From Aggregatimonas sangjinii (GTDB taxonomy: Bacteria > Bacteroidota > Bacteroidia > Flavobacteriales > Flavobacteriaceae), in the NCBI RefSeq assembly GCF_005943945.1, contig NZ_CP040710.1, positions 2,773,501 through 2,837,500 on the forward strand: a stretch of 64,000 bases of DNA, in the 5' to 3' direction. The number at the start of each line of letters is the position of its first letter. The stretch's first letter is position 1. This document shows positions 1 to 64,000 of this stretch, one piece after another. Position numbers and translations under genes: made by a program. Below the pieces are notes generated by a model. It made no database searches. It was given only the letters and a program-made list of their open reading frames with translations, and was not told the origin of the DNA.

Positions 1-447
1 ATTTACGAACTAAATATTACGAATAAGGAAATCGCCTCAAAAATGTTCGTTCGCAGAAAACCTAGAAACGCCAATGTTTACCCTACAGAAGTGGCTTACC
101 GTATCGACTACCGTGAAAAAAACGGAAAGTGGTACTATGGGTATAGCAACGTACTGCTAGAGTTCAAAATAAATTGGGACAAGAGACTTTTCAATTCGGT
201 TTATAGCATGACCTGTGAAATGGCGGTCACTGATTGGGAAAAGAACCTTAGCGGAAAATTACCGAAGTCAAAGGAAAGAATGAAATCATCTATAATCTTA
301 AGCGACGAAGCGGTAGGCTTTGCAGATCCCAATTTTTGGGGCGAATATAATATTATAGAACCCGAGAAATCGATTGAGTCGGCAATTCGTAAGATTCAAA
401 GGCAACTGAGGAGAGCTAGAGAAGACGGAGGTACTTCAACCCCGTAA
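1..447 (+). CDS. C-terminal part of a CarboxypepD_reg-like protein (5' end outside window)
   Basis: The frame is open to the first base of the window, so the visible 148 codons are the 3' end of a longer gene; the ATG at 43 is only an internal methionine. The tail contains FWGEYNIIEPEKSIESAIRK, which resembles the C-terminus of the Bacteroidota carboxypeptidase-like regulatory domain proteins (an N-terminal beta-sandwich plus a long uncharacterised region). That assignment is from memory of the family, and the diagnostic N-terminal domain is not visible. A strong terminator follows 18 bases after the stop. Confidence 0.6.
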   Translation: MYELNITNKEIASKMFVRRKPRNANVYPTEVAYRIDYREKNGKWYYGYSNVLLEFKINWDKRLFNSVYSMTCEMAVTDWEKNLSGKLPKSKERMKSSIILSDEAVGFADPNFWGEYNIIEPEKSIESAIRKIQRQLRRAREDGGTSTP

Positions 448-464
448 AGAAATCGTTTGCTCTC

Positions 465-505
465 AAAAAAAAACCGCCACATATAAAAATATGTGGCGGT
501 TTTTT
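465..505. terminator. Bidirectional intrinsic terminator
   Basis: Perfect 11-bp stem (474-484 with 489-499) around an AAAA loop, with an A-run before it and a T-run after it. It can therefore stop transcription from the plus-strand gene ending at 447 and from the minus-strand fasciclin gene ending at 522. Confidence 0.9.
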
Positions 506-521
506 AATTCTTCAATGCTAT

Positions 522-1037
522 TTACATTGGCATTACAACGGTATCGATTGCATGAATGACACCATTACTAGCGGGTACATCGGCCATTACTACTGTAGAA
601 CGACCGCCTTTGGCATCCGTTAAAATAACCTTCTCGCCTTCTAGCGATAATAGGATTACCCCACCTTGCACTGTTTCGATTGCGAATGAACCATTGCTTC
701 CTTTTATGGCCTCTATAACGGCTGCAGCGTCATATTTCCCGGCTACAACGTGGTACGTTAAAACACCGATGAGCGCTTTTTCACTTGCCGGCTCCAAAAG
801 ATTTGATACCGTACCATCGGGTAGTTTGGCAAAAGCATCATTTGTTGGGGCAAAAACGGTAAATGGCCCTTCAGAACTCAATGTTCCGACCAAATCAGCT
901 GACTTAACAGCAGTTACAAGCGTACTAAAATTTTCATTTCCTGCGGCGACCCCTACAATGTTCTCGGTCTGTGCGAAAGATGTTGTACCGACAAATAATA
1001 ATAGTGCGGCACCCAATGCAATTTTCATGTTTTTCAT
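522..1037 (-). CDS. Secreted fasciclin (FAS1) domain protein
   Basis: 171-residue product. Residues 1-21 form a Sec signal peptide ending SFAQ. The rest is one FAS1 domain with the H1 motif TVFAPTNDAFAKLP and the H2 motif VIHAIDTVVMP at the very C-terminus. FAS1 domains are extracellular or periplasmic adhesion modules, and single-domain forms are common in Bacteroidota. The start at 1037 is chosen because it places the signal peptide at the N-terminus; the frame extends 18 codons further upstream but those are not signal-like. The partner or ligand is unknown. Convergent with the gene ending at 447 through a shared terminator. Confidence 0.9.
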   Translation of the reverse strand: MKNMKIALGAALLLFVGTTSFAQTENIVGVAAGNENFSTLVTAVKSADLVGTLSSEGPFTVFAPTNDAFAKLPDGTVSNLLEPASEKALIGVLTYHVVAGKYDAAAVIEAIKGSNGSFAIETVQGGVILLSLEGEKVILTDAKGGRSTVVMADVPASNGVIHAIDTVVMPM

Positions 1038-1058
1038 AATGTGTTTTTTAATTCGATT

Positions 1059-1066
1059 CAAATGTA
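1059..1066 (-). promoter_or_regulatory. Putative -7 box of the fasciclin gene
   Basis: On the minus strand this reads TACATTTG, an exact TAnnTTTG Bacteroidota -7 element, about 22 bases upstream of the ATG at 1037. No convincing TTTG lies 19-20 bases upstream, so the call rests on one box only. Confidence 0.4.
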
Positions 1067-1279
1067 CTTGGAAACGAAGCACACGGTTCATAAATTTTGT
1101 TTAATTTTTTGTTCAAAAAGTTAAACATTTCAAAAAAGAAAGGAAAGCGGTAGCTCCCCGATTTCATACATTGGGGTTTATTGCGGTCTGCAGTGCCAAG
1201 TTCCTAAGTGGTTTTTGTGGACTGGGGATATATACCCGTGCTTGTGGACCTCTGGAATAATTTGTAAAAAAGAAAGGAT

Positions 1280-3493
1280 TTAATGCGCTACCTCGCTGGT
1301 GAACTTCAACCTGTATAACCGTAGTTCCTCATCTTCGTAGTCCCCGTCGAATTCAGCCGAAGCCACCTCAATATCGTCGCTTTCCGCTTCGATAAAATAA
1401 TCGTGTAATTCTTCCTGCTGCTCTTCATCGAAGAGTTCGTCTATCCAATAGGCGATATTCAATTTGGTGCCGCTGAAAACGATTTGTTCCATTTCCTTAA
1501 TCAATTCGGGCAACTCGAGCCCCTTCGCCGAGGCAATATCATCCAGTGGTAGCTTTCGATCAACGTTTTGGATGATATATAATTTTAAACCGGAATTCGC
1601 ACCGGTGGTCTTCACCACAAGATCCTCCGGACGAATAATCTCGTTTTCTTCAACATAGTCCGCAATAAATGTCACGAAGGGCTTACCGTACTTTCTCGCC
1701 TTGCCTTCACCTACCCCGTGAATATTCTGTAATTCCTCCATGGAAATAGGATACTTTAACGCCATATCCTCCAAGGAGGGATCTTGAAAAACAACATACG
1801 GAGGAACGCTTAGCTTATCGGCCTGTTTTTTTCGGAGGTCTTTCAACTGTTTCAACAACTTTTCGTCACTAACGCCACCACTTCGGGAAGCACTGACGAT
1901 GGCATCGTTCTCCGCCGCACCGTACACATGGTCTTTCGTCATCATAAACGAATGGGGCTGTTTCAGAAAAGCCTTCCCTTTATCGGTAACATGCAATACG
2001 CCATACTGTTCTATTTCCTTATTCAACAGTCCGGCGACCAAGGTCTGTCGGATCAAGGCCATCCAATACCCCTTGTCTTTGTCCGCACCGATTCCGAATA
2101 CTTTCTTTTCATTGGTCTTATACGAAGACAACATTGCATTTACCTTACCCATCAATGTCTTTACGACCTCTTTCGATTTGAATTTTTCGCTGGTTTCCTG
2201 TATGACCCTTATCAGTTTCACCACGTCATCTTGGGCTTCCACTTTTTCTTTAGGGTTTCGCACATTATCGTCCATATCGGCTCCGGCACCGTTCACATCA
2301 TCGAAGACTTCACCGAAATAATGTAAAATGAATTTTCTTCTTGATATCGACGTTTCGGCATAAGCAACCACTTCCTGTAAGAGCGCGTTTCCGATTTCCT
2401 GCTCGGCCACAGGCTTACCGGACATGAATTTTTCAAGTTTTTCAATATCCTTGTACGAATAAAAGGCCAAACAATGGCCCTCGCCCCCGTCGCGTCCTGC
2501 CCTGCCCGTTTCCTGATAGTAACTTTCGATACTCTTGGGAATGTCGTGGTGTATTACGAATCGTACGTCAGGTTTATCGATACCCATTCCAAAGGCAATG
2601 GTCGCCACGACCACATCAACATCCTGCATCAAAAACATATCCTGATACCGGGAACGCGTTTTCGCGTCAAAACCGGCGTGATAGGGAACCGCACTAACAC
2701 CGTTCACTTGAAGTACTTGAGCAAGCTCTTGAACCCTTTTTCGACTAAGACAATAGATAATTCCCGATTTGCCTGCATTTTTCTTCACAAACCGAATGAT
2801 ATCCGTATCTACGTCAACCGTTTTGGGACGTACTTCATAAAACAGATTAGGCCTATTGAAAGATTCTTTGAACAGTTTGGCATCCGGAATCCCCAAATTC
2901 TTCACAATGTCTTCCTGAACTTTAGGCGTAGCCGTTGCGGTAAGAGCGATTATCGGGATATCTTTTCCCAAACGGTCGACGATCGACCTTAAATTGCGGT
3001 ATTCCGGTCTAAAATCATGGCCCCATTCAGAGATGCAATGTGCCTCATCAACGGCCATGAAGGATAATTTTACCGATTGCAGAAATTCAACATACTCTGG
3101 TTTGGTGAGTGATTCGGGCGCCACGTAGAGCAATTTGGTTACTCCCGATACAATGTCTTCCTTCACCGTTTTGACCTCGGTTTTCGTCAAGGAAGAGTTC
3201 AATACATGGGCTATACCGTGTTCCGAGGAGATACCACGAATGGCATCGACCTGATTTTTCATAAGCGCTATAAGTGGTGAAACGATAATCGCGGTACCTT
3301 CCTGCATTAATGCAGGTAACTGGTAGCAAAGCGATTTGCCACCGCCAGTGGGCATAATCACAAAAGCGTTCTTCTGGTCTAAAATATGCTGTACAACTTC
3401 TTCTTGAAGCCCTTTAAAGGACGAGAATCCAAAGAATTTTTTCAGTTGTGCATGTAAATCGGTCTGCTTCGAAACAGTACTATCATTTGTCAT
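1280..3493 (-). CDS. recQ: ATP-dependent DNA helicase RecQ
   Basis: 737-residue superfamily 2 helicase that unwinds DNA 3'-5' in recombination and fork repair. Walker A MPTGGGKS is at 47-54, the DEAH box at 149-152, motif III LTATATP near 184-190 and motif VI QETGRAGRDG at 327-336. An RQC-like region follows, then an HRDC domain at about 545-615 and an acidic tail. In the zinc-binding subdomain, SRRKFILHYFGE is followed by DMDD rather than the usual cysteines, so the four zinc-ligand cysteines appear to be absent. I believe this is common in Bacteroidota RecQ. Monocistronic and divergent from kdsD. Confidence 0.97.
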   Translation of the reverse strand: MTNDSTVSKQTDLHAQLKKFFGFSSFKGLQEEVVQHILDQKNAFVIMPTGGGKSLCYQLPALMQEGTAIIVSPLIALMKNQVDAIRGISSEHGIAHVLNSSLTKTEVKTVKEDIVSGVTKLLYVAPESLTKPEYVEFLQSVKLSFMAVDEAHCISEWGHDFRPEYRNLRSIVDRLGKDIPIIALTATATPKVQEDIVKNLGIPDAKLFKESFNRPNLFYEVRPKTVDVDTDIIRFVKKNAGKSGIIYCLSRKRVQELAQVLQVNGVSAVPYHAGFDAKTRSRYQDMFLMQDVDVVVATIAFGMGIDKPDVRFVIHHDIPKSIESYYQETGRAGRDGGEGHCLAFYSYKDIEKLEKFMSGKPVAEQEIGNALLQEVVAYAETSISRRKFILHYFGEVFDDVNGAGADMDDNVRNPKEKVEAQDDVVKLIRVIQETSEKFKSKEVVKTLMGKVNAMLSSYKTNEKKVFGIGADKDKGYWMALIRQTLVAGLLNKEIEQYGVLHVTDKGKAFLKQPHSFMMTKDHVYGAAENDAIVSASRSGGVSDEKLLKQLKDLRKKQADKLSVPPYVVFQDPSLEDMALKYPISMEELQNIHGVGEGKARKYGKPFVTFIADYVEENEIIRPEDLVVKTTGANSGLKLYIIQNVDRKLPLDDIASAKGLELPELIKEMEQIVFSGTKLNIAYWIDELFDEEQQEELHDYFIEAESDDIEVASAEFDGDYEDEELRLYRLKFTSEVAH

Positions 3494-3596
3494 TTGAAAA
3501 CTTAATCTGATCGGGGGTTTAAACTTTGTTTATCGCGATAGGCATTTTTGTCATTTTAAGCGGAATTCGTCGCGAATCAAATTCTATCGATATAAA

Positions 3597-3626
3597 ATTG
3601 CGATAAGCTAAGAATGTGTAATTTTG
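3597..3626 (+). promoter_or_regulatory. Bacteroidota-type promoter for kdsD-tatC operon
   Basis: ATTG ends at 3600 and TAATTTTG lies at 3619-3626, an 18-base spacer. This matches the TTTG-N19-TAnnTTTG consensus closely. Transcription would start around 3633, giving a leader of about 50 bases before the TTG start at 3684. Confidence 0.65.
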
Positions 3627-3683
3627 TATTCCTAAATATAACGCTTTCTTTTAGGAAAGTCCTCTTAAAATTTCACTAAAACG

Positions 3684-4649
3684 TTGGATAGCACCAAACC
3701 GATACTCGACATAGCGAAGAAAACGATAGGAATGCAACGTGATGCCATAGGTCATCTGGTTTCCTTGCTAGATACCGATTTTGAAGGGGCGGTCGAAAGC
3801 ATTCTACGGTCAAAAGGACGTGTAATCGTTACTGGTATCGGCAAAAGCGCCATAATCGCCTCGAAAATTACCGCAACATTGAATTCCACCGGAACTCCGG
3901 CCATTTTCATGCATGCCGGCGATGCCATTCACGGAGACCTGGGCACGATTCAGGAAGATGACGTGGTCGTGTGCATCTCGAAAAGTGGAAGTACGCCAGA
4001 AATAAAGATGTTGGTTCCCTTGATCAAAAGAGGGAAAAACACTCTTATCAGTATGACCGGTAATCCGGCATCCTTTTTGGGGCAACAGGGCGATTTTATT
4101 CTGAATACCCATGTCGAAAAAGAAGCCTGCCCGAATAATCTTGCCCCTACAACGAGTACCACGGCACAATTGGTCATGGGCGACGCCCTGGCCTTAACAC
4201 TATTGCAGTTGAAGGGATTCGACCGTGCCGATTTCGCAAAATACCACCCGGGCGGAGCCTTGGGCAAACGATTGTATTTGAGGGTAGCCGATATCGTTAC
4301 GACCAATCAAAAACCACAGGTAGATATCGATGCCGACATTAAGAAAGTAATTGTTGAGATTTCAGAAAAAATGCTTGGAGTAACGGCTGTGTTGCAAGAT
4401 GATAAAATTGTTGGCGTGGTCACCGACGGCGATATACGAAGAATGCTGAATAAATACGATTCCATCAATGGTTTAAGGGCGAAGGACATCATGACCTCCA
4501 ATCCTCAGACCATTGGCGCTGATGTACTTGCCATCGAGGCGTTGGAACTGATGCAAAATAGAAGTATTTCACAACTTTTGGCAGTAGAGGGAGAGCGTTA
4601 CCAAGGTGTTGTGCATTTGCACAATCTAATCAATGAGGGCATATTGTAA
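3684..4649 (+). CDS. kdsD: D-arabinose-5-phosphate isomerase, KpsF/GutQ family
   Basis: 321 residues. Converts ribulose-5-phosphate to arabinose-5-phosphate, the first step to Kdo for LPS. An N-terminal SIS sugar-isomerase domain (about 35-170) carries TGIGKSAIIASKI and ISKSGSTPEI, and two CBS domains (about 205-321) follow. The start is TTG at 3684; an in-frame stop at 3666-3668 and no ATG between rule out a longer form. The stop overlaps the tatC start by one base (TAATG), and lptB lies in the same run, consistent with envelope biogenesis. Confidence 0.95.
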   Translation: MDSTKPILDIAKKTIGMQRDAIGHLVSLLDTDFEGAVESILRSKGRVIVTGIGKSAIIASKITATLNSTGTPAIFMHAGDAIHGDLGTIQEDDVVVCISKSGSTPEIKMLVPLIKRGKNTLISMTGNPASFLGQQGDFILNTHVEKEACPNNLAPTTSTTAQLVMGDALALTLLQLKGFDRADFAKYHPGGALGKRLYLRVADIVTTNQKPQVDIDADIKKVIVEISEKMLGVTAVLQDDKIVGVVTDGDIRRMLNKYDSINGLRAKDIMTSNPQTIGADVLAIEALELMQNRSISQLLAVEGERYQGVVHLHNLINEGIL

Positions 4650-5488
4650 TGGCAAAAGCGAAGGTGAACCCCAATGAAATGTCATTTTTAGACCATCTCG
4701 AGGAATTGAGATGGCATTTGATCCGCTCAACAATCGCGGTTGTCGTCATAGGGAGTGTTGCCTTCCTGATGAAAAAGTTCATTTTCGATACGGTACTCCT
4801 GGGGCCTTCACAAATGAATTTCCCAACCTACCGTATGTTTTGCGATATTGCTACGGCACTTGGTTTCGATTCTGCTTTTTGTGCCGAAAAACTGCCGTTT
4901 ACGATACAAAGTAGACAAATGTCGGCCCAATTTTCGGCGCATATATGGACATCTATCTGGGCAGGTGTCATAGTAGGTTTCCCCTATATTCTCTACGAAT
5001 TATGGAAATTCATTAGCCCGGGACTGCACGATAACGAACGTAAAAATTCGAGGGGATTTATTCTAATCGCATCATTTTTGTTCTTTTTGGGCGTTTTGTT
5101 CGGCTACTATGTGGTCGCACCGCTTTCCATCAACTTTTTGGGCACTTATCAGGTCAGTGAACTCGTATTGAACGAATTTGACCTAGACTCGTACATAGGC
5201 ACCATTAAAGCCGCAGTATTGGCGTGCGGAATTTTGTTCGAACTCCCGATAATCATTTACTTCCTGACCAAAGTGGGCTTGGTAACACCTGAAATCATGA
5301 AGAAATACCGCAAAATCGCATTGGTCGTCGTATTGATCCTTTCCGCAGTCATAACGCCTCCTGATGTGGCGAGTCAGATAATCGTTTCGATTCCTGTATT
5401 GATCCTATATCAAGTGAGCATTTATATTTCAAAAATCGTTTTGAAAAGAGAAGCAAAAAGAGCTAGAAAAAATGTCAGACCAAGTTAA
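4649..5488 (+). CDS. tatC: Sec-independent (twin-arginine) protein translocase TatC
   Basis: 279-residue inner-membrane protein with about six transmembrane helices. The N-terminal hallmark FLDHLEELRWHLIRS (13-27) forms part of the signal-peptide binding surface. TatC recognises twin-arginine signals and recruits TatA for export of folded proteins; no tatA is in this window. An insertion between the first helix and the conserved periplasmic part (residues about 50-80, with two cysteines) is seen. ATG overlaps the kdsD stop and the 3' end overlaps the next gene by 17 bases, so this is a translationally coupled operon. Confidence 0.96.
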   Translation: MAKAKVNPNEMSFLDHLEELRWHLIRSTIAVVVIGSVAFLMKKFIFDTVLLGPSQMNFPTYRMFCDIATALGFDSAFCAEKLPFTIQSRQMSAQFSAHIWTSIWAGVIVGFPYILYELWKFISPGLHDNERKNSRGFILIASFLFFLGVLFGYYVVAPLSINFLGTYQVSELVLNEFDLDSYIGTIKAAVLACGILFELPIIIYFLTKVGLVTPEIMKKYRKIALVVVLILSAVITPPDVASQIIVSIPVLILYQVSIYISKIVLKREAKRARKNVRPS

Positions 5489-5822
5489 AGAGTTCAATGC
5501 CTACCGTGAAAAAATGAACGGCAAGTTGTTGGGAGACAACAACAAAATCATTAAACGGATTTTTAATCTAGACACCAATGCCTACGCTGCAGGCGCCTTG
5601 GACGTAAAGACAAAGGAGCTTTTAGGATTGGTCGCCTCAGCCGTTTTGCGTTGCGATGATTGCGTAAAATACCATTTGGAAACCGTCTATAAAGAAGGTG
5701 CTTCGAAAGAGGAGGTCATGGAGACATTGGGCATCGCCACCCTCGTTGGTGGAACAATCGTCGTACCGCACCTACGGCGCGCTTACGAATTTTGGGAAGC
5801 CTTGGAAAACCAAGAAGGTTAA
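5472..5822 (+). CDS. Carboxymuconolactone decarboxylase (AhpD-like) family protein
   Basis: 116 residues, CMD fold. The signature RCDDCVKYH gives a CxxC pair at C61/C64 followed by His68, the arrangement of AhpD-type thiol peroxidase or reductase proteins rather than of true decarboxylases. A redox role is therefore likely, but the substrate is unknown. It starts inside the last codons of tatC, so it is translated from the same message. Its pairing with tatC and lptB is probably a co-transcription habit rather than proof of an envelope function. Confidence 0.88.
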   Translation: MSDQVKEFNAYREKMNGKLLGDNNKIIKRIFNLDTNAYAAGALDVKTKELLGLVASAVLRCDDCVKYHLETVYKEGASKEEVMETLGIATLVGGTIVVPHLRRAYEFWEALENQEG

Positions 5823-5948
5823 AAAAAGGGTAATTCTTTTCCTGTAAAAAGGATATGCTTTAGATTTGAGAAAACTGGTTAGCAAGTTTTAGCCGCGTTT
5901 AGCCCAAAAAACAGTGGTTGGTAACGTATAAAAAACCAAAAACGAATA

Positions 5949-5972
5949 AGCCTGCTAGCCGGCGGACGGGCT
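5949..5972. repeat. GC-rich imperfect palindrome (REP-like)
   Basis: A 24-base imperfect palindrome, GC-rich in an AT-rich gap, with arms around a central GCCGGC. It lies in the 209-base interval before lptB. Similar short GC-rich palindromes lie at 10467-10481, 14639-14651 and 47275-47294. The rest of the interval ends in three tandem TTTGAA units just before the lptB start. Confidence 0.4.
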
Positions 5973-6031
5973 TCTAAACTTGTAGACCTTTATTTGTATT
6001 TGGCATTTGTGTTTGAATTTGAATTTGAAGA

Positions 6032-6772
6032 ATGAAGCTCAGAGCAGAAAACATCATGAAAACCTATGGCGGACGCAAGGTCGTTCGCGGTATTTCCTTG
6101 GAAGTCAACCAAGGGGAAATCATCGGATTGCTCGGGCCCAATGGCGCGGGAAAGACCACTTCGTTTTACATGATCGTGGGCTTGGTAAAGCCAAATGGTG
6201 GCAAGATTTTCTTGGATGACATGGAGATTACAAAATTTCCCATGTACAAAAGGGCACAGAACGGAATCGGATACTTGGCACAGGAAGCCTCCGTTTTTCG
6301 GAAATTGAGTATTGAGCAAAATATTTTAAGCGTGCTCCAACTTACCAAACTAAGCAAAAAGGAGCAACATATGAAGATGGAGTCTTTGATCGAGGAATTC
6401 GGTCTGGGCCACATCAGAAAAAACCGTGGCGACCTATTGTCCGGTGGCGAACGTCGTAGAACCGAAATCGCGCGGGCCTTAGCAACCGATCCCAAATTTA
6501 TTTTGCTGGACGAGCCATTCGCCGGTGTCGATCCCGTTGCTGTTGAGGACATTCAACGTATTGTTGCACAGCTTAAAAATAAGAATATCGGTATTCTCAT
6601 CACCGACCACAACGTACAGGAAACCTTGGCGATAACCGAACGTTCCTACTTAATGTTCGAAGGTGGCATTTTAAAATCGGGGCATCCTGAGGATTTGGCC
6701 GCCGATGAAATGGTGCGCAAAGTCTATCTGGGCCAAAACTTTGAACTTCGCAGGAAAAAGTTGGATTTTTAA
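6032..6772 (+). CDS. lptB: LPS export ABC transporter ATPase LptB
   Basis: 246 residues. Cytoplasmic ATPase that powers LptFG extraction of LPS from the inner membrane. Walker [10 protein letters not shown] (35-43), ABC signature LLSGGERRR (about 136), Walker B and D-loop [11 protein letters not shown] and a switch histidine in TDHNVQETL. The signature and the FAGVDP form are typical of LptB rather than of amino-acid transporters. A gap of 209 bases separates it from the CMD gene, so it may have its own promoter. Confidence 0.95.
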
Positions 6773-6853
6773 TACCTTAATCAAGCCCGAAAGACCCACT
6801 TTACAATTGGTAAGAAGTACCTATCCGTTTTAAATCCCGATTTTCAATTAAAA

Positions 6854-7660
6854 CTATTTGATAGCGAAAGTAAGCGTAGCCCAGTTCGATTCGTAATCGA
6901 TATCCGCTTCATCACTCTGCGTCATGTGTATGGTCGCTAGGTACCATTGACCGGCAGTTTCAGGTTGTATCGTGCATATTCCTTGAGCATCGGTTTTCGT
7001 TGAATTTTCATTTTCGTGGGCATCTACCCCCGGAATGATCGTGCTGTAATGCACCGTTTGGTCGGATAAGGGTTTCCCATCTCGAAGCAATCGAAATGAA
7101 ATGGCATCGCCCGGTTTGGCATCGAACGGATTCGACAAGGGAACGAATTCTATCGGATAGCCCATTTCCAATTGGTAATGATCGGTACGTTTTCCCTCGA
7201 TTTGTAATACCGATTTTACATGCTTGGAATATTTTTCGTTGGCGCCAGAGGTACTACTACCGTCTTTCTTCCTTTCGGCCAACACCTGATCCAAACCTTC
7301 ATGTTCTAAGTATTCGTTAAACTTTTCGGCGGTCATTTTCAAGTTTCTAGGCAAAGTGGAGATTCCGGCAACATAGGTTCCCGCATCTCCGGTCTTGAAT
7401 TTTAAAAATGTAGCATTGTCCTTATCGTAAAAATCCCCGTCCACTGGTTTAAAAGTATATTCCGGGCCCACTATTTTAGGATCGATAATTCTGTCCCTTG
7501 AAATGCTATTCTCACTTTTATCGAATGTTCCGTTGAACAAATGCAGCTCCGCCGGCATATTGGCCGCTAAAAAATGGGAATCGGCCTTTAAAAAAAGCTC
7601 GTGGGAGCTAAAGACCACTAAACAGCCGGTCAAGAGAATTGTTCGCAATATAGATTTCAT
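6854..7660 (-). CDS. Exported DUF4198 domain protein
   Basis: 268 residues with an N-terminal signal peptide (hydrophobic stretch about 5-20). The remainder matches the DUF4198 layout: an N-terminal beta domain beginning SHELFLKADSHFL and a C-terminal Ig-like domain with DAQGICTIQPETAGQWYLA, as in NikM/CbtJ-like periplasmic proteins linked to metal uptake. The metal-related role is inferred from the family only; there is no transporter next to it. It has its own promoter (7691-7722) and is transcribed convergently to lptB. Confidence 0.85.
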   Translation of the reverse strand: MKSILRTILLTGCLVVFSSHELFLKADSHFLAANMPAELHLFNGTFDKSENSISRDRIIDPKIVGPEYTFKPVDGDFYDKDNATFLKFKTGDAGTYVAGISTLPRNLKMTAEKFNEYLEHEGLDQVLAERKKDGSSTSGANEKYSKHVKSVLQIEGKRTDHYQLEMGYPIEFVPLSNPFDAKPGDAISFRLLRDGKPLSDQTVHYSTIIPGVDAHENENSTKTDAQGICTIQPETAGQWYLATIHMTQSDEADIDYESNWATLTFAIK

Positions 7661-7690
7661 AAGTGTATGTTATTTTAGAATACCTACGCA

Positions 7691-7722
7691 CAAAAATAGA
7701 TACGGTTTTAAAATGGCGCAAA
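7691..7722 (-). promoter_or_regulatory. Bacteroidota-type promoter for the DUF4198 gene
   Basis: On the minus strand TTTG is followed after 20 bases by TATTTTTG (7691-7698), an exact TAnnTTTG box. The predicted start site lies around 7685, about 25 bases upstream of the ATG at 7660. Confidence 0.65.
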
Positions 7723-7816
7723 TACTATTCATGAATTGTTCTTTAGAAAACCGCGGAGATCAAAATTCGAGGTCATCCGGTGTAATTCTCCAAAAGCCAA
7801 CAGACTTCTCAGCATA

Positions 7817-8347
7817 TCACTGCCTTCTGGGCAGTCCGAAATCAAAGCCGCCGTGTATCAAGCGTTTGATCGTGGCGATTTGTCCGCAGTGCCACATGGT
7901 GTGCTTGATGTTCCAGGAAACCGCGTCTAGTTTTGTTATGGCAACGGGATGTTTTTGTTTTATCGGTTGTTCTACTTTGCTCTCCAAATCCTTAAGCGTT
8001 AGGGCGGAAACATTCTGAATAACCTTATGTTGCATAAAATGCAATTGTTCCCTTAAGACCGCTCCGTCATTATGACCTACTTGTTTCGCCGGAACGCTTT
8101 CATAACCATAGCGCTGATTATGGGTTTTCAAGTCGATTTTTTGGGTGATTTCTTCATCAAATCCACTCACTACCAAAATCGAATGGTAGTATTCGCTGAT
8201 GATCAGGTGTCCGATTTGCCAACTAATGTTCGAGGCAAGTGTATTCGGTGTATCGTCCCAATTTTCGATAGGAACGGAATCGATCAGCTTATTCGTCCAT
8301 ATATGGGCGTCTTTGGTCTGTTTTAGCAAAAGCGCTGTCAAGGTCAT
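7817..8347 (-). CDS. DinB family protein
   Basis: 176 residues, four-helix DinB/YfiT-like fold. Conserved histidines sit in WQIGHLIISEYYH, LREQLHFM and the C-terminal WNIKHTMWHCGQIATIKR, the usual metal-binding triad of the superfamily. DinB proteins are putative metal-dependent transferases or hydrolases, often thiol-related, and this one has no assigned reaction. The ATG at 8347 overlaps the pssA stop (ATGA), so it is translationally coupled to pssA; the frame continues upstream inside pssA but that part is not DinB-like. Confidence 0.85.
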   Translation of the reverse strand: MTLTALLLKQTKDAHIWTNKLIDSVPIENWDDTPNTLASNISWQIGHLIISEYYHSILVVSGFDEEITQKIDLKTHNQRYGYESVPAKQVGHNDGAVLREQLHFMQHKVIQNVSALTLKDLESKVEQPIKQKHPVAITKLDAVSWNIKHTMWHCGQIATIKRLIHGGFDFGLPRRQ

Positions 8348-9096
8348 TTCGAAAAGGCATTGGCGATTACCGAACTCAGAATGTAGCACAAAATAATCAG
8401 TGGTACCGCCAAAAATTTTAAGGTAACGAGAAATATTATACTTAAGACAATAAAACCATAACGTAGGGCGTTGTCCTGCATACTCCAATTTTTGAATTTC
8501 AAGGCGAACAGTGCGATCTTGGCATTCAAGAGAAAGGCACTTAAAAGCGTAAGGCCTATCAAAAACCATTGGTTGAGGATGATTTCGTTGAGCAGTTCGC
8601 TGTGCTGATATTGTAGAATCAACGGTAAGGAAAGAATCAGCAACGCATTGGCTGGTGTCGGCAACCCGATAAACGAAGTCGTTTGGTTCTCATCTATATT
8701 GAACTTCGCCAAGCGATAGGCCGATGCCATAGTAATTAGAAAACCAACAAAGGGCAATGGGGCCAATTTCATACCCGTCCACATGATGGCATCGGTCATT
8801 TCATTCTGAAAATCCAGATTCCACCCTCCGGACATCGACATCCCTAAAAGTTGAAACATGACGATTCCCGGCACCAATCCGCTGGTAATCATATCGGCAA
8901 GCGAATCGAGTTGTAAACCTAATTCGCTCTTTACATCGAGCAGTCGGGCTGCCATACCATCGAAGAAATCGAAAACGATTCCCAGAAAAACGAATAGGGC
9001 GGCCAGTTCCATCTGATTTAACACGGCAAAAACGGCTGCCACACAGCCACTAAAGACATTGAGTAACGTTATACCATTGGGAATATGCTTTTTCAT
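8344..9096 (-). CDS. pssA: CDP-diacylglycerol-serine O-phosphatidyltransferase
   Basis: 250 residues. Makes phosphatidylserine from CDP-diacylglycerol and serine, the route to phosphatidylethanolamine. The complete CDP-alcohol phosphotransferase motif DG-x2-AR-x8-G-x3-D-x3-D is present (D46 G47, A50 R51, G60, D64, D68) with D43 upstream. About six to eight hydrophobic helices follow. The start at 9096 (MKKHIPNG) matches family N-termini. Divergent from the Lnb-like gene with a gap of about 125 bases. Confidence 0.93.
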   Translation of the reverse strand: MKKHIPNGITLLNVFSGCVAAVFAVLNQMELAALFVFLGIVFDFFDGMAARLLDVKSELGLQLDSLADMITSGLVPGIVMFQLLGMSMSGGWNLDFQNEMTDAIMWTGMKLAPLPFVGFLITMASAYRLAKFNIDENQTTSFIGLPTPANALLILSLPLILQYQHSELLNEIILNQWFLIGLTLLSAFLLNAKIALFALKFKNWSMQDNALRYGFIVLSIIFLVTLKFLAVPLIILCYILSSVIANAFSK

Positions 9097-9222
9097 TGGT
9101 CGGTCTTTCAGTAACACGAAGTGCTTTCGGTAAAAATAATAAACTAGAAAGTACCGTTGGCAACACAGCATCAAATAATATTTATTCGCATATTTGTTCC
9201 TCAGCACTCAACTTGCATAGTA

Positions 9223-10416
9223 ATGCGTTCTAAAATCGCTTTGATTTTTATCGGCTTCCTTTGGGGAGTTGTTGGTTTTTGCCAACAAACCGAACTCTCG
9301 CCGTTGAGCAAGGTGAGCGTGCTTACTGTGGGTACCGCAGACGAATTACATTCCAAATTCGGGCATAGCGCCATTCGCATTGTAGACCCGACCGTCGGAT
9401 TGGATATCGTTTATAATTACGGGATGTTCGATTTTGACGATCCTGATTTCTATATAAAATTTACCCATGGCAAACTTGATTATCGTATCGCGAAGGAATC
9501 CTTTCCACATTTTATCCGCACCTACGAATATGAAAACCGCTGGGTAAAGGAGCAAGTACTCGACTTGCAAAATGCCGATAAAGAGGCACTCCTTTCATTT
9601 CTCGAAAATAACTTACGGCCCGAGAACAGATACTACAAATACGATTTTCTTTTTGATAACTGCGCCACGCGTATACCTGACGCACTTCAGAAAGCAACTG
9701 CCGGCGAGCTGGTATTTAGGGAAAATCATTTGGAGAAACGGTACACCTTTCGGGAATTGATCCATCAAAATTTAAAGGTGAATTCGTGGTCAAATTTTGG
9801 AATTGATTTGGCGCTCGGATCGGTCATCGATAAGGAAGCGACCGCTTATCAACATATGTTTTTACCACATTATGTTTTCGATCAGCTGAACAACACCGCA
9901 ATTAACGGTAAATCTTTGGTGTCTTCACAGCAAGAACTATTGGCACAAAGGTCTGAGAAGGCTAAATCAAATTTTTTGGCCTCCCCCCTATTCTGGCTTC
10001 CCGTCCTCATGGTACTGGTCATGGCAATTACCTATTTCGATAATAAAAAACTACGCAGAAGTCGCTGGATCGATTTTTTTCTATTTTTTGTAACCGGTAT
10101 TGCCGGAGCCGTGGTGCTTTTTCTCTGGTTTGCTACCGATCACCAAGCCACTAAGATCAATTTTAATTTTTTATGGGCCTTTGCCCCTAATCTGATTTTA
10201 GCGTTTGTACTCCTTAAAAAGCGATTTCCGAACTGGCTGAAACTATATATCGCTGTACTTTTAGCCCTTTTAGGAGCCGTTCCTTTACTGTGGATCTTCA
10301 AAATCCAGGTATTTTCTCCATTAATTCTATTTATACTCGTCTCCTTGTGCATTCGATACCTATTTTTGCTGAAACTATCGAAAATGGATAATACCGAGCG
10401 TATTGTGATCGATTAG
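9223..10416 (+). CDS. DUF4105 / Lnb-like membrane protein
   Basis: 397 residues. A cleavable-looking signal (1-20), then a periplasmic DUF4105 domain, then about five C-terminal transmembrane helices (from about 250). Two conserved catalytic-type residues are visible: H48 in ELHSKFGHSAIRI and C147 in FLFDNCATR. PF13387 (DUF4105) is the periplasmic domain of Lnb, reported as the lipoprotein N-acyltransferase of Bacteroides. By family this protein may complete triacylation of lipoproteins, but orthology versus paralogy is not settled here. Start chosen at ATG 9223 because the signal peptide begins there. Confidence 0.85.
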   Translation: MRSKIALIFIGFLWGVVGFCQQTELSPLSKVSVLTVGTADELHSKFGHSAIRIVDPTVGLDIVYNYGMFDFDDPDFYIKFTHGKLDYRIAKESFPHFIRTYEYENRWVKEQVLDLQNADKEALLSFLENNLRPENRYYKYDFLFDNCATRIPDALQKATAGELVFRENHLEKRYTFRELIHQNLKVNSWSNFGIDLALGSVIDKEATAYQHMFLPHYVFDQLNNTAINGKSLVSSQQELLAQRSEKAKSNFLASPLFWLPVLMVLVMAITYFDNKKLRRSRWIDFFLFFVTGIAGAVVLFLWFATDHQATKINFNFLWAFAPNLILAFVLLKKRFPNWLKLYIAVLLALLGAVPLLWIFKIQVFSPLILFILVSLCIRYLFLLKLSKMDNTERIVID

Positions 10417-10466
10417 GGATTTCCATTAATTAGCTCGATTAAAATTAGTAATCAATAACGTTTGAA

Positions 10467-10481
10467 CCCACTTGCGGTGGG
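10467..10481. repeat. Short GC-rich hairpin before the ABC-F gene
   Basis: CCCAC TTGCG GTGGG, a perfect 5-bp stem with a 5-base loop, 18 bases upstream of the ATG at 10500. It could be a REP-like remnant or a leader hairpin; nothing further supports a regulatory role. Confidence 0.35.
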
Positions 10482-10499
10482 CAGGCTTGAATACAATAA

Positions 10500-12380
10500 A
10501 TGAACCTCCTCACAGTAGAAAATATATCAAAATCTTTCGGCGAACGTATACTTTTCGAGCAACTTTCCTTTGGAATCAATAAAGACCAGAAAATAGCATT
10601 GATCGCCAAGAACGGTACCGGGAAGACTTCTATCCTCAACATTCTGTCCGGAGCGGATGCGCCAGATTCCGGCCAGGTAAATTACCGAAAAGGCATTCGC
10701 ACCTCTTTTTTGGAACAAGAACCGGATTTGGACCCGTTGTTAACGGTTGAAGAGACTATTTTCGCTTCCGACAATGAGATTTTGCAGGTCATTTCCAATT
10801 ATGAAAAGGCCTTGAAAAACCCAGAGGACGCAGACGCTTACCAAGCGGCTTTCGAAGCGATGGAACGTTTCGCGGCTTGGGATTTTGAAACCCAATACAA
10901 ACAGATCTTATCCAAACTAAAACTGGACGACCTGCACACAAAGGTATCCGTTTTATCGGGTGGGCAGAAGAAACGTTTGGCGTTGGCGAACGCCCTTATC
11001 AATCGGCCAGACCTCTTGATTCTTGATGAACCGACCAACCACCTGGATCTCGAAATGATCGAATGGTTGGAAGAATATTTTGCCAAGGAAAGCATGACCC
11101 TCTTTATGGTAACGCATGACCGGTATTTTTTGGAGCGGGTATGCAATGAGATCATCGAATTGGAAAATGGCACACTATACCCCTACAAGGGCAACTATTC
11201 ATACTATTTGGAAAAGAAGGAGGCCCGCATAGAACAAGAGAATGTTGAGCATCACAAATCGAAGCAACTCTTTAAAAAAGAACTCGATTGGATGCGCCGC
11301 CAACCCAAGGCCCGAACCACCAAGTCAAAATCAAGAATCGATGATTTTCAGGCGATAAAAGACAAGGCCGGCATGCGTAGAAAAGACCATCAGGTACAGC
11401 TTGAAATTAATATGGAGCGTGTAGGTAGCAAAATTCTGGAACTGCACAAATTGGTGAAAGCCTATCCTGAAAAACCGATTTTGAATAAATTCGATTATGT
11501 TTTCTCCAAAGGCGAACGCGTCGGTATCATTGGTAAAAACGGAACTGGGAAAACGACTTTTTTGAATATCCTCACGGGAGTCGACCAGCCTGATGCGGGT
11601 AAGGTTATCGTTGGAGACACCATCAAATTCGGTTATTATACCCAAAAAGGCATCGACATCAAGGAAGGACAAAAAGTCATTGATGTCATACGGGAATTCG
11701 GGGATTATATCCCGTTGATGAAAGGGCGCCAGATATCGGCGCAGCAGCTGTTGGAACGTTTTTTGTTCGACAGGAAAAAACAGTACGATTTTGTCGATAA
11801 GCTCAGCGGTGGTGAACGCAAGCGATTGTATTTATGCACCGTATTGATACAAAATCCGAACTTTCTGATACTTGACGAACCAACGAACGATCTCGATATT
11901 GTTACCTTGAACGTTTTGGAAAGTTTTTTATTGGATTTTCCCGGCTGCGTCATCGTAGTATCCCACGACCGCTATTTTATGGATAAGATCGTGGACCACC
12001 TCTTAGTGTTTCGGGGGGATGCCATCATTGAAGATTTTCCCGGGAATTATTCCGATTTCAGGGCTTATGAAGACAGCGCCGTTATCGAGACACGAATCGA
12101 AAAGGAAAAACAGAACAATGCGGCCAAGGCTGTTAAAAAAAGTTGGAAACAGGAAGATGACAAAACCCAACTATCGTATGCCCAGCAAAAGGAATACAAA
12201 CAGTTGGAAAAGGATATTCAGAAACTGGAATTTAAAAAAGGAGAGATAGAACAGCAATTCGTATCTGGCGACCTTTCCGGTGATGATATTGCCGAACTCT
12301 CGAAGGCCTTAAAGGAAATAGCCGATGGTATCGAGACAAAAACCGAGCGCTGGTTCGAACTATCGGCCATGATGGAATAG
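10500..12380 (+). CDS. ABC-F family ATPase (Uup-like)
   Basis: 626 residues with two ABC domains and no membrane segments. First Walker A AKNGTGKTS (36-44) with signature LSGGQKKRLALA; a charged linker helix around 240-270 is the ABC-F P-site tRNA interaction motif; second Walker A GKNGTGKTT near 345 with signature LSGGERKRLYL. The C-terminal 80 residues are a charged coiled coil, as in Uup. ABC-F proteins act on ribosomes or, for Uup, affect DNA intermediates. Housekeeping translation factor is most likely; antibiotic resistance is not supported. Confidence 0.92.
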   Translation: MNLLTVENISKSFGERILFEQLSFGINKDQKIALIAKNGTGKTSILNILSGADAPDSGQVNYRKGIRTSFLEQEPDLDPLLTVEETIFASDNEILQVISNYEKALKNPEDADAYQAAFEAMERFAAWDFETQYKQILSKLKLDDLHTKVSVLSGGQKKRLALANALINRPDLLILDEPTNHLDLEMIEWLEEYFAKESMTLFMVTHDRYFLERVCNEIIELENGTLYPYKGNYSYYLEKKEARIEQENVEHHKSKQLFKKELDWMRRQPKARTTKSKSRIDDFQAIKDKAGMRRKDHQVQLEINMERVGSKILELHKLVKAYPEKPILNKFDYVFSKGERVGIIGKNGTGKTTFLNILTGVDQPDAGKVIVGDTIKFGYYTQKGIDIKEGQKVIDVIREFGDYIPLMKGRQISAQQLLERFLFDRKKQYDFVDKLSGGERKRLYLCTVLIQNPNFLILDEPTNDLDIVTLNVLESFLLDFPGCVIVVSHDRYFMDKIVDHLLVFRGDAIIEDFPGNYSDFRAYEDSAVIETRIEKEKQNNAAKAVKKSWKQEDDKTQLSYAQQKEYKQLEKDIQKLEFKKGEIEQQFVSGDLSGDDIAELSKALKEIADGIETKTERWFELSAMME

Positions 12381-12516
12381 TCTTTTACTGGCTTATACTG
12401 CAATTTCCCTTGACTTGATGCTACTGACGGTAATTGTAAGTAAACAATCGTGACCACCTAATTTTGAAAAAAATCATGGTTGTGAAGTAGAGATCGGACA
12501 CTTAAAATTTTGTGAG

Positions 12517-13020
12517 TTGCATAGCATATTGGCATACCTGAAACACATTCTAATCGCCACCAACCAACATGGGGTGCACTCCCCCTTTGTATATGACTAC
12601 CTTACCAAGTGTTTATATGTTAAACACCAACGTTCGAAACAGAAGTACATCAACATTTTTCTAAAGAGCATCCGTTACTTCAATACGAAAACATTACTCA
12701 TCGTTTCCGATTCAAATGGATTAAAGCAAATAGCGATCCAGGAATTTCCGGAGCTGCAATTCGGCGTACCTCCATACGATATGGTCTTTACGGAAGCATC
12801 CGACCCCAAAGAAATTTCAGAAATACTCCTAAAAAACAAAGAGATACATAATGACACGGTGCTTGTCGTCAATAACATCCATAAATCGAAAGCGACCGAA
12901 TTGGTTTGGAAGCAGCTTCAATACGATAGAAAAGTAACCGTAACCATAGACTTATTTTATTGCGGAATGGTTTTTTTCAGAAAGGAACAGGCAAAGGAGC
13001 ATTTTAAGATTCGGATTTAA
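12517..13020 (+). CDS. Shortened SAM-methyltransferase relative lacking the cofactor core
   Basis: 167 residues from a TTG start. The N-terminus (NQHGVHSPFVYDYLTKCLY) and the C-terminus (VTVTIDLFYCGMVFFRKEQ) resemble a Bacteroidota class I SAM-dependent methyltransferase family that is usually about 240-260 residues. The middle is shortened, and the place where homologues carry an ELG-type glycine-rich loop reads LIVSDSNG, so SAM binding is doubtful. Either a degenerate paralogue or a protein with a new role; the frame is intact. Followed by a 49-residue membrane protein and the cobalamin adenosyltransferase on the same strand. Confidence 0.75.
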   Translation: MHSILAYLKHILIATNQHGVHSPFVYDYLTKCLYVKHQRSKQKYINIFLKSIRYFNTKTLLIVSDSNGLKQIAIQEFPELQFGVPPYDMVFTEASDPKEISEILLKNKEIHNDTVLVVNNIHKSKATELVWKQLQYDRKVTVTIDLFYCGMVFFRKEQAKEHFKIRI

Positions 13021-13051
13021 TCCCTTAATTTTAAATTTCAATAGGTATATT

Positions 13052-13201
13052 ATGGGGCAAAATACAATTTACATTATTCTAGGGGTCCTGGCGGCGATAT
13101 ACCTGTTTATCTCCATGTCTAACAGAAGACGCTTAAAAGACCGGAAATCCCGCAAGTTTATGGACGAATATAAGCGCAAAAAGAAAGACACCCAACAGTA
13201 G
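13052..13201 (+). CDS. Small single-pass membrane protein (49 aa)
   Basis: ATG at 13052 to TAG at 13199-13201, 31 bases after the previous gene. The product has one hydrophobic helix (residues about 5-21, TIYIILGVLAAIYLFI) followed by a very basic, hydrophilic tail rich in Arg and Lys. The positive-inside rule predicts the tail in the cytoplasm. Short gene spacing on the same strand suggests co-transcription with the methyltransferase relative. Function unknown. Confidence 0.7.
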   Translation: MGQNTIYIILGVLAAIYLFISMSNRRRLKDRKSRKFMDEYKRKKKDTQQ

Positions 13202-13299
13202 AGCCAGAGGCTTTCAGGCTTAACATTGCGCTAAAAATCAAACCTTCCGATATTATTTATTCATAAGCTTTTAAACTTTTTATACCTCGAAATTTATCA

Positions 13300-13875
13300 A
13301 TGAAAATATACACTAAGACAGGCGATAATGGCACTACTGCACTCTACGGAGGCACAAGGGTACCTAAACACCATATACGCATCAATAGTTATGGCACCGT
13401 AGACGAACTCAACTCCTGGTTGGGCCTAATACGCGATCAAAACATCGACCGGCATTCGGCCCAAATACTTACCCAGATACAACATAAACTTTTTACCGTA
13501 GGTGCCATCCTCGCGACCGAACCGAAGAAAGCGAGATTAAAGAACGGAAGCGACCGTTTGAATATTCCAAGAATCGCAAATGCGGATATTACGCTACTTG
13601 AAAAGGAAATGGATGCAATGGATGAAGACCTGCCCCCGATGACCCACTTTATTCTTCCTGGTGGGCATACCACTGTGTCATACTGTCATATTGCACGCAC
13701 CGTATGCAGGCGTGCAGAGCGTATGGTTACACTACTGCATGAAGAAGAACCTTTTGATGACACGGTTCTCACCTACATGAACCGTCTCTCGGACTATCTG
13801 TTCGTATTGGCACGAAAATTGTCCAAAGATTTAAAGGCGAACGAAATAAAATGGATTCCTGAGAAAAAAAGCTAA
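13300..13875 (+). CDS. pduO: Cob(I)yrinic acid a,c-diamide adenosyltransferase, PduO type
   Basis: 191 residues. Transfers the adenosyl group of ATP to cob(I)alamin to make adenosylcobalamin. The N-terminal ATP loop TKTGDNGTTALYGG (5-18), NSYGTVDELNSWLG and the C-terminal CRRAERMV and YMNRLSDYLFVLAR motifs are all present. Its likely customer is methylmalonyl-CoA mutase, whose chaperone MeaB is encoded at 44160-45206; the mutase itself is not in the window. Confidence 0.93.
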   Translation: MKIYTKTGDNGTTALYGGTRVPKHHIRINSYGTVDELNSWLGLIRDQNIDRHSAQILTQIQHKLFTVGAILATEPKKARLKNGSDRLNIPRIANADITLLEKEMDAMDEDLPPMTHFILPGGHTTVSYCHIARTVCRRAERMVTLLHEEEPFDDTVLTYMNRLSDYLFVLARKLSKDLKANEIKWIPEKKS

Positions 13876-13955
13876 TAATATTCCTATTTCGTCGTTATCA
13901 AAATATCAATGGCAGAAAAATGTTGATAAGTTACACGAAATCAAGTAAAAAAAAC

Positions 13956-13985
13956 TTGCTCTTGTGCTTAGAAAAATTACTTTTG
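13956..13985 (+). promoter_or_regulatory. Consensus Bacteroidota promoter for the DUF2795 gene
   Basis: TTG at 13956-13958, a 19-base spacer and TACTTTTG at 13978-13985, a near-exact match to the TTTG-N19-TAnnTTTG consensus. Start site expected near 13992, 20 bases before the ATG at 14012. Confidence 0.75.
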
Positions 13986-14011
13986 CAAAAATTAAAAATC
14001 AAACTATTACC

Positions 14012-14236
14012 ATGTATTGGACATTAGAACTCGCATCCTATTTAAGTGATGCACCCTGGCCCGCTACCAAAGACGAATTAATAGATTACTCTATTAGAAC
14101 CGGAGCACCTCTAGAGGTGGTCGAGAACTTACAGTCTATGGAGGAAGAAGGCGGCGAAATATACGAATCTATCGAGGAGATTTGGCCAGACTACCCGACG
14201 GAGGAGGACTACCTCTGGAACGAGGATGAATACTAA
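14012..14236 (+). CDS. DUF2795 domain protein
   Basis: 74 residues, strongly acidic at the C-terminus. The N-terminal MYWTLELASYLSDAPWPATK and the following ELIDYSIRTGAPLEVVENL match DUF2795, a small family with a proposed helix-turn-helix-like fold; function unknown. Start taken at ATG 14012, just downstream of a consensus promoter; an upstream in-frame ATG at 13964 lies within the promoter and is rejected. A terminator follows 34 bases after the stop, so it is monocistronic. Confidence 0.88.
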   Translation: MYWTLELASYLSDAPWPATKDELIDYSIRTGAPLEVVENLQSMEEEGGEIYESIEEIWPDYPTEEDYLWNEDEY

Positions 14237-14270
14237 AGAATACCGGCAACCGGTAGGCGAAAAATACTTT

Positions 14271-14298
14271 TAAAAAGTCCCTTTAGGGGCTTTTTTTT
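14271..14298 (+). terminator. Intrinsic terminator after the DUF2795 gene
   Basis: AGTCCC and GGGGCT pair around TTTA (one G-T wobble), flanked by A5 and T8. Typical rho-independent layout. Confidence 0.85.
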
Positions 14299-14677
14299 GT
14301 GCCTGAACGAAAGGTAACCGTTTTGAACCATAAAAGTTCAAAGACCATAAATGTTGGCTTCACTGTTTCCTTCTGCAATAACAAATCGCTATGAGCATCC
14401 TCCCCAAGCTTAAAGGCTATCTTCCGATTCCCGAGGATATTCAGAAGGCAACTTACCATGCCAATAGCGGTCAACTGAAAATAATAGGCGTATTTCAAAA
14501 CCGTCTCTCAGACTCCTTCAAACTTTTTCTGTAATTTTGGCAGCTAGTGGTCTTTTTTACGCCATTCGCATAAAACGGAATGCCTTTTGACAAAACAAGA
14601 GAGGTGCGAACCGATTTCCGTGTAGCAAAAACGACTTTCCCGCCAGACGGGTTTACCATATAAACAGCATAAGCATT
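14299..14677. other. secA upstream region, no gene recognised
   Basis: 379 bases. Short open frames on both strands (14391-14534 plus, 14283-14498 minus) show no recognisable family. A TAATTTTG box lies at 14532-14539 without a clear -33 partner and may be part of the secA promoter. A small hairpin CCCG CCAGA CGGG sits at 14639-14651, 26 bases before the secA ATG. Confidence 0.4.
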
Positions 14678-17600
14678 ATGAGTTTTTTAAATTCAATACT
14701 AAAGACCTTTGTCGGCGATAAATCAAAAAAGGATGTAAAAGAACTGCAGCCGTTGGTCGATCAGATAAAGACATTCGAGCAGGAATTGGAAGCATTGAGC
14801 CTTGACGAGCTACGTGCCAGGACCCTAAAATTCAAAACTCGAATCGCCGAAGATGGCAAAGAGCTGAATGATAAGATCGAGGCGCTTGAAGAGGAAGTAC
14901 AAGCCTCCACAGATATTGATAAAAACGAGGATATCTATACAGAGATAGACAAACTCAAAGATGATGTCTATAAAATAACCGAGGAAACGCTGAACGCTAT
15001 TCTACCTGAGGCTTTTGCAGTCGTCAAGGAAACCGCAAAGCGTTTTAAGGATAATGAAACCCTGATGGTAACGGCTACCGAATACGATTGCGAACTTTCT
15101 GGAACGAAAGATTACGTTAGTTTGGATGGCGACCAGGCCATATGGCAAAATTCTTGGGATGCTGCAGGTAAAGAGGTTACCTGGGATATGGTGCATTACG
15201 ATGTACAATTGATCGGTGGCATAGCATTACACCAAGGTAAAATCGCCGAGATGCAAACGGGGGAGGGAAAAACGCTTGTAGCAACCTTACCGCTCTATCT
15301 CAATGCGTTGTCGGGTAATGGTGCCCACTTGGTAACGGTAAACGATTACCTGGCCAAAAGGGATAGCGCTTGGATGGCTCCGATTTTCCAGTTTCATGGT
15401 CTCTCGATCGACTGTATCGATCACCACAAACCAAATTCCGCAGGACGCCGTGCAGCATACAACGCCGATATTACCTATGGTACGAATAACGAATTCGGTT
15501 TCGACTACCTCAGGGACAATATGGCCCACACCCCTAAGGATTTGGTACAACGCCCTCACCACTACGCGATCGTCGATGAAGTCGATTCCGTTTTAGTCGA
15601 TGATGCGCGTACACCCCTTATCATTTCCGGTCCAGTACCTGAAGGTGACCGCCATGAATTCAATGAATTGAAACCGAAAATTAATGATATCGTACAAAAA
15701 CAACGGCAACATTTGACCGGCGTTTTGGCCGAAGCAAAAAAATTGATCGCGGCCGGAGATACCAAGGAAGGTGGATTTCTCCTACTGCGCGTTCACCGTG
15801 GTCTCCCCAAGAACAAGGCATTGATAAAATATTTGAGTGAAGAGGGCGTAAAACAATTGCTTCAAAAAACGGAGAACTTTTACATGCAGGACAACAATAG
15901 GGAAATGCCTAAAGTTGATGAAGACCTTCTGTTCGTTATCGATGAGAAAAATAACCAAATCGAGTTATCCGACAAAGGCGTCGAATACATTTCCGGAGCC
16001 CAGGACAAAGACTTCTTCATTATGCCCGACATAGGGGCCGAAATCGCACTCATCGAAAGCAAGAACCTCGAGATTGAAAAAGAAGCGGAACTAAAAGACG
16101 TGCTTTTTAAAGATTTTACCGTAAAAAGTGAGCGTATACATACCATGAGCCAATTGTTAAAGGCATACACGCTCTTCGAGAAAGACGTGGAATATGTGGT
16201 GATGGACAATAAAGTAATGATCGTTGATGAGCAAACAGGGCGTATCATGGACGGCCGCCGCTACTCCGATGGACTGCATCAAGCCATCGAAGCTAAGGAA
16301 AATGTAAAAATCGAGGCTTTAACACAAACTTTCGCCACGGTAACCCTTCAGAATTATTTCCGAATGTACAAGAAGCTTGCCGGTATGACGGGTACCGCCA
16401 TAACTGAAGCAGGTGAATTCTGGGAAATATACAAGTTGGATGTGATGGAAATCCCGACCAACAGACCTATCGCCCGTGACGACCGCAATGATCTGATCTA
16501 CAAGACCAAACGCGAAAAGTACAATGCGATAATCGAGGAAGTCACCAAACTTTCGGAGCAGGGAAGACCGGTGTTGATCGGGACCACTTCCGTGGAAATC
16601 TCGGAATTGCTTTCCCGAATGTTGACCATTCGAAAAGTGCCCCATAACGTTTTGAATGCCAAATTACACAAGAAAGAGGCCGATGTGGTCGCAGAAGCAG
16701 GTAAGGGCGGAATCGTAACCATAGCCACCAACATGGCGGGCCGTGGTACCGATATTAAATTAAGTGAAGAGGTGAAAGCTGCTGGCGGACTCGCAATCAT
16801 AGGAACCGAGCGCCATGACTCCCGTCGTGTAGATAGACAGTTGCGCGGTAGGTCAGGACGCCAAGGTGATCCCGGAAGTTCGCAATTCTACGTATCCCTA
16901 GAAGACAATTTGATGCGTTTGTTCGGCTCTGACCGAGTGGCCAAAATGATGGACAAGATGGGCTTGGAAGAGGGTGAGGTCATTCAGCACTCCATGATGA
17001 CGAAGTCGATCGAACGAGCTCAGAAAAAAGTGGAGGAAAACAATTTTGGGGTCCGTAAACGATTATTGGAGTATGATGATGTGATGAACGCCCAACGTGA
17101 GGTCGTCTACAAAAGAAGACGCCACGCCCTGCAAGGCGAACGCCTTAAAGTGGATATCGCCAACATGGTATACGATACCTGCGAGGTGATTACTGAAACA
17201 AATAAGGGAGCGAGCGATTTCAAGAATTTCGAATTTGAATTGATCAAGTACTTCTCGATAACTTCCCCCATTTCAGAGGAAGAATTTGGAAAGCTGGGTA
17301 TTCAGGAAATTGCTACGAAGCTTTACCAAAGTGCCTATACGCATTATCAGACCAAGATGCAGCGAAATGCCGAGACGGCCTTTCCCGTCATAAAAAAAGT
17401 GTACGAGGATAGCGCAAATAAATTCGAGCGCATCGTCGTACCCTTCACCGACGGTATCAAAACGCTAAACGTAGTGACCAACTTAAAGGAAGCCTATGAG
17501 AGCGATGGAAAACAGTTGGTGACCGATTTCGAAAAGAATATTACCTTGGCCATCATCGACGACGCGTGGAAAACTCACCTTCGCAAAATGGATGAATTGA

Positions 17601-18043
17601 AACAATCGGTTCAGTTGGCTGTTCACGAGCAGAAAGACCCGCTATTGATTTATAAGTTCGAAGCTTTTCAACTCTTTAAAGACAGAATAGATGCAATCAA
17701 CAAAGAGGTTGTTTCTTTCTTGTTCAAAGGCGAATTGCCTTCCGGCAATGCGGATGCCATAAGCGAAGCGAGAAACGTCTCCAGGCCAAAGGAAAAGATT
17801 CAAACAAGTAAGGAGGAAATTCCTAATAGCGATGAGCTCGCCGCCAGAAACCGTGCCGTAGGTCAAAATCAGGGGCAAGGACGGCCGCAGGTTACCGAAA
17901 CCATTGTTCGTGAACAACCGAAAATAGGAAGGAACGACCGTGTAACCATCAAAAACATCATGTCCGGCGAAAGTAAGACCCTTAAATATAAACAAGCTGA
18001 ACCTTTGATCACTAAAGGTGAATGGGTACTCACGGAATATTGA
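14678..18043 (+). CDS. secA: Preprotein translocase ATPase SecA
   Basis: 1121 residues; motor of the Sec export pathway at the inner membrane. Walker A MQTGEGKT (192-199), DEVDS (300-304), VDEQTGRIMDGRRYSDGLHQ, the nucleotide-binding 2 motif NMAGRGTDI and the arginine-finger region RQLRGRSGRQGDPGSSQFY are all present. It is longer than the E. coli enzyme because of an N-terminal charged insertion (about 55-105) and an insertion in NBD1 (about 340-470), both usual in Bacteroidota. It ends with GEWVLTEY and lacks the CxCxSG zinc-binding tail. Followed by a strong terminator. Confidence 0.98.
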   Translation: MSFLNSILKTFVGDKSKKDVKELQPLVDQIKTFEQELEALSLDELRARTLKFKTRIAEDGKELNDKIEALEEEVQASTDIDKNEDIYTEIDKLKDDVYKITEETLNAILPEAFAVVKETAKRFKDNETLMVTATEYDCELSGTKDYVSLDGDQAIWQNSWDAAGKEVTWDMVHYDVQLIGGIALHQGKIAEMQTGEGKTLVATLPLYLNALSGNGAHLVTVNDYLAKRDSAWMAPIFQFHGLSIDCIDHHKPNSAGRRAAYNADITYGTNNEFGFDYLRDNMAHTPKDLVQRPHHYAIVDEVDSVLVDDARTPLIISGPVPEGDRHEFNELKPKINDIVQKQRQHLTGVLAEAKKLIAAGDTKEGGFLLLRVHRGLPKNKALIKYLSEEGVKQLLQKTENFYMQDNNREMPKVDEDLLFVIDEKNNQIELSDKGVEYISGAQDKDFFIMPDIGAEIALIESKNLEIEKEAELKDVLFKDFTVKSERIHTMSQLLKAYTLFEKDVEYVVMDNKVMIVDEQTGRIMDGRRYSDGLHQAIEAKENVKIEALTQTFATVTLQNYFRMYKKLAGMTGTAITEAGEFWEIYKLDVMEIPTNRPIARDDRNDLIYKTKREKYNAIIEEVTKLSEQGRPVLIGTTSVEISELLSRMLTIRKVPHNVLNAKLHKKEADVVAEAGKGGIVTIATNMAGRGTDIKLSEEVKAAGGLAIIGTERHDSRRVDRQLRGRSGRQGDPGSSQFYVSLEDNLMRLFGSDRVAKMMDKMGLEEGEVIQHSMMTKSIERAQKKVEENNFGVRKRLLEYDDVMNAQREVVYKRRRHALQGERLKVDIANMVYDTCEVITETNKGASDFKNFEFELIKYFSITSPISEEEFGKLGIQEIATKLYQSAYTHYQTKMQRNAETAFPVIKKVYEDSANKFERIVVPFTDGIKTLNVVTNLKEAYESDGKQLVTDFEKNITLAIIDDAWKTHLRKMDELKQSVQLAVHEQKDPLLIYKFEAFQLFKDRIDAINKEVVSFLFKGELPSGNADAISEARNVSRPKEKIQTSKEEIPNSDELAARNRAVGQNQGQGRPQVTETIVREQPKIGRNDRVTIKNIMSGESKTLKYKQAEPLITKGEWVLTEY

Positions 18044-18063
18044 TAATAATTCAGAATGGATTG

Positions 18064-18099
18064 AAGGGTGTTTAAAATGACTTTTAAACACCCTTTTTT
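18064..18099 (+). terminator. Intrinsic terminator after secA
   Basis: A 14-bp perfect stem (18064-18077 with 18082-18095) around TGAC, running into T6. Located 20 bases after the secA stop. Confidence 0.92.
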
Positions 18100-18529
18100 C
18101 GTCCACTTTTAAGCAGTCAGAAAGTAGTAACCGCTTGGCCATTATCAGGACACTCAAAACTTGACTAATTTAAAGGCAATACAAATTCCAAACTAAAATT
18201 TTGCGTTTAAATCCAGAGTAAAACGTTCGCAATACGCTTCAGGCAAGTTCATAAAGATATTGGAGAGAAGGATTTCAACATGTAAAACCGTTTGTTCCCA
18301 ATTGGAGAGTTTCAATAATGTCGTTATCCCATGACAATGATAAAATCATATTTTCCCCTAATACTAAAAGGTATTTCGTGAGAGTTGCAGTTTACTCCTT
18401 ATTTTTAACCTTATCAGGATAAATATAATCTTGATAAATTGTAATTTAACGGGAAACATATTTAGTTTTACAACTTTACATGACTAGTACACCAGACCAG
18501 GCCGTCACAAAGTATTTAAATTTTTGACT
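18100..18529. other. Long upstream region of the first histidine kinase
   Basis: 430 bases without a gene I can support. It contains an inverted repeat TTATC AG GATAA (18411-18422) and a candidate promoter: ATTG ending at 18441 and TAGTTTTA at 18463-18470 with a 21-base spacer. The inverted repeat lies just upstream of these boxes and could be an operator, but this is inference only. Confidence 0.4.
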
Positions 18530-19744
18530 ATGGAAAAGACCAAATTATTGGAAGATAGGTTAAATGATAGGGCGCGTTTGGTATTAAAAGTGAACTATTT
18601 TACCTCTATCTGCTCCCTTATCTTCGCCGCAATCTGCATTTTCGCGCTTGATATAACAATAGTTATTCCTTATGTATTTCTCGCCTTTGGAATTCTGAAC
18701 CTATTGAATACCGTACTCTATAAGTTCCACAATAAACTAACCCTTACGTACAACATCGTCTCTATTATGACCTTGGCCGGAGCAACCACGATTACGCTTT
18801 ACAGCGGAGGTATCAACAGCCCGTTTATTTTTGTGCTCGCGTTGATCGTTGTTGCCGGCTACATTACCACGAAAGCCTATGGCGCAATATACTTGAATTT
18901 GAACCTACTGATCATTTTGCTGATTTACTCTCAAAGTATAGCCGATTTCAGTTTTGTGACCAATGTGGTTCCAGAACAATCAAAAAACCTTTTTGCCCTT
19001 TTGAGCGTACTTTTCTCGGTATACCTTCTCGGCGGTGTTTTCGGGAAAAACCTATTGAACGCCCATCATAACCTCTACAAAACAAAAGCGGAGTTAGAAG
19101 GTAAAATCGTAGAAAAAGAAACCCTTCTGAAAGAAGTACATCACAGAGTCAAAAACAACTTACAAACCGTATCCAGCCTATTGAGTATGCAAGCACGTAA
19201 TACCGAGGATAGCGTGGTAAAAAGCCTGTTCAAAAGCAGTCAAAACCGGGTCATTTCTATGGCAATGGTTCATGAAATGCTATATATGAGGGAAGATATC
19301 TCAAAAATCGAATACCGATCCTACGTACAGGATCTTGCCGAATATTTGATTCGATCCATCAAGGGCACCAGCAGTAATATTACCTTGGATATCGACATCC
19401 CCGATGTGAAACTCAATATCGACACCGCCATACCGCTGGGTCTACTCATCAATGAAGCGGTAACCAACGCATTAAAGTACGGCATTGTAGACGATAGGAA
19501 AGGTGAGATTTTTATTAAGTTGCGAAAGGATGAAAATGAAGGTTACCTTTTGAATATCGGCGATAATGGTCATGGCTTTTCCGAGACCATCACCTATAAA
19601 AATTCAAAATCACTTGGTTTAAAATTAATTCATAACCTTGCACGCCAGCTTCGCGGATCTATAATGCGCGATCTTACCAAAAAGGGAACCCACTACATTG
19701 TAAAGTTCAAGGAAATTCAAGAGCAAATTCCATCGGTCGCTTAA
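18530..19744 (+). CDS. Membrane sensor histidine kinase, HisKA_2 type (copy 1)
   Basis: 404 residues. About six transmembrane helices (roughly 25-175) with little extracytoplasmic loop, then a short coiled linker, a HisKA_2 dimerisation domain with KEVHHRVKNNLQTVSSLLS (phospho-acceptor His about 205), and a HATPase_c domain with the N-box LLINEAVTNALKYG, the G1 box DNGHGF and SLGLKLIHNLARQL. Start at ATG 18530. No response regulator is adjacent, so it is an orphan kinase, and a close paralogue follows 248 bases downstream. The signal is probably sensed in the membrane. Confidence 0.92.
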   Translation: MEKTKLLEDRLNDRARLVLKVNYFTSICSLIFAAICIFALDITIVIPYVFLAFGILNLLNTVLYKFHNKLTLTYNIVSIMTLAGATTITLYSGGINSPFIFVLALIVVAGYITTKAYGAIYLNLNLLIILLIYSQSIADFSFVTNVVPEQSKNLFALLSVLFSVYLLGGVFGKNLLNAHHNLYKTKAELEGKIVEKETLLKEVHHRVKNNLQTVSSLLSMQARNTEDSVVKSLFKSSQNRVISMAMVHEMLYMREDISKIEYRSYVQDLAEYLIRSIKGTSSNITLDIDIPDVKLNIDTAIPLGLLINEAVTNALKYGIVDDRKGEIFIKLRKDENEGYLLNIGDNGHGFSETITYKNSKSLGLKLIHNLARQLRGSIMRDLTKKGTHYIVKFKEIQEQIPSVA

Positions 19745-19866
19745 AGGGATACCTGTCGATTAAAGAGTAGACAGTTCTTGGCAATTTTATCATGTTTTAA
19801 CCATTGGTGTACTTTCCAACTGCGAATGCCCTTGCCATAACGTGGCTGCTTTTAAATTGACCCTTC

Positions 19867-19898
19867 TTTGATTTTCTTTCAAAACATGGTTAGCTTTA
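19867..19898 (+). promoter_or_regulatory. Putative promoter for the second histidine kinase
   Basis: TTTG at 19867-19870, 20-base spacer, TAGCTTTA at 19891-19898, one mismatch from TAnnTTTG. It suggests that the second kinase is transcribed separately from the first. Confidence 0.55.
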
Positions 19899-19992
19899 CG
19901 ATACAAACCTTTAAGAATCAGTCTTTTTGCCAAAAAACATATGGATTTGGTCTTTTTTCCGTTTGTATACTATTACACTAACCATAATTGCC

Positions 19993-21204
19993 ATGCAAAA
20001 TCAGGCCAATCTGCAGGAGTTGATCAGCGATAAGACAACGCTTTTATTGAAATTCAATTATGTTTCTATATTCCTAAGCACAGTCCTTGGGTTTTTTTGC
20101 TTGTATTTCATGAAGGTGTACCAGGTGATTCCCTATGTCTTTTTTGGGTATGCCCTAATCAACATTATCAATGTAATCGCCTTTAAAAAACATGGTAACC
20201 TCCTGACCATGGCCATAGTTACCTCGCTGCTCTCATTGTTTGCCACTTTAATTATTTCACTTAACAATGGCGGCATTAATAGCCCATTTATGTTCATTCT
20301 GGCCATAATCGTACTCGCCGGCTACATCACTACACGATTTTTTGGTCAAATCTATTTGTATGGCGTTTTGGCCATTATCACTATCGTTTTTTTAGTCGGT
20401 TATTTTGATACGGGACTGGTAAGTAACGAGGTACCAAAAGAATCCCAAGGGCTTTTTAGTTTCATTACCATGATTTTCTCGGTATACCTCTTAGGAGGTA
20501 TTTTTGGTAGGAACCTACTAAAGACACACCATAAACTATACAAAACCAAAAAAGATGTGGAGTCGAGAATCATAGAAAAAGAAAACCTTTTAAAGGAAGT
20601 ACACCATAGGGTAAAGAATAATCTGCAAACGGTATCTAGCTTGCTGAGTCTTCAATCGAGAAATATCGAGGACGATGAAGTAAAAAGTTTGTTTAGAAAC
20701 AGTCAGAACAGGGTGATTTCTATGGCAATGGTACACGAGATGTTATACATGCGGGAAGACATTACTAAAATCGAATACAAGACCTACGTTCAAGATCTTA
20801 CCGAATATTTGGTGCGCTCTATAAAGGGAACCAGCACAAATATTACACTACATATCAATATACAGGACATTAAGCTGAATATCGACACGGCCATTCCGTT
20901 AGGGCTTTTGATAAACGAAGTAGTGACCAATGCCCTTAAATACGGTATCAAAGACGACGACAAAGGTGAGATAGCTATTTCAATGTATGAAAAAGGTGAG
21001 GGTTACGAATTAACTATCAGTGATAGTGGTGATGGATTCGCCAGCGACATCACTTATAAAAACACCAAATCGTTGGGCTTAAAACTGATTCACAACTTGG
21101 CTCGGCAATTATTGGGATCGGTGAAACGCAATACTTCTGAAAAAGGAACCCATTATACGGTAACCTTTAAGGAAATCATGGAACAAATTCCATCTGTAGC
21201 GTAA
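19993..21204 (+). CDS. Membrane sensor histidine kinase, HisKA_2 type (copy 2)
   Basis: 403 residues, colinear with the kinase at 18530-19744: same multi-helix N-terminal sensor, KEVHHRVKNNLQTVSSLLSL, LLINEVVTNALKYG and SLGLKLIHNLARQL. Both proteins end in EQIPSVA. The cytoplasmic kinase half is much better conserved between the copies than the membrane half, which suggests shared output and changed input. Start placed at ATG 19993 to match copy 1; an in-frame ATG at 19927 would add 22 residues. No cognate response regulator is present in the window. Confidence 0.92.
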   Translation: MQNQANLQELISDKTTLLLKFNYVSIFLSTVLGFFCLYFMKVYQVIPYVFFGYALINIINVIAFKKHGNLLTMAIVTSLLSLFATLIISLNNGGINSPFMFILAIIVLAGYITTRFFGQIYLYGVLAIITIVFLVGYFDTGLVSNEVPKESQGLFSFITMIFSVYLLGGIFGRNLLKTHHKLYKTKKDVESRIIEKENLLKEVHHRVKNNLQTVSSLLSLQSRNIEDDEVKSLFRNSQNRVISMAMVHEMLYMREDITKIEYKTYVQDLTEYLVRSIKGTSTNITLHINIQDIKLNIDTAIPLGLLINEVVTNALKYGIKDDDKGEIAISMYEKGEGYELTISDSGDGFASDITYKNTKSLGLKLIHNLARQLLGSVKRNTSEKGTHYTVTFKEIMEQIPSVA

Positions 21205-21274
21205 TCGACTCGATCGAGAACGCAACACCTTACATTTTTCCCTATATTTAGTGGGCTAATTAGAAACCCACCCA

Positions 21275-23809
21275 ATGCTTAAAAAATTACTTCTGCTGGT
21301 ACTGTTTTACGGTACCAACGCTTTTGCCCAAGATTATTTTCTTGAAAAATACGAACCCTTTAACCCCGATATTCCCACCCCGGAACAGTTTTTGGGTTAC
21401 GGTATTGGGGAACACCATACCCGGCATGATCTCATCGTTGCTTATTTTGAGAAATTGGCATCCGTTTCCGATAGGGCGTCTATATATTCCTATGGAAAAA
21501 CCCATGAGGGACGAAAATTGGTGATTTTGACCATTACCACTCCCGAAAACCTATCCAATCTAAAGTCCATTAAAGAACAACATCTGGCTTTTACAGATCC
21601 CAATCAAAAGGTTTCGAATTACAATGATGTGCCCATTTTTATCAACCTGGCCTATAATGTGCATGGCAACGAGCCTTCGAGTTCGGAGGCCGCCTTACTT
21701 AGCGCCTATACCTTTGTCGCTTCGCAACATCCTGAAATAAAAAATTATATCAAAAATGCGGTGATTATGATCGACCCGACCATCAATCCCGACGGTCGTG
21801 ATCGGCATTCCCAGTGGGCGAATAGCTATCAAGGAACGCCGAATGTAGCGGATCCGCAGGACGCCGAGCACAATGAATACTGGCCGGGAGGTCGTACCAA
21901 CCACTATTGGTTTGACCTGAACAGGGATTGGCTTTTGGGAATCAACCCCGAAAGTCGCGGGAAATTGACTTGGTACCACGAGTGGTATCCGAATGTCGTC
22001 ACCGATTTTCATGAAATGGGCAGTCAAAGCAGTTACTTTTTCGAACCGATGAAGGCCAACGGTAGTCTGAACCCGATCATGCCCAAAGAGAATTACGAAG
22101 ACCTCAACACCATGTTCGGGGCGGAATTTGCCAGAGCACTTGATAGTATCGGATCGCTTTACTTTACCAAGGAAGTGTTCGATGGCACCTATCCCGGCTA
22201 TGGTTCGTCTTATCCTGATTTGCAGGGCGGCCTGGGCCTATTGTTCGAACAGGCCAGCTCTCGCGGCCATGAGCAAACAACGGCTTTCGGGAAAATTACC
22301 TTTCCCTTTACGATACGCAATCAATACATCTCAAGTATCACTACTGTGAAGACGGCTGTAAAAAATAAGGCGTATATGCGCAAATACCAACAGGACTTCT
22401 TCAAAAGTGCCTTGACCAGAGCCGGAAAAGCCAAAATAAAAGGGTACGCCTTTGGCGACCCTAGAGACCAAAACCGAACCAAGGCCTTTATCGACAAATT
22501 GCTTTTACACAACATAAAAGTGTATCAATCCGGTGAAAGATATGTGGTCCCCACACTGCAGCCACAGTACCGTATGGTGCAGAGTATGTTCGAAACCTAC
22601 AGCAAATATCGCGACAGTGTGTATTACGATGCGTCGGCATGGTCGGTTGCCAATTTTTATAACATGCGCTATTCCCCTGTCACTTCATTGAATTTAGGAG
22701 AACCTGTGGAAACCGTCGAGAATATCGTACAAATAATACCGGTCCGTAAGTCGAACTATGCCTATATCATCGATTGGGACGACTATAATGCTCCGGCCGC
22801 CTTACATTATTTACAGGAACAGAAGCTCGTGCTCTCATCGGCCTTCAAACCATTTTCCGTCAAGTCCGGGAATGAGACAAAGCAGATGAACTATGGTAGT
22901 CTTGTTCTCCCGGTTTCCTTGCAGAAACAAACGCCCGAAGAAGTTTATGAGTTGGTCCAAAAGGCACAAGAGAAATTTGAAGTGCCCGTGTACGGTGTTG
23001 ATTCCGGTCTTAGCCTTAAAGGTGTCGATTTGGGAAGTCGGTATATGCAAGCCCTTAAAAAAACCAAGGCCGCTATGCTCATCGGAAACGGAACACGTTC
23101 CTATGAGGCTGGGGAAGTCTGGCACCTATTGGATACTCGCGTGCATATGCCTATTAGTAAAATTCCCATGCGGAATTTCAATAGAACGGATTTTGACAAG
23201 TACAACACCCTGGTCATGGTTTCGGGAAATTACACCTTCGACAAAAAACAGCTTGAAAAATTGAAAAATTGGGTGAGCAAAGGAAACACATTGATCACCA
23301 TAGGAACGGCTTCAAAGTGGGCCATTGAAAAGAAATTGGTCAAAGAAAAGCTTACCGACAGCAAAAAAGATTCCCTTGCCAAGGATTCTACTAAAACCGC
23401 CGTGCGCAAACCTTATGTAGATGCCGGTGAAAATCTTGGTAAAGAAAGTGTTGGGGGAATCATCATCCGAGCAGATCTTGATACCACGCACCCGCTTGCC
23501 TTTGGCTACCATGATACCTCTATTCCCGTATACAAGAACAATACGGTCTGGTTGGCGCCCAGCAAAAATGAATATGCTACTGTGGCCAAGTATAGCGAGA
23601 ATCCACACATAGATGGATTCATTACTCCGGAAAATATGGAAAAGTACCTGAAACCATCAGCCTCGCTTATCGTTAGCAAACTTGGTGGCGGCCGTGTGGT
23701 GCTCTTTGCGGATAACCCCAATTTCCGAGGCAGTTGGTATGGAACCAATCGTCTATTTTTAAATGCACTGTTCTTAGGCGATAAAATTCGGATACCTACT
23801 AGAAACTGA
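21275..23809 (+). CDS. Secreted M14 family zinc carboxypeptidase
   Basis: 844 residues with signal peptide 1-19 (ending AFAQ). Peptidase M14 domain at about 45-370: zinc ligands H130 and E133 in NVHGNEPSSSEA, third ligand H246 in DFHEMGSQSSYFFEP, and a catalytic Glu in LLFEQASSRG (about 318). The large C-terminal half (about 400-844) looks like a class I glutamine amidotransferase-like fold, as in other Bacteroidota M14 proteins of this length. Probably periplasmic or outer-membrane exposed and nutritional. The methyltransferase gene starts 7 bases after its stop. Confidence 0.92.
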   Translation: MLKKLLLLVLFYGTNAFAQDYFLEKYEPFNPDIPTPEQFLGYGIGEHHTRHDLIVAYFEKLASVSDRASIYSYGKTHEGRKLVILTITTPENLSNLKSIKEQHLAFTDPNQKVSNYNDVPIFINLAYNVHGNEPSSSEAALLSAYTFVASQHPEIKNYIKNAVIMIDPTINPDGRDRHSQWANSYQGTPNVADPQDAEHNEYWPGGRTNHYWFDLNRDWLLGINPESRGKLTWYHEWYPNVVTDFHEMGSQSSYFFEPMKANGSLNPIMPKENYEDLNTMFGAEFARALDSIGSLYFTKEVFDGTYPGYGSSYPDLQGGLGLLFEQASSRGHEQTTAFGKITFPFTIRNQYISSITTVKTAVKNKAYMRKYQQDFFKSALTRAGKAKIKGYAFGDPRDQNRTKAFIDKLLLHNIKVYQSGERYVVPTLQPQYRMVQSMFETYSKYRDSVYYDASAWSVANFYNMRYSPVTSLNLGEPVETVENIVQIIPVRKSNYAYIIDWDDYNAPAALHYLQEQKLVLSSAFKPFSVKSGNETKQMNYGSLVLPVSLQKQTPEEVYELVQKAQEKFEVPVYGVDSGLSLKGVDLGSRYMQALKKTKAAMLIGNGTRSYEAGEVWHLLDTRVHMPISKIPMRNFNRTDFDKYNTLVMVSGNYTFDKKQLEKLKNWVSKGNTLITIGTASKWAIEKKLVKEKLTDSKKDSLAKDSTKTAVRKPYVDAGENLGKESVGGIIIRADLDTTHPLAFGYHDTSIPVYKNNTVWLAPSKNEYATVAKYSENPHIDGFITPENMEKYLKPSASLIVSKLGGGRVVLFADNPNFRGSWYGTNRLFLNALFLGDKIRIPTRN

Positions 23810-23816
23810 TTTCACT

Positions 23817-24527
23817 ATGTCTAAAGAGAAGATTTTGGAAGCCTATGAAGATTTGGCGGAAGACTACAACGCGCTTATCGACCACAAGCCGCACAACGCC
23901 TACTACGACCGCCCCAATACACTCAGGCTCATCCCAGTTATAAAGGGCAAACATATCTTGGACGCGGCCTGCGGACCCGGTAAATATGCCGAGATTTTGC
24001 TTGGTCAGGGGGCTATGGTTACAGGGTTCGATATAAGCCCTAAGATGATAGCTTTGGCCAACGAAAGGAACAACGGAAGGGGGGAATTTTATGTACACGA
24101 TTTATCGCAACCGATGATAACGCTTAAAGATGAATCTTTCGACACAGTGGTTTGTGCACTTGCCATGCACTACTTGGAAGACTGGAACCCTACCCTACGG
24201 GAATTCGCCAGGGTCTTGAAACCCAACGGTTCTCTGGTGCTTTCTATCGAGCATCCTTTTTTTGAATATGAATATTTCAAGTCAAAAAAGTATTTTGAAG
24301 TGGAAGCGGTAGCCGCAACATGGTCCGGTTTTGGGAAAGACGTTATAGTGCATAGTTATAGAAGGCCATTGATGGAATGTATACTACCCATTACCAGAAA
24401 CGGATTCTATATTGACCAACTTATAGAACCCAAACCGGAACCGGAATTTGAAAAATACGATAAGAAGCATTTTAAAGAACTGAATGCTTTTCCTAGCTTT
24501 ATGCATATCAGGGCAGTAAAAAGATAA
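23817..24527 (+). CDS. Class I SAM-dependent methyltransferase
   Basis: 236 residues. Motif I ILDAACGPGKYAE (about 44-56), acidic motif GFDISPKM, and motif IV VVCALAMHYLED define a Methyltransf_11 fold. The substrate cannot be read from the sequence. It follows the M14 peptidase after 7 bases and is probably co-transcribed with it, though no functional link is evident. Confidence 0.88.
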   Translation: MSKEKILEAYEDLAEDYNALIDHKPHNAYYDRPNTLRLIPVIKGKHILDAACGPGKYAEILLGQGAMVTGFDISPKMIALANERNNGRGEFYVHDLSQPMITLKDESFDTVVCALAMHYLEDWNPTLREFARVLKPNGSLVLSIEHPFFEYEYFKSKKYFEVEAVAATWSGFGKDVIVHSYRRPLMECILPITRNGFYIDQLIEPKPEPEFEKYDKKHFKELNAFPSFMHIRAVKR

Positions 24528-24725
24528 GTCCGAAAAAGAAATCAGGATTCCTCATCTGACACTTGTCCTGAGTGCATGCAAGGTGCAGTGCAACGGAGCG
24601 AAAAAAATATATGTATCAAAGCTTTGGCTACCATTGTACTAGGAAATCAAAGCCAAGAATTACGACTCAAGGTGCAAATTGAATATAGAACATCTTGTGA
24701 AACTAGAACACGAACAATTCAACAT

Positions 24726-26321
24726 ATGAAAGCCAAATCCATCCAAATTGCCCTTATTTTTTTCTTAATCGGAACCTCTGGAATTTTCGCCCAATCCGTA
24801 CAGGGAGACGGTCCATACCCGCAATTGATCATTCGCGGTGTTATGCTGATCAATGGCAACGGAGCACCACCGCAAGGCCCTATCGATATTGTCGTCGAGA
24901 ACAACATCATTAAAAACATTCAAGTCGTGGGCTATCCTGGAGTTCAAATCGATGAGAGCAAACGGCCAAAACTTGCACTGGGGGGTAAGGAACTTAATTG
25001 CGATGGGATGTACCTGCTACCCGGATTCATAGATATGCACGGCCATATCGGAGGTACTTCGCAAGGTGCCGAACCAGATTATGTCTTCAAATTATGGATG
25101 GGACACGGCGTGACCACAGTACGCGAACCAAGTGGCAGAGGTGTGGATTTCACTATGGACCTTAAACGAAAAAGTGCGAAGAACGAAATCGTTGCGCCAC
25201 GTATTTATGCGTATACGGCATTTGGCCAGACCAGTGAATCCTTCAACCCATTAAATGATATTCCTATATCCACTCCGGCCCAAGCCCGGGAGTGGGTTCG
25301 TGCGAATGCCAAGAAAGGGGCGGACGGCATAAAATTCTTTGGTGCCGAACCCGAAATTATGGCCGCCGCCTTGGATGAAAATAAAAAACTGGGGCTGGGC
25401 TCTGCATGTCACCATGCCCAATTGAGTGTCGCGCGTTGGAATGTGCTGCATTCCGCACGTGCCGGTCTTACCTCCATGGAACATTGGTACGGCCTTCCCG
25501 AGGCCCTTTTTGATGACCGTACCGTACAGGACTACCCGTTAGACTATAATTATCAGAACGAGCAGCACCGTTTCGAAAATGCGGGAAAATTATGGCAACA
25601 GGCGGCGGAGCCGTATTCAGCGCATTGGGAAAATGTAATGACCGAGTTACTAGAACTCGATTTTACATTAGATCCTACCTTTAACATCTACGAGGCGAGT
25701 CGGGATTTACAGCGGGCCAGACGGGCCGAGTGGCATGAAAATTATACTTTGCCTTCGCTATGGGAGTTTTATCAGCCCAGTAAAATTTCCCACGGTAGCT
25801 ATTGGCACGATTGGGGCACCGAACAAGAAGTCGCATGGAAACGGAATTTTAAACTTTGGATGACTTTTATCAATGAGTATAAAAACCGGGGCGGACGAGT
25901 CACCACGGGTTCTGATTCGGGCTTTATCTTTCAACTGTACGGTTTTGCGTATATCAGGGAACTTGAACTGCTGCGCGAGGCGGGCTTTCATCCGCTGGAA
26001 GTCATTCGCTCGGCGACCTTGAACGGTGCGGAAGCCTTGGGTGCCGATGACCTTATCGGTAGTGTGGCCATTGGCAAATTGGCCGACTTTGTTGTAGTAG
26101 CTGAAAACCCTTTGAAAAACCTAAAAGTACTCTACGGAACGGGCGCCGTAAAGCTTACCGAAGATAACGAAGTGGTACGTGTTGGGGGTGTAAAATACAC
26201 CATTAAGGACGGCATCATATATGATGCGAAAGCCTTGTTGGAAGAAGTTAAGGCACAAGTAGCGGCGGAAAAAGCGAAAACCGGATATAAGATTCTGCAA
26301 CCGGGCATCAAAGGGAAATAA
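24726..26321 (+). CDS. Secreted amidohydrolase family protein
   Basis: 531 residues, start at ATG 24726 giving a clean signal peptide (1-23, ending IFAQ). Metal-dependent hydrolase with GFIDMHGHIGG (HxH at 105-107), a central SACHHAQLS, SMEHW and the catalytic Asp in TTGSDSGFI. The C-terminal IGKLADFVVVAENPL is the returning strand of the composite beta domain. Related to the imidazolonepropionase-like secreted hydrolases; the substrate is unknown. In-frame codons upstream to 24576 are rejected because they lack a signal. Confidence 0.9.
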   Translation: MKAKSIQIALIFFLIGTSGIFAQSVQGDGPYPQLIIRGVMLINGNGAPPQGPIDIVVENNIIKNIQVVGYPGVQIDESKRPKLALGGKELNCDGMYLLPGFIDMHGHIGGTSQGAEPDYVFKLWMGHGVTTVREPSGRGVDFTMDLKRKSAKNEIVAPRIYAYTAFGQTSESFNPLNDIPISTPAQAREWVRANAKKGADGIKFFGAEPEIMAAALDENKKLGLGSACHHAQLSVARWNVLHSARAGLTSMEHWYGLPEALFDDRTVQDYPLDYNYQNEQHRFENAGKLWQQAAEPYSAHWENVMTELLELDFTLDPTFNIYEASRDLQRARRAEWHENYTLPSLWEFYQPSKISHGSYWHDWGTEQEVAWKRNFKLWMTFINEYKNRGGRVTTGSDSGFIFQLYGFAYIRELELLREAGFHPLEVIRSATLNGAEALGADDLIGSVAIGKLADFVVVAENPLKNLKVLYGTGAVKLTEDNEVVRVGGVKYTIKDGIIYDAKALLEEVKAQVAAEKAKTGYKILQPGIKGK

Positions 26322-26430
26322 GTCGGGATTTATGCGAGCGATAATTTGAAAATGTCATGGGTTTAGCTCCGTAATTTTTTGAGTTTGAATCTAAAATTCA
26401 ACCCTTCTTACCAAGGTCAAGCCCAAACGC

Positions 26431-26471
26431 AAAAGAAAACCCCGCCGTTCCTTTGGTGGTGAACAGCGAGG
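26431..26471 (-). terminator. Minus-strand intrinsic terminator
   Basis: On the minus strand an 11-bp stem (26461-26471 with 26440-26450, two G-T wobbles) around a 10-base loop runs into TTTTCTTTT. The wobbles fit only the minus-strand RNA, so this ends the transcript carrying the small genes at 26513-26907. Confidence 0.75.
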
Positions 26472-26512
26472 CTACTTTTGTGAACTTCTTATTTTAATCG
26501 AACCTGTGAAAG

Positions 26513-26623
26513 TTATTCTTTGTTCGGAACTTTTAAAGGTCTCAGGGTTCCTTTGGTCTTCGGAAACACCAATATGTTGACCAGGTATAAAGCCGCTGGT
26601 ACGACTAGTGCGAATAGTATCAT
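26513..26623 (-). CDS. Very small hydrophobic protein (36 aa)
   Basis: ATG at 26621-26623 to TAA at 26513-26515. One transmembrane helix (ILFALVVPAALYLVNILVF, about 2-20) then a basic tail KTKGTLRPLKVPNKE. It follows the secreted peptide gene at 26650-26907 after 26 bases on the same strand, and a minus-strand-specific terminator lies about 40 bases downstream, which supports transcription. Function unknown. Confidence 0.5.
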   Translation of the reverse strand: MILFALVVPAALYLVNILVFPKTKGTLRPLKVPNKE

Positions 26624-26649
26624 TTCAATTGGATTTGGGTTAAAGAGAA

Positions 26650-26907
26650 TTATGCTAATTTTGCTCTGGTACGTTTGGTGCTAAAGCGCAAGGCTTTTTT
26701 GATCAATGTATTTTCGCGTCGGTATAGTCTAACTACTTCCTGATTTTCAGAAGTTTCAATTGTTTTCGTATCGATAGCACGGTCGCTATCAACATCCATA
26801 ACAAAATCAATTTGAATAAGGCTGCCTTTATCATGTTGCATTCCGGTATTGGCTAGTGCGAAAGCACCTATCGTTAATATAAAAAGTAAGGTTAAAGTAG
26901 ATTTCAT
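26650..26907 (-). CDS. Small secreted protein with basic C-terminus (diverged family member)
   Basis: 85 residues. Signal peptide (MKSTLTLLFILTIGAFALAN), an acidic middle (several Asp and Glu), and a C-terminal block VVRLYRRENTLIKKALRF plus STKRTRAKLA. That tail is the signature shared with the genes at 27303, 32589 and 37562. The middle is diverged and the leader DNA is not recognisably the same, so this is the older paralogue. Probably co-transcribed with the 36-residue protein. I recognise no named domain. Confidence 0.75.
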   Translation of the reverse strand: MKSTLTLLFILTIGAFALANTGMQHDKGSLIQIDFVMDVDSDRAIDTKTIETSENQEVVRLYRRENTLIKKALRFSTKRTRAKLA

Positions 26908-27302
26908 AATATGCATTTGGGTTACTCTAAGATAACCATGAACAGTAGCCAAAAACGATATAACTCGCTGGAAACCATATATTTCCGATTTAAAACAAAA
27001 AGACAGACGAGTGGTTGGATTTCTTCGATGTGTGGATTTGTACGCATTTCTTCTTATCGAACTTAAGCGCGTTTCATCGGACAGTTTGGAGTAATATTAA
27101 GAGAGAAAGAGTGCCCGTTCAACTGATTTGAACATCTATTGAGAACTTGTAGATGGCCTGTAGATGGGAATTCGGTGTTGCATAACTATATAAATATGTT
27201 CAACCCTCATCCGCAGATAGCAACATCGAGAGAAAAAATTGAATGTTCGTGGTCTATAAGAACTAAGATTGCTTGGCAATTATGGCTTAGGTAAAAAAGG
27301 TC
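26908..27302. other. Intergenic region between two secreted-peptide genes
   Basis: 395 bases, no gene supported. It should contain the promoter of the minus-strand gene at 26650-26907. A short direct repeat TAGATGG occurs twice around 27153-27168. Just at the end of the region an inverted repeat TGGCTTA/TAAGCCA (27283-27289 and 27304-27310) spans the stop codon of the next gene. Confidence 0.4.
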
Positions 27303-27545
27303 TTAAGCCATCTTGGCGCGGTTACGCTTGGTAGTGAAAGCAAGGGCTTTCTTTACCTGTGAATTCGAACGACGGTACAAGCGCGCAACTTCCATTGTAT
27401 TCTCGATAACGGTGGCTTCTTCAACATCGGCAACCACAACAACGCTCATTTCAATCGTGTTCACCTTTACGTCGGTAGACGTGTTTTGTGCCTGGGCGAA
27501 AACTCCTAATGTGATGATGAATACGATGGTTAAGATGCTTTTCAT
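27303..27545 (-). CDS. Small secreted protein with basic C-terminus, copy A
   Basis: 80 residues. Signal peptide 1-19 ending FAQAQ; an acidic segment (about 21-53, net negative, with SVVVVADVEEATVIENT); then a basic tail from about residue 54 (ARLYRRSNSQVKKALAFTT followed by KRNRAKMA) carrying nine positive and no negative residues. Nearly identical proteins are encoded at 32589-32831 and 37562-37804. The prepro-plus-cationic-tail layout resembles secreted peptide precursors, but no known domain is recognised. Own leader of about 180 bases, conserved among copies. Confidence 0.8.
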   Translation of the reverse strand: MKSILTIVFIITLGVFAQAQNTSTDVKVNTIEMSVVVVADVEEATVIENTMEVARLYRRSNSQVKKALAFTTKRNRAKMA

Positions 27546-27723
27546 GACTTGCGTTTTGTTATAATAATAACTCCCGCGAAGGCATTTGAAAGGGTGGCGA
27601 TTCGTTCAAGAACACCCTATTTTCGGTGTGTTGCAAAATTTCGGATAAAGTGCAAAAAAGCTTCGGTGAACGTACGTGAACGCTTTTACCGCTTACCGAA
27701 AGAAGATGTATTTCAACCTGAAA
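27303..27723. repeat. Dispersed repeat unit, copy A (gene plus leader)
   Basis: About 420 bases, from the stop codon of the small gene to about 180 bases upstream of its ATG, recur at 32589-33010 and 37562-37982, all in the same orientation and roughly 5 kb apart. Conservation is as high in the leader as in the coding part. On the minus strand the leader has TTCGGT pairing with ACCGAA just before CTTTTTTG, and a second hairpin ACACC/GGTGT. No transposase is inside. Confidence 0.85.
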
Positions 27724-27976
27724 ATGTGGCTGAATTTTAAGTTCAAATCAAACAAAATTTCCTAATTTCTTTGAAGAATAAAGTAAACACTTCTCCTTTT
27801 CTCTAGTGTGGTCTATAAAAACGAACCTCGATATCAGGAACATGGTAGAATGACTGAATGTTGGACAAAGAAGTTATCGGCCAGCCGTAGCCTGGAGTGC
27901 GAAGAAATGATGAATCGCATATCGATACAGTAGGCAAAAAAATTAGGTCTTTATAATGTTCAAAGTACACTTAGAG

Positions 27977-28354
27977 CTATTCCATGGCAATCCTTAACTT
28001 AAAAATGCCACTTTTTTCAATCCATTGGTAGCAAACTAGGCCGGAAAAATAGGCGACAATATCCAAGGGGTCGCTAGTGTATCTATCATTGCTAAGGGGA
28101 AGTATGAACTCAAAATAAACGCCGTAGCAGATAGTCAACAGTACCTGAAGAAATAAGGGTACCTGAAGTCTTTCGTTCGACTTTACCGTACGAATCGCAT
28201 ATTGACAGATTTTTAGGACTATCGGCATGCAGATGAAATCATTGAAATGGTTATTGATGAGTCCGGGAAGGTAAAGGTCGAAACGCTGTGCACCATACAC
28301 CATGAGTGCGGATGCACAAAGTATGGGAAAATACCATTTTCGAAGGAAATTCAT
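27977..28354 (-). CDS. Small multi-pass membrane protein
   Basis: 125 residues with about four hydrophobic segments (roughly 8-24, 33-53, 66-86, 94-112). LINNHFNDFICMPIVL and a C-terminal DPLDIVAYFSGLV resemble a Bacteroidota family sometimes labelled magnesium citrate secondary transporter, a name with little experimental basis. It follows the zinc-ribbon gene at 28400-28723 after 45 bases and is likely in the same transcript. Confidence 0.72.
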   Translation of the reverse strand: MNFLRKWYFPILCASALMVYGAQRFDLYLPGLINNHFNDFICMPIVLKICQYAIRTVKSNERLQVPLFLQVLLTICYGVYFEFILPLSNDRYTSDPLDIVAYFSGLVCYQWIEKSGIFKLRIAME

Positions 28355-28399
28355 AAGAGTTTTACATATGGCAGAGTGGTCATTCGAAGGTGTGAAATA

Positions 28400-28723
28400 T
28401 TAAGCCGCAATATAGCCAAAAAGCAACGCAAGAAAAGAACCGATGGCAATGACGACAACCCAAATAGAATAGAAAAAACGGGCGGTAAACTTGATAAGGA
28501 TGTTGTCGTGTTCCTTCGCTTTTTCAAAAAACAACGTCAACCGATTGGGGCCTTTTTTCGTTGCTATCTTATTTTTTTCGGCTACTTTTTTTTCACGTTG
28601 TAAACGCCTTTTCAAATTGATGTTGATTATTTGACCGCACTGCTTGCAATAATCCCTATTCAAATTTATCTCACCGCAATTTTGACAGGTTCTATAGGTT
28701 TTATCGGCCATTACGTCGCTCAT
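28400..28723 (-). CDS. Zinc-ribbon membrane protein
   Basis: 107 residues. N-terminal zinc ribbon CQNCGEINLNRDYCKQCG with two CxxC pairs (about 13-30), a lysine-rich linker, and one C-terminal transmembrane helix (IWVVVIAIGSFLALLFG). The layout suggests a tail-anchored cytoplasmic zinc-ribbon. Function unknown. Start ATG at 28723. Confidence 0.75.
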   Translation of the reverse strand: MSDVMADKTYRTCQNCGEINLNRDYCKQCGQIININLKRRLQREKKVAEKNKIATKKGPNRLTLFFEKAKEHDNILIKFTARFFYSIWVVVIAIGSFLALLFGYIAA

Positions 28724-29180
28724 TTATAAAATCAAGGAAAAAAAGTATTTCCTTATCTACATTTTGTAAAATTCATCAAATTCTAAATAACACCTATCGT
28801 TTCTGAAAGAAATTCTTAACTCAAATGATTTTAAGGTCATTAGTGGATACGTTCGACTATCAACTAATAATTGCTCCGCTTTTTCAAAATAAATGATGCT
28901 GTGGAGACACACATTCGCGAAAATGGCCATTTTGTTTCATATCCATTACCTTCTTATTCGATAGGACAACAAAAACCACCTCTGAATTCCGAAATTTGTT
29001 CCATTCGGGGGTTCGATTCGATGTATCGACCCAAGCTGTTGACCCCAGCAATTTTTTGGAAAGTCTGTCTTTCCATTTTTGGGAGTAATCGTGGTTTTTA
29101 AGATAGCCATACATTGCTGCTAAGTCACAAACGGTATTCGAACGGCACCCCATCTATGAACAATAAATTTAAAGAACGCT
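28724..29180. other. Divergent intergenic region before the OYE gene
   Basis: 457 bases. A minus-strand frame at 28884-29153 (89 codons) is open but matches nothing I know and has a plus-strand counterpart of similar length; I do not call a gene. TAAATTTA just before the ATG at 29181 could be a -7 box but no -33 partner is clear. Confidence 0.35.
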
Positions 29181-30302
29181 ATGAATTCAGAACAAGCATT
29201 ATTAAAACCAATTACCCTAGGAAATCTTCAATTGCCCAATCGCGTAGTCATGGCCCCCATGACCCGAAGTAGGGCTACGAACGAGTACAAGAAACCGGTG
29301 CCCGAACTACACGGTCTCTACTACAAGCAAAGAGCAACCGCAGGGCTTATTATTACCGAAGGTTCGCAGATTTCAAAAGAAGCTGTAGGATATGTCAATA
29401 CCGCAGGCATCCATTCAGCAGAACAAACGGCGGGTTGGAAACAGGTCACGCAGGAGGTACACGCTGTCGGCGGACGGATTTTTATTCAGCTCTGGCACGT
29501 AGGAAGAATTTCGCATCCCGATTTTCATGATGGCAAACTACCTTTGGCACCGTCGGCCTTAAATCCGAATGCGGAAGTGTATACACCGGAGGGTGAAAAA
29601 GAAACGGTCACCCCGAAAGAAATGACCCAAGAAGATATTGATCGTACGGTGGCCGACTTTGCAAGGGCAGCACAAAATGCAAAAGAAGCCGGTTTTGACG
29701 GCGTAGAAATACACGCCTCCAACGGTTATTTATTGCACCAATTCTTTAGTGGCACATCGAACGAGCGTACCGACAAATACGGTGGAAGTCATGAGAACAA
29801 ATCCCGCATCCTTTTCGAAATTCTTGACGCGGTGAAACAAGTAATGCCGACACATAAGATAGGTGTACGATTGAACCCCTCCTTACACGGTATCTTCGGT
29901 ATGACGATGGATGAAGACAGCATTCCGACCTTTGATTACATCGTAAAAAGATTGAACGATTATGATTTGGCGTATCTACATCTCTCCGAACCGTTCAATG
30001 ACGTATCCGATATTCCCTATGCCGAGACGGAAATCGCAAAACGATACCGTCCAATGTACAAAGGAACGTTGATAATCAATGCTGGCTTCGACCAGGAAAA
30101 AGGCAATGCGGTTATCGAAAGAGGCGATGCCGACCTCGTTTCTTTCGGCAAATTATATGTATCAAATCCTGACTTGGTAGAACGCTTTGCCAAGAATGTC
30201 GAGACAAGCGATTGGGATAGCGATACCTTTTACACTCCAGGTAAGAAAGGGTACCTCGATTACGAAGCAAAAGCCCGTGAAGCCGAACTGACGGAAAAAT
30301 AA
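29181..30302 (+). CDS. Alkene reductase, Old Yellow Enzyme family
   Basis: 373-residue FMN oxidoreductase, TIM barrel. Active-site pair H178/N181 and Y183 lie in EIHASNGYLLHQFFSG. The N-terminal VVMAPMTRSRA and the FMN-binding RLNPS region are typical of NemA/XenB-like class I OYEs. Reduces activated C=C bonds or nitro compounds with NAD(P)H. First of three tightly spaced redox genes (OYE, aldehyde dehydrogenase, SDR), a set fitting detoxification of reactive carbonyls. Confidence 0.94.
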   Translation: MNSEQALLKPITLGNLQLPNRVVMAPMTRSRATNEYKKPVPELHGLYYKQRATAGLIITEGSQISKEAVGYVNTAGIHSAEQTAGWKQVTQEVHAVGGRIFIQLWHVGRISHPDFHDGKLPLAPSALNPNAEVYTPEGEKETVTPKEMTQEDIDRTVADFARAAQNAKEAGFDGVEIHASNGYLLHQFFSGTSNERTDKYGGSHENKSRILFEILDAVKQVMPTHKIGVRLNPSLHGIFGMTMDEDSIPTFDYIVKRLNDYDLAYLHLSEPFNDVSDIPYAETEIAKRYRPMYKGTLIINAGFDQEKGNAVIERGDADLVSFGKLYVSNPDLVERFAKNVETSDWDSDTFYTPGKKGYLDYEAKAREAELTEK

Positions 30303-30329
30303 ACGAATCGCAACGCTAAATTAAATACT

Positions 30330-31730
30330 ATGAAAGAAGAAAAAAATAAAAACGGATTTGCGACAATCAATCCGGCAACCGGAGAAGAAATAAAGTCGTA
30401 TACCTATATGTCTAACGACGAGGCAGTGGATGCGGTCAAAAAGTGCCACGAAGCCTTTATGAAATGGCGCATGGAGTCTCCCGAGGATAGGGCTCAAATT
30501 ATTAAGGCCATTGGAAAAGGTCTTGAGAAACACAAAGATGAGTTCGTACAATTAATGACTCAAGAAATGGGCAAGCTATTGCAACACGGCGAGCAGGAGA
30601 TAGATTTGTGTGCCGGTATTTGCGATTATACGGCGGAAAACGGACCAAAGGAGTTGGCGGATGAGGAACGCACGCTCCCAAATGGTGGTCAGGGTACGAT
30701 TTCCTATGCGCCCATCGGCGTTATCTACGGTATTCAACCTTGGAATTTTCCATGTTATCAAGCAATACGATTTTCTATCGCAAACTTGATGGCCGGGAAC
30801 GGTGTTCTCTTGAAGCATGCAGAAAATGTAACGGGCTCCGCCTTATTATTGCATCGTATTTTTGAGGAGGCCAAGGTTCCCAAAGATTTGTTCACCGTAT
30901 TGATTATCGACCATGAGCAATCCGATAAAATCATAGAAAACGAACTCGTGCGTGGCGTAACCTTGACCGGTAGTAGTGGTGCAGGTCGCCATATTGCCGA
31001 AAAGGCAGGAGCGGTCTTAAAGAAGACGGTACTAGAACTAGGTAGTAACGATGCTTATATTGTTCTTGCCGACGCCGATATCGAATTGGCAGCTCAAACC
31101 TGTGCAAATGGCCGCATTTACAACAATGGGGAAACTTGTGTGGCCGCAAAACGTTTTATTGTGGTAGACGCGGTATACGATGCCTTTAAAGAAGCTTTTG
31201 TTGAAAAGATGAAAGGTATCGAGATGGGAGACCCGACCCAAGCCGATTCCAATCTCGGCCCCATCGCACGGGAAGATTTGCGCGCTACGCTACACGAACA
31301 AGTTGAAAAGAGTGTAGACCGCGGTGCGAACATAGTAATCGGTGGCGAAATGCCAGAGGGGAAGGGTTTTTACTATCCTTCCACGGTCTTAGACAACGTT
31401 CAACCGGGACAACCAGCCTATGACGACGAATTGTTCGGCCCGGTAGCGTCGCTTATCCGCGCGGTCGATGATGAGGACGCTATGCGTATTGCGAATGACA
31501 GTCGTTTTGGTCTCGGTGGAGGTATTTTTTCCAAGGATGTAGCCAAAGCGAAACGATTGGCCAAACAGTATTTTGACACCGGTATGGTATTTATAAACTC
31601 TTTTGGCGTCGCACAGCCCAACATGCCATTCGGCGGGGTTAAAAATTCCGGATACGGACGCGAGCATGGCGGGTTTGGCATTCGTGAATTCGTTAATGTG
31701 AAGGCGGTTATGGTATTGGAAAATGAATAA
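30330..31730 (+). CDS. NAD(P)-dependent succinate-semialdehyde-type aldehyde dehydrogenase
   Basis: 466 residues. Catalytic Cys270 in NNGETCVAAKRF, general base Glu236 in LELGSNDAYIVL, and the cofactor loop TLTGSSGAGRHIAEKAG. The sequence groups by eye with the Sad/YneI succinate-semialdehyde dehydrogenases. Gap of 27 bases after the OYE gene indicates co-transcription. The true substrate is not fixed by sequence. Confidence 0.92.
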   Translation: MKEEKNKNGFATINPATGEEIKSYTYMSNDEAVDAVKKCHEAFMKWRMESPEDRAQIIKAIGKGLEKHKDEFVQLMTQEMGKLLQHGEQEIDLCAGICDYTAENGPKELADEERTLPNGGQGTISYAPIGVIYGIQPWNFPCYQAIRFSIANLMAGNGVLLKHAENVTGSALLLHRIFEEAKVPKDLFTVLIIDHEQSDKIIENELVRGVTLTGSSGAGRHIAEKAGAVLKKTVLELGSNDAYIVLADADIELAAQTCANGRIYNNGETCVAAKRFIVVDAVYDAFKEAFVEKMKGIEMGDPTQADSNLGPIAREDLRATLHEQVEKSVDRGANIVIGGEMPEGKGFYYPSTVLDNVQPGQPAYDDELFGPVASLIRAVDDEDAMRIANDSRFGLGGGIFSKDVAKAKRLAKQYFDTGMVFINSFGVAQPNMPFGGVKNSGYGREHGGFGIREFVNVKAVMVLENE

Positions 31731-31830
31731 GGTAGTCGATGCCAGGAGCGGGAATGATAGTAGACTCGTATCGGGTTTTAAATCTTATGGAGTCAATTAC
31801 AAATTGAAAACAATTTTATAAAAATTAGAT

Positions 31831-32463
31831 ATGGAAAATGTTTTAGTAGCAGGTGCAAATGGCACAACGGGAAAGAAAGTAGTAAACCTTTTAAAGTCTT
31901 CCCAATATTTTAATCCCATTGCAATGGTAAGGAAGAAGTCCCAATTGGCGCAGTTCGAGTCAGAGGGAATTACCACAGTTCTGGGAGATTTGGAAAAGGA
32001 TATTACGCATACCGTTCAGGACATCGATAGAATACTATTTGCAGCAGGCTCTGGCGGTAAAAAGGTGAAAGAAGTAGACCAAGAAGGCGCGAAGAAATTA
32101 ATGGATGCCGGAAAATCGGTGAACCTTAAGAAATTCGTAATGTTGAGCTCTATGGGAGCGGAAAACCCGGAGAAAGCCACCGAACTCAAAGCATATTTGG
32201 AAGCCAAGCACAATGCCGATGAATATTTAAAGGAAACCGGATTGAATTACGCTATCGTACGGCCAGGTGCTTTAACCGATGAAGTAGAGACCGGGAAAAT
32301 AAAACTTGGAACCGATTTGAACGAACGTGGATCAATCTCAAGGGCCGATGTCGCTCAAACCTTGGTGAGGGCATTACACGATAACATGGCCAATAAGAAA
32401 GTTTTTGAAATTTTGGAGGGGGACACGCTTATCGGCAAAGCCATGCATGCAGTAGAGGATTAG
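31831..32463 (+). CDS. NAD(P)-binding atypical SDR (NmrA-like)
   Basis: 210 residues. N-terminal Rossmann motif VLVAGANGTTGKKVVNLL (4-21), then LSSMGAENPEK and YAIVRPGALTDE, which identify the SDR_a5/NAD(P)H-binding group. It lacks a clear YxxxK pair, usual for this group. Separated by 100 bases from the aldehyde dehydrogenase; a terminator follows, so it closes the redox gene cluster. Confidence 0.88.
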   Translation: MENVLVAGANGTTGKKVVNLLKSSQYFNPIAMVRKKSQLAQFESEGITTVLGDLEKDITHTVQDIDRILFAAGSGGKKVKEVDQEGAKKLMDAGKSVNLKKFVMLSSMGAENPEKATELKAYLEAKHNADEYLKETGLNYAIVRPGALTDEVETGKIKLGTDLNERGSISRADVAQTLVRALHDNMANKKVFEILEGDTLIGKAMHAVED

Positions 32464-32507
32464 GCGAAACTTGCCCTAATAGACGAATGTTCACATCTCA
32501 TACAATA

Positions 32508-32538
32508 AAATACCCCATTCATTGAAAATGGGGTATTT
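32508..32538. terminator. Intrinsic terminator between SDR gene and copy B
   Basis: A 12-bp perfect stem AAATACCCCATT/AATGGGGTATTT around a 7-base loop. The A/T-rich outer arms let it work in both directions: for the plus-strand SDR gene and possibly for the minus-strand secreted-peptide gene ending at 32589. Confidence 0.8.
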
Positions 32539-32588
32539 GTTATATTCAGCTTAAAACAAGATAAGCGTATTCAAAAAGGTCTTGGCAT

Positions 32589-32831
32589 TTAGGCCATCCT
32601 AGCGCGGTCGCGTTTTGTAGTAAAAGCAAGTGCTTTCTTTACTTGTGAATTCGAACGACGGTACAAACGCGCAACTTCCATTGTATTCTCGATAACGGTG
32701 GCTTCTTCAACATCGGCAACCACAACAACGCTTATTTCAATTGTGTTTACCTTTACTTCGGTAGACGTATTTTGTGCCTGGGCGAAAGCTCCTAATGTGA
32801 TGATGAATACGATAGTTAAGATGCTTTTCAT
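32589..32831 (-). CDS. Small secreted protein with basic C-terminus, copy B
   Basis: 80 residues. Differs from copy A by a handful of substitutions, including V15A, D25E, M33I, N75D and K78R, and keeps the whole basic tail. Start at ATG 32831 to fit the signal peptide; a longer in-frame version from 32876 would read into the conserved leader. Followed, beyond its stop, by the terminator at 32508-32538. Confidence 0.8.
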   Translation of the reverse strand: MKSILTIVFIITLGAFAQAQNTSTEVKVNTIEISVVVVADVEEATVIENTMEVARLYRRSNSQVKKALAFTTKRDRARMA

Positions 32832-33010
32832 GACTTGCGTTTTGTTATAATAATAACTCCCGCGAAGGCATTTCAAAGGGTGTCGATTCGTTCAAGAACA
32901 CCCTATTTTCGGTGTGTGGCAAAATTTCGGATAAAGTGCAAAAAAGCTTCGTTGAACGTACGAGAACGCTTTTACCGCTTACCGAAAGAAGATGTATTTC
33001 AACCTGAAAA
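32589..33010. repeat. Dispersed repeat unit, copy B (gene plus leader)
   Basis: Same unit as 27303-27723. In the leader one base of the TTCGGT/ACCGAA arm differs (ACCGAA becomes AACGAA on the minus strand), weakening that stem; the ACACC/GGTGT hairpin is kept. Similarity with copy A continues a few bases past 33010, to about 33025. Confidence 0.85.
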
Positions 33011-33042
33011 TAGCCTCTGAATTTTTGACCAAAAACAAGGAA

Positions 33043-33092
33043 AAACCCGATTTCAAGCCTTTTGGGTATGCTTGAAATCGGGTTTCTTTTTT
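33043..33092. terminator. Strong bidirectional hairpin terminator
   Basis: A 16-bp perfect stem (33043-33058 with 33070-33085) around an 11-base loop, with A-run and T-run flanks. In the minus direction it is downstream of the permease gene ending at 33265. It also insulates the leader of copy B from that gene. Confidence 0.88.
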
Positions 33093-33264
33093 GTGAAAAT
33101 AGAAATGATGAATTTATTTAATCAAGGTACGCGTTATTGCCAGTGCAAGTTTATATACGTAGTAGGTAATACCAATACATCAAGAATCGCTTTGTGGTAT
33201 TTTTAAAACAAACTGTAAAATTTGATTTGGCTTTTCTCCAAAGCTGTACGTAAATTGCCTGATG

Positions 33265-35814
33265 TCAACTTTCCTTGCGAAGCACTTCCAAGGGTGGGCT
33301 ATTCAATACACCTCGGCTATTGAACAGTCCGATGGTCAATACCAGGGCCGTAATTCCCGGTAAGATGAGCACAAAAGGTATCCAAGAGGGAACGAAGGCG
33401 GTCTGAAACACGAAGACCGCCAACAGTTGACTACTGATCAATGATAGCAAAATACCGATTCCGCTTCCCAATAGCCCCAAATACAAATATTCCAAGGCTG
33501 AAATCTTTAAGATTTGCCGGCTCTTAGCTCCGAGCGTGCGCAAAAGTACACTTTCCCGTATACGCTGGTATTTGCTCGTCCTTACCGAACCGATAAGGAC
33601 AATGATGCCGGTCAGGATACTGAAAAACGCCATAAAATTGACCACCCAGGAGATTTTGTCCAAAATTCCCTCTACCAAGGTCAATATTTGACGCAAATCA
33701 AGCACCGAAACATTGGGGAATTTTCGAACGATTTCCCTCTGTAAACTAGCCGATACCGATTCGTTCGGCGCCTTGGTCGAAACGACATGAAATTGAGGGG
33801 CATTTTCCAAAATACCCTTAGGGAAAACTACGGAAAAATTGAGTTGCATTCGGCCCCAATCTACAGACCGAATGCTCCCGACTATAGTCTCCATCAAAAC
33901 ACCCTGAACATTAAAGACCAGGGTATCACCGAGAACTACCTGCGCATCTCTAGCTACATTGTCGGATAATGATATGGGTATCGCATTATTGCTAGAGGCA
34001 GTTGGGGTAAATTCCCCTTCCGTAAGCACCTCCGAGGGAATCAACGAATCGCGATAAGTCGTTCGAAACTCATGGTTTAAAATCCATTGGTTGATTCGGG
34101 ATAGCGTATCCGCTCGAATATCGTTTACCAAACGTCCTTTAATGCTATGCATACGCATGGTGATAATGGGAATATTATCTATAAGCGGAAGCCCCTTGGT
34201 CAAAATATCCTGTACGACGGCTTCCTTTTGATCCGTCTGTACGTCGAGCATGATGATGTTAGGGCTGCGTTCGCTCCCTTCCAAAGTCGCTTTTTCCAAG
34301 AGGATATCCTTGGTAAAATACAGCGTACTGATTAAAAAGCTCCCTACTCCGATGGCCAAAAGCAAAACCATAGTCTGATTGTTGGGCCTGAACAGATTCA
34401 TCAAGCTCTGGCGCGCGAGAAAACCCCACGATGTGGGAAAGAACTTTTTCACTGCCCTCATAAAAAGGAGGGCGACTCCTGCCAGAATACCAAAGGTTAC
34501 TACGATGCCCAAAACAAAGCCCAAGGCATAGCGCACATTACCCAATAACCAAAACGAAAAACAGAACATAAATATCACGATACCAATCATGACCACGATA
34601 CTGGCTCTTTTCGACTGTATCGGTGTTTTTTCCTGTATTCTTAAAACCTGCAAGGGCGAGACGTACCAGGTGCTCAACAAAGGCGATAGCGCGAAGAGTA
34701 CCGACATACCGACACCTAGCAACAAGCCCATAATAATAGGCTGTATACTAAAGGAAATGATAACCTCAAAGGGTAGAAAATCCTGTAAGATCAACGGAAA
34801 GGATTGTTGCAAGAGCAAACCGAGCACCGTACCGATAATCCCGCCTAATAATCCCATCCCGGCGATTTGAATCAGATAAATCAAAAAGCTTTGTTTCCGG
34901 GAGGCACCTAAACACTTCAAGACGGCCACGGCGCGCAATTTTTCCTTGATATAAATATGTACCGAACTGGCAATACCTACACAGCCCAGTAGTAAGGCGA
35001 TAAAAGCGATAAGGTTCAGAAATTTACCCACATTATTGAATCGACGTCCCATTCTCGCGCTTGTAGCGGTATGGGTGTCCATATCGGCATTTTGCGCATC
35101 CAATAGCGGGTCGACTTCCTCGTCCAATTGTTTCAGGTCGGTTCCTGAATCGGCGATAAAATAAAAATTATAGCCGATTCTACTCCCTAACTGTAATAAG
35201 CCGGTTCCTTCAATCATTCCATACGGCAAGATGACCGTCGGTGCCACGGAACTTGAAATGGCCGTGCTACCGGGTGCAGAATATAGGGTGCCGGTTATCG
35301 GGAAAGTGGTGTTCCCGATTTTGATACTGTCGCCACGTTTCAACCCGAACTGAAGCATTACCGTCGCGTCTACCAGTGCTCCCCGGTCTTTTTGATAACC
35401 GGTTGCCGCAGTTTTGGGAAGGGTTTCCAATTCGCCGTAGAAGGGAAAACCTCCTGCTATACCGCGTACACGCACCAATTTGCTGGCGCCGCTTTTGGGA
35501 AAAGCGGCCATGGATGCAAAGCTCACTTCCTTACCATTGGCACCGCCCAACGAATCGATAATCGCCTGCACGCGTTCATTTGGGGGCTGGTTGCTATCGA
35601 TGCGATAGTCGGCCCCCATCAATTCTTTAGATTGGAGCGCTATGTTTTCCTCGAGGTTACCGCTGAACGACTGAATGGAAACGACCGCTGCGATACCGAG
35701 TACTATGGAAGCGATAAAGAGCAGCAAGCGTTTACCACTGGCCTTGCCGTCACGCAATGCCATCTTAAATAGCCATGCCGTTCCGGCGCTAGATGTTTTT
35801 AAGGTATCGCTCAC
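33265..35814 (-). CDS. FtsX-like ABC permease (YbbP type)
   Basis: 849 residues with ten expected membrane helices: one N-terminal (about 28-48), three in the first FtsX domain (about 265-390), two central ones (about 405-455), one near 485 and three C-terminal (about 720-830), with two large periplasmic domains. This is the duplicated FtsX layout of E. coli YbbP. GTG start overlapping the ATPase stop (GTGA). It forms an ABC complex with the product of 35811-36500; the divergent esterase at 36576 completes a ybbA-ybbP/tesA arrangement. Confidence 0.92.
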   Translation of the reverse strand: MSDTLKTSSAGTAWLFKMALRDGKASGKRLLLFIASIVLGIAAVVSIQSFSGNLEENIALQSKELMGADYRIDSNQPPNERVQAIIDSLGGANGKEVSFASMAAFPKSGASKLVRVRGIAGGFPFYGELETLPKTAATGYQKDRGALVDATVMLQFGLKRGDSIKIGNTTFPITGTLYSAPGSTAISSSVAPTVILPYGMIEGTGLLQLGSRIGYNFYFIADSGTDLKQLDEEVDPLLDAQNADMDTHTATSARMGRRFNNVGKFLNLIAFIALLLGCVGIASSVHIYIKEKLRAVAVLKCLGASRKQSFLIYLIQIAGMGLLGGIIGTVLGLLLQQSFPLILQDFLPFEVIISFSIQPIIMGLLLGVGMSVLFALSPLLSTWYVSPLQVLRIQEKTPIQSKRASIVVMIGIVIFMFCFSFWLLGNVRYALGFVLGIVVTFGILAGVALLFMRAVKKFFPTSWGFLARQSLMNLFRPNNQTMVLLLAIGVGSFLISTLYFTKDILLEKATLEGSERSPNIIMLDVQTDQKEAVVQDILTKGLPLIDNIPIITMRMHSIKGRLVNDIRADTLSRINQWILNHEFRTTYRDSLIPSEVLTEGEFTPTASSNNAIPISLSDNVARDAQVVLGDTLVFNVQGVLMETIVGSIRSVDWGRMQLNFSVVFPKGILENAPQFHVVSTKAPNESVSASLQREIVRKFPNVSVLDLRQILTLVEGILDKISWVVNFMAFFSILTGIIVLIGSVRTSKYQRIRESVLLRTLGAKSRQILKISALEYLYLGLLGSGIGILLSLISSQLLAVFVFQTAFVPSWIPFVLILPGITALVLTIGLFNSRGVLNSPPLEVLRKES

Positions 35815-36500
35815 GAGGGAATGGTCGTTTTTTCGTTCAATACTTTCCCTCCTTTAAGCCGTAAAATGTGTTGGGTACGCTTCGCAAGGTCGAGGTCATG
35901 GGTAACGATAACCAAGGTAGTTCCTGCTGCTTGATTCAATTCGAAAAGGAGTTGTACAACTTTTTCACCGGTTTCTTCATCTAGATTTCCCGTAGGTTCG
36001 TCTGCAAAAAGAATCGCGGGTTTGTTGGAAAACGCTCGTGCCAGGGCGACCCGTTGCTGCTCCCCGCCAGAAAGTTGGGAGGGATAATGGTGAAAGCGGT
36101 CGGCCAGCCCGACCTGGTCCAACAGGCGCATCCCTACTTTAGCTGCATCTTTGGCCCCTTGTAGTTCTAATGGAACACTTACGTTCTCGAGGGCGGTTAG
36201 GGTCGGCAACAGTTGAAAATCCTGAAATATAAAGCCCACTTTCTGGTTGCGCAATTGGGCGCGTTGATCTTCGTTCAGCGATTCAAGAGCAGTACCGCAA
36301 AGTTCAATACTACCTTCGTCAGGCCTGTCCAGCCCAGCGCAAAGGCCGAGCAAGGTCGTCTTCCCGCTCCCCGAGGGCCCTACGATAGAAAAGGTATCGC
36401 CCGCTTCAACGGAAAAGGTAATATTATCCAAAACGGTGAGGTTTTTAGAACCGCTGGTATAGGTTTTTTTGAGTTGGTGAACGTTTAATATCTTTGCCAT
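35811..36500 (-). CDS. ABC transporter ATPase (YbbA/LolD/MacB type)
   Basis: 229 residues. Walker [10 protein letters not shown], signature [14 protein letters not shown], Walker [13 protein letters not shown] and H-loop VTHD. TGNLD is the mark of the MacB/LolD/FtsE/YbbA group. Start at ATG 36500 ([12 protein letters not shown]). Its stop overlaps the permease start by 4 bases, so both are coupled. Confidence 0.93.
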
Positions 36501-36575
36501 GTAGAATCGTATTTCTTTTTGATTCAAAAGAATCGGCAAATTAGGAAATGATTTTGATTAAAATTCCCTGACTAC

Positions 36576-37283
36576 ATGCGAACGCTATTAAAACTTTGTT
36601 ATTTTTTTTCGATTCTTTTCCTGACAGCTTGCGGTGGAAAGGATGCCAAGAAGCAGTATACCCAAGAAAAGGAATCGACTGCCGCCATCGAAACCAGCGA
36701 GATGGAACAGGAATCGGAAATCATCCTATTTTTCGGCAATAGCCTTACCGCGGGTATGGGGCTGGACCCCGAAGAAGCTTTTCCAGCGCTTGTTCAGAAT
36801 AAATTGGATTCCCTGGACTTGGATTACACAGTGATCAATGCCGGATTGAGTGGCGAAACCACGGCCGGTGGCCTGAATCGCTTGGACTGGGTCTTGAAAC
36901 AGAAGGTTGCCATTTTTGTACTGGAGTTAGGGGCGAATGACGGTTTACGGGGAACGCCTCTGCAAGAGACCCGTAGCAACCTACAAAGCATAATCGATGC
37001 CGTTTTGGAAAAAAATCCTGACACGCGCATTGTCTTGGCCGGAATGCAAATGCCTCCTAATTTAGGAGGGGATTATACCGCGGAATTTCGACAACTTTTT
37101 CCTGAGTTGGCCGAAAAGAACAATGCGACGCTTATTCCTTTCTTGCTGGAAGGGGTAGCCGGTATTCCTGAGTTGAATCAGCCCGACGGGATTCACCCCA
37201 CCACAGAAGGTCAAAAAATCGTAGCGAATACGGTTTGGCAGGTATTGCGGCCATTGGTGCTAAAGGAAGCCTTAGCACAATGA
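36576..37283 (+). CDS. tesA: SGNH-type arylesterase/lysophospholipase lipoprotein (TesA-like)
   Basis: 235 residues. Lipoprotein signal with lipobox LTAC (Cys19). SGNH hydrolase blocks: FFGNSLTAGMG (catalytic Ser56), GLSGETTAGG, LELGANDGLRG (Asn121) and DGIHPT (Asp204, His207). TesA hydrolyses acyl esters and thioesters in the periplasm. Divergently transcribed from the ATPase and FtsX permease, the same neighbourhood as tesA-ybbA-ybbP in E. coli. The lipid anchor is a difference from E. coli TesA and would hold the enzyme at the membrane. Confidence 0.92.
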   Translation: MRTLLKLCYFFSILFLTACGGKDAKKQYTQEKESTAAIETSEMEQESEIILFFGNSLTAGMGLDPEEAFPALVQNKLDSLDLDYTVINAGLSGETTAGGLNRLDWVLKQKVAIFVLELGANDGLRGTPLQETRSNLQSIIDAVLEKNPDTRIVLAGMQMPPNLGGDYTAEFRQLFPELAEKNNATLIPFLLEGVAGIPELNQPDGIHPTTEGQKIVANTVWQVLRPLVLKEALAQ

Positions 37284-37400
37284 ACTCGTCTTGCGTTCCA
37301 TAAGAAAAGAATATAAGTCAAAAAAAACGTCGGTAGGTTATTGGGCAATTCCTTACGGAAAGAGATAACTTGATAAGCAGCTTATCCCGATTTAATATTA

Positions 37401-37563
37401 AGAGACTGTTTGGAAATATCTCGCTTATTTTCTTAGGGCCTCTTTTTGCGCCTTATTTCGTTAAAATTTTTGACCGTAGCGCTGCTATGCTCAAAAATTT
37501 TGCCTCATAATGCATCAAAAATAGACCATAACAATTCTAACGACATATTTCCAAACAGTCTCT
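37401..37563. repeat. 163-bp near-symmetrical palindrome (MITE-like)
   Basis: Perfect 19-bp terminal inverted repeats beginning AGAGACTGTTTGG (37401-37419 and 37545-37563), imperfectly matching inner arms, and a perfect inner 11-bp pair AAAATTTTTGA/TCAAAAATTTT (37463-37473 and 37491-37501) around TAGC GCT GCTA. All pairs share one centre near 37482. No coding capacity. The right end overlaps the stop codon of copy C by two bases. It could be a MITE or a long terminator-like hairpin; no target duplication is evident. Confidence 0.75.
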
Positions 37564-37804
37564 AAGCCATTTTAGCGCGGTTGCGCTTTGTTGTGAAAGC
37601 AAGGGCTTTCTTTACTTGTGAATTCGAACGACGGTACAAACGCGCAACTTCCATGGTGTTCTCGGTGATAATAGCTTCTTCAACATCGGCAACCACAACA
37701 ACGCTCATTTCAATTGTGTTTGCCTCTACTTCGGTAGACGTGTTTTGCGCCTGGGCGAAAACTCCTAATGTGATGATGAAGACGATGGTTAAGATGCTTT
37801 TCAT
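37562..37804 (-). CDS. Small secreted protein with basic C-terminus, copy C
   Basis: 80 residues. Same signal peptide and identical basic tail as copy A; changes are confined to the acidic middle (for example D25E, K27E, V28A and ATV to IIT near 45-47). The stop codon is TAG here but TAA in copies A and B because the flanking palindrome supplies its first bases. This pattern (tail fixed, middle free) suggests that the tail is the functional part. Confidence 0.8.
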   Translation of the reverse strand: MKSILTIVFIITLGVFAQAQNTSTEVEANTIEMSVVVVADVEEAIITENTMEVARLYRRSNSQVKKALAFTTKRNRAKMA

Positions 37805-37982
37805 GACTTGCGTTTTGTTATAATAATAACTCCCGCGAAGGCATTTGAAAGGGTGGCGATTCGTTCAAGAACACCCTATTTTCGGTGTGTTGCAAAATTT
37901 CGGATAAAGTGTAAAAAAGCTTCGGTGAACGCGCAAAGGGGTACATACCACTTACCGAAAGAAGGTGTAGTTCAACCTGTAA
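37562..37982. repeat. Dispersed repeat unit, copy C (gene plus leader)
   Basis: Same unit as 27303-27723. The leader keeps the TTCGGT and ACCGAA arms although about 20 bases between them (around 37932-37951) are completely different from copies A and B, so here arms are kept while the loop changes. Confidence 0.85.
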
Positions 37983-37988
37983 AAGAGA

Positions 37989-38687
37989 CTATATATTGAG
38001 AAGAAAAGATGGATTTGGGCAGTTGTTCTTATAAAATGCCATCCGATTTATGCTACAAACCCCGGGATAGTCCCCTTTTTTGCCCTCTATATCTCTAATC
38101 AACTGAAAATGAAGGTGTGGGGCATAGTTGACGTTGATATCGGGAGTACCCAAGGTGGCAAGTGTTTCGCCTTTTTTAAAAACCTTTCCAATACTCAGCC
38201 CTTCTAACGAGGCCAAGGAAAGATGGCCGTATAGCGAATAGAACACCGTATTCTCGATTTCATGTTCCAATATGATGGTCGGCCCGTAATCACCCTGAGT
38301 GGCATTATTTTGCAAACTATGCACTTTGCCCGCTAAGGGCACGAGCACCTTAGTTCCTGCTTTGGACCAAAAATCGACTCCCAAATGGATATTTCGCGCC
38401 GATTTTCCTGAAAATCCGACCTTGTCGCTATATAGGTTTCGTTTTTCGAGATACCCGCCGTATGCGACTTGGCCATTGTTTTGTTCCAACACGGTATCGA
38501 TATAGGTTTGGCATTCTAAGGGATCGGTGATGTCGTAGGCTGCCAAGTCGATATTTCCATCGGACAAATCCAAACGGGTATAGGCCGTGAACGGGATATC
38601 CGCATCCAAGATGGGTATTGTTTCCATTGAAACTGATCGGAGTATATCGGGCAGGTTTTTCATTGGTATAAAACTAAACGGATTCAT
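37989..38687 (-). CDS. M23 family (LytM-like) metallopeptidase
   Basis: 232 residues. Zinc site HLGVDFW (H101, D105), YGHL (H155) and PHLHF (H191, H193), the full M23 set. The N-terminal 90 residues precede the peptidase domain and contain no obvious signal peptide, so the protein may be cytoplasmic or exported by another route. M23 enzymes cut peptidoglycan cross-bridges or act as LytM activators. Its stop lies 6 bases outside the leader of copy C. Confidence 0.88.
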   Translation of the reverse strand: MNPFSFIPMKNLPDILRSVSMETIPILDADIPFTAYTRLDLSDGNIDLAAYDITDPLECQTYIDTVLEQNNGQVAYGGYLEKRNLYSDKVGFSGKSARNIHLGVDFWSKAGTKVLVPLAGKVHSLQNNATQGDYGPTIILEHEIENTVFYSLYGHLSLASLEGLSIGKVFKKGETLATLGTPDINVNYAPHLHFQLIRDIEGKKGDYPGVCSINRMAFYKNNCPNPSFLLNI

Positions 38688-38909
38688 TGAATTATGGTAC
38701 GATTAAGCACAAATTCAATTTGCTCCACTTTTAAAGAAAATTGAAACACACATGCGCAACCTCAAAAAGAAACTTACGTAAGCCTGCCTGTGCTTGAAAT
38801 TAAACACCCTGAATGTAGAATCTTGAACCTTAGACCTAATTAACACTTTTTAACCTTCCATCCCGTAAGTAGTCCGTATTTTAGCCTACAAAGCTTTAAA
38901 ATAAAGACC

Positions 38910-39608
38910 ATGAACTATTTTAAGATGATTACGCTCGCCGCGATAACTTTAATTTCCGCAAGCTGCCAATCGCATACCAAGGAAAATAAAAAGGCCGAAA
39001 TGGCGGAAGCCGAACCCCACTTATCTACCTCAGAACCAAAAATGACGCCCCAAGACCTCAGCGAATACGAAACCGCCTATTTTGCCAGTGGCTGTTTTTG
39101 GTGTGTAGAGGCGATTTATGAAAGTGTAAAAGGAGTTCAAGAAGTGGTTTCCGGCTACGCCGGCGGCACTGAGGAGAACCCGACCTATGAGCAAGTAGGC
39201 AGTGGAAACAGTTCCCACGCAGAGGCGGTAAAGGTATACTACGACCCGGAGATTATCTCATTTACGGCCCTGGTACAGGTATTTTTCGGTTCGCACGACC
39301 CTACAACTTTAAATCGTCAAGGTCCGGATCGCGGCACACAATATCGTTCAGTGGCGTTTTACAAGAATGACGAAGAAAAAGAGATTATCCAAGCCTATAT
39401 TGGGGCGTTAAAAGACCAGAATGTGTATGACGGAGCGCCCATAACAACCGAGGTCACCGCTTTTACCAAGTTTTACGATGCAGAGGACTATCATCAGGAT
39501 TACGAAAAAAAACACCCTAACAATTCGTACATCACTAATGTTTCGGTACCCAGATTGAATCGTTTCAAGGCAAATTTCAAAGAGTATTTAAAGGAAGAGG
39601 CGCACTAA
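38910..39608 (+). CDS. msrA: Peptide-methionine (S)-S-oxide reductase, lipoprotein form
   Basis: 232 residues. Lipobox SASC puts the lipid on about Cys19; a spacer of about 35 residues leads to the MsrA domain with GCFWCVEAIYE (catalytic Cys62), GYAGG and the GSHDPTTLNRQGPDRGTQYR region. Repairs the S-epimer of oxidised methionine in exported proteins. Recycling cysteines at the C-terminus are not evident, so reduction probably uses Cys65 or an external thiol protein. Monocistronic. Confidence 0.94.
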   Translation: MNYFKMITLAAITLISASCQSHTKENKKAEMAEAEPHLSTSEPKMTPQDLSEYETAYFASGCFWCVEAIYESVKGVQEVVSGYAGGTEENPTYEQVGSGNSSHAEAVKVYYDPEIISFTALVQVFFGSHDPTTLNRQGPDRGTQYRSVAFYKNDEEKEIIQAYIGALKDQNVYDGAPITTEVTAFTKFYDAEDYHQDYEKKHPNNSYITNVSVPRLNRFKANFKEYLKEEAH

Positions 39609-39654
39609 CCTAAAGGAAGTTTTTGGGCAGATAGCCTGCACGGCAAGTAGTAGT

Positions 39655-41136
39655 TCAGTTGAGGGAAACCTCGCTGTATTTCGAATTGATAACAATACTC
39701 TTTCCGCCGTTTTTATTACGGAAATAACCTTTGTGTACGGTGTTGCTTCCGTTCTTATGACGTTCTAGTTGTAGTGTGGATGGAGTACTAAAGGTCGAGG
39801 AGGTACCGTTCACATAAATTGTGAACGGTGTTTCGGGCAAACCACATTGCAGTTCCGCATTCTGTAACGAAACGTCCAAATCGGTAAAATTTTCCGATAC
39901 GGTATGAATGGTTAGCGGGCCATAGTCATTTTTGATGAAGGCCTTGCTGAGCAACCGATCAATGGTCACATCGGAGGAAGTAGCGGTCAGGGTAAGGTCG
40001 ACGACCTCCTCCAAATTCACTGCTTCGGAATACTCCGCGCGAAGTTGCCCCAGATTCCATTTTTGAACGGATACTGGCGAATAAGAGGCTACCACCGTGG
40101 TTTCCTCACCATCGATAATAAAGGCACGCAAGGTCGAATAACTCAAATTGGCATCCATATTTCTGGTGTCGGCTGCGAGTTTCACTTCCCCATGACGTAC
40201 ATTCATTTTCATTTTGTTCGCCTTGGGCATTTTGATCTTTATGAGCTTCTTTACCTTGTAATTCTTGTTTTTTCCTCCCGAAGAAAAGTAGAAGCTATTC
40301 GGGAAATTCGAATGCAACGAGTCTCCCATGAACATATGGTAGCGCACCGAATCCCCTTGGTGAATGTTGCCAAAAAGCCGAATTTCTTTTCTACGCGCAT
40401 CGGTGTCTTTCTTGCGTTTTTCCAAAATAATCAAACGCTCGGCTATCTTCTCTTCACGTTCTTCCAATAAGTCACGACGTTGCGCTTCTCTTTTTTCGAG
40501 TTGTTTTTGTCTTTTTTTCATTTGCTCCTCCCTCTTTTCGGTCCATTCCTCCATACGTTCCTGATACTCCTTCCCAAAACCTTTCTTAAATTCTTTTTGC
40601 CATTGCTTCATGTATTTTTCCCCGTCCTTCTCAAAGGCCTCATAGTCGAAATTAGTGCTTGGTATCGTTGGCATTGGCGGCATATCTTCGATTATCGCAA
40701 TATCCATCCGATGCGGATAATTACTGAAAGTCGATAATTGATCCGTTAGGTCGTCCATTTGTATTTTCAATCCCTTATCGAATCGCGGAAAATCGAAGCT
40801 GTTGGTCGAATGTCTCATAAGCCAACTGTTCTCGATACCTGTTTTAATAGTGATTTTTTTACTATTGCCGATAATCTCGATAATACCGTTTTCAAAGTAT
40901 TCCTTGGCCTCTTCGGCGGTGGCTCCCTCAATCTCGATGGTCGCCTCGATCTCGATTTCGTTCTTGTCCCATGTTTCGAACTCAATATCGGTGTTGCTCG
41001 TATTGATATCCAAAATCGTCTCGGGGGTTACATTGAAAACCTCTTTATAGGTTTTTGTTTGTTTTTGCCCATAAGCTGCCGTGCCGATGACACACAGCAG
41101 CAATACAAGGCCATTAAACAGTCTTGACTTGTTCAT
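39655..41136 (-). CDS. Secreted DUF4097-like (putative adhesin) protein
   Basis: 493 residues. Signal peptide 1-23 (ending AAYGQ), an N-terminal beta-rich region with ILDINTSNTDIEFETWDK, a long charged helical segment (about 190-250, alternating Glu, Lys and Arg, likely coiled coil), and a C-terminal beta-rich part. The beta-rich parts resemble the DUF4097 beta-helix family seen behind sigma/anti-sigma pairs. Its start overlaps the preceding gene by 23 bases. Probable envelope effector of the sigma operon; function unknown. Confidence 0.8.
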   Translation of the reverse strand: MNKSRLFNGLVLLLCVIGTAAYGQKQTKTYKEVFNVTPETILDINTSNTDIEFETWDKNEIEIEATIEIEGATAEEAKEYFENGIIEIIGNSKKITIKTGIENSWLMRHSTNSFDFPRFDKGLKIQMDDLTDQLSTFSNYPHRMDIAIIEDMPPMPTIPSTNFDYEAFEKDGEKYMKQWQKEFKKGFGKEYQERMEEWTEKREEQMKKRQKQLEKREAQRRDLLEEREEKIAERLIILEKRKKDTDARRKEIRLFGNIHQGDSVRYHMFMGDSLHSNFPNSFYFSSGGKNKNYKVKKLIKIKMPKANKMKMNVRHGEVKLAADTRNMDANLSYSTLRAFIIDGEETTVVASYSPVSVQKWNLGQLRAEYSEAVNLEEVVDLTLTATSSDVTIDRLLSKAFIKNDYGPLTIHTVSENFTDLDVSLQNAELQCGLPETPFTIYVNGTSSTFSTPSTLQLERHKNGSNTVHKGYFRNKNGGKSIVINSKYSEVSLN

Positions 41137-41701
41137 TTTTCGATGATTTTAATTCGTTTAACTTCGTTTTTAATTTTTGTAATAATTGTAATCGTAATTG
41201 TAGATTCTTGATAAGTGCCGTGATTGTCTGGTCGTTCGGACCGAGCGTGTTCAATTCTTCGGTCAATCTTTGATACTCGGTGTTCAAATTGTTCAATTGC
41301 TTCATGAACCCGTCGGTCATCTCTTTATTTTCCTGCGATACCTCTAATTCGGACAACGCAAGATTAATATTCGTTACATAGTAGGTTTCCACCTTCTTCA
41401 GGTCGGGAGAAAGGTCGCCTAGCGAGATGGTGTTTTGCTTTTCCAGAACACTTTTTTCCACTATGGTCGTTTTTATACCACCCTTGCCCGAGGTGTCTCG
41501 ATTCAAATAAAAAATAGTGGCCGCCAGCAAAATAGTCACTGTCGCCGCAATCTTAAGCCACGGAAAGGCCGATTTTTTTTGTGGCGGTAATTCATTTTCC
41601 AAGCGTTTCAAGAAACGGGCCTTATGATCGGCTTTCAGCGAATACGCTGTATCAGCGTCTGCCCTCTCTTTCTCGAATAGTTTTCTAAGATCCTTAGCCA
41701 T
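41114..41701 (-). CDS. Single-pass membrane protein, likely anti-sigma factor
   Basis: 195 residues. Soluble N-terminal helix (about 1-48), one membrane helix (about 49-65, WLKIAATVTILLAATIFYL) and a C-terminal helical domain rich in Gln, Leu and Lys, probably coiled coil. The position between a sigma factor and an exported protein is the usual place of an anti-sigma factor, though no canonical zinc anti-sigma motif is visible. The assignment is therefore by context. Confidence 0.72.
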   Translation of the reverse strand: MAKDLRKLFEKERADADTAYSLKADHKARFLKRLENELPPQKKSAFPWLKIAATVTILLAATIFYLNRDTSGKGGIKTTIVEKSVLEKQNTISLGDLSPDLKKVETYYVTNINLALSELEVSQENKEMTDGFMKQLNNLNTEYQRLTEELNTLGPNDQTITALIKNLQLRLQLLQKLKTKLNELKSSKNEQVKTV

Positions 41702-41753
41702 AATTAAGATTTACTTTTGTTTTCGCTCTTGTGATAGCCACGCACTTCGGGTT

Positions 41754-42305
41754 TCAGTCAAGGCGGGATTTTTTTGTTATAAATCGTTCGTTCAATACTT
41801 CTTTTAATTGTCCCTTGCCCCGTAACAACCGCGTCCGGCAAGTGGTATTGGTGATGCCCAATATTTCGGATATCTCGTCGTGGTCGTAGCCTTCCATCAA
41901 GTACAATTGCAATACCAGACGATATTTTTCCGACAAGCCCTCCATAGCCATCTTTACTTCCTGTACCGTTATTCCATCCTCTACTGTCCAATCGTCGTCT
42001 TGGGCCACCTGCATATAGGTTTCGTCCAAAGCCACCATATGCGCTTTTTTTACCTTTAGAAAATCCAGGCTACGGTTTACAACTATTTTTTTTAACCAAG
42101 CCCCAAAAGTCACATCCCCTTTGTATTGCTCTATTTTCTGAAACGCCTTGATAAATGCTTCCTGTAAAACATCTTCGGCGTCGTCCTCGTTTTTTAAAAA
42201 CCGCATCGCGACACAGAACATACCCTGGCAGTATTTATCGTAAAGCTGCATCTGAGCCTTACGGTCATTTTTTTTGCATTTTGCGACCAGATTAATATGA
42301 AACAT
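41754..42305 (-). CDS. ECF-type RNA polymerase sigma factor
   Basis: 183 residues. Region 2 (about 10-78) includes RFLKNEDDAEDVLQEAFIKAF, and region 4 (about 115-170) includes YRLVLQLYLMEGYDHDEISEIL followed by the helix-turn-helix with TTCRTRLLRGK. No sigma region 3, so it is an ECF sigma. First gene of a three-gene operon with the membrane protein and DUF4097-like protein. Confidence 0.93.
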   Translation of the reverse strand: MFHINLVAKCKKNDRKAQMQLYDKYCQGMFCVAMRFLKNEDDAEDVLQEAFIKAFQKIEQYKGDVTFGAWLKKIVVNRSLDFLKVKKAHMVALDETYMQVAQDDDWTVEDGITVQEVKMAMEGLSEKYRLVLQLYLMEGYDHDEISEILGITNTTCRTRLLRGKGQLKEVLNERFITKKSRLD

Positions 42306-42487
42306 TGGCAGGTTTGCGCTCCCGACCTAGCGGGAAGTTTTAGTTGTGGTTTCCGTTGTTCTTGAAGCCGGCCAGGGATCTTGACCGAAACCAAGAATCG
42401 AAGACCTGTTCATTGCCTTAAAGACGACCAAAAAAATCGATTGTTGCAAAAAACGATTATTTTTACCCAAAGAAAAATGCATTCCCT

Positions 42488-43393
42488 TTGAAACAACTTA
42501 CCATAAGCACCCCGCATATTACCCTTATCGTGCTGAATTATGGGGCGATTATTCAAAAACTCTTGGTGAAAGATGCCAACGGAAACACCGTAAACGTGGT
42601 GATGGGCCATGACAATGCTGCCGATTACCTTACTGACGAGCGTTACCTAGGGGCCGTTGTGGGTCGTTATGCAGGACGCATCTCGAACGGAAGTTTTGAA
42701 TTGGATCGACAAATCTATCATTTGCATCAGGAAAACGGAGTACACCTGCACGGGGGTAAAGAAGGTTTTAGCAAAAAATATTGGACGTTCGAAGACGTGC
42801 ATTATGGCAACGAGCCCTATATCAAATTATCCTATACCAGTGCGCATCTTGAGGAAGGATATCCAGGAAATGTAAAGGTAAGCGTGACCTATAAACTCAA
42901 GCACAACCAATTGCATATGGTTTATGAGGCCACCACCGACCGTACCACGGTAATCAACCTTACCAACCATTCGTACTTCAGGCTCGACGATGCACCCAAT
43001 CTCGCCGCCCACAAACTACAACTCAACTGCTCTAAATATGCGGAACTCGATGCCAAACTGGTACCGACCGGCAAGCTGCTCTCGGTACGAAAAACCGAAA
43101 TGGATTTTAGGGAACCCGCAAATTTGGGAAACATTTCCCTAAATCACCCTTTTCTTGTAGATCGATCAACCCGGATAGCAGCGCGAATGAGTTCCCGTTT
43201 TTTAGGGATTATGATGGAAGTCCTGACTGATCAACCGGTATTGATAGTCTATACGCCACCCGATATGCCTGCTATTTGTTTTGAGGCACAAAATTTTCCC
43301 GATGCCCCGAACAGGCCCAAATTCCCCAGTAGCGTGTTGCGACCTAATGATGTATACACCCAGGCCACACAATATCGGTTCGATGTACTTTAA
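42488..43393 (+). CDS. galM: Galactose mutarotase (aldose 1-epimerase) family protein
   Basis: 301 residues from a TTG start. Interconverts alpha and beta anomers of aldoses. RYAGRISNGSFELD, HLHGGKEGF, the catalytic His in TNHSYFRL and the catalytic Glu in FEAQNFPDAPNRPKFPS are present. It lacks some of the central residues of the E. coli enzyme and is shorter, so sugar preference is open. Divergent from the sigma factor operon. Confidence 0.85.
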   Translation: MKQLTISTPHITLIVLNYGAIIQKLLVKDANGNTVNVVMGHDNAADYLTDERYLGAVVGRYAGRISNGSFELDRQIYHLHQENGVHLHGGKEGFSKKYWTFEDVHYGNEPYIKLSYTSAHLEEGYPGNVKVSVTYKLKHNQLHMVYEATTDRTTVINLTNHSYFRLDDAPNLAAHKLQLNCSKYAELDAKLVPTGKLLSVRKTEMDFREPANLGNISLNHPFLVDRSTRIAARMSSRFLGIMMEVLTDQPVLIVYTPPDMPAICFEAQNFPDAPNRPKFPSSVLRPNDVYTQATQYRFDVL

Positions 43394-43487
43394 TCATCAT
43401 GTATCTGTATATAGGAATCCGTGAATCCGGACGATTTTAGTACTTTAGGGGAATGAGTTCCTAGGAATTCATCTTAAAACAATTCGT

Positions 43488-44048
43488 ATGAAATTTTTAA
43501 AAGGCCTTTTGATCGTTGTCATAGTATTGGTGCTTCTTGGCGTTTTCGTCGGAAAGCCCTATATGCAAAAACAGACCAAAAAGCATAGTCCGGAGCGTAC
43601 GGCTACTTATACCAAAAATGGAATGGACCTTTCGGTCAACTACTCTAGCCCGTCTAAAAAAGGGCGTACTATTTTTGGGGAACTCGTGCCCTTTGATGCC
43701 ATATGGCGTACCGGAGCCAATGAACCCACCACTTTTACTACGAATAGCAAGATAACGGTCATGGGGGAAAGTCTTCCTGCTGGAACCTATTCGTTATGGA
43801 CGAAACCAAATCCAGAACAGTGGACAGTTATGTTTAATAAGGAGGTGCCCGATTGGGGCGTAACGCTCTTAAGTGGGGGCAAGGACACAACGCGTGATCC
43901 GGAACAAGATGCAGTTGAAGTTACTGCCTCCGTCATGCCCCTTACACAAGAAGTTGAACAATTTACCATTTCGTTTGCCGACGCTGGAGGCACCCAAATG
44001 TGTCTCTCTTGGGATACCACCAAAGTTTGCGTCCCCATTGAAAAATAG
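43488..44048 (+). CDS. DUF2911 domain protein
   Basis: 186 residues. An N-terminal hydrophobic anchor (about 5-22, LLIVVIVLVLLGVFVG), then the DUF2911 core with YSSPSKKGRTIFGELVPF, IWRTGANEPTTF and AGTYSLWTKP. The family is exported and Bacteroidota-rich, of unknown function. A cysteine pair near the C-terminus (MCLSWDTTKVCV) may form a disulphide. Confidence 0.88.
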   Translation: MKFLKGLLIVVIVLVLLGVFVGKPYMQKQTKKHSPERTATYTKNGMDLSVNYSSPSKKGRTIFGELVPFDAIWRTGANEPTTFTTNSKITVMGESLPAGTYSLWTKPNPEQWTVMFNKEVPDWGVTLLSGGKDTTRDPEQDAVEVTASVMPLTQEVEQFTISFADAGGTQMCLSWDTTKVCVPIEK

Positions 44049-44159
44049 ACAGGCCTATAGCTATAAGATCAGTAGCACAAAGGCAGTTTCATTTATAAGG
44101 CCCAGGGACGAAAAGTCAGGAAATTTTACCGATCATCTTATTTTAAACAATAGCTCAGA

Positions 44160-45206
44160 TTGACCTCTACGAAAAACACCCATGCTAAAAATGCCGTGCG
44201 ACTCGCCGAAAAACGCAAGACCGCACCCAATCCAGAGCTATTGGCCGAAAACCTAATGAAAGGCGACAAGGCAGCTTTGGCAAGGGCCATTACCTTGGTC
44301 GAAAGTGCACATACCGATCATTGGGAAATCGCGAATTCCCTTATCGAAAACTGTCTTAAGAAGAAAACGGATTCCGTTCGTGTCGGAATTACCGGAGTAC
44401 CTGGTGTGGGTAAGAGTACCTTTATAGAGACCTTGGGCAAAAACCTTACCGCTAGCGGAAAGAGGGTCGCCGTGTTGGCCGTAGACCCTACCAGTAGTAA
44501 GAACAAGGGCAGTATCTTGGGAGATAAGACCCGTATGGACGAGCTTTCCCGGGATGCCAACGCTTTTATTCGCCCCTCCCCGGCAGGTACTTCGTTGGGT
44601 GGTGTTGCCCGTAAGAGCCGCGAAACCATAATGCTCTGCGAAGCGGCCGGTTACAATGTAATCCTAGTAGAAACGGTAGGTGTGGGCCAAAGTGAAACTG
44701 CCGTAAGCAGTATGGTCGATTTCTTTTTATTGTTGAAGCTGGCCGGTGCAGGTGATGAACTTCAAGGCATTAAAAGGGGTATCATCGAAATGGCGGATGC
44801 CATTGTTATCAACAAAGCCGATGGTGCCAATATCAAAAACGCCCAAAATGCCAAAATAGAGTTCAAAAGAGCGCTCCAATTGTATCCACCAAAAGATAAT
44901 GGTTGGACTCCCAAGGTGACCGCCTGTTCGGCACTTGAAAATTCTGGTATTCAAGAAACTTGGGATGTGATCGACGCGTATATTTCCCTCTCCAAAAAAG
45001 ATGGGAGTTTTCGAGAGAAACGCGCTGCCCAGAACGAAAGCTGGTTGCTACAGACCATTGATAATCATTTAAAAACGGATTTTTACAGCGATAAAAACAT
45101 ACAGGCAACGCTGGCGCAGTTGACCAAAGAAGTCGTTCAAAGCAAGGTTTCGCCTTTCCGGGCCGCGGAACTTTTACTACAACAACGAAAAAACGAAACG
45201 AAGTAA
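44160..45206 (+). CDS. meaB: Methylmalonyl-CoA mutase-associated GTPase MeaB
   Basis: 348 residues from TTG at 44160. G3E GTPase with Walker A VGITGVPGVGKSTFIE (75-90), AVDPTSSKNKGSILGDKTRM and the base-recognition motif NKADG. MeaB protects and reactivates the adenosylcobalamin-dependent mutase. Together with the adenosyltransferase at 13300 it implies propionate/methylmalonyl-CoA metabolism in this organism, with the mutase genes elsewhere. Confidence 0.94.
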   Translation: MTSTKNTHAKNAVRLAEKRKTAPNPELLAENLMKGDKAALARAITLVESAHTDHWEIANSLIENCLKKKTDSVRVGITGVPGVGKSTFIETLGKNLTASGKRVAVLAVDPTSSKNKGSILGDKTRMDELSRDANAFIRPSPAGTSLGGVARKSRETIMLCEAAGYNVILVETVGVGQSETAVSSMVDFFLLLKLAGAGDELQGIKRGIIEMADAIVINKADGANIKNAQNAKIEFKRALQLYPPKDNGWTPKVTACSALENSGIQETWDVIDAYISLSKKDGSFREKRAAQNESWLLQTIDNHLKTDFYSDKNIQATLAQLTKEVVQSKVSPFRAAELLLQQRKNETK

Positions 45207-45218
45207 TCGCAAAAAACA

Positions 45219-45226
45219 TACCTTTG
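45219..45226 (+). promoter_or_regulatory. Putative -7 box before the GT2 gene
   Basis: TACCTTTG, an exact TAnnTTTG box, 13 bases after the meaB stop and about 65 bases before the GT2 ATG. No clear -33 TTTG partner, so confidence is limited. Confidence 0.35.
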
Positions 45227-45290
45227 TACCGGAAATTGTTTGAAGCCATACAGATAGTCTAAAATTGATTTCCGAAGCAATGAACTTCCT

Positions 45291-46250
45291 ATGACGCCTG
45301 TTACCGACGCCCTGCTTTCTATCGTAGTTCCCCTTTACAATGAAGAAGACAATGTCGCCCTTCTTACCCAGAAAATACACGAGAGTCTGGTCGGCTACGC
45401 TTATGAAATCATCTACATCGATGACTTTTCTACCGATAGGACCCGAAAAACCGTCAAAGATCTTCAGGATAGCAAAGTCCACTTGATCGAGCTTAAGAAA
45501 AATTATGGCCAAAGCCTTGCGCTCGCAGCCGGTTTGGATTATGCCAAAGGGGAATACATTATTACCATGGATGGGGATTTGCAGAACGATCCAAGCGATA
45601 TTCCCCAGATGTTGAAACATGCCGTGGAAGATGACTACGATGTGGTTACCGGAATCCGTCAAAAAAGGAAGGATTCCCAAGTAAAAAAAATACCCTCTAA
45701 AATCGCGAACTTTTTAGTGCGAAGGGTCACGAAATTGGACATCAAGGACAACGGATGTGCTTTGAAGGTATTTACACGGGATATTGCCAAAGACTTGAAC
45801 CTGTATGGAGAAATGCACCGTTTTATCAACCTTCTGGCGTATTTAGAAGGCGCCCAGATCAAGCAAGTGCCCGTAAAACACCACGCCCGACATGCCGGGG
45901 TTTCGAAATATGGCCTGGAACGGGTGTTTAAGGTAGTGGCCGATATGATGTTGCTCCTTTTTATCCGTAAGTACTTTCAACGGCCCATTCATCTTTTCGG
46001 GATTTTTGGCTTTTTACTGATTTTGATCGGTATTTTCATCAACATATACCTGTTGTTCGTAAAGTTCTATTTGGGACAGGATATTGGAACACGACCGCTC
46101 TTGATTTTTGGACTCATGTTCATATTGGCGGGTATTCAACTCTTTACCATTGGTATCGTCATGGAATTATTGATACGCACCTACTACGAATCGCAAAACA
46201 AGCGGCCGTACCGAATTAAAAAAGTGACCGTTGGTGGGCAAGTATCGTAA
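45291..46250 (+). CDS. Family 2 glycosyltransferase, polyprenyl-phosphate type
   Basis: 319 residues. N-terminal GT-A domain with VPLYNEEDN, IDDFSTDRT and the DxD region TMDGDLQNDPSD. A short middle domain (MHRFINLLAYLEGAQIKQV, then GVSKYG) and two C-terminal membrane helices (about 230-300) follow. The layout is that of GtrB/ArnC/DPM-like enzymes that load a sugar onto undecaprenyl phosphate. The 3' end overlaps the flippase-like gene by 20 bases. Confidence 0.9.
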   Translation: MTPVTDALLSIVVPLYNEEDNVALLTQKIHESLVGYAYEIIYIDDFSTDRTRKTVKDLQDSKVHLIELKKNYGQSLALAAGLDYAKGEYIITMDGDLQNDPSDIPQMLKHAVEDDYDVVTGIRQKRKDSQVKKIPSKIANFLVRRVTKLDIKDNGCALKVFTRDIAKDLNLYGEMHRFINLLAYLEGAQIKQVPVKHHARHAGVSKYGLERVFKVVADMMLLLFIRKYFQRPIHLFGIFGFLLILIGIFINIYLLFVKFYLGQDIGTRPLLIFGLMFILAGIQLFTIGIVMELLIRTYYESQNKRPYRIKKVTVGGQVS

Positions 46251-47112
46251 ACATGCCCTGACCGCGCTCAAGATCCTCGTAAGTACAGCGCTTATTTATT
46301 TTATTTTCACGAAGATCGATTTTGGAGAGGTGCTGGCCATACTTCAAAAAGCGAATGCTTTCTACCTCTTATTGGCAGCTATTTTTTTGGTGATGTCGAA
46401 AATAATCGCCTCCTATCGTCTAAATCTGTATTTTCATCAATTGGATGTTCGGCTTACGCAGCAAAGTAACCTGAAACTCTATTTGTTGGGCATGTTCTAC
46501 AATCTGTTTTTGCCCGGCGGGATAGGCGGTGATGCCTATAAGGGATATGTCATTCAGAAAAGATTCCCGGTAACCACCAAGCGCGTAATCTCGGCCTTGC
46601 TCCTAGACCGCCTTAGTGGATTGCTACTGATATTTCTTTACAGCTGCCTGTTCGCCATTTTATTGGACAACGAATATCTCGCGAAATACCGTATGGCCAT
46701 CTTCGTTTTGGCACTGGCTTCCATCTTGTTTTTTTGGTTGTTCAACAAAAAATGGTTCTCCTCCTTGCAAAAGGTTTTCTGGAAATCCTGTAGCTATTCG
46801 GCCTTGGTTCAGGGTACCCAATTGGTAAGTGTGCTACTCATCTTAAAGGCGCTTGCTATTGGTACGCAAACGGTTGCCTACCTCTTTGTTTTTATGCTGT
46901 CCTCCATCGTGTCGGTCGTGCCCCTGACCATCGGAGGAATCGGTAGTCGTGAGCTCACGTTCTTCTACGGGGCCGAACTCTTGGGGTTGGAGGAAAATAC
47001 GGCTGTTGGAATAAGCATGGTATTCTTCCTGATTACCGCGATAGTATCGCTATTTGGGGTGTATTACCATTTGAAAAAACCTGATTTGGAGACCCAGGGC
47101 GATACCCGTTAG
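46231..47112 (+). CDS. Flippase-like (lysylphosphatidylglycerol synthase TM) protein
   Basis: 293 residues with about seven to eight membrane helices and the family motif GGIGGDAYKGYVIQKRF plus IGGIGSRELTFFY. This is the UPF0104/YbhN-type membrane domain found in MprF and in lipid or sugar-lipid flippases. TTG start at 46231 (an adjacent GTG at 46234 is equally possible), overlapping the GT2 gene. Likely translocates or modifies the lipid-linked product of that enzyme. Confidence 0.86.
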   Translation: MVGKYRKHALTALKILVSTALIYFIFTKIDFGEVLAILQKANAFYLLLAAIFLVMSKIIASYRLNLYFHQLDVRLTQQSNLKLYLLGMFYNLFLPGGIGGDAYKGYVIQKRFPVTTKRVISALLLDRLSGLLLIFLYSCLFAILLDNEYLAKYRMAIFVLALASILFFWLFNKKWFSSLQKVFWKSCSYSALVQGTQLVSVLLILKALAIGTQTVAYLFVFMLSSIVSVVPLTIGGIGSRELTFFYGAELLGLEENTAVGISMVFFLITAIVSLFGVYYHLKKPDLETQGDTR

Positions 47113-47165
47113 AATAGTGTTCCAGAACCTAGTAAAGACGGTATTTCCTAGAAAGTGAGTAGTGA

Positions 47166-47191
47166 CAGTAGGCAGTAGGCAGTAGGCAGTA
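47166..47191. repeat. 7-bp tandem repeat (CAGTAGG, 3.7 units)
   Basis: Perfect tandem copies of CAGTAGG. Part of a 225-base repeat-rich gap between convergent genes. Confidence 0.85.
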
Positions 47192-47224
47192 AAAAAATAA
47201 AGAGTTGACCTTGATTTCCCTTCT

Positions 47225-47294
47225 CTATTTTCTCTTTTCTATCCGGTCTTTTCTATTTTCTCTTTTCTATGCTCCCTGCCTGTCGGCAGGCAGG
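47225..47294. repeat. Direct repeat plus GC-rich palindrome
   Basis: An 18-bp direct repeat CTATTTTCTCTTTTCTAT at 47225-47242 and 47253-47270, then a palindrome CCTGCCTG TCGG CAGGCAGG at 47275-47294. The palindrome may double as the terminator for the convergent genes on both sides, as no other terminator is seen here. Confidence 0.75.
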
Positions 47295-47337
47295 TCTTCT
47301 CTCTTCCCTGTTCTTCCTTATCATTCCGCTCTCCCTC

Positions 47338-48996
47338 CTAATAAATATGAATCAAATGCATCTTCCCCAGCGCCTTTTTACGTGTTGCGGGATTCAAGAA
47401 TTTGGCTTGTAAACGGGTAATTCTAAAATCGTCCTGAGTGTATTGCCGATCCCAATCAAAACCGCTTTGGTTCAGTAGCTTTCGCTCCTCGTCGGTAACA
47501 TAGACCCAAATGTCCTTTTTACCCCGAATACCCTCAATCGAAGAGATAGTGACCGGTTGCTTGTTGTAGAAGTCCAGCGACCACGTATGCCGTTCTGAAA
47601 GCTTATAGATTTTGTCTACCGGAATATCGTTCGCAGCGACCACTTTGGCCATTTCACTCCCGGATTGGTACTTTAACAACGAGGGATAAAAGTGAACGTT
47701 CATTACCAGATTTAGAATAACGGCACTAAAGGCCGAAACTGTAATGATCCGATAATAATACCCTTCCCGTTTCATGCTAAACCGTATGCCTACGGCCATT
47801 AAGGGTATCATCCATACATAATGCAACCAATTGTCGAATTTGAAAACATAAAAACAAATCAAAACGGACACGATAAAGACGAGCGCCAGAATAAAATACT
47901 GGACCCCCAGCAAGAGTTTTAAGATTTTATCCTTAAATAACTGTTGTAAATCGTACAAATAAGCCGCCGTTAATATGGAGAACAAAGGAATGGCAATATT
48001 CAAATAATGCGGCAATTTAAACTGTGCAAAACTGATGACGATAAAAATAAGGACAATACCTCCCAAAGTGAGGAACTCGTACATCGGGCGGTAGGCGAAC
48101 TTAATTCGGGAAAGGGTTTTGAAACGTTCGGCAATGGCCAATATAGCAATGACCGTCCACGGTAGGAAAACCCATAGAAAGGTGTGGAAAAAGAAGAAAT
48201 AATCGCTACTGTTCTTCCCGATACCCTCTCCACTCATTCGTTCAAAACTCTGTTCCCAAAAAATAAAGAAGATGCCGCTACGCGAACCCTTTCCCCTGAT
48301 AATTTTTTCGGGATGTAAATCGAATTGATGGTAATAAGCATATAGCATCGGTGCGATGGCCAGCCCAAAGACGACCAGTGCGACCAAAACCTTCCAGCTC
48401 AAGAACCGTTTCCATTTACGTGTGTAGGCGAGATGGCAGAGCAGCGGCAGCCCAATGACCAAGATCGCGATTTGTCCCTTGGTCGAAAATGCGATACCCG
48501 TTCCAAAAGCGCCCAATATAATGTTCAAAACTGCTTTCTTTTCGATATAGGCGGTCAACTGCCAAATCGCAAAGATGGTCCAACCCGTAAGTACGGCATC
48601 GGTACGCACATCGATAACAGATAGTACGATGGTCTGGGCGGTCATAAAAATCAGTGCCGCCAACCTTCCGGTGTCGGCATTGTAGAGCAACTTTCCCAAG
48701 CCGAAACAACTAAAAGCACCTAAAAGTGTTGCTAAAATCGCTGGAATTCGGTAGGCCCAATCGTGCAGGCCGAAAATTTTGTACGACAGGGCCGCCAGCC
48801 AGTAATGCATATGGGGTTTGTCGAGATACTCGTTCGGGCCCTTGAAAAGGTTGATAAAATCGTTCTCCTGAAACATTCGCATCGCCATCACGGCGAATTG
48901 CGCGGAATCATTTTCAATAAGGGTCACGAACATTCCGACGAGGTACGTCAAAAAAATCAAAAACAGTAAAAACCAGTACCTACGATTAGAAATCAT
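47338..48996 (-). CDS. Family 39 glycosyltransferase (ArnT/PMT-like)
   Basis: 552 residues, about 11-12 membrane helices. The first periplasmic loop carries NDSAQFAVMAMRMFQ and YLDKPHMHYWLAAL, the acidic catalytic-loop motifs of GT-C enzymes of the ArnT/PMT type. Transfers a sugar from a polyprenyl phosphate donor to lipid A, protein or another acceptor on the periplasmic side. The ATG overlaps the PAP2 stop (ATGA). Convergent with the GT2/flippase pair, which could supply its donor. Confidence 0.9.
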   Translation of the reverse strand: MISNRRYWFLLFLIFLTYLVGMFVTLIENDSAQFAVMAMRMFQENDFINLFKGPNEYLDKPHMHYWLAALSYKIFGLHDWAYRIPAILATLLGAFSCFGLGKLLYNADTGRLAALIFMTAQTIVLSVIDVRTDAVLTGWTIFAIWQLTAYIEKKAVLNIILGAFGTGIAFSTKGQIAILVIGLPLLCHLAYTRKWKRFLSWKVLVALVVFGLAIAPMLYAYYHQFDLHPEKIIRGKGSRSGIFFIFWEQSFERMSGEGIGKNSSDYFFFFHTFLWVFLPWTVIAILAIAERFKTLSRIKFAYRPMYEFLTLGGIVLIFIVISFAQFKLPHYLNIAIPLFSILTAAYLYDLQQLFKDKILKLLLGVQYFILALVFIVSVLICFYVFKFDNWLHYVWMIPLMAVGIRFSMKREGYYYRIITVSAFSAVILNLVMNVHFYPSLLKYQSGSEMAKVVAANDIPVDKIYKLSERHTWSLDFYNKQPVTISSIEGIRGKKDIWVYVTDEERKLLNQSGFDWDRQYTQDDFRITRLQAKFLNPATRKKALGKMHLIHIY

Positions 48997-49562
48997 TTGG
49001 GGAGTCTGAGCAATGCAAATATATACAACTTTGCAAATAACCAGCCGAAAAGAACGCCAATAGCCATGCCGGAGAGGACATCCGACGGAAAATGCACCCC
49101 GATATAAATGCGACTATACCCGACCAAAAACGCCCAAAGCAATAGGAAAATTCCTATGTAGCGGAAGTTAGACTTCAACAAAATAATGAAGAAGATAGCC
49201 ACCGCCGAAGTATTTGACGCGTGGGCCGAAAAATAGCCATATGTACCTCCACAATGTGCCTTGACCAAGCGAAAGGCGTCATTTAGGTCAGGATCGAAAC
49301 AAGGTCTTAGCCGTTGTACCCCATATTTGAAGAAATCCGCCAAACCATTCGTGACCACGATCATAAGCGCTACGGCAACGAGCAGGACCAAAGTGGACTT
49401 CAAACCGAATTTTTTAAAGGAAAGGTAAAGGAGTAGTATGTAAAGCGGAATCGAGCTTAGCTTATGGGTCAAGAACATCCAAAAGGCATCCCAGGTCGGG
49501 GAACCCAGATTGTTCAGGAAGAGGAAGAGCTCCTTATCGTACTGTATGAGGGTTTCCCACAT
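48993..49562 (-). CDS. PAP2 superfamily phosphatase
   Basis: 189 residues, about five to six membrane helices. Phosphatase motifs KYGVQRLRP (K-x6-RP), FSAHASN (variant of PSGH) and SRIYIGVHFPSDVLSG (SR-x5-H-x3-D). Likely substrates are undecaprenyl pyrophosphate, phosphatidylglycerol phosphate or lipid A phosphate. Coupled to the GT39 gene by a 4-base overlap, which favours a lipid-carrier or lipid A role. Confidence 0.9.
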   Translation of the reverse strand: MWETLIQYDKELFLFLNNLGSPTWDAFWMFLTHKLSSIPLYILLLYLSFKKFGLKSTLVLLVAVALMIVVTNGLADFFKYGVQRLRPCFDPDLNDAFRLVKAHCGGTYGYFSAHASNTSAVAIFFIILLKSNFRYIGIFLLLWAFLVGYSRIYIGVHFPSDVLSGMAIGVLFGWLFAKLYIFALLRLPK

Positions 49563-49635
49563 GGTTTTTTATCATAAGTTCGACGAAAGTCGATTTACCG
49601 TTTGACTGTTCCTTCGGATTGAAATAAGATTCTAT

Positions 49636-49846
49636 CTAATTTACTAGGGTATTGGAATATTGGGTCGGTACCATAAAATAGTCTCCACTAATGCAATAAT
49701 CCAAATCTTTATAAAAACCAAAGTTGTTGTAATGCTCCCAAAACTTCGGAAACAAGGTATACCCTTTCAACTCGATGCTACGTTTTTTTCTGCACACTGC
49801 AAGCACTCTCTGCCCAAAAGCCGTCTACTTCATAACCGGTAATTTC
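49636..49846 (-). pseudogene. Probable gene remnant (minus strand)
   Basis: Within the 320-base gap 49563-49882 the minus strand reads coding-like sequence: FPKFWEHYNNFGFYKDLDY and SGDYFMVPTQYSNTLVN end at TAG (49636-49638). The frame has no ATG. Deleting one base at an A7 run (49783-49789) would join it to an upstream coding-like stretch beginning EITGYEVDGFWAE that is preceded by a stop. I read this as a decayed gene; the family is not recognised. A GTG-started intact short protein is the alternative. Confidence 0.35.
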
Positions 49847-49882
49847 TTATCCAGCCCATATGTTTAAGGAAATGGCACATTG

Positions 49883-50110
49883 CTATTCTTCATAACGCGA
49901 AACTTCCCTATCATAGAAATCGGTCGCCATTTGAATCAGGGTCTCCGCCTCGCCTTCCAGTTCTTTTTCATCTTCCTGCACAAAATCTTCGAACCACTCC
50001 ACCTCATCGTTCTCCAAATTGATGATGAATCGCGGATATTCGGTATGCACAATGAATATTGATTCCGGATGGTCAGTATTGTCTCCGAGTAAAAACTTCG
50101 GTAAGTCCAT
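49883..50110 (-). CDS. Small acidic cytoplasmic protein of unknown function
   Basis: 75 residues, strongly acidic (FEDFVQEDEKELEGEAETL), no membrane segment or signal. Resembles short uncharacterised proteins common in Flavobacteriia. It lies 37 bases downstream of the MATE gene on the other side of a short gap, same strand, and may be co-transcribed with it. Confidence 0.65.
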   Translation of the reverse strand: MDLPKFLLGDNTDHPESIFIVHTEYPRFIINLENDEVEWFEDFVQEDEKELEGEAETLIQMATDFYDREVSRYEE

Positions 50111-50147
50111 GTAAATGAATTTTATTGGAACGGGAATGGCAATTCCC

Positions 50148-51518
50148 CTACTCCATTGCTATTAATTTTTTGGTCAAATAATCGAATCGAATATACAACA
50201 TAATGGCCGATGCCGTAAGACCGGTCAACAAGCCGATCCATATGCCGGTGCTTCCCAATTCTGTATGCAATCCCAGGTAATACGATACGGGAAACCCGAT
50301 GGCCCAATAGGCGATAAAGGTCATGAGTGTCGGTATTTTCACATCTTGCAGTCCCCGAAGGGCTCCCAGGACCACCACCTGAATCCCGTCCGAAATCTGA
50401 AAAAAGGCAGCGACCAACAGCAGTTCCGCAGCCAGCACGATCACTTCATTATTGTCCGCCATATTCGCGAGGTCGTTCACATCCAAATATAAGGTAGGAA
50501 ACCAATGCCGACCCCATAAAAACAAAGCTGCAAAAACAATCTCGATCAATAGCGTCAGCAGAAAAATGGACTTCCCGATACGCCGTAACTCGGGAAAGTT
50601 GGTTAGCCCTTTTTGGTTACCCACCCGTATCATGGCGGCCACCCCAAGACCCATTCCGAACATAAAGGTCATGCTACTAAGGTTCAAGGCGATTTGGTTC
50701 GCCGCTTGGGCATTCTTCCCCAACACCCCGCTCAACCAAATGGCCGCGGTAAAAATCGCCACCTCGAAAAACATCTGTAGGGCTGACGGGAAACCCAAAC
50801 CGATTATTTTGTGCATCACCTTTTTCTGAATCTCCTTAAAATTGAAATTCGTAACATAGTCCGAAAACTTCTTTTTACTTTTCAGCAAATACCACAGATA
50901 CACGACCATGATGATACGGGAAACCAAGGTGCCTATGGCAGCCCCCACAATACCCATTTTAGGAAACCCGAAGGATCCGAAAATCAGCAGGTAGTTCAAC
51001 ACGACATTGATTACATTGGCCAAGATCGTAGCATACATCGGGTATTTGGTCTGTGAGAGACCTTCGGAAAACTGTTTGAACGCCTGAAAGATGATCAAGG
51101 GCACCAAGGAAAATGCGACCAAATCGAGATAGGGCATAGCCAATACCACCACTTCGGCAGGCTGCCGCATATGATACATAAGTGGTTTGCAAAGTAGGAT
51201 GATACCGAAAAGTGTAATACCTAAAATGGTACACAGCACCAGACCATGCTTTAAGGCGCTTTTGCCGTTCGCTTTATTTCCTGCCCCATCGGCCTCGGCA
51301 ACCAAGGGCGTAATGGCGGTTGAAAAACCGATACCGAGCGACATCGCAATGAATACAAAACTATTCCCCAAAGAAACCGCGGCCAGTTCTGCCGTACCCA
51401 AACGCCCGACCATGAGATTATCGGCAAAGGCAACAAAGGTATGCCCCAACATACCCATGATTACGGGAACGGCAAGTTTGGTGTTGTACTTAAATTCTTT
51501 GGTGTATTTTTCTAACAA
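50148..51518 (-). CDS. MATE family multidrug/sodium exporter
   Basis: 456 residues, 12 membrane helices in two MatE halves. The first half has GHTFVAFADNLMVGRLGTAELAA, typical of NorM-like MATE proteins (written here as GHTFVAFADNLMVG plus RLGTAELAA). Exports cationic compounds using a Na+ or H+ gradient. The next upstream gene (51546-52622) ends 27 bases before its start, so both may share a transcript. Confidence 0.92.
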   Translation of the reverse strand: MLEKYTKEFKYNTKLAVPVIMGMLGHTFVAFADNLMVGRLGTAELAAVSLGNSFVFIAMSLGIGFSTAITPLVAEADGAGNKANGKSALKHGLVLCTILGITLFGIILLCKPLMYHMRQPAEVVVLAMPYLDLVAFSLVPLIIFQAFKQFSEGLSQTKYPMYATILANVINVVLNYLLIFGSFGFPKMGIVGAAIGTLVSRIIMVVYLWYLLKSKKKFSDYVTNFNFKEIQKKVMHKIIGLGFPSALQMFFEVAIFTAAIWLSGVLGKNAQAANQIALNLSSMTFMFGMGLGVAAMIRVGNQKGLTNFPELRRIGKSIFLLTLLIEIVFAALFLWGRHWFPTLYLDVNDLANMADNNEVIVLAAELLLVAAFFQISDGIQVVVLGALRGLQDVKIPTLMTFIAYWAIGFPVSYYLGLHTELGSTGIWIGLLTGLTASAIMLYIRFDYLTKKLIAME

Positions 51519-51545
51519 GGAAACGATCTTTGGATAAGCTGTGCT

Positions 51546-52622
51546 TTAAAATTTACGGTCGATAAGCTGTTTCATGCTCACATCCTTATAATTACGCAGT
51601 ACGAAATCGAGACCCAAATCTACGATCTGCCCCATTTTAGTACATTTTTTGAAATTCTTATCCAAAGTAAATTTATAAAGCTCCGCTTTTAACATATCGA
51701 CATTGGCCTTGACCGAAATTGTATCCTTTTTACAAATGTTGCGCAGTTTTTTAATTCGGTTTCCGGAACTTCCGATACGCTTGGCCACAATAGAGCGTTC
51801 CTCTACCTTGTATTGGTCTACGGAATAGCGTTGCAATTTGGCGCGCACCAATTCGACCATTACAAAGTTCTCTTTAAAAAACTGGGGCCGGTACACCTTG
51901 AATTTGCCTTCGAAGCATTGTTGATCGAAATCGATCGCGCGTATTTTATACACCACATGGTCAAAATCATGTGTGGGTACAATGACGTAATTGTAAGATC
52001 GCATATCGCCCAACAGGCGAATCATACAGCGCTCATTGAACTTGACGAACTCCTTGGCAAGCTGGGCCTTTTCGGATTCGGTGCATTTGGGCAAAAAATC
52101 CTTGATAAACACATCGCCTGGAATACCGGCAATATGCTCCTCGATCAAGGTATCCTTACAGACCAAGAAATTCAGGTTGTAGGGCGATAGCATATGTTCG
52201 AGTTCCAAGCCATAAATACGGGAAGCATCCGTTTTTTTGACGTAGAAATAGGTGAAATTATCGTTGAGGATATTTCTGATCTTAATGCGAAAGGGCTTTG
52301 AGTTCCCAAAGGTACAGTAGTCTACCGCATCAACATTCAAATAGGGATGTATGCTATCGCTACCATCGGAATGTAGTATGGAATACACTTGTTTAAGGCT
52401 CACGTCGATTTCTTGCCGCTCGAACTCCGAATAATACACCCTGACCCAGAGCGTATCCTCTTCATTGGCGTCATATACGACTACCGAGCCGGAAAACCGA
52501 AGCAGATCGTTATAAAAAATAGGTATCTCGATCTTGCGTTTGTAATGTTCCAAATACGCATCCAAGCTCTCATTGACCGGATAGGCCGGCTTTTTCTTCG
52601 ACATTAATTTTTCTTCGGACAT
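51546..52622 (-). CDS. Uncharacterised protein with protein-kinase-like motifs
   Basis: 358 residues, cytoplasmic, no named domain known to me. Motifs occur in the order of a protein-kinase or aminoglycoside-kinase fold: YFYVKKTDA (K129/K130, beta-3 Lys position) then ELEHML (E140/E142, helix C), hinge-like LIEEHIAGIPGD (160-170), catalytic-loop-like GDMRSYNYVIV with D206 and N211 at HRDxxxxN spacing, and AIDFDQQ (D231) at the DFG position. A C-terminal helical lobe follows. No glycine-rich loop is obvious. The kinase reading is inference. Confidence 0.75.
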   Translation of the reverse strand: MSEEKLMSKKKPAYPVNESLDAYLEHYKRKIEIPIFYNDLLRFSGSVVVYDANEEDTLWVRVYYSEFERQEIDVSLKQVYSILHSDGSDSIHPYLNVDAVDYCTFGNSKPFRIKIRNILNDNFTYFYVKKTDASRIYGLELEHMLSPYNLNFLVCKDTLIEEHIAGIPGDVFIKDFLPKCTESEKAQLAKEFVKFNERCMIRLLGDMRSYNYVIVPTHDFDHVVYKIRAIDFDQQCFEGKFKVYRPQFFKENFVMVELVRAKLQRYSVDQYKVEERSIVAKRIGSSGNRIKKLRNICKKDTISVKANVDMLKAELYKFTLDKNFKKCTKMGQIVDLGLDFVLRNYKDVSMKQLIDRKF

Positions 52623-52695
52623 AATCGCTGCGGATTTGTAACAAAACTACGCTTTCTTCGTCAAGTTAGTAGCAACCTTTAAACCCATACCCATT

Positions 52696-53598
52696 TTGGA
52701 ACACATACTCTCGGTACAACACCTCACCAAAAAGTACGGATCGCTTACCGCAGTGAAAGATCTTTCGTTTGAAATTCAAAAAGGCAATGTGTACGGCATT
52801 CTGGGCCCGAACGGAAGCGGGAAGTCTACAACACTGGGCATTGTCCTGAACGTGGTCAACCGAACGGCGGGCGAATTTTCCTGGTTCGATGGGAGCATCG
52901 ATACCCATACCGCCCTTAAAAAAGTCGGGGCCATTATCGAACGACCTAATTTTTACCCGTATATGAGCGCGGTACAAAATCTAAAATTGGTCTGTAAGAT
53001 CAAGGAGGTAGCACATGACAAAGTCGATGAGAAGCTAGAATTGGTAGGCCTGTTAGATCGCAAGCATAGCAAATTTCGAACCTATTCCTTAGGAATGAAG
53101 CAACGTTTGGCCATCGCCTCTGCCCTTTTGAACGACCCCGAAATCCTTATTTTGGACGAACCGACCAACGGCTTAGATCCACAGGGTATTCACCAAATAC
53201 GCGAAATCATCAAAAAAATCGCCTCCCAAGGCACTACCATTCTTCTGGCGTCGCATTTGTTGGACGAGGTCGAGAAAGTCTGTACGCATGTGGTGATTTT
53301 GAGAAAAGGGGAAAAACTATACTCGGGCCGCGTAGACGGGATGATCGCCACACACGGTTTCTTCGAACTGAAATCGGAACAGCAGGAAGGTTTATCGGAA
53401 TATTTGAAAAATCACTCGAGTTTTGGGGAAATCAAGGCCGAAAACGGAATCCTTACCGCCTTTCTGAAGGAAGAAATGAGTGCCGAGGAATTGAATAAAA
53501 CGCTCTTTGAAAAGGGCATCTTCCTTTCCCATTTGGTCAAACGAAAGGAAAGTCTTGAAGAGCAGTTCTTAACCTTGACCAAAAACCAAGCAAACTAG
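52696..53598 (+). CDS. ABC transporter ATPase (BcrA-like)
   Basis: 300 residues from TTG at 52696. Walker A GPNGSGKST (37-45), signature YSLGMKQRLAIA, Walker B LILDEPTNGLDP and H-loop ASHLLDE. The C-terminal extension of about 80 residues is typical of BcrA/DrrA-type exporters. Coupled with the ABC-2 permease starting 5 bases after its stop. Confidence 0.92.
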   Translation: MEHILSVQHLTKKYGSLTAVKDLSFEIQKGNVYGILGPNGSGKSTTLGIVLNVVNRTAGEFSWFDGSIDTHTALKKVGAIIERPNFYPYMSAVQNLKLVCKIKEVAHDKVDEKLELVGLLDRKHSKFRTYSLGMKQRLAIASALLNDPEILILDEPTNGLDPQGIHQIREIIKKIASQGTTILLASHLLDEVEKVCTHVVILRKGEKLYSGRVDGMIATHGFFELKSEQQEGLSEYLKNHSSFGEIKAENGILTAFLKEEMSAEELNKTLFEKGIFLSHLVKRKESLEEQFLTLTKNQAN

Positions 53599-53603
53599 AC
53601 CGC

Positions 53604-54443
53604 ATGATACGATTACTTCAAATAGAATTTATTAAGCTATGGAACAATAGGTCGAGTAAAATACTGATAGCCACCTATTTCATTCTCATTACTTCCATCG
53701 CTTTGGTATCGATGATCAAGTTCGATTTTGGTGATATACACTTTCAATTGGCCGATCAGGGCATCTTCAATTTTCCATACATATGGCATTTCAATACCTT
53801 TTTTGTCGCTTGGTTTAAATTGTTCTTGGCCATTGTAATCGTCTCTATGATGGCGAACGAATACAGCAATAAGACTATCAAACAAAACCTTATCGACGGC
53901 CTTTCCAAGAAGGAGTTCGTGCTTTCGAAATTTTTGACCGTTTTGGTGTTCGCCTTGGTATCGACCGTTTTTATATTCGTCGTATCGCTCATTCTCGGGC
54001 TTATTTATTCGGATTATAACGAGGTTTCCATCATCTTTTCCGACCTGGAGTTTATTGTGGCTTATTTTTTAAAGCTCACCGGATTCTTCTCATTCTGCTT
54101 GTTTCTTGGGGTTCTGGTCAAACGATCCGCCTTTGCTTTGGGATTCCTCTTCATTTGGCAAATATTGGAGGGCATTACCGCGGTGGTCGTTCAACAAAAA
54201 ATTTTTCCAGGGAATCGCGATATGTCGGAAATCGTTTTGGGGTTTTTACCCCTGCAATCGATGTTCAATTTGATCGGGGAACCTATAACCCGGCTCAACG
54301 TCATCCAATCCGCGGCGAAGCAACTGGGCGCCGATTTTAAAATGGACTATCATGTACAATGGTATGAAATGCTTATCGTTATCGGTTGGACAGCCCTTTT
54401 CATATACGGTGCCTATGCCCTATTAAAGCGAAGGGATTTATAA
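53604..54443 (+). CDS. ABC-2 type permease
   Basis: 279 residues with six predicted membrane helices (about 20-38, 65-85, 110-135, 150-175, 180-200, 250-270). Partner of the BcrA-like ATPase. Such pairs export peptides, antibiotics or lipids; nothing here tells which. No regulator is adjacent. Confidence 0.88.
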   Translation: MIRLLQIEFIKLWNNRSSKILIATYFILITSIALVSMIKFDFGDIHFQLADQGIFNFPYIWHFNTFFVAWFKLFLAIVIVSMMANEYSNKTIKQNLIDGLSKKEFVLSKFLTVLVFALVSTVFIFVVSLILGLIYSDYNEVSIIFSDLEFIVAYFLKLTGFFSFCLFLGVLVKRSAFALGFLFIWQILEGITAVVVQQKIFPGNRDMSEIVLGFLPLQSMFNLIGEPITRLNVIQSAAKQLGADFKMDYHVQWYEMLIVIGWTALFIYGAYALLKRRDL

Positions 54444-54702
54444 TGTTGGGCCATTCGGTATCGGTAGCCAAGCCATCGCAATTTTTCTAATTTCAGGTCT
54501 ACCGGAAATCCAGTAGACGTCATATCCCGATTTTCCTGTATTTAGGACTTTCGCTTTAGAGAAAAGCGTGATTTATCCTATCTTGTAACCGCGAACACTT
54601 CTCAGGGTATTGTTACCGCTATCCGTCGCCTGTGTCAAACGGTAGACAGGTTCGGTATGAAACCGTGGCCCAAGACCCGTTCGCTGGTAGTACGCGAGCA
54701 TA

Positions 54703-57090
54703 ATGAAAAAAATCATCTTCTCTCTCTTTCTATTGATTTCGATACCTTCATGGTCGCAACAGGCCAATGATTGCATCGATGCCGTTGTCGTCTGCGGGAA
54801 TAACCAAATCGCTTCAAACGCCTCCGGTTTCGGTACCCAGGAACTGGACAATCAAGCGAACCCCTGTGCCTTCGAGGAGGTAAATAGCCTCTGGTTTCAA
54901 CTGACTATCGGCAGCACGGGCGAATTGGCCTTTGACATTGTCCCGGATAGCGATGCCATTACCGTGGATTATGATTTTTATGTATTCGGACCTAATTTTT
55001 CCTGCGATGACTTTACCGACCCCGTTCGTTGCTCAACGACAAACCCTTCGGAGGCCGGCCTGACTTACAATACCACTGGACTCCGGAGTTCGGAAAACGA
55101 CGATTCGGAAGGACCCGGAGCCAACGGCAATAGCTACGTTGACGCCCTTAGCGTGCAGGCCGGGGAAACTTATTATCTCTTGATCGATCGCCCGCATGGT
55201 GGCGGAGGCTTCGAACTCGATTGGACAGGTACCGCCCAATTTCTACCCGGACCAGAGGTACAGGAACCTTCGAATATTGAGGTATGCCTCTCCGAGGCCA
55301 TCGTGGAAGTCGACCTGACATCAAGGGAAACCCAGATAACCCAAAGTCCGGACGTACAAATCGACTACTTCAATAGTTTTGCCAATGCCTTTGATTTTGA
55401 GGATGAGATCAACGCCCCCGATCGTTTTGCATTTTCGGGAGCACGAGAGAATATTTACGTTCGGGTGACCAACACGCTCAGCGAATGTTTTGAAATTGTG
55501 GATTTTACGGTCACCGCGCTGGAATTTAACGACCCACCGGATATTGAACAGGTGGTCTGTGATACGGATCGTGACGGAGCCGGAGTTTATGACCTGTTGG
55601 GTGTGGTCTCCGATATTGAAGATACCTTGCAAAACCCTGCGGAATTCGTCATTTCGCTATACCGCAACGAAATCGATGCGATGGCGAGCCGGAATCCCCT
55701 CATACTCGCCTCCTATACTACGTTCGCCTCCGTGCTATATGCCCGCGTCAGTTCCGTACAACTTGGGAACTGTTTTACGACCTTCCCAGTGATGCTGACG
55801 ATCGAGGAAAATCCGTATCCGGCCGTAATCGAGTTGACGCAATGCGACGTAGACGAAGCCGACTCCCTAGATGGCATTACGCGAACAAATTTAGAACAGG
55901 CCTTTCCCGATAATCCGGATAGCGTGATCAGCTTTTATGAGTCCATTGGCGCTAGGGGTGCCGGCAGGGCCATAGCCGAACCAAGCAACTACACCAATCA
56001 GACCCCGTTCGATCAAGTGCTGTATTATCGAACTACTTCGGGGGACTGTTTCAGTGATGGCGAGTTGCAGCTCACCATTAACCCGACCCTGGTAAGCCTT
56101 CAAACGGCAAGCCCTTTTATGGTATGTGCGGATGCCACCGTTGACGGTATGGTACAAGGCACCTTTGATTTGGAGGAAATAAGGGCGAACCAGTATGCCG
56201 GGCTGGATGTGGCTTTTTACGCTAATCGCGATGACCTGAGTTTGGAACGGAATAGGTTGACGGGCATCCTCAACACCCCCACGACGACCATTTATGCGCG
56301 CTTGGAAGCCAACAACCAATGCCAGGGCGCAGAACAATTGGACTTAGTGGTCAATGCATTGCCGGAAATAGGTCTGGAAACCTCCTATCAAGTATGTACC
56401 GATGGGGAGCCTTTGGTATTGCAGGCCCCAGAGGGTTTCGACAGCTACACTTGGTATTCGGGTACGGATGGCGCCTTTATGGAAATCGGCGATAGGAGCG
56501 AATTGACCATCACCGAAGCCGGTGATTACCGTTTAATGGTCGGTACGCTCTATGAAATGAACGGGCAAAGCGTAGTCTGTAACGCGGACTTCGATTTTAG
56601 TGTAAGTCCGTCGAATGCGGCGACCATTCAGAACATTGAAATCGAGGAATTTTCAGCGGAAAATTCGGTCGAGATTACGGTAAGCGGGGACGGGGACTAT
56701 GAGTATTCCCTGGACGGCGAAAACTATCAGAACGAGGCCGGTTTTGAGAACACCGCTGCAGGATTCTATACCGTTTTTGTGAGGGACAAGAACGGTTGTG
56801 GTATCTCGGAGGAAGACATATCTATCATCGGATATCCGAAATTCTTTACCCCGAATGCCGATGGGGTAAATGATACCTGGCAGCTACTGGGTCTAAACGA
56901 TACCGAAGGAATCGTCACCAGTGTGAGTATCTATGACCGCTATGGGAAGCTTATTCGCATGATGACCGACAATGATTCCGGTTGGGACGGCACCTTAAAC
57001 GGAGCGCCCCTGCCCGCTTCCGACTACTGGTTCAGGATAGCCCTGGAGGGAAGAAAGGAAGTAAAGGGGCATTTTACGCTCAAAAGGTAA
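54703..57090 (+). CDS. Secreted T9SS type B sorting domain protein
   Basis: 795 residues. Signal peptide 1-18 (ending SWSQ). An N-terminal beta domain (about 20-185) with NSLWFQLTIGSTGEL and YYLLIDRP, several repeats of about 90-100 residues with evenly spaced cysteines (for example VVCDTDRDGAGVYDL, LTQCDVDEADSLDG), and a C-terminal type B sorting domain beginning FFTPNADGVNDTWQL with SIYDRYGKLI. Secreted across the outer membrane by the type IX system and surface-attached or released; such repeat proteins are often adhesins linked to gliding. Confidence 0.93.
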   Translation: MKKIIFSLFLLISIPSWSQQANDCIDAVVVCGNNQIASNASGFGTQELDNQANPCAFEEVNSLWFQLTIGSTGELAFDIVPDSDAITVDYDFYVFGPNFSCDDFTDPVRCSTTNPSEAGLTYNTTGLRSSENDDSEGPGANGNSYVDALSVQAGETYYLLIDRPHGGGGFELDWTGTAQFLPGPEVQEPSNIEVCLSEAIVEVDLTSRETQITQSPDVQIDYFNSFANAFDFEDEINAPDRFAFSGARENIYVRVTNTLSECFEIVDFTVTALEFNDPPDIEQVVCDTDRDGAGVYDLLGVVSDIEDTLQNPAEFVISLYRNEIDAMASRNPLILASYTTFASVLYARVSSVQLGNCFTTFPVMLTIEENPYPAVIELTQCDVDEADSLDGITRTNLEQAFPDNPDSVISFYESIGARGAGRAIAEPSNYTNQTPFDQVLYYRTTSGDCFSDGELQLTINPTLVSLQTASPFMVCADATVDGMVQGTFDLEEIRANQYAGLDVAFYANRDDLSLERNRLTGILNTPTTTIYARLEANNQCQGAEQLDLVVNALPEIGLETSYQVCTDGEPLVLQAPEGFDSYTWYSGTDGAFMEIGDRSELTITEAGDYRLMVGTLYEMNGQSVVCNADFDFSVSPSNAATIQNIEIEEFSAENSVEITVSGDGDYEYSLDGENYQNEAGFENTAAGFYTVFVRDKNGCGISEEDISIIGYPKFFTPNADGVNDTWQLLGLNDTEGIVTSVSIYDRYGKLIRMMTDNDSGWDGTLNGAPLPASDYWFRIALEGRKEVKGHFTLKR

Positions 57091-57105
57091 GTACGGGAGT
57101 ACGGC

Positions 57106-57196
57106 CGCGCTAGGGATTGCAGCGGTACCCCGAAACGCTTTTTCGCGTTTTGGCGTTTAGCGGAAAGCCCGACCACGGGTACCCGTGGGAGCGCCC
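57106..57196. repeat. Structured intergenic repeat, two hairpins
   Basis: Between the T9SS gene and uvrB: CTAGGGATTGCAGCGG, a hairpin CCGAAACGC/GCGTTTTGG (57130-57138 with 57145-57153), AGCGGAAAGCCCG, a perfect 16-bp palindrome CCACGGGTACCCGTGG (57173-57188), and GAGCGCCC. From memory, elements with this frame and variable hairpins recur in flavobacterial intergenic regions. Single copy in this window. Confidence 0.55.
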
Positions 57197-57250
57197 AAAA
57201 TACAAGTTAAAAAGCCTCGGATATCTATCGCTATTCCTTATTTTTAGGGG

Positions 57251-59239
57251 ATGAAATTCAAGGTAGTATCAGACTTCGAGCCCACGGGCGACCAGCCCCA
57301 GGCCATCGCCCAATTAGTGGAAGGAATTAAGGGAAAGGAACGGTATCAAACGCTTTTGGGCGTGACCGGATCGGGCAAGACCTTTACCGTGGCCAATGTG
57401 ATCGAGCAGGTACAACGGCCCACCTTGCTCCTGGCCCACAACAAGACCTTGGCGGCACAATTGTATTCGGAGTTCAAGCAGTTTTTTCCGAACAATGCGG
57501 TGGAATATTTCGTATCGTACTACGACTACTATCAACCGGAGGCCTTTATCCCCACCTCTGGCCTGTATATCGAGAAAGACCTGTCGATCAACGAGGATAT
57601 CGAAAAGCTACGCCTGAGCACCACCTCATCCCTACTTTCCGGTCGGCGCGATGTGCTGGTGGTTGCCTCGGTGTCTTGCCTATACGGTATCGGGAATCCG
57701 GTGGAGTTTCAGAAAAACGTCATTACCATTAAAAAGGACCAGGTGATCGCGCGCACCAAATTCCTGCACCAGCTGGTGCAAAGCCTGTATTCGCGGACCA
57801 CGGCGGACTTCCGAAACGGGAATTTCAGGGTGAAGGGCGATGTGGTGGACGTATTCCCCAGCTATGCCGACCATGCCTTCCGCATTCATTTTTTCGGGGA
57901 CGAGGTCGAGGAGATAGAGGCGTTCGACCCGTTTAACAACAAGGTGATCGAGGTATACGAGAACCTGAGCATCTACCCCGCCAATATGTTCGTGACCTCG
58001 CCCGACATTCTACAGAACGCCGTACATCAGATTCAGGAGGATATGGTAAAGCAAGTCGATTATTTTAAGAGTATCGAAAAACCTTTGGAGGCGAAACGCC
58101 TTGAGGAACGCACCAGTTTTGATCTGGAAATGATCCGCGAGCTGGGCTATTGCTCCGGTATCGAGAACTATTCGCGCTATTTGGACGGTAGGGCACCGGG
58201 AACACGACCTTTTTGCCTGTTGGACTATTTTCCCGACGATTACCTGATGGTCATCGATGAGAGTCACGTCACCATTCCGCAAGTGCATGCAATGTACGGT
58301 GGGGATTATTCCCGAAAGGTGAATCTGGTGGATTACGGCTTCCGACTTCCCGCGGCCATGGACAATAGGCCGCTGAAATTCGAGGAGTTCGAAGGCCTAC
58401 AGAATCAGGTCTTGTACGTGAGTGCCACGCCGGCGGACTACGAGCTGAAATTAAGCGAGGGCATCTATGCGGAACAGATCATTCGCCCTACCGGCCTGTT
58501 AGACCCGATCATAGAGGTCCGCCCAAGCCTGAACCAGATCGACGACCTGGTGGAAGAGATCCAACAACGGGTCGAAAAGGACGAACGTACCTTGGTGACC
58601 ACCCTGACCAAGCGGATGGCCGAGGAACTGGCCAAATACCTGACCCGAATCAATGTACGCTGTCGTTATATTCACAGTGATGTGGATACCTTGGAGCGGG
58701 TAGAGATCATGCAGGACTTGCGAAAAGGTATTTTCGATGTCCTGATCGGGGTGAATCTCTTGCGGGAAGGTCTCGACCTGCCCGAAGTGTCCTTGGTCGC
58801 TATTTTGGATGCGGACAAGGAAGGATTCCTAAGAAACAACCGCTCATTGACCCAAACCGTCGGAAGGGCGGCGCGACACCTGAACGGAAAAGCGATCATG
58901 TACGCGGACAAGATTACGGCGAGTATGCAGAAGACCATAGATGAAACGATTTACCGAAGGGAGAAACAGACCGCCTACAACCTGAAGCACAATATCACCC
59001 CAAAAGCCTTGAATAAAAGTTTGGATAGTGCCCTGGCAAAGAATTCCGTTTCGACCTATCATTTTAAAAAAGAAGAGCTACGTGCCGCGGAACCGGATAT
59101 GGATTATCTGACCAAGGAACAGATCGAAAAGCTCATCCGTACGAAACGAAAATCGATGGAAAAGGCGGCCAAGGAATTGGATTTTATGCAGGCCGCACGA
59201 CTGCGTGACGAGATCAAAATGTTGCAGGAAAAAGAATAG
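57251..59239 (+). CDS. uvrB: Excinuclease ABC subunit UvrB
   Basis: 662 residues; DNA damage verification helicase of nucleotide excision repair. Walker A GVTGSGKTF (37-45), beta-hairpin YYDYYQPEAFIP (90-101), Walker B LMVIDESHVTIPQ, motif VI QTVGRAARHLNG and a C-terminal UVR (UvrC-binding) motif in MEKAAKELDFMQAARLRDEI. A TATTTTTA box ends 4 bases before the ATG, so either the message is nearly leaderless or the real promoter lies elsewhere. Confidence 0.97.
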   Translation: MKFKVVSDFEPTGDQPQAIAQLVEGIKGKERYQTLLGVTGSGKTFTVANVIEQVQRPTLLLAHNKTLAAQLYSEFKQFFPNNAVEYFVSYYDYYQPEAFIPTSGLYIEKDLSINEDIEKLRLSTTSSLLSGRRDVLVVASVSCLYGIGNPVEFQKNVITIKKDQVIARTKFLHQLVQSLYSRTTADFRNGNFRVKGDVVDVFPSYADHAFRIHFFGDEVEEIEAFDPFNNKVIEVYENLSIYPANMFVTSPDILQNAVHQIQEDMVKQVDYFKSIEKPLEAKRLEERTSFDLEMIRELGYCSGIENYSRYLDGRAPGTRPFCLLDYFPDDYLMVIDESHVTIPQVHAMYGGDYSRKVNLVDYGFRLPAAMDNRPLKFEEFEGLQNQVLYVSATPADYELKLSEGIYAEQIIRPTGLLDPIIEVRPSLNQIDDLVEEIQQRVEKDERTLVTTLTKRMAEELAKYLTRINVRCRYIHSDVDTLERVEIMQDLRKGIFDVLIGVNLLREGLDLPEVSLVAILDADKEGFLRNNRSLTQTVGRAARHLNGKAIMYADKITASMQKTIDETIYRREKQTAYNLKHNITPKALNKSLDSALAKNSVSTYHFKKEELRAAEPDMDYLTKEQIEKLIRTKRKSMEKAAKELDFMQAARLRDEIKMLQEKE

Positions 59240-59263
59240 AAAATTTCTTGATTGGCCTCACCC

Positions 59264-59306
59264 GGAAATGCCTGAAATGGCATTTCCAACCTCTCCCAAG
59301 GAGAGG
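59264..59306. repeat. Two adjacent perfect hairpins after uvrB
   Basis: Hairpin 1: GGAAATGCC TGAAAT GGCATTTCC (59264-59287... arms 59264-59272 and 59279-59287). Hairpin 2: CCTCTCC CAA GGAGAGG (59290-59306). There is no T-run, so classical termination is uncertain; the CCTCTCC/GGAGAGG half resembles a widespread intergenic repeat of Bacteroidota. The rest of the gap to 59503 is AT-rich with no gene. Confidence 0.7.
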
Positions 59307-59502
59307 TAAATTTTAAGTCTTACCTAAACCTTAAGGTAGTCATGAGCTCAAATATTCATTCGATTATTTATTAAAAATTTCGTAGGTTTAGAGGATTCTA
59401 CATAAAATTGACAAAATCGAACTTTTGGTTTATATAATAAATTTCAATTAACTGGTCTTAAATTATTTAAATAATATTTTTAGACTTGTCTAAATCGATA
59501 AA

Positions 59503-61074
59503 ATGAAGCAAAAATCACAATTTTCAGTCCAAATTTTCGGATTGGGGAAATTTCGAAACAGGACTTTTTGCCTGCTGTTTTTCTGTTGCTTTTTCGGGAG
59601 ATTTATAAGCGCGCAGCGACTCAGTTCGGAGGAGATCCAAGCGGCCGCGAAGGACAAATTTTCGGACGCGATTTTTGACCTGAAATCATTTTTGGCCTTG
59701 CGGAACGATGGTCATTTTCCGGAAGAGGTAGAACAAAATCTGAAGTGGTGCGACAGTGTTTTTTCGGCCTTGGATTTTGAGGTAAAACGGATTTCGACCG
59801 AGGGCGCTCCCCTACTCTTTGCGGAACAAAAAATCAGCAAAAAAGCCAAGACCATTTTGTTCTATTTGCAGATCGATGGGCAACCGGTCGATAGCACCAA
59901 ATGGAACCAACCAAATGCCTTCGAAGCAACCCTAAAAGAAAAACAAGCTTCGGATTGGAAAACCATCGCTTTTGAAAAACTGCAAACGGAATACGATGCC
60001 GATTGGCGGATTTTCGCCCGATCGGCATCCGACTCCAAAGGTCCCGCCATGGCCTTTATCAGTGCCCTGCAAATTTTGCAGTCCAAGAAACTGAAACCCC
60101 AGTTTAATATCAAGGTCATTATGGACTTCCAGGAAGAAATGGGTTCGCCGCATTTGGCGCCGGCGGTGGTGGCGAACAAGGAATTGCTCGCTGCGGACAT
60201 GATGTTGATCATGGATGGTACCCGCCACCTCTCCAACCTCCCAACCCTGTGTTATGGCGCTAGGGGCATCGCTACGGCCACTTTAAGGGTTTTTGGTCCC
60301 CGTACACCCCTACACAGTGGTCAATATGGCAATTTTGCCCCGAATCCCATCTTTGAGACGGCCAAACTGTTGGGAAGCTTAAAGGATGAAAACGGCAGGG
60401 TGACCCTAGCTGGCTTCTACGACGGTATCTCTATCAGCGACAGCGAAAAGAAGGCCCTGTTACAGGTTCCCGAAAACCGGGACAGCCTGCTCCTCCGTTT
60501 AGGGGTGGCAGGGCCCGATGCCGTGGGCGACAACTACCAAGAAGCGCTGCAATACCCGACCTTAAATATTCGCGGGCTTAAAGCTGCGTGGGTCGGGAAC
60601 GAAGTACGTACTATAATACCAGCGGAAGTCATTGCCGAAATAGACATGCGCCTAGTGCCCGAATCGGACGGTACCCGCCTGATGGAGGCCCTAAAAAGCC
60701 ATATTCAGGCCCAAGGTTACCATTTGGTCGATAGCCTCCCCACCGATGCCGAACGCCGCACCCACCCCAAACTCGCTTCTTTTAACTACCGTCTAGGCTC
60801 CAAACCCTTTCGTACGCCCATGGACTCCGACACCGGCACCTTCCTCAATACGGCCTTACAAAAGGTTTTCGGGGAGGACATCGTAAATATGCGTACCACG
60901 GGCGGGTCGCAGCCCATTGCTCCTTTTATCAATACACTTGGTATTCCAGCGGTTTCGGTACGTATTCCCAATCCGGACAATAACATTCATAGTCCGAATG
61001 AAAATTTACGGCTAGGGAACTTTTTGGAGGGCATCGTGACCTGTTTGGCTATTTTGGACCAGCCTTTAGACTAA
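59503..61074 (+). CDS. Secreted M20 family metallopeptidase with altered metal site
   Basis: 523 residues. A hydrophobic signal segment (about 20-37, ending SAQ) is preceded by an unusually long basic N-terminus. M20 motifs: LQIDGQPVD (125-130 region; the first metal His is replaced by Gln123), SASDSKGP (bridging Asp177), FQEEMGS (catalytic Glu211 and ligand Glu212), LIMDGT, and the C-terminal NNIHSPNE His. Expected dipeptidase or deacylase, but the missing His leaves catalytic competence open. Own transcription unit. Confidence 0.86.
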   Translation: MKQKSQFSVQIFGLGKFRNRTFCLLFFCCFFGRFISAQRLSSEEIQAAAKDKFSDAIFDLKSFLALRNDGHFPEEVEQNLKWCDSVFSALDFEVKRISTEGAPLLFAEQKISKKAKTILFYLQIDGQPVDSTKWNQPNAFEATLKEKQASDWKTIAFEKLQTEYDADWRIFARSASDSKGPAMAFISALQILQSKKLKPQFNIKVIMDFQEEMGSPHLAPAVVANKELLAADMMLIMDGTRHLSNLPTLCYGARGIATATLRVFGPRTPLHSGQYGNFAPNPIFETAKLLGSLKDENGRVTLAGFYDGISISDSEKKALLQVPENRDSLLLRLGVAGPDAVGDNYQEALQYPTLNIRGLKAAWVGNEVRTIIPAEVIAEIDMRLVPESDGTRLMEALKSHIQAQGYHLVDSLPTDAERRTHPKLASFNYRLGSKPFRTPMDSDTGTFLNTALQKVFGEDIVNMRTTGGSQPIAPFINTLGIPAVSVRIPNPDNNIHSPNENLRLGNFLEGIVTCLAILDQPLD

Positions 61075-61173
61075 CCTACAGCATTTTAACCCACATTTTC
61101 TTACGGTAAACGGACTCAATCCGGAGTTTATCGATTGGCGGGAATGGCTATAGGGTTCGTAGGGTTTATCTGT

Positions 61174-61181
61174 TATATTTG
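61174..61181 (+). promoter_or_regulatory. Putative -7 box of the 61251-61760 gene pair
   Basis: TATATTTG, an exact TAnnTTTG box, 69 bases upstream of the ATG at 61251. No good -33 element at the usual distance. Confidence 0.4.
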
Positions 61182-61250
61182 GAAGGGCTATGCAAAGCTT
61201 ATTAAACATGATTGCTCTACTCAATTTAAATAACCAAAAAAACCAAAGTT

Positions 61251-61481
61251 ATGGAATACAAAGTAGTACCATTTGTAGCAGCTATTGATCATAAAAAAGG
61301 AACATCTGACCATGTGGCTCAACAATTGGAGGCATTGATAAACGAATACGCCTCCAAAGGCTGGATTTACATTAGACTTGAAGGAGTATCAACATATGTT
61401 GGGCCTGATAATGGATGTTTCCGATTTGGTGGAAAATCAGGATATACAACAGCACGACAAATGGTCGTTTTTAGCAAGTAA
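61251..61481 (+). CDS. Small DUF4177-like protein
   Basis: 76 residues. Begins EYKVVPF, contains a helix LEALINEYASKGWIYIRLE and ends QMVVFSK, the pattern of DUF4177-like alpha/beta proteins in which a short helix precedes a GW motif. Function unknown. The next gene starts immediately after its stop with no gap, so the two are co-translated. Confidence 0.78.
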   Translation: MEYKVVPFVAAIDHKKGTSDHVAQQLEALINEYASKGWIYIRLEGVSTYVGPDNGCFRFGGKSGYTTARQMVVFSK

Positions 61482-61760
61482 ATGAAACACTTTCTTCTAA
61501 ACATAATACATATTTATTGGTTTTTGATTCCTAACAGTAAGAGGAGGAAATGCATTTTTAAGGAATCCTGCTCGCATCACGTCTTTCGAGAAACAAAAAA
61601 GGATGGATTTAGGAAGGGCCTCAAAGAATTGAGATTTAGAATAAAAAATTGTCAACCAGAGTTTGATATTTTCACCGATGTTGTCACCGGAAAGAAGAAG
61701 ATGATTTTAAAAACGGGAGTTATTCTGGACGAAAGTCAAATTGCCGAACGATTTAAATAA
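61482..61760 (+). CDS. YidD-like protein (divergent)
   Basis: 92 residues. C-x5-C-x26-C spacing in CIFKESC ... CQP (Cys in positions about 24, 30 and 57) is exactly that of YidD (CRFTPTC ... CHP), with the G-x3-G turn DGFRKG also kept. YidD helps membrane protein insertion and is normally next to rnpA and yidC. This one lacks the SP/R-Y N-terminal motif and has a different C-terminus, so it is a diverged accessory copy. Starts at ATG 61482, directly after the previous stop. Confidence 0.7.
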   Translation: MKHFLLNIIHIYWFLIPNSKRRKCIFKESCSHHVFRETKKDGFRKGLKELRFRIKNCQPEFDIFTDVVTGKKKMILKTGVILDESQIAERFK

Positions 61761-61797
61761 GAAACCGCTTAGAACAACAAGTATAACCCCTGCTGGC

Positions 61798-61920
61798 GCG
61801 AGCATCTTTATGCTCTTGCCATAAAGAGCTCGCTTGCGTGCAGGTAGCAGCGCACGAAATTATGCATTAGATATAATCATTAGTCTGGGCACGAGCGCGA
61901 CACTAGCGCTAGCGACTGAA
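61798..61920. repeat. GC-rich structured repeat upstream of the KAP gene
   Basis: Hairpin with one bulged A (61798-61812 with 61820-61833, 14 paired bases, loop CTCTTGC), a second small stem CGTGC/GCACG (61837-61841 and 61852-61856) and a palindrome CTAGCGCTAG (61903-61912). Strongly contrasts with the AT-rich flanks. The AGCGCTAGCG motif reappears inverted at about 63450-63460, after the KAP gene, so the gene is bracketed. Confidence 0.65.
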
Positions 61921-62026
61921 TTAAAAATAACTTACAGAACAGGGTACTATATTAGGAGGAAAAATTAGTGCCTTTTTACACACTATGTTTCACAAAAAAA
62001 ATTTCCGGTAAACAAAAAAACGAGCA

Positions 62027-63439
62027 ATGAATATTAAGCATTCAGAAATCGAAATTAATTCTGAAAATCCCTTTGCAAACTGCAAACTTGATAGACAAAA
62101 ATATGCGCAAGTTCTAACAGACATCATCGATTCTTATGCTGATGGGTTTGTATTAGCTATTAACAATAAATGGGGTACAGGAAAAACCACCTTTGTGAAA
62201 ATGTGGGAGCAAGAGTTAAAGAATAAGAAATATCAAACTGTATATTTCAATGCTTGGGAGAACGATTTTGAAAATAATCCCTTAACAGCATTAATGGGAG
62301 AGCTTAAAACCTTAACTACCCAAGTTACTGAAAGGGAATTCAAATTAACTTTAAAAAAGGCCGCAACTCTAACCAAACATATTGCTCCTATAGTTGCGCA
62401 AACTGTCGCAGAACGTTACATTAATACAGAAGGCATAAAAGATGCTATTGTTGGAGTTACTAAAGGTTTATCTGACGTTTTCGAAAATGACGTTAACGAA
62501 TACTCAAAGAAAAAAAAAGGAATATCAGAATTTCGCGAAAGTCTATCTAAATTTATCGCCGATACTAATAAAGGCAAACCAGTAGTGTTTATTATTGACG
62601 AGCTTGATCGTTGTAGACCAAATTATGCAGTATCCATTTTGGAGCAAATAAAACACTTCTTCTCAGTGCCAAACATTGTTTTTGTTCTATCAATTGACAA
62701 AAAACAGCTCGGAAATGCAATTCGTGGAGTTTACGGCAGTGATAAGATTGATGCTGACGAATATTTAAGGAGATTCATCGATATTGAATATTCAATTCCT
62801 GAACCTGAAAGCGATTTGTTTTATAATTACTTATATGATTATTTCGGATTTGACGAATTTTTAAACTCGCCGGAGAGAATAGAACATAGTGAACTACAAC
62901 AAGACAAAGAACGTTTTCTACTAATTTGCAAGCTGCTTTTTACGAACTCAGCAATTCCCTTGAGACAACAGGAAAAAATCTTTGCCCTAGCTCGAATTTC
63001 ACTTAGAACCTTTAATGAAAATAGCTATGTTGTCCCGTCAATATATCTTTTTCTAATTTTCTTAAAAGTTGTTCATTCAGAATTTTATGAAAATCTTGAA
63101 CACAAACAATTAACAATGCCACAGCTTCAAGAAAGTTTTCTTAAAACAATTAAACATAATAAAAACGAAAATACAGAAAGAGAATTAATGTGGCTCGAGG
63201 CTTACTTATTATTATATTACAACAACTACCTGACTCCACGATATTATCGCAAAAAAATATATGAAAGAGATACCGAGACTGGCAAGAATAAATTATTAAT
63301 TACCTCCGTAATTAACAAAAATGAAGAAATTAAGTTTCTGAAAATTTTTGAACACATGGACTATCTTGGAAATATGGGCGATTTAAACTTAGGGTATTTT
63401 TTTTCCAAAATTAACCTTCTACAAAAATTACACATATAA
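62027..63439 (+). CDS. KAP family P-loop NTPase
   Basis: 470 residues, markedly AT-rich compared with the rest of the window. Walker A NKWGTGKTTFVKMW (G50-T54), YFNAWEND, Walker B VVFIIDELDRCRP and sensor region FVLSIDKKQLGNAIRGVYG, the KAP signature. The segment between Walker A and B (about 105-150), where many KAP proteins carry membrane helices, is only weakly hydrophobic. KAP NTPases include F-plasmid PifA and QatA of the Qat system, both linked to phage exclusion, so a defence role is a reasonable guess. No partner gene is obvious. Confidence 0.9.
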   Translation: MNIKHSEIEINSENPFANCKLDRQKYAQVLTDIIDSYADGFVLAINNKWGTGKTTFVKMWEQELKNKKYQTVYFNAWENDFENNPLTALMGELKTLTTQVTEREFKLTLKKAATLTKHIAPIVAQTVAERYINTEGIKDAIVGVTKGLSDVFENDVNEYSKKKKGISEFRESLSKFIADTNKGKPVVFIIDELDRCRPNYAVSILEQIKHFFSVPNIVFVLSIDKKQLGNAIRGVYGSDKIDADEYLRRFIDIEYSIPEPESDLFYNYLYDYFGFDEFLNSPERIEHSELQQDKERFLLICKLLFTNSAIPLRQQEKIFALARISLRTFNENSYVVPSIYLFLIFLKVVHSEFYENLEHKQLTMPQLQESFLKTIKHNKNENTERELMWLEAYLLLYYNNYLTPRYYRKKIYERDTETGKNKLLITSVINKNEEIKFLKIFEHMDYLGNMGDLNLGYFFSKINLLQKLHI

Positions 63440-63628
63440 AAGTACCCCCGCTAGCGCTCGTCTATGACGGGTGCCGAACCAGATTAGAGCGTACTGCCCT
63501 TCAATGAAAACCGTGGTTTTCGTATTTTTAGTATTCGATGAGCAGAAAATATAAAATTGCCCGCAGTTGTAAGGAAGGCTAAGCACTTACAAAACAATTT
63601 TCGTCTTAACCGTTTCGTTTACCCTTTA
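63440..63628. repeat. Gap with inverted copy of the AGCGCTAGCG motif
   Basis: CCCCCGCTAGCGCTCG at about 63445-63460 matches, in reverse, the palindromic end of the repeat at 61903-61915, and CGGGTGCCG follows. Otherwise no gene; it should contain the promoter of the gene starting at 63629. Confidence 0.5.
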
Positions 63629-64000
63629 ATGAAAGAACTATTTAAAGAGCACTTTGCGAAACTATTTGTGTTTCTTTTGGTCGGTAGCGTGATTTACTGC
63701 AACGACAAATGGAAGGAGTCGGACATTGAAATGAATAAAGAAACTACGATTGCGAAAATTACGAATAAAGGAAGAAAAAATCGTGTAAGCTATACCTTCA
63801 GATATGATGGCAAATGGATATCCGGAAACGACTCCGGAAATGGGAAAGCTCAAGTGGGCGAATACTATAGTGTTCACTTTGACAGAACCAATCCGAAGAA
63901 CTCGGACATCATTTTGGGTAAAAAATCCATTAATCCATTAACACTGATAGATCAAGGAGTTGATATACAAGGCACTGTTAAAAAAATCGGTTACCGGTCG
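63629..64000 (+). CDS. Hypothetical protein cut by the window end
   Basis: ATG at 63629 opens a frame of 124 codons that reaches the last base without a stop. The N-terminus has a short hydrophobic segment (KLFVFLLVGSVIYC, about 12-25) that could be a signal anchor or lipoprotein-type signal, followed by a beta-rich region (VSYTFRYDGKWISGN, GEYYSVHFDRTNPKNSDI). The alternation resembles small periplasmic DUF3592-like domains but I cannot assign it. Confidence 0.7.
   Translation, partial: MKELFKEHFAKLFVFLLVGSVIYCNDKWKESDIEMNKETTIAKITNKGRKNRVSYTFRYDGKWISGNDSGNGKAQVGEYYSVHFDRTNPKNSDIILGKKSINPLTLIDQGVDIQGTVKKIGYRS

Follow-up and report, generated by a model that had tools for sequence, protein, structure and literature searches.

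The PI3K/PI4K/PIKK kinases (PF00454; VPS34, PI4KB, Tel1 and mTOR among them, here PIK) carry a beta3 motif of the form K-x-x-[DE]-D-L-R-[QK]-[DE], together with DRH and DFG motifs, and several of their P-loops have a proline in the turn before beta2. The SCO1664 family (TIGR03843) is distantly similar to the PI3/4-kinases. Among kinase-like proteins more generally, KINtaro comprises 72 families, of which 32 are new (PMC10870513). One kinase-like family, DUF2252 (PF10009), is described as having its two lobes in flipped order, and another, Lani_1194, is present in Flavobacteriales; 94% of the Lani_1194 homologues also have a methyltransferase domain, and an arginine is the likely equivalent of the beta3 lysine (PMC9758233). 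In Actinobacteria, SCO1664 is reported to be invariably closely linked to mshC, the mycothiol ligase gene (PMC4255298).

Here we describe a protein of 358 residues from Aggregatimonas sangjinii, encoded in a stretch of 64,000 nucleotides (NZ_CP040710.1, positions 2,773,501 to 2,837,500 of the forward strand; hereafter the window, numbered from its first letter). A preliminary description, made from the sequence alone, had recognized in it an ordered set of kinase-like motifs. We find that it represents what is very probably an undescribed kinase-fold family, new relative to the libraries searched (Pfam, NCBIfam, PHROGs, PADLOC and PDB sequences). A literature search returned no paper evidently describing this family, and an earlier description may exist. 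In two papers on bacillithiol (PMC6282198, PMC12719100), the word 'kinase' is absent from the main text.

Results

A conserved gene under purifying selection

The gene and its immediate neighbours lie in the window as follows.

51546..52622 (stop codon included), minus strand: gene for the kinase-fold protein, 358 aa; open reading frame with ATG start, supported by homologues, purifying selection and the predicted model
50148..51518, minus strand: MATE family efflux transporter, 27 bp downstream of the gene; TIGR00797 over cut-off
52696..53598, plus strand: ABC transporter ATP-binding subunit, divergent and adjacent upstream

The gene was found in 34 of the 60 genomes searched, its own included. 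When the window copy was paired with eight congeneric copies (the tenth congeneric copy, L007, was left out), synonymous sites were near saturation (pS 0.73-0.88) and non-synonymous change was small (pN 0.08-0.11), and this contrast is strong purifying selection. Because the frame recurs in 34/60 genomes and pN lies far below pS, it is a real gene and no chance frame.

A set of 230 loci was then assembled, 229 of which matched the family and 226 of which were full-length; one locus (L222) gave no match, and a partial copy (L230) and two remnants (L223 and L224) were dropped. Reduction of the full-length sequences to less than 82% identity left 106 non-redundant rows, which constitute the family alignment. 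In this alignment 32 of the 358 columns are invariant, including C103, N107, P110, R112, K129, D132, R135, E161, H163 and G166 in the first half of the protein and D206, N211, D231, F232, D233, Q234, Y244 and N252 further on. The presence of K129, D206, N211 and D231 together among these 32 columns has a chance of about 5e-5 for four random columns, and the same four residues are identical in all 226 full-length copies, duplicates included.

A confident model with kinase topology

With the 106-row alignment, AlphaFold2 produced a model with a mean pLDDT of 94.0 and a pTM of 0.90; with 22 close sequences, the pLDDT was 57.6. The order of elements in the N-lobe of the confident model is strands 95-103, 111-117 and 122-130 (which holds K129), helix 133-145, strands 152-155 and 158-162, and a hinge. 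After the hinge come helices 169-179 and 182-202, a catalytic loop at 203-211, strands 212-219 and 222-229, the D231-F-D motif and helices to the end. The predicted protein is thus bilobal in the manner of the PKL fold, with an N-lobe beta-sheet and alpha-C helix, a hinge and a helical C-lobe, and it has the beta3 lysine, alpha-C glutamate, catalytic aspartate, asparagine at +5 and DFG-position metal aspartate that mark PKL proteins. The earlier suggestion of a kinase-like fold, against which a predicted structure lacking a bilobal kinase core would have spoken, is therefore upheld by a model of high confidence, judged by the order of its secondary structure, and on the strength of that model the family very likely has the PKL fold.

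Comparison of the model with known structures pointed in the same direction. Foldseek against the PDB gave 122 matches at E ≤ 0.001, and every one of the best 50 was a kinase or a pseudokinase (E from 4.6e-5, probability 0.97-1.00), although the alignments of these 50 had TM scores, by query length, of only 0.22-0.31 and an rmsd of 13-16 Å. The top matches were Hanks-type, Eph receptors and the JH2 domain of JAK2. After re-ranking with VIA-align, the best 50 rows were all PIK (Z 13.4-10.2), headed by VPS34 (7rsj) with a Z of 13.4 over 265 residues at 4.5 Å, covering model residues 18-358; Z values up to about 13 can arise for mostly helical models. As VIA-align re-ranks only the list that Foldseek supplies, APH, HipA, DUF2252 and other families absent from that list still come into consideration. 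In a library of viral structures, the matches were mostly protein kinases, with one phage PI3/4-kinase.

Active-site elements

The elements that would make up the active site map to the window as follows.

52293..52313, minus strand: beta1-beta2 turn T-F-G-N-S-K-P at the nucleotide-loop position, residues 104-110, between strands 95-103 and 111-117
52236..52238, minus strand: K129, the beta3 lysine, at the end of strand 122-130; invariant (106/106)
52188..52226, minus strand: alpha-C helix with E140 and E142, residues 133-145, a helix in the model
52119..52142, minus strand: hinge E-E-H-I-A-G-I-P, residues 161-168, after strand 158-162 and before helix 169-179
51990..52013, minus strand: catalytic loop L-G-D-M-R-S-Y-N with D206 and N211, residues 204-211, between alpha-E (182-202) and strand 212-219
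51918..51932, minus strand: DFG equivalent D-F-D-Q-Q, residues 231-235, directly after strand 222-229; D231 is the presumed metal ligand
51867..51923, minus strand: activation-loop region, residues 234-252, with Y244, P246, Q247 and N252

The residues to which the preliminary description had drawn attention (K129/K130, E140/E142, the hinge-like EEHIAG at 161-166, D206, N211, and D231 in IDFD) were all found at those numbers. It had named homologues lacking D206, N211 or D231 as the observation that would speak against it, and not one of the 106 rows lacks any of the three. Its remark that a glycine loop is not evident is correct in that the protein has no GxGxxG, but the equivalent turn between beta1 and beta2 is present and conserved: N107 and P110 are invariant, G106 is found in 101/106 rows and the invariant R112 follows just after the turn.

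In the alpha-C helix, E140 and E142 are each Glu in 104/106 rows, position 142 being Ala in one of the remaining rows and Asp in the other. The three invariant residues of the hinge are E161, H163 and G166. The DFG equivalent is invariant from D231 to Q234, with Q235 in 105/106 rows, and in the activation-loop region the invariant Y244 and N252 are accompanied by P246 (105/106) and Q247 (96/106).

Position 208 (window 51999-52001), two residues past the catalytic aspartate, is Arg in 79/106 rows and His in 27/106, and this split largely tracks taxonomy. Arginine is found in 57/57 Flavobacteriales rows and histidine in 23/23 rows of the second class described below, and other Bacteroidia have 22 Arg and 4 His. 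The catalytic loop thus ranges from G-D-M-R-S-Y-N to G-D-M-H-S-G-N, and the latter end of the range looks, by its residues, like a small-molecule-kinase pattern. The Arg/His difference may have an influence on the acceptor or on how catalysis proceeds.

Sequence comparison with kinase families

Single members and alignments gave no credible sequence match in Pfam, NCBIfam, PHROG or the PDB. The 358-aa protein matched no Pfam family and no NCBIfam family at E ≤ 10, and 22 members matched 11 Pfam families at E ≤ 10, none of them a kinase. For the 106 members (E ≤ 1), PF00069, PF00454 and PF01636 are absent from the best 25 of 48 families, and those beyond the best 25 match one member each, judging by list order. 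The leading matches were PF14926 (CFAP300; best E 1.2e-4, 5/106 members), PF21743 (best E 0.0015, 16/106) and PF12651 (RHH_3; best E 0.0018, 3/106), which are scattered and unrelated and were taken as chance matches. A PADLOC search, in which one member matched Csx19 at 0.0011 in its C-terminal helices, gave no support for a role in anti-phage defence.

A search of the host genome for known families gave four APH matches and one HipA match, no PF00454 match at E ≤ 0.01, no PF00069 (Pkinase) match at E ≤ 1e-10 and no TIGR03843 match over cut-off (one sub-threshold match, of 12.2 bits, lies in another protein). Across the phylum, PF00454 was above cut-off in 0/148 genomes, with weaker matches in five, and DUF2252 was found in 14/395 genomes and is absent from the host.

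Profiles of the entire family, of its core and of each of its two lobes (N and C) were compared, using hhalign in local mode and 37 decoy families as background, with PIK (4 and then 8 sequences), APH (20), HipA (14), Pkinase (13) and DUF2252 (1 and then 15). In no case did PIK, APH or Pkinase come first, and PIK stayed at decoy level with either set. The best alignment of the C-lobe to APH starts at the catalytic motif, with a score within the decoy range (rank 2/38). HipA (PF07804) scored 24.4 against the whole family, compared with 23.4 for the top decoy, in an alignment far out of register, in which residues 24-95 of the protein pair with another part of HipA. A single DUF2252 sequence scored 26.2 against the whole family, above all 37 decoys, through a 17-column match at the beta1 turn that was 53% identical. 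As the lobes of DUF2252 are reported to be flipped, the comparison was repeated with 15 DUF2252 sequences and also with a permuted query: the N-lobe match was gone (rank 24), the whole family ranked 2/38 and the permuted query did no better. The C-lobe now ranked first of 38 (23.6, compared with 21.7 for the best decoy), over 20 columns at G-D-x-H-x-x-N and with a probability of 6.7%. Because some thirty or more comparisons were made, we regard the first ranks of HipA and DUF2252 as marginal.

For PIK, Pkinase, APH and DUF2252 alike, the best local alignment of the C-lobe falls on the catalytic motif, a placement that is suggestive only. One DUF2252 protein (L236, of genome G586) shares S-A-D-R-I-D-Y-x-x-F-x-G-N-x-x-x-F-R with the beta1 turn (residues 96-112) and C-G-D-M-H-x-x-N with the catalytic loop (residues 200-211). 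Since profile comparison with the five kinase families gave signals that equal the decoys or barely exceed them, the protein was filed under none of these families. A phosphoinositide kinase as the default reading is likewise unsupported, as the protein does not preserve the PIK signature: of K-x-x-[DE]-D-L-R-[QK]-[DE], DRH and DFG, only the Lys, the acid at K+3 and the Arg at K+6 are found.

Distribution and inheritance

The preliminary description placed the family in Flavobacteriia, which is too narrow, as it also occurs in other orders of Bacteroidia and in one or more classes besides. When 395 genomes sampled evenly across the Bacteroidota were searched with a 22-sequence profile, 99 matched, the host included (in one, G305, the match is a remnant only). 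A search of a second class, the class around genome G088, gave matches in 61 of 195 genomes, where two matches are remnants (G451 and G460) and one is partial at a contig end (G475). A separate pattern search recovered at least 584 relatives among at least 591 pattern matches, of which the best 80 were kept; carriers among the matches listed are Maribacter, Arenibacter, Zobellia, Tenacibaculum, Winogradskyella, Allomuricauda and Pelagihabitans. No relatives were found in phage records, viral contigs or plasmid records.

The gene is nearly always single-copy. Two full matches were seen in only one genome of the 395 set (G149), and a second match in another genome (G415) was very weak, at 16.3 bits. 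One of the two G149 copies (L160 and L204) sits on a very long branch, with 2.66 changes per column, and is possibly a diverged paralogue. Short degraded remnants of the gene (L223 in G451, L222 in G460 and L224 in G305) were also observed, suggesting recent gene loss in some lineages. In a quick tree of the 106 rows, the Flavobacteriales (57 rows) and the second class (23 rows) each form one supported group, a pattern that fits what may be old, mostly vertical inheritance with losses.

Genomic neighbours in Bacteroidia

Proximity to a MATE exporter was part of the preliminary description, and it holds within the genus: after merging of loci with identical proteins, the MATE gene is adjacent in 10/10 congeneric genomes. 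In contrast, it is adjacent in 0/132 other Flavobacteriales entries. Because this adjacency is limited to the genus, it has little bearing on function, and a MATE-linked role in export was rejected. Counted in the same way, the divergent ABC ATPase gene is adjacent in 10/10 congeneric genomes and in 84/132 other Flavobacteriales entries. Neither adjacency was seen in other Bacteroidia (30 entries) or in the second class (43 entries), and no neighbour common to the whole family was seen. At five loci in other Bacteroidia (L143, L195, L198, L207 and L208), a class II aldolase-like gene, recognized by reading of its sequence (M-S-K-Y-T-A-G-V-L-Y-G...), lies 41-485 bp downstream on the same strand.

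Linkage to bshA in a second class

In the second class, the gene usually follows bshA. Among 41 genomes examined (of the 61 matching), 32 have bshA immediately upstream in the same orientation, for example at L149 and L150, with a gap of -10 to 114 bp as measured to the BLAST match. Two upstream proteins that were scanned are BshA by TIGR03999, with 576.6 and 552.5 bits (cut-off 273.7). The linkage is present in 8/10 families (f28 7/7, f44 12/13, f58 4/5, f68 3/3, f71 2/3, f40 2/2, f54 1/1 and f56 1/1) and absent from f52 (0/5) and f33 (0/1); for two of the nine bshA-negative genomes (G473 and G263), only 1.2-1.45 kb of upstream DNA was available. No bshA linkage was found among the Bacteroidia entries examined.

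Downstream, a convergent gene for a hydrolase of the MBL fold, assigned by reading of its sequence, was found at 33 loci of the second class, in about 28/41 genomes. At L149, L151 and L158, for example, it reads as glyoxalase II-like, and it is also a neighbour in several f52 genomes without an adjacent bshA. Long open frames in high-GC genomes raised the possibility of domain fusions, which was rejected at the three loci read; at two of these, bshA occupies another frame upstream, and the additional residues resemble shadow translation.

BshA is present in 380/395 genomes of the phylum and BshC in 147/148. The 99 carriers include none of the 15 BshA-negative genomes (probability 0.012, not corrected for kinship). 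As both proteins are near-universal with or without the gene, the kinase-fold protein is not needed for bacillithiol synthesis, and having the pathway is no predictor of having the gene. For the same reason, it is unlikely to replace the ligase BshC.

Discussion

The best explanation for these observations is a cytoplasmic PKL-fold enzyme with an intact active site that would phosphorylate a small molecule, a sugar or a lipid, a reading to which we assign a probability of about 0.7. Taken by itself, activity as an ATP-dependent phosphotransferase is probable, and the odds that the acceptor is something other than a protein are about even. In such an enzyme, ATP would lie between the lobes, under the turn at 104-110, its phosphates held by K129, whose partner in alpha-C would be E142 (or E140), and residues 161-168 would form the hinge. 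N211 and D231 would bind Mg2+, D206, helped by R/H208, would position the acceptor hydroxyl, and the gamma-phosphate would most likely pass to an acceptor of the kind just named, bound by the conserved stretch D-F-D-Q-Q...Y-x-P-Q...N (231-252).

That the family belongs to the PI3K/PI4K/PIKK lineage as a genuine outlier, and is hence a PIK-type lipid or protein kinase, is possible but doubtful. The re-ranked structural matches argue for it, with PIK in all of the best 50 rows and VPS34 aligned over 265 residues, as does the K-x-x-D-x-x-R formed by the invariant K129, D132 and R135, which agrees with the PIK motif at K, K+3 and K+6; the invariant proline in the turn before beta2 is a further point of agreement with several PIK P-loops. 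However, the Asp at K+4, the Gln at K+7, the DRH triplet and the Gly of DFG are not kept, and PF00454 matched neither in the host genome nor, among members of the family, in the set of 22 (E ≤ 10) or the best 25 of 48 families for the 106. Comparison with four or eight PIK sequences by hhalign did not rise above decoys, and the ranking by VIA-align was confined to Foldseek's list, so that families outside it may fit as well.

Other chemistry on the same fold also has to be weighed, since PKL proteins can AMPylate or glutamylate their targets (PMC10870513). The atypical motifs of the family (LGDM[RH] for HRD, DFD for DFG and no GxGxxG) might be expected of an AMPylase, a glutamylase or an ATP-dependent ligase, but the set of Lys, Asp, Asn and Asp is invariant and in canonical order, and for a ligase the occurrence of BshC in 147/148 genomes makes a simple substitution for that enzyme improbable; we consider such chemistry unlikely. 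A catalytically dead pseudokinase, binding only a nucleotide or a partner, would also be in keeping with several atypical motifs and with the Ala and the Asp that each replace E142 in 1/106 rows, yet the four core catalytic residues are invariant in 106/106, and loss of catalysis is accordingly very improbable. If the motifs were coincidental and the fold no kinase, the want of sequence-profile support would follow naturally. This we judge extremely unlikely in view of the confident model with kinase topology, the restriction of the best 50 PDB rows to kinases by two programs, and the invariance of the named residues, each at the right position in the secondary structure.

Read as a kinase-fold enzyme, this mostly single-copy protein represents an additional family of the bacterial PKL kinome, with best structural matches of the PI3K/PIKK type. 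It has apparently been passed on mainly by vertical descent, occurs in about a quarter of the sampled Bacteroidota and is without a model in the libraries searched. As it combines an assigned kinase fold with an intact active site, the enzyme is directly testable. The linkage to bshA is, we infer, the best lead to its function, and thiol metabolism, in the class where the gene follows bshA, is a place to look for its role; from that linkage in one class, a role connected with bacillithiol, a low-molecular-weight thiol, and its metabolism can be proposed only tentatively and is less likely than not.

Among known kinases, those of the Hanks type (PF00069) head the Foldseek matches (E from 4.6e-5, TM about 0.25), but the protein has no PF00069 match, no GxGxxG and, in place of HRD, L-G-D-M-[RH]. 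The PIK proteins (PF00454) match the structure best, along almost the full length of the model, and share with it the beta3 Lys, the acid at +3, the Arg at +6, and G-D-x-[RH]-x-x-N followed by I-D-F; unlike them, it has neither D-L-R-Q-D nor DRH, reads DFD instead of DFG and gave no Pfam match. The G-D-x-[HR]-x-x-N loop is shared with APH (PF01636), and the family's G-D-M-[RH]-x-x-N is similar to G-D-L-x-x-G-N, the form found in the Bacteroidia APH set, although no Pfam match was seen, the N-lobe is not alignable and hhalign scores fall within the decoys. Similarly, the C-G-D-x-H-x-x-N-F loop of DUF2252 resembles L-G-D-M-[RH]-x-x-N-[YF], and DUF2252 gave the best of 38 scores with the C-lobe of the present family, but the order of the lobes differs and the match is no longer than 20 columns, at a probability of 6.7%. 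Lani_1194, the other kinase-like family present in Flavobacteriales, differs in having a likely beta3 Arg where the present family has a Lys (K129).

Finally, the linkage of SCO1664 to mshC is paralleled by that of the present gene to bshA. The phylum and the thiol differ, and the likeness is one of gene linkage, no sequence relationship having been shown. We think it unlikely, but worth stating, that PI3/4-kinase-like proteins of the kinase fold have become attached twice to sugar-thiol metabolism, through the bshA-linked family in Bacteroidota and through SCO1664/mshC in Actinobacteria. If so, both would phosphorylate a metabolite of the thiol pathway or regulate thiol-dependent redox, a layer of sugar-thiol metabolism not yet described.
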